From positions 1-25,776 of IMG/VR virus record IMGVR_UViG_3300013126_000212: a stretch of DNA of 25,776 nt. The stretch is one strand, 5' to 3'. The translations under genes were made by a program, and so were the position numbers. Shown here in pieces: positions 1-25,776 of the stretch. The notes under the pieces were generated by a model. That model was not told where the DNA came from and did not search any database. It was given only the letters and a program-made list of their open reading frames with translations. The stretch is from a virus. Numbering within the stretch: the stretch's first letter is position 1; each line of letters opens with the position of its first letter.

Positions 1-366
1 GAGTATTGCTGCGGCAATGTCTGACGCACTTGGGCCTGAGCCACCTACAGAGGTTGTGGCGTAAGCAGCCGCCTTGAGGCGTTCTACATAGACGCCAGCA
101 ACAGGGATGATCGTTGCATTGATGTTGCCCATGATGGTGTAGTTGCCAGCGTTGGGGAACTTGAGCGCATACCCGTTGATGTAGTCCAGCCCGTACATGT
201 ACGCCCCACCACCAAGATCGAGCACCTTCCACGTAATGATTGGAGGGTGCAGAATACCGTGAGGATCGTCCTCAAATTCCCGCAGTTCATTGTGGTGCAG
301 AACAATGTCAGTGATGCTGGCGTCTGACAGCACCACCTTATTGTCCCAGTCGATGGTCAGGGCCAT
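1..366 (-). CDS. Phage tail/virion-associated protein, 3' end outside window
   Basis: The reading frame starts with MALTIDWDN at 366 and stays open to the left edge, giving 122 residues of a longer protein. No Pfam-type domain is recognised with certainty. The N-terminus (IDWDNKVVLSDASITDIV, then a FEDDPHGI..P segment) and the Gly/Ser/Ala linker leading into ASDIAAAI resemble short phage baseplate or tail proteins that are followed by an alpha-helical C-terminal tail. It lies 8 bp behind the 482-aa structural protein and is the last gene visible in the late operon. The role as a tail or receptor-interaction component is inferred from position only. Confidence 0.75.
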   Translation of the reverse strand, partial: MALTIDWDNKVVLSDASITDIVLHHNELREFEDDPHGILHPPIITWKVLDLGGGAYMYGLDYINGYALKFPNAGNYTIMGNINATIIPVAGVYVERLKAAAYATTSVGGSGPSASDIAAAIL

Positions 367-374
367 GTCAGTCT

Positions 375-1823
375 CTATTCATCCGGCGAGGCGATACTGT
401 TCGTGCCATTAGACGCGGAGTTGCCAGCAGTAAATATTGACTCAAATGGTTGCAACGAACTTCCTGCTGTGCCCTTACGTACCTTCACCCTAGCTACGAA
501 GTCGGCAGAATAGGTGTAGGTAGAAGAACTCTCCGTAGCTGATGCAGCCACCTTGTCAATAAACGGAACCCATGCTGGTGAGCTAATCGCATGAACCTGG
601 CCCCACGTACCGCTGATGGTAAATGTCTTAGTGCCGGTATCAACCGACGTGTAGGTGTAGGGCACACCATTGACCCGCAGAAAGCCAGTTGCCGGTGTGT
701 CGGCCTTGATTGCTTGTGTCATCACGCAGGTGTTGCCACCAGAGGTTGTTGCACCAGCTAACGTGTACTCAGTATCAAGGAACCCAGACACGGTAGCTGC
801 ATCACGTCCCACCAGAACCCGAGCGCCAACGGTCAATCCACCAATGCTGATGCCAGCAACAACCGGGTTCGTGACCACCGTGCCATCATGCGAGCGCATC
901 TGGTATTTCTGCAAGTCAGCAGGTAGCGCACCAGCGATGTACCAGCCTTGCTCAACAAACCACTTGCCACCGGCCACTGTACCGAAAGGTGCGGCAGCAT
1001 TTGGCGTGTATCCATACGTGGCGCCGCCCAATGTACGGAACTGCCAGCCTAAAACACCGTCAACCGTGACAGCCGATGCTTCGTCACAAATCGCTTGGCA
1101 ATACTGTGCGGCCTCTGCAATCGTCCCACCATTGGACAGTGTGATCGTGCCTTTATATTCTTTACTGCCATTGCCATCGCCGGTGTCTTTGAAGTGTGAC
1201 CCTGTGGCTATTGCTACCTTGGTGGACAGTGCCAAGGCAGTCGCCAAGTCTAGTGGTGTCCAGTCTGTCGGGCTGGTTGAAATAGCCGCCGGTTGTTCAC
1301 CACCTGCCACCAAGTTTGCAGCAAAGTCTGAGTAGGTTTGCCCGTACTTGCGAGAGTAAACGCGAATGTCGCCATTGTCGATAAACGCACCGGCAGTCTT
1401 GCACTTAACAAGAATCTGGATGTGACCATCGGGCCAATACTTCGTGACCTTGGCCGCGTTCTGCACCACATACAAAGGCGAAGCTGCCACCAACGGCGAA
1501 CCGATGGACTTGACACCAGTGTAAAGAACATTCGTGCCATCTTGCTGGATCGAGCCAAAGTTCAAGTACTGACTTGCTGTGTCGTCAATGTTGAACCCAT
1601 TAAGCAGGTTCAGCACCATCGGCTTAATGCCAGACCGAGGGCCATCCAGCTTTGAAGGATTCGGTGTCAAGATACTGACATCATCCCCCGCAGATGCGAT
1701 AGAGCCATCGTCGGCCATATCTTGCAGCCATTCGTGCAGGTCTTTAACCGTGTAAACGGTTGTCCCACCAGAGTGGCGAATGTCGCCATTTACGCCTACT
1801 GTGAAGTCTGCTGCGATTGCCAT
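375..1823 (-). CDS. Putative phage virion structural protein (482 aa)
   Basis: The protein begins MAIAADFTVGVNGDIRHSGG and has a good ribosome-binding site (AAGGAG, 7 bases before the ATG at 1823). The N-terminal part (GDIRHSGGTTVYTVKDLHEW, then ADDGSIASAGDDV) has the look of a family seen next to tail genes in many phages. The remainder is rich in Thr, Ser, Gly and Ala with alternating hydrophobic residues, as expected for beta-structured appendage proteins, with no signal peptide or membrane segment. It sits between a 114-aa protein and a partial protein of the same module, downstream of the lysis genes. A tail or receptor-contact role is inferred from composition and context; no catalytic motif was seen. 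Confidence 0.8.
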   Translation of the reverse strand: MAIAADFTVGVNGDIRHSGGTTVYTVKDLHEWLQDMADDGSIASAGDDVSILTPNPSKLDGPRSGIKPMVLNLLNGFNIDDTASQYLNFGSIQQDGTNVLYTGVKSIGSPLVAASPLYVVQNAAKVTKYWPDGHIQILVKCKTAGAFIDNGDIRVYSRKYGQTYSDFAANLVAGGEQPAAISTSPTDWTPLDLATALALSTKVAIATGSHFKDTGDGNGSKEYKGTITLSNGGTIAEAAQYCQAICDEASAVTVDGVLGWQFRTLGGATYGYTPNAAAPFGTVAGGKWFVEQGWYIAGALPADLQKYQMRSHDGTVVTNPVVAGISIGGLTVGARVLVGRDAATVSGFLDTEYTLAGATTSGGNTCVMTQAIKADTPATGFLRVNGVPYTYTSVDTGTKTFTISGTWGQVHAISSPAWVPFIDKVAASATESSSTYTYSADFVARVKVRKGTAGSSLQPFESIFTAGNSASNGTNSIASPDE

Positions 1824-1834
1824 GATTTAACTCC

Positions 1835-2179
1835 TTATTCGTCCAGCTCTTGAAGAGCGATAACGGTGACTGAACTATTACCCACTGGGGTTACCTGCGT
1901 AATCCACGGTTTGTAGAAAGGTGCAGCAGAGGCTTTGCGTACCTCAATCTGCACCACTTGGTCATACTTGGTTGAGAAACTTGCAATACCACCACCCTCT
2001 GCTGCGGTGTAAAGGGTTTCACCATTAGCCACCTTTTTTGCGATCATGCGGGAGCCAGAGACCATGCCTGTAACATAGACCGTGCCCGGCAGAGGAACAG
2101 TGCTGATAGCAATATCACCATCACCTAACAGTGACGTAATCGCCTCTGGCATCAGTCCGGGTTCTGGAATAACCGCCAT
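1835..2179 (-). CDS. Hypothetical phage structural protein (114 aa)
   Basis: A 114-residue protein (MAVIPEPGLMPEAITSLLGD...) with a likely ribosome-binding site (AAAGG) upstream of the ATG at 2179. It starts only 3 bp after the stop of the 334-aa gene and ends 11 bp before the 482-aa gene, so it is translated as part of a tight cassette. The sequence alternates short beta-like segments with glycines (YVTGMVSGSRMIAKKV; VTPVGNSSVTVIALQ) and has no transmembrane stretch. No known domain is recognised. It probably belongs to the virion module at this end of the operon. Confidence 0.75.
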   Translation of the reverse strand: MAVIPEPGLMPEAITSLLGDGDIAISTVPLPGTVYVTGMVSGSRMIAKKVANGETLYTAAEGGGIASFSTKYDQVVQIEVRKASAAPFYKPWITQVTPVGNSSVTVIALQELDE

Positions 2180-2182
2180 TGG

Positions 2183-3187
2183 TTAGCCTTTGGGAACACA
2201 GAGGTTGGCTGTGCCGTTGAATGTTGCTCTAGCCGCGCTTGTATTCTGAATAAACACATACGTTTTCCCGCCTGTGACAACTTCATCCAAGTTGAATGGA
2301 TAAGCCACACCAAGCCAAACGTCGCATACATCAGAGAAACTGCCACCTAGATGCCCTTTATATGGGTTGTTGGCATATATGTTTGTAAGTGGAGCGTAAA
2401 ACCCGCCAAGTCCATCCGGCACCTTAAACACTGGGGACTGTGAATCATAGTAATAGGATCCTTTAATCGGCGTTGCCGTTGTGAGTCCTCCACACCCAAT
2501 CCACGCTGACTTCAAAACACAGTCATTGCTCCCCACAATGCTCCCACCATCAGGGTTTTTAATCCTACACACAGCCAGTGGCCCACCGCTGTAGCTGAGG
2601 GCACCAAACATTGAAGCACCAAACACTACCGCAGATATGGGATACCCAGCGGCCACAGTATCCCAAGGCGATAGGCGAGATCGCTGCATACACCCAAGCC
2701 ATGCTTTGTTAGTATCATCACCGTACCCGGTTGCTGTGTTTCCTTGAAACAGAATGCAGCGCCCTTTGTTGGCGTAGATGATTGTTGACCCGCCAGCAGA
2801 TGTGTTAATACGCTGATAAAACCCAGTGTTAGATGACAGATTTGTGGAAACATACGCCACATTCGTCCCGGTGTGCGTGGTTTCGTTCCAAGTCTCGTAT
2901 AGCTTCACGCCAAACTTGCTAGCAACAGTGTCGAAATCAAGCAGCGCATATTCATAGTTTGTAGGATCGTCAAACCGCGCACCTTTCAGCACTACTTGAT
3001 TGGTACCCGCAGATGCGTCATGCAAAATCCACTCGGCGTTGGTGTAGGTGTTGTAAATGTAGGTATTGGTCTTATCGCAGCTTGCAGATAGGGTGTTCTT
3101 GTCTGTGGTGCCTGTCAGGATTGCAACAATATCTGCCATGATATTGGCAACTGTCGAGCCAGCAATATAGTTATATCGTGCAAACAT
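2183..3187 (-). CDS. Putative phage virion/tail protein (334 aa)
   Basis: The ATG at 3187 is preceded by AGGAG at a good distance. The N-terminus (FARYNYIAGSTVANIMADIV, then AILTGTTDKNTLSASCDK) resembles a phage structural family in which a 'random start plus TGxTDxNxLSAxCDK' segment precedes a beta-rich body. The body has many Tyr, Asn, Gly and Cys residues and no membrane span. GC content is lower than in the head genes (about 48% over 2341-2520 by hand count). It belongs to the four-gene module downstream of lysis. A structural or receptor-interaction role is inferred; no enzymatic motif is visible. Confidence 0.8.
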   Translation of the reverse strand: MFARYNYIAGSTVANIMADIVAILTGTTDKNTLSASCDKTNTYIYNTYTNAEWILHDASAGTNQVVLKGARFDDPTNYEYALLDFDTVASKFGVKLYETWNETTHTGTNVAYVSTNLSSNTGFYQRINTSAGGSTIIYANKGRCILFQGNTATGYGDDTNKAWLGCMQRSRLSPWDTVAAGYPISAVVFGASMFGALSYSGGPLAVCRIKNPDGGSIVGSNDCVLKSAWIGCGGLTTATPIKGSYYYDSQSPVFKVPDGLGGFYAPLTNIYANNPYKGHLGGSFSDVCDVWLGVAYPFNLDEVVTGGKTYVFIQNTSAARATFNGTANLCVPKG

Positions 3188-3189
3188 AA

Positions 3190-3759
3190 TCAGACTCCTA
3201 ATTGGCTACGCATAGCCGCTACAAAAGCATCCCAATATGTCATCGCAGTACTCAGTTCGTCTTGTGTCGTCGCAGCGGTGATTGCTGTTTTGGTTGCTGT
3301 GCGTTGTTGACGGATTGCCAGCATTGCAGTGCGCCACGCGTCTGCTAATTGCAGGGTGTAGTCCGTTGCGTCCTGCGGTGTCATTCCAGAACCAGCGCAG
3401 TAAGTGGCGATCATCGGAGGGACTGCGCCTGCATAGTTTCCAGCTTGGAAAGCCCGAGCTTCATCCTCTGCGATGGTGTACTCAACGCCACGCTCACCGA
3501 TTACTGACGCATAAATTGCATCGGTATCCGCGTCAGTCTTGGCTGTGTACATGGCCTTGAGATCAGGCAGCGGGGACGTGTTGTTCAGCACCACCCGCAC
3601 AGGTGTTTGCCCGGTTAGCGTGCCCTCTAAACCAACCTCACCAGTAGCGTAGTCGGGGAACAGAGAACGATCACCAGCAAATACCCATGCTTGGGCAAAT
3701 ACTGTGTCCATCCATTCAGCTTGCGTTTTCCCGGCAGTTGGAACGGTGTAGTAATTCAT
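3190..3759 (-). CDS. Hypothetical phage protein, tail-module associated (189 aa)
   Basis: Begins MNYYTVPTAGKTQAEWMDTV. The ATG overlaps the stop of the preceding coiled-coil/TM gene by 4 bases (ATGA), and a GAGG motif lies upstream, so translation is likely coupled. The N-terminal half looks like a compact globular segment. The C-terminal half (about residues 95-185) is alpha-helical, with a WRTAMLAIRQQR segment and alternating TKTAITAATTQDE helices ending near WDAFVAAMR. This architecture is seen in small phage proteins encoded next to tail fibres. No family name is assigned. It bridges the lysis cassette and the left-hand structural module. Confidence 0.75.
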   Translation of the reverse strand: MNYYTVPTAGKTQAEWMDTVFAQAWVFAGDRSLFPDYATGEVGLEGTLTGQTPVRVVLNNTSPLPDLKAMYTAKTDADTDAIYASVIGERGVEYTIAEDEARAFQAGNYAGAVPPMIATYCAGSGMTPQDATDYTLQLADAWRTAMLAIRQQRTATKTAITAATTQDELSTAMTYWDAFVAAMRSQLGV

Positions 3760-4067
3760 TTTGGCCCCTCAAGAATTGCTTCCCAGATTGCATACACGAT
3801 AAACCCAAGTGCGCCAGCAACACCCCACTTAACAATAGCATTGCTCAACTCGTGCTTCAAGCGGTTGTTTTCCTCGGCCCTGGCGAGCGCGATTTGCTGC
3901 ATCTGACGATGCTGAGATACGTCGCCACCAACGAACGCATGTTCTCTCAGCTCTTTAATCATCGTGGCGGCTGATGTACTTTCGTCTTCAATGTGCGCAG
4001 TCAATTTGCGATCCACTTCACGCACGTCTTTGTGGATTTCAGTGACTAGTTTGAGGATTGCGTCCAT
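3756..4067 (-). CDS. Coiled-coil protein with C-terminal membrane anchor, lysis cassette
   Basis: A 103-residue protein whose N-terminal part is predicted by eye to be a charged helix (MDAILKLVTEIHKDVREVDR, then KLTAHIEDE) followed by a second helical segment. A single hydrophobic segment lies at about residues 80-98 (KWGVAGALGFIVYAIWEAI) and the tail is short. The start codon overlaps the stop of the holin gene (TAATG) and has an AAGGG motif upstream. Similar coiled-coil plus one-TM proteins are common beside phage holins and endolysins; their roles are poorly defined (second holin, antiholin or membrane organiser). It is not a recognisable Rz/Rz1 spanin, because it has no lipobox and its anchor is C-terminal. 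Confidence 0.8.
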   Translation of the reverse strand: MDAILKLVTEIHKDVREVDRKLTAHIEDESTSAATMIKELREHAFVGGDVSQHRQMQQIALARAEENNRLKHELSNAIVKWGVAGALGFIVYAIWEAILEGPK

Positions 4068-4567
4068 TACTGTCCCTTTAGGCGTTCAATTTGTTCTGAT
4101 TTTACTGAGCTGCCGTGCGAGCTACCCAGCCAAAAATTCACCGCAGCGCCAAAGGCTGCACCCAACGCGCCCAGCATGATTAGCAATGGCTCAGATGGGT
4201 GCACTTCGTACAGCATCATCGACGCCAGGATACCAAAGAACCCGCAGGTAATCAGGTAGGTCAAAATGGCCGGCGTTGTAGCTTTGGTGGCCGTCTGCAT
4301 GTCCCTTGCGGATTTCGTGTTATCAACGTCCAACTTGGCAAGGTCGATCCGGTTTTGCTCAAGGAACTTCTTGAAGTCAAGCTCTGCTAGTTTGATCTGG
4401 CTCAGTTGATCCGGGCTGAGTTTTCCGCTGTTGAGCACTTCATTCACAGCCTCAACCGTTTTTGACTCGATGCCCAACTTATCAGCAATGAATGCCGCAG
4501 CAGCACCACCCAACGGCCCTGCCAGTGCAGTCCCCAAAAGCGGAGCGAGCGTCTTGAGAAAGTCCAT
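4067..4567 (-). CDS. Phage holin, GTA_holin_3TM-like (166 aa)
   Basis: The protein has a hydrophobic N-terminal segment (about residues 5-32, Gly/Ala-rich), a central charged helix containing LAELDFKKFLEQNRIDLAKLD, and two clear membrane spans at about residues 98-120 and 127-148. A short charged tail ends ...ERLKGQ. The order (hydrophobic Gly/Ala segment, acidic and lysine-rich helix ending in SARDMQ, then a TM hairpin) matches the three-TM holin family of gene transfer agents and many phages. It would form lesions in the cytoplasmic membrane that release the endolysin. Its ATG directly follows the endolysin stop codon, with GGAGG 5 bases upstream. Confidence 0.85.
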   Translation of the reverse strand: MDFLKTLAPLLGTALAGPLGGAAAAFIADKLGIESKTVEAVNEVLNSGKLSPDQLSQIKLAELDFKKFLEQNRIDLAKLDVDNTKSARDMQTATKATTPAILTYLITCGFFGILASMMLYEVHPSEPLLIMLGALGAAFGAAVNFWLGSSHGSSVKSEQIERLKGQ

Positions 4568-5044
4568 TCAAGCCTCCATCGCCATCACATCAGCAACACG
4601 CCGTGCCCAGCCACGTGAGAAAACATCCCAGTTGCCAAGCCCGGTCATGAAGCTCAGGCGCATCCCGTTGAATTTGCCTTTGAGGTTCTTGCAATTGGCA
4701 GCCGCTTCTAAGGTCTTGGGGCCAATGATCCCATCCACCGCTGTGCCGACGGCCATCTGTAGCCATTGGGTTGCACGGCCAACACCGCTGTTTACAGCAG
4801 CATCAAACACGTCATAACGGATTGAGTCCGGCATGGAATCCGCCTTTACAGCGTCCCAATAGGACTTTTTGTAGATGGTCTTGGCGAGTGATTGCGGCAG
4901 GTCACGCATATCACCCTGATAGCCGTTTTGCCTGGCCACTGAGATCGTGATGCCGTACTTTGTCGGGCCGCCTTTATCGGCAACGTGGTCGCTGTAAGAC
5001 CCTTCAAAGCGCATCAAGAAGTCAAAGGCTTTGTCAAAATTCAT
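4568..5044 (-). CDS. Endolysin, glycoside hydrolase family 108 muramidase
   Basis: A 158-residue protein of the usual length for a GH108 lysozyme with a C-terminal peptidoglycan-binding half. The N-terminal motif FEGSYSDHVADKGGPTKYGI contains the catalytic glutamate (E14) of the family's E-G-G/S-Y signature. The C-terminal half (about residues 76-115), with FDAAVNSGVGRATQWLQ and then VDGIIGPKTLEA, matches the PG_binding_3 region. It would cleave the glycan backbone of peptidoglycan. There is no signal peptide, so it depends on the adjacent holin. The start overlaps the upstream small membrane gene (ATGA) and is preceded by GAGGTG. Confidence 0.93.
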   Translation of the reverse strand: MNFDKAFDFLMRFEGSYSDHVADKGGPTKYGITISVARQNGYQGDMRDLPQSLAKTIYKKSYWDAVKADSMPDSIRYDVFDAAVNSGVGRATQWLQMAVGTAVDGIIGPKTLEAAANCKNLKGKFNGMRLSFMTGLGNWDVFSRGWARRVADVMAMEA

Positions 5045-5277
5045 GCTGCACCTCGGGATTGCTCAGTCAGCCACGCATTCAGACAGTGGTCTTTTTGCAA
5101 CGGGCTAAACAGCCAGTCAATGATCGGGCGAAATAGCTTGCCTTGCCACTTGCCGTCTAGTTCCAGTGACCACGCAGCAGACGATATTGTCTCGTTGCGT
5201 TTTGCCACACCCAGGGTCAGCAGCGCAAAGACAAAAATGTCCAGAGCGACAAGGATGCGCAGGATGCGGGCGGTCAT
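5041..5277 (-). CDS. Small membrane protein of the lysis cassette (78 aa)
   Basis: The protein starts MTARILRILVALDIFVFALL and has one N-terminal membrane span (about residues 5-24). A soluble part follows, containing NETISSAAW and, near the end, a W-F-S-P...DHC..AW pattern. Small proteins with this combination (one TM segment, 'ETxSxxA', then a terminal 'xFxxxxHCxxA') are common directly upstream of phage muramidases. Their function is not established; suggested roles include helping lysis or anchoring. No clear Shine-Dalgarno is visible, and the start lies 4 bp after the stop of the previous gene, so translation is probably coupled. It overlaps the endolysin start by 4 bases. Confidence 0.75.
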   Translation of the reverse strand: MTARILRILVALDIFVFALLTLGVAKRNETISSAAWSLELDGKWQGKLFRPIIDWLFSPLQKDHCLNAWLTEQSRGAA

Positions 5278-5281
5278 AGCG

Positions 5282-5917
5282 TTACTGCGGCCAATTCAGC
5301 GCAGGTAGATCAGCCACAACATCAGCAAACCCGGTGGGTGGCTGGCGTGTACCGGCCTGCACTTCGGCCAGCACTTGGTACAGCGCGGCCCAGGTAGCAT
5401 CGCGTGCCGTAACGCAGTATTGGCCTTCGGCTGCAAAATTGACAACGGAACTGGTGGCGTAGGTGCACGCGCTCAGGATGCCGTCGTAGCCACGGGTTTG
5501 TGCGAAAGCATCCAGACGTGCCTGCGTTGCGCCAACAATCGCGCCTTTGACCAGCTCGGCCTGCTCAAGCTGTTCCGCTGGTGTCAAGGAAACAATCTGC
5601 CACTGCTGCACCCACTGCCCTGCTTGCTGCACCGGGTCGATTTCAACGGCTCGCTCCGTCAATGGGTTATACGCTGGCTGGCTGGCCTGAACAGCGGTTG
5701 GGCATGGGTCAGTGGCTGCGGCTTGCAGCGGCGACAGGTCTTCCGTCGTCCAGCACGGGTAAGCCAAAACCGTCGTCAGATGGCCTTTGTTGGCTTGCTC
5801 AACCACCGACCAATCGCCAATAAACCCAACGGGTTCACCACGGCGCAGTAGTTCCACCGATTGCATCGCCGCTGCGTAAATGCTGGCGGTTTGTTCAGGG
5901 GTAAATTCAAGCGGCAT
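5282..5917 (-). CDS. Tail-fibre-associated protein, probable fibre assembly helper (211 aa)
   Basis: Begins MPLEFTPEQTASIYAAAMQ, with GGAGA upstream, and overlaps the end of the tail fibre gene by 11 bp. The N-terminal half has short segments with many Pro and Thr. The C-terminal half carries RLDAFAQTRGYDGILSACTY followed by a region ending LPALNWPQ. This pattern (a helix with 'GYDxIxSACTYA', then 'RDATW...', then 'LPxxxWP') is typical of small proteins encoded just after phage tail fibres and thought to help fibre folding or attachment. The assignment rests on this pattern and the adjacency; it is not a confident match to the classic Tfa family. Confidence 0.7.
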   Translation of the reverse strand: MPLEFTPEQTASIYAAAMQSVELLRRGEPVGFIGDWSVVEQANKGHLTTVLAYPCWTTEDLSPLQAAATDPCPTAVQASQPAYNPLTERAVEIDPVQQAGQWVQQWQIVSLTPAEQLEQAELVKGAIVGATQARLDAFAQTRGYDGILSACTYATSSVVNFAAEGQYCVTARDATWAALYQVLAEVQAGTRQPPTGFADVVADLPALNWPQ

Positions 5918-7520
5918 TTTTGATCTCCGAAATTTGTTGTTGCAGGTCGGCTACTTGCGCCGACAGGTCTTGGATGGCTTTGACCAACACGGGCAACAGC
6001 TTGCCGTAACCGGCTTCGAGCTTCTCTGGGTTTTCTGCGTACACCAGACCGGGTATGGGCATACCCGTATCTACCTGTACCGCTTGCAAGTCCTGCGCAA
6101 TAAACCCCGTGTCAGCCTCACCCACCTTGCCGCCGTCGCGCATGGCCCAGGTAAAGCGTACAGGCTTGAGCGCATTGACAAACTCAAGTCCAGCGTCTAG
6201 CGGCTGCACGTTGGCTTTGTCCCGCGCATCCGACAGGCTGGTGATGGTGGTGACTTGGCACCGTAGCGTGGCAATGCTGCTGTTGCCGAGCGTGATCTCG
6301 TTGCTTGCCGTGGCTGAAGATGCGGCGGCGTTATAGCCAATAACGGTATCGTTTGATCCGGTGGTGATGGCTAAGCCAGCGTAGGTTCCGATTGCAGTGT
6401 TTCCAGCACCTGTGGTGCTGGCTTGTAGCGCGTAGTATCCTATTGCTGTGTTGTTATCGCTAGTGGTGCTGGCTTTTAGCGCGTAGTATCCCGTGGCAGT
6501 GTTGTATTTACCAGTGGTGTTGGCGGTAAGCGCGTAGCTTCCCGTGGCAGTGTTTGAATTCCCTGTGGTGTTATCTCGAAGCGCGTAGTATCCCGTGGCA
6601 GTGTTGGAATCACCTGTGGTGTTAAGACTCAGCGCACCCGCACCGATAGCTGTGCTGTAACCGCCTGTTTCGTTGTTTTTAAGTGCGCTCTCCCCTACTG
6701 CGGTGTTTTCAACACCAGTGGTGTTCCGATAAAGCGCGTAGCTTCCCGTGGCAGTGTTTGCATTCCCTGTGGTGTTCAGGAAAAGTGCGCTACTACCAAT
6801 AGCGATGTTGGAACCGCCTGTGGTGTTAAATTTTAGCGCGTTGTATCCAATAGCAACGTTGGAATTACCTGTAGTGTTAGTGTAAAGCGTGGAGTGTCCA
6901 ATAGCAATGTTGGAATCACCTGTGGTGTTAGAGTAAAGCGCGTTGTATCCCGTGGCGGTGTTGTAGTTACCAGTGCTTACCCCAATATGCCCAGCGCCAA
7001 CGCCATACGCCGTATAGAACGGTGCGGCGCTTTGTGTCACGCCCGTCAAGCTTAATACCAACGGGGTTGATTCCCAAGTTGTACCGTTAGAGGTAAGCAC
7101 ATTGCCCGATGTACCAGGTGCCACCGCTTGCAAGGCTGATGTGCCGTTGCCCAGCAGCACGTTATTGGCGGTCAGCGTAGCAGCACCCGTGCCACCATAA
7201 GCCACGCCGATGGCGCTGCCGTTCCAGGTGGAGCCGGTGGAGTGGGTCTTGTTGGTTAACGTGGCTGCATTACTGCGTTCAGCGTACACGTGCGCAGTAG
7301 TTGCTAGCTGGGTCGTGTTGGTAGCTGCCACTGCGGTGGGGGCGGTTGGAGTGCCGGTTAGAGTGGGGGACGCCAGTGGGGCTTTTTCAGCATGCAACTG
7401 TGCAATGAAGCTGGCATGAGCGCGCTGCACGTCGTCCAAAACCGATGGGCTGTCAGACCCGAGCGGGAAGTTGTTTGCCGCCGTGGTAGACAGATCTGTG
7501 ATTGCGGTGGGTACCGGCAT
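5907..7520 (-). CDS. Tail fibre with 17-residue repeats and S74 self-cleaving chaperone domain
   Basis: A 537-residue fibre. The N-terminal part (about residues 1-50) is the likely virion attachment region. Residues 50-155 hold tail-fibre-type segments such as ASPTLTGTPTAPTA and AYGGTGAATLTANNVLLGNG. Residues 184-387 are twelve tandem 17-residue repeats of the type G-x-x-N-T-A-x-G-x-x-A-L-x-x-N-T-T. The C-terminus is an intramolecular chaperone of the Peptidase_S74 family: Ser430 and Lys435 in SDARDK form the expected dyad, followed by GFIAQDLQAV and a terminal coiled coil (about 510-535). In this family the chaperone trimerises the fibre and cuts itself off just before the serine. GGAG lies 8 bases before the ATG. 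Confidence 0.9.
   Translation of the reverse strand: MPVPTAITDLSTTAANNFPLGSDSPSVLDDVQRAHASFIAQLHAEKAPLASPTLTGTPTAPTAVAATNTTQLATTAHVYAERSNAATLTNKTHSTGSTWNGSAIGVAYGGTGAATLTANNVLLGNGTSALQAVAPGTSGNVLTSNGTTWESTPLVLSLTGVTQSAAPFYTAYGVGAGHIGVSTGNYNTATGYNALYSNTTGDSNIAIGHSTLYTNTTGNSNVAIGYNALKFNTTGGSNIAIGSSALFLNTTGNANTATGSYALYRNTTGVENTAVGESALKNNETGGYSTAIGAGALSLNTTGDSNTATGYYALRDNTTGNSNTATGSYALTANTTGKYNTATGYYALKASTTSDNNTAIGYYALQASTTGAGNTAIGTYAGLAITTGSNDTVIGYNAAASSATASNEITLGNSSIATLRCQVTTITSLSDARDKANVQPLDAGLEFVNALKPVRFTWAMRDGGKVGEADTGFIAQDLQAVQVDTGMPIPGLVYAENPEKLEAGYGKLLPVLVKAIQDLSAQVADLQQQISEIKNAA
6360..6971 (-). repeat. Twelve 51-bp coding tandem repeats in the tail fibre
   Basis: Twelve consecutive 51-bp units encode 17-residue repeats (consensus GxxNTAxGxxALxxNTT). 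No unit has an indel, but bases diverge between units, so this is an old, selected array. A thirteenth, imperfect unit follows at about 6285-6359. At protein level such repeats resemble trimeric beta-helix or head repeats of fibres and adhesins (Hep_Hag-like). Because the units share runs of sequence, recombination could change fibre length in 51-bp steps without breaking the frame. Confidence 0.9.
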
Positions 7521-7564
7521 GGTTGGGTCTCCAAAGGTTAGGTGATTAGTCTTGCATGCCCATG

Positions 7565-10516
7565 TCAGTCCCCTGCCGTGAGTGCTGGCACCATGCCTTG
7601 CTGTACCAGTGGCGAGAGCAGGCCACGCTGCAGCATGGTTTGCTGCATCAGGGCTTCTTGCAGCTTGAGGGCTTTCAGGGCTTTGACCGGGTCAAGCAGT
7701 GCGTCTGGCACGTCTTTGTATTTCCAGCGCTTGAGAGCTTCTTTTCCACCTTCCAGTGGGGCGCCCAGCACCCCGCCTGCGGGCAGATGTGCCAACGCTC
7801 TGAGGGCGTAGTCAGTCACTTTGTTGTCAAGCAGCCCCAGGCTGGTGAGTTTCTCTGCGGTGTTGCTCTGGCCTTTGACGCGCTCCAGGGCATCGGCTGC
7901 GGCTGCGCGTTGCAGGTCTTTGGTGACGTTGGATAGCGTGGCCTGTTCGCCCGTGTCGAGCAAGCCCTTGATAGCCTCTGATCGGCCACGTGTCCACTTG
8001 CCGACTTTGTCCGGGCTCAGCAAGCCGTTGGGCGCTGCGCTTTCCACAAGGTTGGTGATAGCGTAATTTTTCAGGGCTGATTCACCCGGGCGGCCCATCA
8101 GTCCCCACTGGGCAATGTCTTGGGCCTGCGTTGCGCCGCTGTTGAAGGCTGCGCGTGGAATTTCGCCGCCAGTGAGCTTGGGCATGCCGTCGGCCCCATC
8201 GACCCACATGCGTTTGGCAAAACCGGTTTCAAAGCGGTTTCCCTGGTCAATACGTGCCTGACGGGCCTCGCGCATGAACTGCGCCATGTCGGGCTTGAAA
8301 TATTCGCCGGGAACACCTACACTGTCACCGGAACCTGTCGCTCCCATTCGGTCACGAATAAAGGACTGACCGCGTGCGTAGTTACTCTCAGGGAGCACCT
8401 CTGGTTTAACACCGACAGGTAAACCGTTATCCCAGCCGTTGAGCAACCAATGCCCATTTGGGCCTTCGCTCAGTATGGCTTCGGCATCCCCAAGGCCTAT
8501 ATTGATCCGCCGATTGCCGGGAACTTCGCCAGAAGTGCGAAGCACTTTTCCGTGTGCCAATACATCTGGTAGCGACATGGCCTCCGCAACACCATCAACG
8601 CCATCAGCATCTCTGTTTCCAACAACATGGGAAAGACCTGACCCTTTGACAAATTTCCCCTTTTTAATGTCCCAAGTTCCCACATTCCCATACGGAAAAT
8701 CAATCTCTCCCAGCCCCTTGCGGTACATGGCTTGTGGCAAGTCCACGCCGCTTTCAAGCACCTGACCCACAGCCGACCGTCCCGCAGCCGCTTCCAGCGC
8801 ACCGTCCAGGTGGTCTTTGATCTGGCCTGCCGCAGCCTTGAGCCGCTGGTCGCCCGACAGCCCGGCCTTGTAAGCCATTTCGCCCGCACGAGATCGCAGG
8901 TTTTGCAGTGTTTCGAGGTTGACCACACCGGGTGATTGCAGAGGCTTGAGGAATTCATCGGGCATGTCATCAAACGCACCCGCGCGCGCGGCCATGCTGT
9001 CGCCGCCACCATAGGCGCTGTAAACCGGATTGCCGCGAGCCGACTCGCCCAGCTTTTCCATCAAGAGGCGCTGGTCAGGCGCATCAATGTATCCAAACTC
9101 ATGCGCACGCTCTGCCAAATAGTCCCAATTTTCACCGGCACCATTGCGCCGGGCCAGTGGACCATGCACCACGCTGGCTTTGCCCAAATCACTCTCGCGT
9201 AGCCACTTGAGTTCGCCGCCGCCTTGGTCGATGTTGACTCCGCCCCACTTTCGGATGGCCACGTCCAACGGGTCACGATCCACATCAATGCCTTTGGCTG
9301 CAGACGGACGCGAAGCCTTGCCCATGACCAGTTCTTTGAAGTTGGCGGCAATAGCCGGGTCTTCAGTGACAGTGCCCAGGGTCTTGATGTCGTTCACCAG
9401 TCTGCCGAGTTCGCCCGGCATGCCGCCCGAGCCGGGGCCAAAATACTTTCGGGCTGCGGCCTCAACGTGAGGTATGGGCAGACTGATACGCGCTTCATTG
9501 AACGGGTCGATGGCCGCATAGGCGCGCGATGTGGCGTCTTTGGCCTGGCCATAAGCCGCGCTGCCTTCACGAAACATCTGCCCGCCTGCATTGTTGGCCG
9601 CCTCCGCTGCTGTGCCAGTCACTTCACTGATGCCGTTGAGCGCCGCCAGCCGTGCCGCGTTCTGCTGCGCATCCACGCCCGTAAAGTTGTTCGGGTACAT
9701 GGCACCCATGGCCGCCTTGAGCCGCGCCAGACCGGCGTTTTGCGTGGCTTGCACGGTGGTGGGGGCACTGCCGGGCACTAGCTCGCGGTTGCCCGCCTTG
9801 ATCAGGCGTGTGAGCTCTGCCGGGTCAACGCCTGCAAAGTTGGTCAGAGTTTGGCCTGCTGTGCCCAGGCTGCCCGCCTTGATGTTGCGCAGGCCTTGCA
9901 CGCCAGCAGCCAGCACAGGGCCTGCCACTTGTCCGCCTGCGCCCATGGCCGATCCCAACTCAAGCTGGCGCGCTAATGTTTCGTCTGTACCGCGTGGATT
10001 GAAGACTGCGTTTTGCACTGCGCCCATGCCCGCAGCCCCGCCCACCGCCGCCAGCCGACTGGCTGTGGTGCCCGCTTTCCAGAGGTCGTTGATCTTTTTG
10101 GCCGCGCCGAGCTGCCCAGTGCCGGGCATCAGGGCCATAGCAAGGTTGCCGCCAATGTTGCCCGCGATACCCGCTCCGGTGGCCATCAAGGGCGCATCCA
10201 GGCGCTGCGCCTCAGCAATGTCGGCATCGGTGGGCGCGCCAATGGCATCGGCCAATTTTGGGCTGAGCCAGCGCACACCCTGACCGGCACTGCGGCCCAA
10301 GTCGGCCACTGCCTTGCCAGCGCCCGCCATGGCCTTGTCCAGCGCGCCCATGCCCTCGGTGGGGTCTGGTGCAACGGGTTTGAGCGTGGACAGCGGCGCG
10401 GGCTTGGCTTTGGGAATGGACAGGAAGTTCTTTTTGATGGCCGCTTCAATGTCAGATACCGCCATGCCATCGGGAAATTCGATGGTCTGACCGTTGACCT
10501 CTACAAGTTGCGTCAT
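7565..10516 (-). CDS. Large ejection/internal virion protein with inserted nuclease-like domain (983 aa)
   Basis: The N-terminus (MTQLVEVNGQTIEFPDGMAV followed by SDIEAAI) is the short beta-plus-helix start typical of phage ejection proteins. Residues about 55-215 are Gly/Ala-rich with membrane-like helices. Residues 225-590 are mostly helical and contain a conserved accessory segment at about 413-505. Residues 593-697 match the phage barnase-EndoU-ColicinE5/D-RelE-like nuclease group (PBECR): EIDFPYGNVG, GSGLSHVVGNRD, LPDVLAHGKV, AILSE and HWLLNGW. The C-terminal third is helical. The gene follows three other probable ejection proteins and precedes the fibre gene. Delivery into the host with the DNA is inferred; nuclease activity is inferred from the domain. 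Confidence 0.85.
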   Translation of the reverse strand: MTQLVEVNGQTIEFPDGMAVSDIEAAIKKNFLSIPKAKPAPLSTLKPVAPDPTEGMGALDKAMAGAGKAVADLGRSAGQGVRWLSPKLADAIGAPTDADIAEAQRLDAPLMATGAGIAGNIGGNLAMALMPGTGQLGAAKKINDLWKAGTTASRLAAVGGAAGMGAVQNAVFNPRGTDETLARQLELGSAMGAGGQVAGPVLAAGVQGLRNIKAGSLGTAGQTLTNFAGVDPAELTRLIKAGNRELVPGSAPTTVQATQNAGLARLKAAMGAMYPNNFTGVDAQQNAARLAALNGISEVTGTAAEAANNAGGQMFREGSAAYGQAKDATSRAYAAIDPFNEARISLPIPHVEAAARKYFGPGSGGMPGELGRLVNDIKTLGTVTEDPAIAANFKELVMGKASRPSAAKGIDVDRDPLDVAIRKWGGVNIDQGGGELKWLRESDLGKASVVHGPLARRNGAGENWDYLAERAHEFGYIDAPDQRLLMEKLGESARGNPVYSAYGGGDSMAARAGAFDDMPDEFLKPLQSPGVVNLETLQNLRSRAGEMAYKAGLSGDQRLKAAAGQIKDHLDGALEAAAGRSAVGQVLESGVDLPQAMYRKGLGEIDFPYGNVGTWDIKKGKFVKGSGLSHVVGNRDADGVDGVAEAMSLPDVLAHGKVLRTSGEVPGNRRINIGLGDAEAILSEGPNGHWLLNGWDNGLPVGVKPEVLPESNYARGQSFIRDRMGATGSGDSVGVPGEYFKPDMAQFMREARQARIDQGNRFETGFAKRMWVDGADGMPKLTGGEIPRAAFNSGATQAQDIAQWGLMGRPGESALKNYAITNLVESAAPNGLLSPDKVGKWTRGRSEAIKGLLDTGEQATLSNVTKDLQRAAAADALERVKGQSNTAEKLTSLGLLDNKVTDYALRALAHLPAGGVLGAPLEGGKEALKRWKYKDVPDALLDPVKALKALKLQEALMQQTMLQRGLLSPLVQQGMVPALTAGD
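8426..8740 (-). other. PBECR-type (barnase/EndoU/ColicinE5/RelE-like) nuclease domain within ejection protein
   Basis: These bases encode residues about 593-697 of the 983-aa protein. The order of landmarks fits the phage PBECR nuclease group described in polyvalent and MuF-type proteins: an I-D-F-x-Y-G strand, a G-x-G-L-S-H helix start with a basic N-R after it, an L-P-D-V-L...G-K-V helix and turn, then a strand with A-I-L-S and the final H-W-L-L-N-G-W. Candidate active-site residues are His630, Arg635 and Trp690. Hand-counted GC over 8401-8700 is about 51%, against about 68% in 8761-8880, which supports a separate origin for this segment. Confidence 0.72.
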
Positions 10517-10517
10517 A

Positions 10518-11717
10518 TCAGTTCACCATGTCCAGCGTTCCGGTTTTTGGATTCCAGCGCAATCCGGGCACACCCGGCGCGGGCACCTGTGGCGTAGCAG
10601 TTACTGGTGCTGTCGCAGGGGTGCCTGCGTGACGTTTCTGGATTTCCTCGATCACTTGCAATGCGGCAAGTTTGCGCGACTTCGGAATAGTGGGGTCGCC
10701 AATCTCCCCGGCCATCTGTTTGTACAACAGCACGTCTTTGTCAGACTGTGGGCCGGTCATTTTGGGCATTTTGGAGACCAACGCACCTTCTAGCGCCTTG
10801 AGCTGCGCAGCGGCTGTGTCGCCACCGGTGCTGGCACCAAACACGCGCCCCACTTGGTCTACCCCAGCACCGAGCCAACTGCCGGTAGATTTGGGGATGA
10901 TCTGGCGCGCGGTTTCAATCAGGTTGAGTGCTTCGCGGGCGTCTTTTTGTCCGCTGGTGGCCATAGCCGAGACCGCCTGTCCGGCTGCCATGGCAGACGG
11001 TGGGGTGACCCACTGGCCTTCATGGTATTGTGGTTTCCCGGCCTGCGTCTGGTCAAAGGTAAGACGGTTCTGGCCTAGTTGATGGTTGGCCCAGCCCAGC
11101 GCGTTGGTCAGTTTCTGCCCGCGCAGGGTTGCACTTACGCTGGCCGCGTTGTCGGGGCTTTGGGTATTTGCCACCGTACCCAAGGTCTTCCCGGTGTAAG
11201 GATCAAGTGCCACAGTAGCGCCGCCAGTGTTGGCAAAGTGGGCTTTGTCCAGGCGGACCAGGTCAGCGTAGTCTTTTGTCAGAGCGTACTTGGCTACGCT
11301 GGCCGGTGTGAAGTCTTTGACATCGAGCTTGTTGATGGTGGATTCTTTTTGCAGGCTTTGCTGTAGCGCCATGGCACGCGCGGGGTCAATGCCCGCCATG
11401 GCTTTCGCATAGCCATTAAAGTCAAATCCGGGCGCGGTGCCGCTTTGACCGGGTGTTGCAAATTTAGGGATGAGCGCGCGCAGTTGCTCTTCTTGCGCCG
11501 CTTTGGCTTTGGCTTCTTTGATCTGAAGCGCTTGCAACTCCATCATTTGGCGCTGGTAGGCTTGCAGTTCTTTCTGCTTTTTCCAGGCTTGCGCTTGCCC
11601 TAGGCCTTCAGCCAGGCGTTGCCCAAAGCCCGCACCGTCAGCGCGCGGTCCAGCCGCAGCCAACAGGCCAAGGCCTTGCTGTCCTTCGTAGGTGTCAAAA
11701 ATGTCGAGTAAGCCCAT
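10518..11717 (-). CDS. Probable internal virion/ejection protein (399 aa)
   Basis: The ATG at 11717 follows AAAGGA by 8 bases. The N-terminus (MGLLDIFDTYEGQQGLGLLA) is a hydrophobic, Gly-rich helix. It is followed by a long charged coiled coil at about residues 40-85 rich in Lys, Gln and Glu. The middle contains KDFTPASVAKYALTKDYADL and VALDPYTGKTLG, motifs I associate with podophage virion proteins encoded between the hub and tail fibre genes. The C-terminus ends in a Pro/Ala linker and the short tail LRWNPKTGTLDMVN. No enzymatic motif was seen. A role in the DNA-ejection conduit is inferred from its position among other large internal virion proteins. Confidence 0.75.
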   Translation of the reverse strand: MGLLDIFDTYEGQQGLGLLAAAGPRADGAGFGQRLAEGLGQAQAWKKQKELQAYQRQMMELQALQIKEAKAKAAQEEQLRALIPKFATPGQSGTAPGFDFNGYAKAMAGIDPARAMALQQSLQKESTINKLDVKDFTPASVAKYALTKDYADLVRLDKAHFANTGGATVALDPYTGKTLGTVANTQSPDNAASVSATLRGQKLTNALGWANHQLGQNRLTFDQTQAGKPQYHEGQWVTPPSAMAAGQAVSAMATSGQKDAREALNLIETARQIIPKSTGSWLGAGVDQVGRVFGASTGGDTAAAQLKALEGALVSKMPKMTGPQSDKDVLLYKQMAGEIGDPTIPKSRKLAALQVIEEIQKRHAGTPATAPVTATPQVPAPGVPGLRWNPKTGTLDMVN

Positions 11718-11728
11718 GATTTTTTCCT

Positions 11729-12904
11729 TTAGCCGGGGTCACGTCCGCCAGCGCTGGTGCCGCTTGCACTCCTGCCGCCGCCGTAACCGTTGCCGCTGTA
11801 GCCACCGCCACCACTGGATCCGCCACCGCCACCACTGGATCCGCCACCGTAACCAGAATAGTCGTAAGACGGGTCAGTATCCGTCCAGCCTTGCAAGGCA
11901 TTGAGTGAAGCAATGGGATCAGCCAAGCTGTTGACGGCATCCAGCGCTTGCTGCGTGGACATGCCTTTGCTGACCAACCCAGCCACGACCGCAGCGATGG
12001 GGCCGCCAAGTAATAGCGCGTCTTGCGCTGCTTGCCATGCATTGTCGTTGATGGTGTCGGTGTAGTCGCCAACACCAATGCCGCCAGATGCCACACTGCC
12101 GTCTGGTCTGCCGCCGTCTCCACCGCCTCCACCGCCTCCACCGCCTCCACCATTACTAAGGAGGCCACCGGTTTGAGTTGTCTTTTTAATTAGCGCATCT
12201 TCTGCGGCTTTTCTTTCTGCGGCTTTTTGTGCCACGAAGCCGTTGGTAAACGGGTTTTGCGCCATCCAGTCCACTTGCCCGTAATTGCTTGACACGGGCT
12301 TTTCAAATGTATCTGCAACGCTGGCAAGCAGCCCGCCGCCACCCCCTCCACCTCCTGCGCTTGCCATTGGAACTTGGCTTTGCACGGGTGCTGCAACGCT
12401 AAACGGTTTACTTTTTCGCGCCTCAAGTTCTGGCTGTGCCGCCTGCAAAAAAGCTGCCGCCTCGTTTGCGTCTACGCTGTCGCCAAACTTTTCGCGCCAA
12501 TATTGTGCACCTGCCGCTTCAGGTGAACGATTCAAATATTGTCTGTAAAGACCTTCAACACTTTGCTGATTGTCGAAATACCCAGCCGCCCCTGGGCGGC
12601 TGTACTGCGGGCGCTGGTAGCCACCGGTCATGGCGTTGTTGGCAAACTGCATCAGTCCCGGCGCAACATTGCTGCGAAAGTTGTCCAGGTCGCTAAAGGT
12701 GTTCTGATACGCCGTGCGTTGCTGCGCATTGAACGGGTTTTGCTGATACCACTGCTGGAGATCATCATTGGTTTTGAGGTTGTCCAGCAAGTAGGGCTGT
12801 GCCGGTGCCCAGGGTTCTTTATTGGCCGTGGTGGTGCCGCCTCTGCTGCCGCTTGCGCCCAGCAGACCACCTAATAGTATTGCGCCTCCAGATAACCAAT
12901 CCAT
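11729..12904 (-). CDS. Glycine-rich virion protein with DUF4214-like segment (391 aa)
   Basis: Starts MDWLSGGAILLGGLLGASGS, a short hydrophobic N-terminal helix, with AGGAG upstream. Residues about 115-160 (VEGLYRQYLNRSPEAAGAQY, then WREKFG and an acidic/Ala helix) match the DUF4214-type pattern 'LYRxxLxRxPxxxGxxYW'. Two long glycine runs (near residues 184-191 and 252-263) and a Gly/Ser/Tyr-rich C-terminal tail (about 345-391) flank a helical piece at 280-330. Flexible glycine linkers would suit a protein that unfolds to pass through the portal. The gene sits between the repeat protein and the 399-aa protein, and a virion or ejection role is inferred from that. Confidence 0.78.
   Translation of the reverse strand: MDWLSGGAILLGGLLGASGSRGGTTTANKEPWAPAQPYLLDNLKTNDDLQQWYQQNPFNAQQRTAYQNTFSDLDNFRSNVAPGLMQFANNAMTGGYQRPQYSRPGAAGYFDNQQSVEGLYRQYLNRSPEAAGAQYWREKFGDSVDANEAAAFLQAAQPELEARKSKPFSVAAPVQSQVPMASAGGGGGGGGLLASVADTFEKPVSSNYGQVDWMAQNPFTNGFVAQKAAERKAAEDALIKKTTQTGGLLSNGGGGGGGGGGGDGGRPDGSVASGGIGVGDYTDTINDNAWQAAQDALLLGGPIAAVVAGLVSKGMSTQQALDAVNSLADPIASLNALQGWTDTDPSYDYSGYGGGSSGGGGGSSGGGGYSGNGYGGGRSASGTSAGGRDPG
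11802..11848 (-). repeat. 21-bp tandem repeat coding for a Gly/Ser tail
   Basis: Two adjacent 21-bp copies (start of unit CCACCGCCACCACTGGAT on the plus strand) and a partial third encode a repeating Gly-Gly-Ser-Ser-Gly type tail in the 391-aa protein. Near-identity of the copies suggests recent slippage. Frame is kept because the period is a multiple of three. Confidence 0.8.
12117..12151 (-). repeat. Short GCC/CCT-rich repeat coding for a polyglycine linker
   Basis: A 6-bp-like repeat (CCTCCACCG units on the plus strand) codes for a run of about twelve glycines in the 391-aa protein. A second, shorter glycine run is coded at about 12334-12357. Such tracts are prone to length changes in multiples of three bases. 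Confidence 0.75.
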
Positions 12905-12918
12905 TTTGTTTGCTCCTG

Positions 12919-15315
12919 TTACGACACGCTAGGTGTCGGGGTGGTGAATTGACGGTACAACTGGCTTCCAATTTGTGCACCGCCCAAAAAGCCCAGCGCC
13001 GGGTTGCCGGGGTTGTTTTGCGAGGATGTACCGTAGCCGTTGGCAATGCTGTTGACGTTGTCGCTGAACTGCTTGTAGTAGTTCAGCGGCGTGTTGTACA
13101 TGTTGGTGGCCGCCGTCAGGCCCAGGTTGTTGCCGTTCATGAGCGTGTTGTACACATTCAGCCCAAAGTTGGCACCGGTCATCTGGTTATTGAAATTGTT
13201 TTGAGCGATATTGGCGTCAAGATTGGCAAAGCCAAGGTCATTGGAGCGTAGACCTAGGTCGTAGCTGTTGTCGCTGTTCTTGTAGCCAAGCGCCAGATTT
13301 CCGAGACCTAGTTCGTAGTTTTGATCGGCCGTTTTATTGCCCAGATCAATGTTTTTCATGCCTAGCGCATACTGATTGGCGGTTTGCTTTTGTGCGTTGG
13401 CGAGGTTACCGAAGCCAAGATTGACATTTTGTTTCCCAAGGTCATATTGATTGGCCACCTGCTGCGCGTTGGTGTTGGCGTTTTGCTTTGCAACACCAAG
13501 ATTTCCTAACCCGAGGTCGTAGGATTGGTTCGCCTGTGTGTAACCCAGCCCGATGTTTCCTAAGCCCAGCGCATACTGATTGGCCGCCTGTTGTGCGTTG
13601 GTTTCTGCGTTCTGTTGGCTGATGCCAGCGTTGGTCATGCCAAGGTTGTAATTCAGATTCTGACCCTTGATGGTGGCGTCCACACCGGCCATGCCAACTC
13701 CGTAGTTCAGGTTTTGCCCTTGCTGCTGGGTGGCATTGTTCATGGCCGCAATGTCGTACTGGTTCGACAGGCCAGCGTAGCCAAGCCCGGTCTGGGCGTT
13801 GGTGTTGAAGTAGCCCAGTGCGTTCTGATTGGCGGCAATCTGCTGATTGATGTCTTGCCCGCGCGCGGTCACGGCATTGTTCATCCCAGCGATGTTGGCC
13901 TGATTGGTCAGCCCAGCATAGCCCAGCCCAGCATTCACGTCGGTGCTGTAGCGGTTGGTCAAGTCCTGCATCTGTGCAATGTTGGCCTGATTGTTTAGAC
14001 CGGCATAGCCAAGCTGGTTTTGCATCCCGGCAATATCGCGCTGGGTTTGATTGTTCAGACCTGCGATGTTGTACTGGTTCGACAGGCCAGCGTAACCAAG
14101 TTGGTTTTGCTGCTGACCAAGACCGTAATTCAGGTCTTGACCGCGCATCGTCGTATTGGCTCCGACATCGGTCGAATAACGAGATATGTCAGCATTCAGT
14201 TGCGCAATGTCGCGCTGATTTCCAATTCCAGCGTACCCCAATCCGGTGCTCAAATCCTGGCCGCGCTGGGTGGTTTGATTGTTCAGCCCTGCAACTTGCA
14301 ATTGAGTTTGATTGCCAGCGTTGGCAATGTCGCGCTGATTAGACAAACCTGCATAACCAAGGCCGGTGTTCAAATCCTGCCCACGCAGTGCCGTTTGATT
14401 CTGCATTCCAGCGATGTTTGCCGTATTCTGAAGACCGGCATAGCCAAGATTGTTCTGCATCGTGCCGAGATTCATTTGGGTCTGGTTGTTGAGCCCGGCA
14501 ATGTTGTATTGGTTGGAAAGGCCAGCGTAACCTAGCCCGGCGTTCACGTCGGTGCCGTAGCGCTGGGTGGCGGCGTTGATACCAGCCACGTCCAGCGCGG
14601 TCTGGTTGCCCATGCCTGCAATATTGGCCTGATTTTGCAAGCCAGCGTAGCCTAAGCCAAGCTGCCCGCCTGCAATGTTTGCTTGATTTTGTAGCCCAGC
14701 GTAACCTAGCTGATTTTGCTGGTTGGCGATATTGGCTTGATTCCGCAAGCCAGCATAGCCAAGATTGGTGTTCTGGTTGGCGATAGCCTGCTGTGTGTTT
14801 AACCCGGCATAGCCCAACTGATTTTGCTGGTTGGCGATATTGGCCTGATTCTGCAAGCTAGCATAGCCGAGCTGGTTTTGCTGCTGGCCCAGGTTGTAGG
14901 TAATATCTTGGCCGCGCTGAGCCGTTTGCGCGCCTACGTTGGTGCCGTAGATGTTGGCCTGCGTGTTGGCCATAGAGGCGCCATAGTTCAGGTCTTGGCC
15001 GCGCTGGGCGGTGTAGTTGGCCTGATCGGTGTTGTAGGCTTGGCCGTACATGTTGGCCGCTGTGTTGCCCAAGTTCTGCGCAAGGTTGTAGTTATCTTGC
15101 AACTGCATGGCCTGCTGCCCGCTGTTGCCAAACGAGCCAGAAGACGCTTGCTGTGTCGCCCTTTGCGGTGCCACCGCCGTCTGGTAGTTGCGCACGATGT
15201 CGCCCTGCGCAGCATTGACGTTGGCCTGCACATATGGGTTTTGCCCGGTCGCATAGCCGTTTCTGGCGCCACCGCCAAAGCCCAGGTTTGCGGTCTGATA
15301 TGGGTTAGTTGCCAT
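12919..15315 (-). CDS. 798-aa Asn/Gln-rich LGYAGL-repeat virion protein
   Basis: The start chosen is MATNPYQTANLGFGGG at 15315, which has AGGAAA upstream; a longer in-frame start at 15516 would add 67 residues that overlap the previous gene in another frame and look unreal. Residues 149-526 contain twelve LGYAG(L/I) copies separated by NQxNIAxxxNQ-type spacers of variable length and by recurring RGQDL segments. Residues 557-700 carry a second repeat type (YxLGLGNLxLG). The last 90 residues (from NFGLNVYNTL through NTPLNYYKQF to SSQNNPGNPALGFLGG) look like a conserved C-terminal domain of podophage internal virion proteins. No catalytic motif is visible. An ejection or conduit role is inferred. 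Confidence 0.8.
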   Translation of the reverse strand: MATNPYQTANLGFGGGARNGYATGQNPYVQANVNAAQGDIVRNYQTAVAPQRATQQASSGSFGNSGQQAMQLQDNYNLAQNLGNTAANMYGQAYNTDQANYTAQRGQDLNYGASMANTQANIYGTNVGAQTAQRGQDITYNLGQQQNQLGYASLQNQANIANQQNQLGYAGLNTQQAIANQNTNLGYAGLRNQANIANQQNQLGYAGLQNQANIAGGQLGLGYAGLQNQANIAGMGNQTALDVAGINAATQRYGTDVNAGLGYAGLSNQYNIAGLNNQTQMNLGTMQNNLGYAGLQNTANIAGMQNQTALRGQDLNTGLGYAGLSNQRDIANAGNQTQLQVAGLNNQTTQRGQDLSTGLGYAGIGNQRDIAQLNADISRYSTDVGANTTMRGQDLNYGLGQQQNQLGYAGLSNQYNIAGLNNQTQRDIAGMQNQLGYAGLNNQANIAQMQDLTNRYSTDVNAGLGYAGLTNQANIAGMNNAVTARGQDINQQIAANQNALGYFNTNAQTGLGYAGLSNQYDIAAMNNATQQQGQNLNYGVGMAGVDATIKGQNLNYNLGMTNAGISQQNAETNAQQAANQYALGLGNIGLGYTQANQSYDLGLGNLGVAKQNANTNAQQVANQYDLGKQNVNLGFGNLANAQKQTANQYALGMKNIDLGNKTADQNYELGLGNLALGYKNSDNSYDLGLRSNDLGFANLDANIAQNNFNNQMTGANFGLNVYNTLMNGNNLGLTAATNMYNTPLNYYKQFSDNVNSIANGYGTSSQNNPGNPALGFLGGAQIGSQLYRQFTTPTPSVS
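13738..14871 (-). repeat. LGYAGL coding repeat array
   Basis: About 1.1 kb coding for residues 149-526 of the repeat protein. Early units have an 18-residue (54-bp) period; later units are 27-40 residues long because NNQTQ, RGQDL and RYSTDV spacers are inserted. Copies differ at synonymous positions, so the protein pattern is under selection rather than a fresh DNA duplication. The array produces long antisense open frames that are not genes. Confidence 0.85.
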
Positions 15316-15317
15316 GG

Positions 15318-15608
15318 TCAGTTTCCTGTCAGATACCGGCACTGCACCCAAGTGCCAGGGGTGCCAGCAACAGTGCAGCGCCAGCCGTGGATGATGTATT
15401 TGGCGCCGGCCGTGCCAAGTTCGGCCGGTGCGCTGTTCAAAGTAAAGTCGCCCTGGGCGCTTGCCCCGGTGGTGGGTGCTTCGGTGCGAGCGGTGTAAAA
15501 GCCCGCTATCCGACACTCGCTGAGAGTGTTGACCTGTAATGCAATCTCCCGAAACCAGCGCGCCGTTTCGGCATCGACGTTCACGCGCGGGGTGACGTTT
15601 AATTTCAT
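15318..15608 (-). CDS. Small phage virion protein (96 aa)
   Basis: A 96-residue protein (MKLNVTPRVNVDAETARWFR...). It follows the hub gene stop by 3 bp and ends 2 bp before the repeat-protein start. The N-terminal helix (AETARWFREIALQVNTL) is followed by a beta-rich half with TEAPTTGASAQGDF, AGAKYIIHGW and a terminal GTPGTWVQCRYLTGN. This pattern is common in small proteins beside P22-like tail hub genes, and the 'GDFxxN...KYIIxGW.C' part looks like a surface-exposed beta domain. No specific function is known to me; a head-tail or tail-tip component is the best guess. Confidence 0.75.
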   Translation of the reverse strand: MKLNVTPRVNVDAETARWFREIALQVNTLSECRIAGFYTARTEAPTTGASAQGDFTLNSAPAELGTAGAKYIIHGWRCTVAGTPGTWVQCRYLTGN

Positions 15609-15611
15609 CGC

Positions 15612-17075
15612 TTAGTACCCCCCGTCTGGCTGAAGTTGAACATTCATGCCGGTGATTCGATGGTCGCCCGTGAAGGCAAACGCCAGCCGGTGAAACCGAG
15701 CCGACTGCAGCGCATCAAACTTGCCATCATTGAGGCTTGAGGTGGTGCCTATCGTCAGGGCTTCGCCTTCGTTCATCTTGGCATAGGTGGTCATGCTGGC
15801 CGCTGTCGGCACAAAGCCCGCTACAAAGCGCAGGCGTACCCGGCTTAGCAGAGTGGTGCTGTCGTCGTCTCCAATATCACCAGTCGTCAGTGCCGATGCA
15901 GCACACGGGCCGGTTAGCGACTTCATTTGGTGCGCCGCATCGAAGTAGGCCATCGATCTGCCGCCGGTCAGCCAGAATTGGCTATCAAACGCGTAATCCG
16001 TCAGGCCTTCAATGCTGGCTGAAAAGCCGTCAAGTTCATCAATAGTGGTTCCGGCGCTGATAAAGTTCAATACTGCCTCTGGCGCCACCGTCATGGCGCC
16101 CCACTGCCTTGACTTGATATGCCAGACCAGTGCTTGTGTGCACACCGATTCACCGGCTGCCGGGTAAAACAGAAACACCCGGTTTTCTTGCTTGTCATAG
16201 ATGCACTTGCTGCGGTAGCGATAAGACGCGTCTGAATTGTCAAAAAACCACTGTCTCACCTCACCCACCCCTAGCGGCTGCGGGCGCGATCCGTCAAACA
16301 GGTATAGGTTGTCATTTCCAACAAAGAAGTGCATGCCGCCAATATCACACCAGGCTTCCGGGCCGATGCAACCGGCCTCGCCCGAAATAACCTCTTTCCA
16401 GTCCCACACGTCGGGCGCGCCGACAAACTGGCCCAGATAGATGGCCCGCTCTTTGTACGCTACCGCATACTCGCCAAGTTTGCCGCCCGCAGTAAATGCC
16501 CCGGGTGTGGATACCAGACGCCCTGTGGTGGCCATGGTGACAAGCGAAGGCGTCCAACTGGTGTCGTCATACGTAGCGCAGCACCACCAGCGGTCAGTCT
16601 GGGCGCCATAAGTGTTGCCGAAATTAGTGTCGTCGGTGTTGAGCGCCATCACAAACGAGCCGACGGTAAAAATAATCTTTGCTTTGGGAGCGCTAAGGTT
16701 GGAAAACGCGCCAGAAACTGAACGCTGCATGGCGTCTGATAGGTTGGTGGCCAGCGTGGCGTCGCCAAACTGGCAAAACTGCCAACGCGTGTCGGTGCCG
16801 CTGGTGTAAGCACCTGACGACCGGTCTGTCCACACCCCTGCAAGCAACTCTTGCAGCGTGTTTGCCGTACCGGCCAGAATGCGCCGAGTGCTGTCCGTGC
16901 GGGTTACCACCGCTGCACCTGTGCATTCGGCACTGAGCACTGGCACACCGTTTGGCGTGGCACCGGTAGGCGCGCCTTTCATTCCAATTTCATACGGAAT
17001 GATGTTGGTGCACGACGTCAAAATGCCCAACGTCGTGACATCAGCGTCAGGCATGAAACCCAGCAACTTTTGCAT
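15612..17075 (-). CDS. P22 gp10-like tail hub / DNA stabilisation protein (487 aa)
   Basis: The N-terminus (MQKLLGFMPDADVTTLGILT followed by SCTNIIPYEIGMKGAP) matches the start of phage stabilisation proteins related to P22 gp10, which form the hexameric hub under the gp4 ring and hold the tailspikes or fibres. The length is close to that of P22 gp10. Repeated short beta motifs ending in Trp/Tyr (WWCCATYDDTSW, IYLGQFVGAPDVWDW, NDNLYLFDGSRPQPLG, LVWHIKSRQWGAM) suggest a beta-propeller-like body. The gene directly follows the adaptor gene (gap 3 bp), as in P22-type tails. Function as head-closing hub is inferred from family and position. Confidence 0.85.
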   Translation of the reverse strand: MQKLLGFMPDADVTTLGILTSCTNIIPYEIGMKGAPTGATPNGVPVLSAECTGAAVVTRTDSTRRILAGTANTLQELLAGVWTDRSSGAYTSGTDTRWQFCQFGDATLATNLSDAMQRSVSGAFSNLSAPKAKIIFTVGSFVMALNTDDTNFGNTYGAQTDRWWCCATYDDTSWTPSLVTMATTGRLVSTPGAFTAGGKLGEYAVAYKERAIYLGQFVGAPDVWDWKEVISGEAGCIGPEAWCDIGGMHFFVGNDNLYLFDGSRPQPLGVGEVRQWFFDNSDASYRYRSKCIYDKQENRVFLFYPAAGESVCTQALVWHIKSRQWGAMTVAPEAVLNFISAGTTIDELDGFSASIEGLTDYAFDSQFWLTGGRSMAYFDAAHQMKSLTGPCAASALTTGDIGDDDSTTLLSRVRLRFVAGFVPTAASMTTYAKMNEGEALTIGTTSSLNDGKFDALQSARFHRLAFAFTGDHRITGMNVQLQPDGGY

Positions 17076-17078
17076 GGT

Positions 17079-17696
17079 TCAGACCACCTTCACCCGCAAC
17101 ACAGATCCGCTGTGCGTGGCGCTGTCATCCTGCGTTTGCAACTGACGCAGACCGTCGTCATAGCGCGTGATGTTGGCCTTTATCTGCTCTGCGTTCTGGG
17201 TGTAGAAAAACACCTCAATCAGCACCGCCGCCAGGTAGATGGAAGGGTGATTGGTCAACAGCCAGTTAGTGCCATTGGTGATGATGCTGGGAAAGCGCGC
17301 GTAATAGATAGCCTCCACGCTGTACGCAGCATCTGGCGTAGGCGCCAGCAGCAGGTTGTCACCCTCGATGGTGTAGAGCGTCGGCAGGCCGGTAAAGCTG
17401 CTGTCATACTTGGTAACAATGTGCTCAAGCGGAACATAAGTCAGTTGCCGTTTCGTGTCGCCCGCATCGATGACGCTCAGGTTCTCAAACTCGAGCCAGT
17501 CTGCAGGTATGGCTACCTCACACGTCCCGGCAATGCAGCTCAGGCTGCTGGTACTGATCTGCTTGCGCAGACGTAGGTCACGGCTGATGCGGGCCTCGGC
17601 CATGGTCACGAAGTCTGGCAAGACAGCGCCAAGGTCGCTGCGGTGCGCCCAATTGGCGACAGAGGCCAGCAGGTCGGTGTAGTTTGCAAGCGCCAT
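17079..17696 (-). CDS. Head-tail adaptor, P22 gp4 / phage adaptor-like (205 aa)
   Basis: The start at 17696 (MALANYTDLLASVANWAHRS) overlaps the stop of the preceding gene (TAATG); a start six codons further upstream is possible but less typical. The N-terminal signature 'YxxLxxxVxxWxxRxDL...LPDFVxMAEARIxRDLRxR' is characteristic of podophage adaptor proteins that dock below the portal and close the head. Residues 55-150 are beta-rich with IPADWLEFENLSV and LLLAPTPDAAYSVEAIYYAR. The C-terminal helix carries LIEVFFYTQNAEQIKANITR and reads into the tail. It is followed immediately by the gp10-like hub gene. Confidence 0.85.
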   Translation of the reverse strand: MALANYTDLLASVANWAHRSDLGAVLPDFVTMAEARISRDLRLRKQISTSSLSCIAGTCEVAIPADWLEFENLSVIDAGDTKRQLTYVPLEHIVTKYDSSFTGLPTLYTIEGDNLLLAPTPDAAYSVEAIYYARFPSIITNGTNWLLTNHPSIYLAAVLIEVFFYTQNAEQIKANITRYDDGLRQLQTQDDSATHSGSVLRVKVV

Positions 17697-17995
17697 TACA
17701 CCCGCCCTTCCCACACCCGAAAGGCCCTGAGCGCAGGGTCGTTCACCATGCTGTTGACGTGACGCGTGTCGGCCATGAATTCACTAAAGCTCAGGCCTTT
17801 GTCGTTGCAATACTTTTCCACCAGCACCATGGGCAAGCTGGCCGCATGGCGGAATTCGCCCGAGCCCACCCGGCCAGCGTTGCGCAGGTCGTGCGTCAGG
17901 TCAAGAATGGGCTCAACGTCTTGCACGCGGTTGACCACCAGGCGGTCATCGCCGCCATCAATCAGGTTGGTAAAGACGCCGCTAAAACTGCCCAT
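17696..17995 (-). CDS. Conserved small phage head protein (99 aa)
   Basis: Begins MGSFSGVFTNLIDGGDDRLV with GAGGA upstream, 1 bp after the stop of the decoration-like gene. The middle and C-terminal part (DLRNAGRVGSGEFRHAASLP, a VEKYCNDKGLSFSEFM helix, then NDPALRAFRVWEGRV) matches the pattern of a small family common next to capsid and adaptor genes of short-tailed phages ('RHAASIP...VExY...G..F.eFM...NDP.L..FRVWKGRV'). The function is not known to me. Its fixed position between capsid and gp4-like genes suggests a structural or assembly role in the head. Confidence 0.78.
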   Translation of the reverse strand: MGSFSGVFTNLIDGGDDRLVVNRVQDVEPILDLTHDLRNAGRVGSGEFRHAASLPMVLVEKYCNDKGLSFSEFMADTRHVNSMVNDPALRAFRVWEGRV

Positions 17996-17996
17996 G

Positions 17997-18296
17997 TTAT
18001 TGATCCTCTAGCGGGCTGATCTGCAACGTACCGCCAGCGCTGACTTGCAGCGCCGCAATATGCGTGAGGTGCTGCACCTTGAGCACGACCGATTCAGCAG
18101 GCTGCACCAGCAGGTCGCCAGCCGCAGCCGTAACGCCAGACGGCCCGATCTTTGCGTAGCAATTGGCGGTAGCTGACAGCCGCACATATTTGGGGCTTGC
18201 GCCCGACGAATCTGTCGGAATGGCCACGTTGGCCGATGTGGCGTTGAACGCAATGGTTGCGCCAGTCTTGACAACGCTGATGGCTTCATCACACAT
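17997..18296 (-). CDS. Putative head decoration/structural protein (99 aa)
   Basis: The start MCDEAISVVKTGATIAFN at 18296 is chosen because GGAG lies 8 bases upstream. A longer in-frame start at 18323 falls inside the upstream terminator and is unlikely. The protein is short and beta-rich with alternating Val, Ala, Thr and Gly (VAIPTDSSGASPKYVRLSA, NCYAKIGPSGVTAAAGDLLV, VQHLTHIAALQVSAGG) and no membrane span. A small beta-rich protein straight after a major capsid gene is commonly a decoration or head-stabilising protein. This call rests on position and composition only. Confidence 0.7.
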   Translation of the reverse strand: MCDEAISVVKTGATIAFNATSANVAIPTDSSGASPKYVRLSATANCYAKIGPSGVTAAAGDLLVQPAESVVLKVQHLTHIAALQVSAGGTLQISPLEDQ

Positions 18297-18308
18297 AACC
18301 GTTACTCC

Positions 18309-18345
18309 AAAAAAAAGCCCCACCAGAATGACCCGGCAGGGCTTT
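18309..18345 (-). terminator. Intrinsic terminator after the major capsid gene
   Basis: Read on the minus strand, a 7-bp stem AAAGCCC/GGGCTTT has an inner, G-U-rich stem (TGCCGG/CTGGTG) and a 6-base loop, and is followed by eight T residues. It lies between the capsid stop (18366) and the decoration-like start (18296). A terminator here would lower downstream expression relative to the abundant capsid protein. Confidence 0.85.
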
Positions 18346-18365
18346 GGGTTGCATCATCAACTCAA

Positions 18366-19301
18366 TCAGGACAAGTCGCGAACCGCACCGCTGGCGGCTT
18401 CGTTGCAGGCTTCCAGCGCGTATTCCACCAAGATGTGCTTGGCGTCCGAGTCACCGGTTTTGGCCAGGTCTTCGGTCTGGAACGGGCGCAGGTAAGCCAC
18501 TTTCCACTTGTCCATCTCCAGAATGAAGGCCGTGCGGGCGCGCTGAAAGCGGTTGGGCACGATCTTCAGGGTGCCAAAGTCGCTCACGTACACGTCGATA
18601 GCGCTGATGAGCTTCTTGTCATCCAGGTTGCCCATTTGGGTGCCGCCACCGTTGAAGCTGCTGAAAAGCTGCTTTTGCGTGCCGCCCACCATCATGGTGT
18701 CGGGATTACCCCCGGACGTCCAGATGGCGTTTAGCGTCGTTTTGATAAGGGCCTCAGTCAGCGCGCGCTGGGTTCCGTCGGTGGGGGCCACGTTGTTGAT
18801 TGGGTCGGGTGCCGCACCAGTTGCGCCCAGGCTGTTGTTGGTGGCCACCCACCCTTCCAGGCCGCGCGTTTGGCGTGCCGTGCCTGCTGCACCGACCACG
18901 GCCGTGGTGTTTTGGCACAGTGCCACTTCCATATCGCGCTTGAGCTCGCTGGAGGCCTTGGCCATCTGCTTGCCCATGGTGTACAGATTGCCCGCGCTGT
19001 TCATGGATTGCTGGGTGCCAGACAAGCGCACCACTTTTCGGCTGATCTGGGTGCGGTTGTTGACGCGCACGCCCGGGTTGACCACGCCAGCGGCGCTGTC
19101 GTCGCCTTCAATCTGCGCGTTATTTGCCGCAGTGGCCAGCACGTCGGTTGTCCATTCGTGCAGGGTGTTGGCGGCTTTAGATCGACCTGCGCCGCTCAAG
19201 AGCGGGGTTTCGGTCGGGGAGATCATGTAAACCATGTCCGAGAGGTCTTCTTTGTTGACCACGCCGGTGTAGGTTTGCATCGTATTGCTGGGTACTGCCA
19301 T
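18366..19301 (-). CDS. Major capsid protein, SU10-type (DUF5309-like, HK97 fold)
   Basis: A 311-residue protein with an ideal AGGAG 8 bases before the ATG. The N-terminus (YTGVVNKEDLSDMVYMISPT followed by ETPLLSGAGRSKA) and the block TLHEWTTDVLA...NNAQIEGDD are the hallmark of the SU10 major capsid family. Residues 80-130 (NNRTQISRKVVRLSGTQQ, then KASSELKRDMEVALCQN) continue the pattern, and residues 205-280 (NPDTMMVGGTQKQLFSSF; VYVSDFGTLKIVPNRF) give the expected A-domain-like strands. It is preceded by a scaffold gene (33-bp gap) and followed by a terminator. It would form the icosahedral shell. Confidence 0.9.
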   Translation of the reverse strand: MAVPSNTMQTYTGVVNKEDLSDMVYMISPTETPLLSGAGRSKAANTLHEWTTDVLATAANNAQIEGDDSAAGVVNPGVRVNNRTQISRKVVRLSGTQQSMNSAGNLYTMGKQMAKASSELKRDMEVALCQNTTAVVGAAGTARQTRGLEGWVATNNSLGATGAAPDPINNVAPTDGTQRALTEALIKTTLNAIWTSGGNPDTMMVGGTQKQLFSSFNGGGTQMGNLDDKKLISAIDVYVSDFGTLKIVPNRFQRARTAFILEMDKWKVAYLRPFQTEDLAKTGDSDAKHILVEYALEACNEAASGAVRDLS

Positions 19302-19334
19302 GATAAGGCTCCTAAAAAATGGGTTGAAAAGTTG

Positions 19335-20288
19335 CTATCGTTTACTGAGCATCGCCGCGAAGGCGTTGGCTGCATCATCAATGCTGCCGCTGCGCTTGAG
19401 GCTTTGCATGGCGCGGGTGCGCCCGTCGGTGGCTGCTACATTGCCGGTGCCCGGACGCTGTGGCGCTTTGGGCGGCACGTTGACCAGCTTCTGCGTCGTT
19501 GCGGTTTGCTTGGCCATCATCTGGTCATACAGCATGGCTTTGCGGGCCAGCACCACCGCCCGGTGATCAGCCACGCCGCCGACCTCTTGCTCGCTAAAAC
19601 CTGCCTTCACCAGATACTTGGCGATTTCTGCTTTGGTTGCTGGCGCTTTGGTGGAATCTGCAAACTCGGGCAGCGCTTTGGCCAGAGCCTGTGCCTCGGC
19701 GCTCAGGCGCCGGTTGGCGAACTGCTGGGCCTGCTGGGCTTGCTGCGCGTACAAAGCTTCAGATTCGGCTTGCGCCTGAGTCATCTGGCCCTGCCACGCT
19801 TGCCAGGCTTGCTGCTGGCGCAGGTAGTTCACCGGGTCGGAATCAATCAGCGCGGGGTCTGGCTGTGCAGGCTGCATCTGCGCCAGGCGGGCCTGGTATT
19901 GCTGCAACTGCTGGCCGTAGTGCTGCTGCATGGCCTGCGCCTGCGCAAACTGCGCCTGTGCGGCACGCGCCTGCTCGGCCGTCTGGCTGGTCTTGATGCG
20001 GTAATCGCTTTCAAGCTGGTAGCCTTTGAGCAGCTCTGAGAGCGGCACTTCGCGCTCCTCGCCGTTGACCTTGACCTTAAAGCGCTGCTCGTCTGAATTG
20101 GCTTCAGGAACATCGTCTGGCTTGGCCTCGCTGTCGGGTTGGCCGGTGTCGGCTCCCGCTGCGGGCTGCTGTTCGTTGTCGCTGTCGCCGTCAGCGCTGG
20201 CTTGGCGCGTCAGGTAGTCGTCAAAGGCGGCTTCTGGGTTAAAGGGCTCTGGGCTCTCGTTCCCTTGCGGGTTGACGGTCTCATCCAT
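19335..20288 (-). CDS. Capsid scaffolding protein (317 aa)
   Basis: The first 65 residues are acidic and low complexity. Then comes RFKVKVNGEEREVPLSELLK followed by GYQLESDYRIKTSQTAE, a small motif pair common in phage scaffolds. A long Gln/Ala-rich coiled coil covers about residues 100-205. The C-terminal part is basic (RTRAMQSLKRSGSIDDAANA), as in scaffolds that bind the inner capsid surface through their C-terminus. The gene lies directly upstream of the major capsid gene. The start at 20288 has only a weak purine-rich stretch upstream and lies 19 bp after the T-tract of a terminator. Confidence 0.85.
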   Translation of the reverse strand: MDETVNPQGNESPEPFNPEAAFDDYLTRQASADGDSDNEQQPAAGADTGQPDSEAKPDDVPEANSDEQRFKVKVNGEEREVPLSELLKGYQLESDYRIKTSQTAEQARAAQAQFAQAQAMQQHYGQQLQQYQARLAQMQPAQPDPALIDSDPVNYLRQQQAWQAWQGQMTQAQAESEALYAQQAQQAQQFANRRLSAEAQALAKALPEFADSTKAPATKAEIAKYLVKAGFSEQEVGGVADHRAVVLARKAMLYDQMMAKQTATTQKLVNVPPKAPQRPGTGNVAATDGRTRAMQSLKRSGSIDDAANAFAAMLSKR

Positions 20289-20307
20289 GAGGGTCTGCTT
20301 CTTTCAT

Positions 20308-20339
20308 AAAAAAACCCGCCAAAGTTGCCTCAGGCGGGT
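20308..20339 (-). terminator. Intrinsic terminator before the scaffold gene
   Basis: On the minus strand a perfect 7-bp stem ACCCGCC/GGCGGGT with a 12-base loop is followed by seven T residues. It sits in the 77-bp gap between the small gene ending at 20366 and the scaffold start at 20288, so scaffold and capsid transcription must either pass this signal or start very close to it. Confidence 0.88.
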
Positions 20340-20365
20340 GGGTTAAAAAACTGGTTGCTGGTGCA

Positions 20366-20557
20366 TTAAAGCGTCACAATTTCTCCGTCGCTGAACTGGT
20401 AAGCAGGGGCGCCCACTTCAATGGTTGCGCAGCCAAAAGTACCAATCCAGATGTCATGATCTGCTTCGGGGTGCCACACGCGCACAATGCGCCTGCCGTG
20501 GCCGCCCTGCGCGTCTTCAGCTGCAAGCGCGGCCTGGTTCAGTCCAGCCCAGTCCAT
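20366..20557 (-). CDS. Small hypothetical protein (63 aa)
   Basis: The start MDWAGLNQAALAAEDAQGGH at 20557 gives a modest 19-bp overlap with the preceding gene. An in-frame start at 20677 would lengthen the protein to 103 residues but overlap that gene by 139 bp; the extra part is Arg/Ala/Gly-rich and has no clear ribosome-binding site, so it is likely a shadow. The body (RRIVRVWHPEADHDIWIGTF followed by CATIEVGAPAYQFSDGEIV) looks like a small beta fold. No family is recognised. It ends at the terminator before the scaffold gene. Confidence 0.6.
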   Translation of the reverse strand: MDWAGLNQAALAAEDAQGGHGRRIVRVWHPEADHDIWIGTFGCATIEVGAPAYQFSDGEIVTL

Positions 20558-20841
20558 GCCTTGGCGCGCTCCAGCATCGAGCGTTTTTGCTCCAGCTGGA
20601 TCGACGCCAGTTGCCCCGTCTCCATGATCTGCTGCAGGTGCGCTTGCACGGCGCGGGCGGTTTTTAACATCAGCCATAGGGTTTCGCGTCCTTCCTTGTC
20701 GCGGGCCGGACTATCGGCCCATTCGTCCATCAGGCGTTTTTGGTACACCTCAAACGCCTCTACATAAAGCGGGTGTTCAACCACATCGCGGGCTTCAATG
20801 GCCCGGCTCTGTTCAGACCGCAGTTGCTGGTCTTCAGTCAT
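20539..20841 (-). CDS. Conserved small phage protein downstream of portal (100 aa)
   Basis: The ATG overlaps the portal stop by 4 bases (ATGA), giving translational coupling. The protein is nearly all helical: AIEARDVVEHPLYVEAFEVY, then a charged helix with WADSPARDKEGRETLWLML and a C-terminal helix ending LERAKAWTGLD. The pattern 'hP.y..Af......W..S...D...RE.LW' is common in small phage proteins between portal or terminase and scaffold genes. Function is unknown to me; a packaging or assembly accessory is a reasonable guess from context. Confidence 0.78.
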   Translation of the reverse strand: MTEDQQLRSEQSRAIEARDVVEHPLYVEAFEVYQKRLMDEWADSPARDKEGRETLWLMLKTARAVQAHLQQIMETGQLASIQLEQKRSMLERAKAWTGLD

Positions 20842-23198
20842 TGCGGCTCGCTGCTTTCTTGCGCTGCGCTTTCAGCCTCAGCGGCGTAAGCTGCTGCATC
20901 CTGATCTAGCGCTAGCTGCTGTTGCGCAACACCTAGTTTCATCTTCTCGATGTAGATTTGCGTGTCACTGGCGAGCTTGGCCTTCCAGCGGTCAAGTTCG
21001 ATGCGCTCGCGCTCCAGGTTGTGCTTGTACTCTGCCTGCAATTGCGACAACTGCGCGTCTTGCTGCGCTTTAAGCTGTAATTGTTCTGCCTCAGCGCGCT
21101 GACGGTTCACATCCACCTGCATCTGGGCTTGCATCTTGGCTTGCTCAATCTGCGTCGTCATCTGCAATTTGGCCTGTTCGATCTGGATCATGGCCTGCCC
21201 TTTGACCTGTTCCAACTGCATCGATGCCTGCGCGTCAAGCTGCTTATGCTGGCTTGCGGCTTGCAATTTGAGCTGTTCAATTTGCAACGGCAAAGGCGGC
21301 TGTTGCGGTGGCGGCTGGTCTGGCGGTTGCTGCAAAAAGCGGGTCACGTCTTTGTAGCCCATTAGCTTGACCATTTCAGCGCCACCGGCAAACGCCTCTT
21401 TGGGCGTCACCAGCCCCAGCGGCGAGAGCCTTTCTTGCATGGCCATCAAATTGCCCACCATCACCATTTTCTGATTGGTGTCGTTGGTGCCAAGGCCCAC
21501 ATTGACCACCACGTCAAACTGGTGTCGCCATTCGCGGGGGTTGAGCTTGAGCCAGCGTCCGCTTAACCTGATCTCGGCTTCTTGCTGCTGGTATTTGCAC
21601 ACCAGTTTGAGTATCTGTAAGAACAGGTCTCTGACGCCGGTCTCGGCAAACACACGCGCGATCAGCTCAGTGCGCATATCGGCCCGGTTAGTGACAATGC
21701 TCACGCCGGTGGCGGTCTGGTTGATGGCGTTGGCGTCAGCTCCGGCGCTTTGTCTGGTAAAGCCGGTGCGGTTTTCTTTTTGGGTTTCGGCGTATTCCAG
21801 CATCTGGAGCACGTCGCCTAAGTTGCCCATGCCCTGCTGCAAGCTACCCACCGCGCCGGGTTGTTTGATGCGCACCACGCCCCCCGGTCGGCTGGTCAGT
21901 AGATCATCCAGATTCACCTGCCCGTCCACCGCAAAATAGCGCCCATTGACCTGCAGGTGCAGGTTGTCCATCACGGCGCGGATCATGCTGGTTTTTTGGC
22001 GCTGCGCGTTCATGGCCAAGTCTGCAACCGACAGCCCAACAAACCGGTGCGGCATGGGAATGGGCGTAACCGCCACAAACGGCGGCCCGTCGCATTCTTC
22101 GTTGTCAAGTATCTTGTCACCGCATTTGAGCAGCCTGCGCCATTCAGCAATGCCGTCACCGTCTACGTCGGCGCGCAAATACGCCTCAACCACCCACACC
22201 CGGCGCATGGACGGGTCGCTCGGCGGCTCGCTCACGTTGGCGTAGGGACTTGTGCTGTCGTCAAAACTGAAACGCTGCGCACGCTCCATGCTGCTACCGA
22301 CCATGCCCGCGTCGTCGGCGGGCAGTTCGTCGTCGTCAATTTTGTAACCAGCAGCGCGCAAGTCAGACACCAGCCACTCACGCACATGCGCCACAAACGG
22401 CGCATCGGCAATGCTTTTGGCCTGGCGGCTGATGAAAAACTCCTCTGGCGGCACCGGCTCAATCTTGACCTGCGCGGCATGGCGCACCCGCTTGGCCGTC
22501 ACATCGTGCAGCATCACGGGCGGTTGCTGCGTGATTTGGTTGATCTGTGCCTGAAGCTGCTGCGTGGCCTGCTGCGCCTGCGCATTACCCTGCTCTGCGG
22601 CCTGCATGGCCTGCTGCAACTGGGTATTAACCTGTTGCAGCGCTTGCTGGCGCTGCTCGGCGTCGTCTTCATCAGGGCGCGTGCTGTGTTCTATGGGCTC
22701 AACTTCTTTGTCGTCAAGCAACTGCGCCAGTTCTTGATCACTCAAGCCCTCGTATTCTTCCCGCGCTTGGTCAGCTTTGTCCTCCCACCATACCTTTAGA
22801 ACTCCGGTCTTGCTGATCAGAGCGTCCTTGAACATAGTGTAAAGGCACCTGAACCCGTCGTTTTGCGTGCTAAAAATCCAGTTCAGATAATCGGTCGCAT
22901 CCTCTGCGGCTTGCTCCATACCGGGTTTGCGCGGCGTCAGGCTGACCACCCGGTCGCTGGCCGTGAAGATTTTCAGCAAGCTGGGCAGCAGCCACTCTAC
23001 CGTGTCGGCCACGTCGGTGCTGACCACGCTGGAGCGGCCATCCACTTCGGGCGGAGCAAGATCGCCCTCGGGCTGGGCCATGTAGTACTGCAACGCCTTG
23101 CGCCGCTGCACAGCCAGCTTTCCACCCATGTAGTCCTGAGCCTGGCGCAGCTCCTGATCTACACGCGTGATCAGCTCGGAGTCAGAGATTTTGGGCAT
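20838..23198 (-). CDS. Portal protein, SU10/P22-like (786 aa)
   Basis: Residues about 30-130 (KALQYYMAQPEGDLAPPEVD; VVSTDVADTVEWLLPSLLKI; DGFRCLYTMFKDALISKTGV) and 255-560 (FVGLSVADLAMNAQRQKTSM; ATGVSIVTNRADMRTELIAR) follow the SU10-type portal family. A Glu/Gln-rich coiled coil is inserted at about residues 150-225. The C-terminal 148 residues (from 639) form a long Gln-rich coiled coil like an extended portal barrel. The portal ring is the DNA gate and the docking site for terminase and the gp4-like adaptor. No strong Shine-Dalgarno is visible at 23198; the start lies 11 bp after the T-tract of a terminator. Confidence 0.9.
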   Translation of the reverse strand: MPKISDSELITRVDQELRQAQDYMGGKLAVQRRKALQYYMAQPEGDLAPPEVDGRSSVVSTDVADTVEWLLPSLLKIFTASDRVVSLTPRKPGMEQAAEDATDYLNWIFSTQNDGFRCLYTMFKDALISKTGVLKVWWEDKADQAREEYEGLSDQELAQLLDDKEVEPIEHSTRPDEDDAEQRQQALQQVNTQLQQAMQAAEQGNAQAQQATQQLQAQINQITQQPPVMLHDVTAKRVRHAAQVKIEPVPPEEFFISRQAKSIADAPFVAHVREWLVSDLRAAGYKIDDDELPADDAGMVGSSMERAQRFSFDDSTSPYANVSEPPSDPSMRRVWVVEAYLRADVDGDGIAEWRRLLKCGDKILDNEECDGPPFVAVTPIPMPHRFVGLSVADLAMNAQRQKTSMIRAVMDNLHLQVNGRYFAVDGQVNLDDLLTSRPGGVVRIKQPGAVGSLQQGMGNLGDVLQMLEYAETQKENRTGFTRQSAGADANAINQTATGVSIVTNRADMRTELIARVFAETGVRDLFLQILKLVCKYQQQEAEIRLSGRWLKLNPREWRHQFDVVVNVGLGTNDTNQKMVMVGNLMAMQERLSPLGLVTPKEAFAGGAEMVKLMGYKDVTRFLQQPPDQPPPQQPPLPLQIEQLKLQAASQHKQLDAQASMQLEQVKGQAMIQIEQAKLQMTTQIEQAKMQAQMQVDVNRQRAEAEQLQLKAQQDAQLSQLQAEYKHNLERERIELDRWKAKLASDTQIYIEKMKLGVAQQQLALDQDAAAYAAEAESAAQESSEPQ

Positions 23199-23209
23199 TT
23201 TTTGGACGC

Positions 23210-23242
23210 AAAAAAGCCGCCAAACAATGCTGCAAGGCGGCT
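23210..23242 (-). terminator. Intrinsic terminator between regulator-like gene and portal
   Basis: On the minus strand a 7-bp stem AGCCGCC/GGCGGCT with a 14-base loop is followed by a run of six T residues. It lies in the 105-bp gap upstream of the portal gene. Because only 11 bp separate the T-tract from the portal start codon, portal transcripts must read through it or come from a promoter within the short stretch before it. Confidence 0.88.
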
Positions 23243-23303
23243 AGAGGGAATTCGACAGATAACTGATTTCCGTAATTTAGTCCGGTTTTTTCAAAAAAGC
23301 AAG

Positions 23304-23672
23304 CTATTCACAAACTTTTTTTTGATTCATGGCAATTTTCAGCGTAACCGCTGCTGCTTTAAGCCGGTCACACCACGTTGATGTCGATGTCGGGCACACC
23401 ATATCAAAACTGTAGGCAGTCCACGGCTTGTAAGCCCTGGTGATGGCTGCGCGCTGCACATCGGGCAATGCTTTTATGGCTTGATCCAGCGCCGCATAGT
23501 CCTCGCTGCCAAGCTCGAACGGCTCTGATGGCGGCCTGCCGGTGGGGATGCCGTCCTTGAGCATTGGGTTCACGCTGTACCAGCCGCGCCCGTGCTGGTG
23601 CAAGCTTTTAAGCCCCCAGCCAATCAGCATGCGGTCAAGCCATGGGGGTTGCACGGTGGCGCGTTTACTCAT
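23304..23672 (-). CDS. Small phage regulator-like protein, possible Q-type antiterminator (122 aa)
   Basis: Starts MSKRATVQPPWLDRMLIGWG, 9 bp after the terminase stop with AAAGG upstream. The N-terminal piece (LDRMLIGWGLKSLHQHGRGW) and the central segment LDQAIKALPDVQRAAITRAY resemble small phage late regulators (Q-like/ArpU-like) in which 'LPxxQRxxI...' precedes a helix-turn-helix. Here the predicted HTH is replaced by PWTAYSFDMVCPTSTSTWCD and a final Lys/Ala helix (RLKAAAVTLKIAMNQKK). The gene sits just upstream of an intrinsic terminator, a suggestive place for an antiterminator. The match is by eye and weak; it could instead be an unrelated DNA-binding protein. Confidence 0.5.
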   Translation of the reverse strand: MSKRATVQPPWLDRMLIGWGLKSLHQHGRGWYSVNPMLKDGIPTGRPPSEPFELGSEDYAALDQAIKALPDVQRAAITRAYKPWTAYSFDMVCPTSTSTWCDRLKAAAVTLKIAMNQKKVCE

Positions 23673-23681
23673 TAGAGCCTT

Positions 23682-24944
23682 TCAGGCAACATTGAAATTC
23701 GGATACTTCAGCGCGCCGCCCCAATCCTCATTGGTCATCTGCGGCTCGGCCATAGCCAAGTACCGAAAGCAATCGGCACCGTGACTGTTTTCATCATGCA
23801 GGGGTGCGCCGAACTCGCCCGTAGTGGGGTGCTGCGTGCGCCGATAGCGCTTCAAGCGGTTGATCAACGCCTGCGCTTTTTTGTCCACCCAGCAGCGCGG
23901 GAACATCATGCGCGCCAGCCTGATGCCCTCCTCGATGTCGTCACGCCCCAGCACCGTGACCGTTCGGCCCATGGCCTGCAACATCTCCTCGGTGGACTTG
24001 CCGCTTTTGAAGTCGCGGCTGCGCCCGTCGTGCGGGATGAAGTCCGTGCCCCATTGGTGGCCACGGCTTTTCAGATCCGCCACATAGCTGTCAAGCGTGC
24101 GGTGATCGTCCTCGATGTAGTCCACAATGCGCAGCTCGCCCGAGCCAGAGCGCTGCACCAACAGGATGGACATCGAATCATTCCACCCCAAATCCCAGAT
24201 GGTGTGCACCTTCAGCAGCGGGTCTACCGGCGCATTGCACAGCCGCCCATCCGCCTGCAGCCGGGTAATCTCAGCGGCATAAATTGCGCCCTCCACAGCC
24301 GCCCTGCACTGCCCCTCCCAAACCGTCTTGTAACCTTCAGGGTCGCGGCGCAGCCAGTCGCGGCGCTCCTTGTCCAGCTCAGGCGGAAACCACGGGTTTT
24401 CTGACCAGTTGCAGGCAATCACCAACGCATCATCTGGCGGGTTCAGCACAAAGCGGGTGTAGGTTTCGTCGGTGTCGATCTCCGGGTTGAACGTCAGCCA
24501 TATTTCGCTTCCAGGCTTGCGAATCGTCGGAATCAGCACATCCCAGCTTCGCTTGGTCACGACCTGCGCCTCTTCGACCCAGCAGACATCAACACCTTCA
24601 AAGCTCTTTAAGTTGGTGATGCCTTGCTGACGAATACCTGCAAAGCTGAACTCAGAGCCATTGCGCCCAAGGATGCGCGTTTCCTGCACCGTGAAAAACG
24701 CCTGCAAGCCCAGCGCGTCGATCTGGTCTTTGAGCAGCTTGTGCACCGACTCCTGAATCGACTTCTGCGTCTCACGTGTGCACAGCACCCGTGTTGACCT
24801 GGTTGCGGCCATAACCACCAACAGCCGCGCCACAGACCAACTCTTGCCAGACCCGCGCCCGCCATACACCACCTTGTAGCGCCTGGGCTCAGACAGCGGG
24901 TACAGCGCGGCAGGAACTGCCACACGCAGCTTACTTTCAGTCAT
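23682..24944 (-). CDS. terL: Terminase large subunit (TerL), PBSX/XtmB-like (420 aa)
   Basis: The start MTESKLRVAVPAALYPLSEP at 24944 is supported by AAGGA 5 bases upstream and by its overlap with the TerS stop; two in-frame starts lie up to 8 codons upstream. Walker A is GGRGSGKS (residues 28-35) and Walker B is VDVCWVEEA (118-126) with the catalytic acidic pair. The coupling motif is TFNP (151-154). The RNase H-like nuclease has D251 in IWDLGWNDS, D306 in HDGRSRDFK and D391 in HDENSHGADCFRYLAMA. This is the motor that pumps DNA through the portal and cuts it. All key residues are present. Confidence 0.95.
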   Translation of the reverse strand: MTESKLRVAVPAALYPLSEPRRYKVVYGGRGSGKSWSVARLLVVMAATRSTRVLCTRETQKSIQESVHKLLKDQIDALGLQAFFTVQETRILGRNGSEFSFAGIRQQGITNLKSFEGVDVCWVEEAQVVTKRSWDVLIPTIRKPGSEIWLTFNPEIDTDETYTRFVLNPPDDALVIACNWSENPWFPPELDKERRDWLRRDPEGYKTVWEGQCRAAVEGAIYAAEITRLQADGRLCNAPVDPLLKVHTIWDLGWNDSMSILLVQRSGSGELRIVDYIEDDHRTLDSYVADLKSRGHQWGTDFIPHDGRSRDFKSGKSTEEMLQAMGRTVTVLGRDDIEEGIRLARMMFPRCWVDKKAQALINRLKRYRRTQHPTTGEFGAPLHDENSHGADCFRYLAMAEPQMTNEDWGGALKYPNFNVA

Positions 24945-25329
24945 CCGCATCCTTTGGCAACACGCCAACCAGCTCCAGGGCCAGATTCAGCCCCCCCTCG
25001 ACGGCGACCTTGACCGGCTCATTGAACCCGTGCATCAGGTTCAGCTCCTTGACTGCCTGCACCCGCTCGGCACCCTTATCACCGTCTGCCACCTCACGCA
25101 GCACCCGGACTGAATCTTTTCTCGTCCACAGGTCCAAATCGGCAATCTCCTGGCGCAACTGGTCAACCCTCGCCTGAACGTCGCCATGACCCGCCAGCAG
25201 CGAAGCCTTGCGCCAGACCGTCGCATTTTTCCACGCCAACGCCTTCGGGTACGCCTGCCGAAACGCCTCCGACTGACTCAGGCCCGAGGCCAAGCCCTGC
25301 GCAAACGCCTCCTGCTTGGGTGTCAGCAT
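24937..25329 (-). CDS. terS: Terminase small subunit (TerS), Terminase_2-like (130 aa)
   Basis: The start MLTPKQEAFAQGLASGLSQS at 25329 is chosen because the sequence upstream in this frame is Trp/Arg-rich and matches the membrane-peptide gene in another frame. The 'LTPKQxxFxxxxxxGxxxxxAxxxAYP' signature with a helix-turn-helix (residues 1-45) is the DNA-binding domain of Terminase_2-type small subunits. The middle helices (VDQLRQEIADLDLWTRKDSV; ERVQAVKELNLMHGF) would form the oligomer ring. The C-terminus is acidic (PKDADD) and probably contacts TerL. TerS selects the packaging site. Its start overlaps the stop of the upstream membrane peptide by 1 base (TGATG). Confidence 0.88.
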   Translation of the reverse strand: MLTPKQEAFAQGLASGLSQSEAFRQAYPKALAWKNATVWRKASLLAGHGDVQARVDQLRQEIADLDLWTRKDSVRVLREVADGDKGAERVQAVKELNLMHGFNEPVKVAVEGGLNLALELVGVLPKDADD

Positions 25330-25475
25330 CACGAATCCACCCCGCCAAAAAGGCCGATCAAAGCGCCAATCAGGCCACAAAGTAAAAAAATGCCGACGGC
25401 CACCCCCAACACAGTAAGCGGCCCACCAAAAAACAACAGACCAATCCAAAACACCCAGCCTAAGACGTAACGCAT
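25329..25475 (-). CDS. Small two-segment membrane peptide upstream of TerS (48 aa)
   Basis: The start MRYVLGWVFWIGLLFFGGPL at 25475 has a strong GGAGGG ribosome-binding site a few bases upstream. Two hydrophobic segments (about residues 3-18 and 20-42, the second Gly/Leu-rich) make up most of it, ending in GLFGGVDS. The stop overlaps the TerS start by one base, so the two are translationally coupled. An in-frame ATG at 25649 would add 58 residues, but these fall in a hairpin-rich leader and have no clear ribosome-binding site. A holin- or membrane-stress-like peptide is possible; no family is recognised. Confidence 0.6.
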   Translation of the reverse strand: MRYVLGWVFWIGLLFFGGPLTVLGVAVGIFLLCGLIGALIGLFGGVDS

Positions 25476-25496
25476 ACACCCTCCAAGTAAAGGACG

Positions 25497-25630
25497 ACCG
25501 CATAGGGACTTGACGGCATAGCTGCCGCTGCGGTTTGTTGCCCTACGCACTCTCGCCCGTTTAAGTGCGAGTGCGACACACTGGGGATCGGGGCCATTTA
25601 GCCGTGGCCCTACGTGCTCGGACTTGCACG
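25497..25630 (-). ncRNA. Candidate structured RNA leader ahead of the packaging genes
   Basis: The minus-strand RNA can form several hairpins in about 130 bases: CGTGC/GCACG (25613-25630, 8-base loop); GGGCCA/TGGCCC (25591-25610, 8-base loop); CGCACT/AGTGCG with a 2-base bulge and three extra pairs (25546-25575); and an inner CGGCA/TGCCG (25514-25527). The inner hairpin is enclosed either by GCGTAGGG/CCCTATGC (25500-25507 with 25541-25548) or by the competing ACCGCA/TGCGGT (25497-25502 with 25529-25534). The ATG at 25649 overlaps the previous stop, so the stretch is formally open in one frame, but that peptide looks non-protein-like. Leader, riboregulator or put-like antitermination RNA are all possible. 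Confidence 0.4.
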
Positions 25631-25648
25631 CTATGGTCGGCGTATTCA

Positions 25649-25776
25649 TTATTCGCTATCTACCGGAAGTTCAGACAGCCGCACCTTCACAAAGCCGCCG
25701 ATGTCAGTATGCACCAGCGGGAACGTCTGGAAGCGCTTGTCGTCGATACCAAGAGCCAGCGCCAGACCGTCGCGGC
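25649..25776 (-). CDS. C-terminal fragment of an upstream phage gene, possibly RusA-like
   Basis: The frame is open from the right edge to the TAA at 25649-25651, giving 41 C-terminal residues. The readable part is RDGLALALGIDDKRFQTF, then PLVHTDIGGFVKVRL and the end SELPVDSE. The arrangement 'DGLAxALGIDDxRF...xxxGGxVxVRL' resembles the C-terminus of RusA-like Holliday-junction resolvases, where the DD pair is part of the acidic metal-binding site. RusA-type genes often sit just upstream of the late region in lambdoid-type phages, which fits. The N-terminal half is outside the window, so this is a tentative call. Confidence 0.5.
   Translation of the reverse strand, partial: RDGLALALGIDDKRFQTFPLVHTDIGGFVKVRLSELPVDSE

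What the first reader, a model, noticed from the sequence alone, without database searches (positions are those of the whole stretch)
8290..8743. Toxin-type nuclease domain spliced into an ejection protein
Residues 593-697 of the 983-aa protein show the landmarks of the PBECR (barnase/EndoU/ColicinE5/RelE-like) nuclease group. Hand-counted GC falls to about 51% in 8401-8700 (40% in 8641-8700) against about 68% just beside it, while the frame stays intact. The protein resumes ejection-type sequence at about residue 742 (QFMREARQARIDQGNRFETG). This looks like a cargo domain inserted in a protein that travels into the host with the DNA, so the phage would deliver an RNase-like effector at the moment of infection, perhaps against host tRNA or a rival phage. 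No obvious immunity gene is adjacent.
Basis: partly seen in the sequence, partly recalled or inferred. Interest (0 to 1): 0.72.

Follow-up and report, generated by a model that had tools for sequence, protein, structure and literature searches.

The report
RNase-like domain inserted in ejection protein
A small tailed phage has a toxin-type RNA-cutting domain spliced into the middle of a protein that such phages normally inject with their DNA; related phages have the same protein without it, but one of the two usual active-site residues is changed, so whether it still cuts RNA is open.

Summary
The finding holds up. The 983-aa ORF at 7565-10516 (-) is the last internal-virion (ejection) gene before the tail fibre. 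Residues about 582-734 form a clean in-frame insertion: orthologues on nine contigs (eight distinct) align on both sides of it and all lack it. The insert holds a PBECR1 domain (Pfam PF18809): 29.8 bits alone (cut-off 27.6), 26.0 in the full protein. AlphaFold2 gives a confident model with the BECR core (helix with His630, then four strands). The best solved-structure match is a BECR-fold CdiA toxin, though with E = 0.011 and low TM. Third-position GC is 49% in the insert against 68-69% beside it. Phage-delivered PBECR RNases were proposed in 2017 (PMC5512222), so the kind is known; new here are the carrier (a gp16-type podoviral ejection protein), the set of empty sites and the His/Asn pair. 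Most likely the domain enters the host at infection and acts on RNA; substrate and activity are unknown.

The parts
7565..10516 (-). 983-aa gp16-type ejection (internal virion) protein carrying the inserted domain
   Evidence: open frame; homologues in Rhodoferax phage P26218 and ctfPj964 and in IMG/VR contigs; last gene before the S74 tail fibre
8315..8773 (-). inserted segment, residues about 582-734, absent from all recovered orthologues
   Evidence: alignment A6, BLAST segment ends, L105 pairwise; GC3 0.487 vs 0.69/0.68
8426..8782 (-). PBECR1 domain, residues about 579-697
   Evidence: Pfam PF18809, homologue alignments, AlphaFold2 models, Foldseek
8627..8629 (-). His630, predicted catalytic His in the first core helix
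   Evidence: H in 43 of 48 diverse members, K in 5; in helix of model, domain residues 55-65
8612..8614 (-). Arg635, conserved
   Evidence: R in 38 of 48, H in 10
8438..8440 (-). Asn693, at the position of the family's strand-4 Ser/Thr
   Evidence: T 38, S 7, N 3 (window, L102, L161) of 48 clusters; Ser/Thr role described in PMC5512222
8780..10516 (-). ejection-protein backbone before the insert, residues 1-579 (Ala/Gly-rich 110-210; N-terminal 5-31 like P22 gp16)
7568..8314 (-). ejection-protein backbone after the insert, residues 735-983
   Evidence: aligned with L105, L141-L144, L146-L149
10518..11717 (-). neighbouring gene (399 aa, probable internal virion protein), whose homologues anchor synteny with L105-L109

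Best explanation
A PBECR1 domain (BECR-fold, RNase-like) was inserted in frame, as a unit of about 153 residues, at a permissive point in the C-terminal half of a gp16-type podoviral ejection protein. The carrier is packed in the capsid and leaves with the DNA, so the domain enters the host envelope or cytoplasm at the start of infection, without needing new phage gene expression. There it acts on RNA (host or phage mRNA, or a guide RNA or tRNA used by host defence), using His630 with Asn693 in place of the usual Thr/Ser. Shown here: domain identity, the insertion, and the empty site in orthologues. Inferred: packaging and delivery (from synteny and homology to ejection proteins), RNA as target (from family knowledge). 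Not known: catalytic activity and substrate.
For: Profile match above cut-off for the domain alone, and 19 of 19 aligned members match the same Pfam family. tblastn reaches the H. pylori phage phiHP33 jhp1044 protein (E 0.03) and Acinetobacter phage ABMM1 (E 0.009) in the phage records; jhp1044 is the showcase PBECR polyvalent protein of PMC5512222. Models with pLDDT above 90 over the core: helix carrying His630, second helix, four strands. Foldseek PDB rank 1 is 7m5f_C (prob 0.97, E 0.011), a CdiA toxin with BECR fold (PMC8616854); RelE, HigB and ParE toxins follow weakly. BFVD: seven hits at E <= 0.001, several of them jhp1044-type 'crystallin' proteins. Empty sites in L105/L145, L141/L143, L142, L144, L146-L149. 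GC3 shift confined to the insert within this gene. Ejection identity: homologues lie downstream of a gp10-like gene in Rhodoferax phage P26218; 13 of 27 identity to the start of P22 gp16; orthologues fused to SLT transglycosylase or glucosaminidase, comparable to T7 gp16 (PMC8954989).
Against: Asn693 replaces the Ser/Thr found in 45 of 48 diverse members. PDB fold matches do not reach E 0.001 and TM-scores are low, 0.27-0.37 for the best. Beyond its N-terminus the backbone shows no significant profile match to P22 gp16. No virion proteomics or delivery data exist for this metagenomic contig. No close relative of the insert was found, so selection on it could not be measured; it is a lone deep branch in the family tree.
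Confidence: 0.6

Rival explanations
1. The domain is a catalytically dead PBECR kept for RNA binding or as a protein-protein module on the ejected complex, like the inactive PBECR of phage Mu MuF described in PMC5512222.
For: Asn693 in place of Ser/Thr; inactive PBECR copies in virion proteins are on record.
Against: His630, Arg635, Asp606, Gly610, Gly627 and Trp690 are all kept. Asn at this site appears in two further members that keep His (L102, L161), so it may be a tolerated variant.
Confidence: 0.25
2. The domain is a passive passenger: the insertion was tolerated at a permissive loop and has no role in infection.
For: The insert is found in only one phage; its composition still differs from its surroundings.
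Against: The frame is intact and nearly all family-invariant residues survive at 19-35% identity to relatives, which is not expected of an unselected passenger.
Confidence: 0.07
3. The domain acts in the cell that makes the phage, late in infection (for example on host or phage mRNA), and delivery with the DNA is incidental.
For: The gene lies among late structural genes, so the protein must be made before assembly.
Against: Fusion to an ejected carrier would be an odd route; PBECR domains recur in virion-associated carriers: MuF, portal, N4-type virion RNA polymerase (PMC5512222) and here proteins resembling DUF2213 head proteins (L027, L029, own reading).
Confidence: 0.06
4. Assembly artefact: the contig is a chimera.
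For: Low GC and a sharply limited block; raw reads were not available.
Against: Two in-frame junctions inside one 983-codon ORF with orthologous sequence on both sides; no direct repeats around the insert.
Confidence: 0.02

Closest known systems
PBECR1 domains of phage polyvalent proteins (Iyer et al. 2017, PMC5512222; e.g. H. pylori jhp1044, N4-type virion RNA polymerase fusions)
   Same: Same domain family, same fold core, same His and Arg, carried by virion-context proteins expected to be injected
   Different: Many of those carriers are proteins of 2000-3500 aa with several effector domains; here one domain sits inside a podoviral ejection protein whose orthologues lack it, and the strand-4 Ser/Thr is Asn
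gp16-type ejection proteins of short-tailed phages (P22 gp16, T7 gp16; PMC8954989)
   Same: Gene position before tail fibre, N-terminal motif shared with P22 gp16, mosaic gain of enzymatic domains
   Different: The enzymatic domains discussed there are peptidoglycan hydrolases; the terms 'nuclease' and 'toxin' do not occur in that review
Orthologous proteins in L105, L141, L142, L144, L146-L149
   Same: Same backbone on both sides of the insert, same gene order for L105
   Different: No PBECR1 domain; three carry an N-terminal SLT transglycosylase instead
CdiA-CT of Serratia marcescens BWH57 (7m5f), RelE/HigB/ParE toxins
   Same: BECR fold
   Different: No detectable sequence similarity; delivered by other routes and paired with immunity or antitoxin proteins

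Membership tests
PBECR1 (PF18809) | profile match above the gathering score | tested here: met
   29.8 bits vs 27.6 for the domain alone; 26.0, just below, in the full protein. The match covers profile positions 1-66 of 104; the rest aligns with homologues
[quoted passage not shown]
   AlphaFold2 models, core pLDDT above 90; best PDB match is a BECR toxin, but no match at E <= 0.001 and TM 0.27-0.37
PBECR1 (PF18809) | His in the first core helix | tested here: met
   His630
PBECR1 (PF18809) | Ser/Thr in strand 4 (active-site signature) | tested here: not met
   Asn693; Ser/Thr in 45 of 48 clusters, Asn in 3 including this one. Homology to the family stands; the claim of an active enzyme is lowered
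PBECR1 (PF18809) | RNase activity | not testable with these tools
   needs biochemistry
Phage polyvalent protein | effector domain(s) in a protein encoded with virion genes | tested here: met
   gene lies among structural genes
Phage polyvalent protein | two or more recognisable domains in one chain | tested here: not met
   only PBECR1 was recognised in the 983 aa; it works like a polyvalent protein but is not filed as one
gp16-type podoviral ejection protein | gene order and homology to internal virion proteins | tested here: met
gp16-type podoviral ejection protein | full-length similarity to P22 gp16 | tested here: inconclusive
   N-terminal 27 residues only convincingly; hhalign of A6 prob 41% over the N-terminal region, A8 no match
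gp16-type podoviral ejection protein | packaged in the virion and ejected into the host | not testable with these tools
   needs virion proteomics or a delivery assay

The most novel reading that the evidence does not exclude
The DNA-ejection machine of a small podovirus serves as a delivery system with a payload site inside the gp16-type protein: a single in-frame insertion turned a structural ejection protein into an injected RNase that works with a His/Asn instead of a His/Thr active site.
Probability: 0.35. Interest if true: 0.65.

Novelty: new variant of a known kind. Interest (0 to 1): 0.47.

Why it matters
It is a clean natural insertion: the same ejection protein with and without the payload in related phages, showing a point in the chain where a folded 150-residue domain is tolerated. 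That makes the proposal that phages inject RNases with their DNA (inferred in 2017 from very large multidomain proteins) testable in a much simpler protein, and marks a place to look for other payloads in podoviral ejection genes.

Tried and rejected
C-terminal residues 743-983 alone found nothing in phage records. Residues 394-520 were first suspected as a second insert, but are present in L105 and the other close orthologues, so they belong to this branch of the backbone. Direct repeats around the insert: none. Another PBECR1 carrier with the same ejection backbone: none among all loci fetched. Sequence search of the PDB with the domain profile: no match. A hydropathy scan (19-residue windows) found no clear membrane helix in the window protein, so topology was not inferred from it. 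Papers on nuclease domains in podoviral ejection proteins: none seen in the titles and abstracts returned; this is weak evidence of absence.

Full report
What was claimed and what is there. The finding describes a nuclease-type domain inserted in an ejection protein. The ORF 7565-10516 (-) encodes 983 aa without interruption. Pfam finds one family, PBECR1, at residues 596-665, E 1.4e-5, 26.0 bits against a cut-off of 27.6. Scored alone, the domain reaches 29.8 bits, and all 18 homologues aligned with it match the same family. The base composition figures inside the block are right; the comparison value of 68% is too high. Third-position GC is the sharper measure: 0.487 in residues 580-733, 0.691 before and 0.680 after.

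The insertion. Homologues of the N-terminal part in Rhodoferax phage P26218 (613 aa) and ctfPj964 (635 aa) are far shorter, as are the full-length IMG/VR homologues found with them, 542-729 aa. The decisive set came from synteny and from a two-sequence profile. L105 has the homologue of the neighbouring 10518-11717 gene directly followed by an 825-aa orthologue that aligns to window residues 11-580 and 737-969. A further search gave L141-L149; L143 is nearly the same as L141, and L145 is the same contig as L105. Where BLAST aligns both flanks, the match runs from window residue 571-582 to 728-737 while the orthologue continues with at most about 9 residues between; for L105 and L147 the first segment runs on by chance and the two overlap in the orthologue. 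In alignment A6 one block of 150-odd residues is present in the window and absent from all eight others. Since the shorter form is found in many diverged relatives, insertion in the window lineage is the simplest reading. No direct repeats were found around it.

The domain. A2 (window, Acinetobacter phage ABMM1, H. pylori phage phiHP33) found 80 loci in viral contigs and A3 found 31 in bacterial genomes. Shared landmarks are G-x-x-A, LGxIDFxYG, G-x-x-H, R, and W-L-L-x-G. AlphaFold2 with 19 and then 43 sequences gave pLDDT above 90 over most of the core, pTM 0.68 and 0.80: a long first helix, strands, the helix with His630, a second helix, and four strands. Iyer et al. [quoted passage not shown] Foldseek puts a CdiA toxin (7m5f) first in the PDB, prob 0.97 with E 0.011 and low TM; that toxin is stated to have the BECR fold (PMC8616854). 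RelE, HigB and ParE toxins follow at weaker scores. Among predicted viral structures seven hits reach E <= 0.001, the best 3.7e-7, several named like the jhp1044 protein.

The active site. Over 49 clusters at under 70% identity (48 with letters at these columns), position 630 is H in 43 and K in 5; 635 is R in 38 and H in 10; 693 is T in 38, S in 7 and N in 3: the window, L102 and L161. The window and L102 lie in separate parts of the tree (L161 was not placed on it), so the change to Asn has probably arisen more than once. It may be a tolerated variant or repeated loss of catalysis; sequence cannot tell. This is the main reservation about calling the domain an active RNase.

The carrier. The gene is the last before the S74-type tail fibre, in the place where internal virion protein genes lie in related podoviruses (PMC10386132). 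Its first residues match the start of P22 gp16, 13 of 27 identical, although the rest does not. Three orthologues carry an N-terminal SLT transglycosylase and one more distant homologue a glucosaminidase, comparable to the hydrolase domain of T7 gp16 (PMC8954989). That review places the C-terminal part of T7 gp16 in the host cytoplasm; the insert lies in the C-terminal half here, but transferring that topology is inference.

How it most likely works. The phage makes the protein late, packs it in the head, and releases it with the DNA at the next infection; the inserted domain then meets host RNA before any phage gene is expressed. The target may be mRNA or a defence RNA such as crRNA, both suggested for PBECR domains in PMC5512222; nothing in this sequence selects between them. 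No immunity gene is adjacent.

Known or new. The domain family and the idea of injecting it are known. None of the other PBECR1 carriers fetched here shares this backbone. The gp16-type carrier, the set of empty sites and the His/Asn pair make it a new variant of a known kind.

Noticed in passing
window 11729-12904 (-): Neighbouring 391-aa protein: homologues in L105/L107 are 234-254 aa and match only its first ~110 residues; residues ~90-290 have GC3 of only 0.42-0.50 and a weak DUF4214 match (111-143), followed by Gly-rich runs. Possibly a second insertion or expansion in the same gene cluster.
   Followed up: partly
window 12919-15516 (-): 865-aa protein built of repeats such as NQLGYAGLQNQANIA; related proteins in L105-L108 are 311-450 aa, so the repeat region is expanded here.
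   Followed up: no
window 5907-7520 (-): Tail-fibre-like protein with a C-terminal Peptidase_S74 chaperone domain and many TTGNSNTATGYYAL-type repeats; GC falls to about 50%.
   Followed up: no
window 2183-3187 (-): 334-aa ORF with the most extended low-GC3 stretch of the window and no Pfam match.
   Followed up: no
L029 and L027: PBECR1 domains inside or before proteins that look like DUF2213-type head proteins (own reading of the sequence), i.e. a further virion carrier; L120 is the same kind of protein in a bacterial genome.
   Followed up: partly
L150 and L151: Their proteins share only the first 40 residues with the window protein, at 75-80% identity, and nothing else detectable: an N-terminal module exchanged between otherwise different proteins, also resembling the start of P22 gp16.
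   Followed up: no
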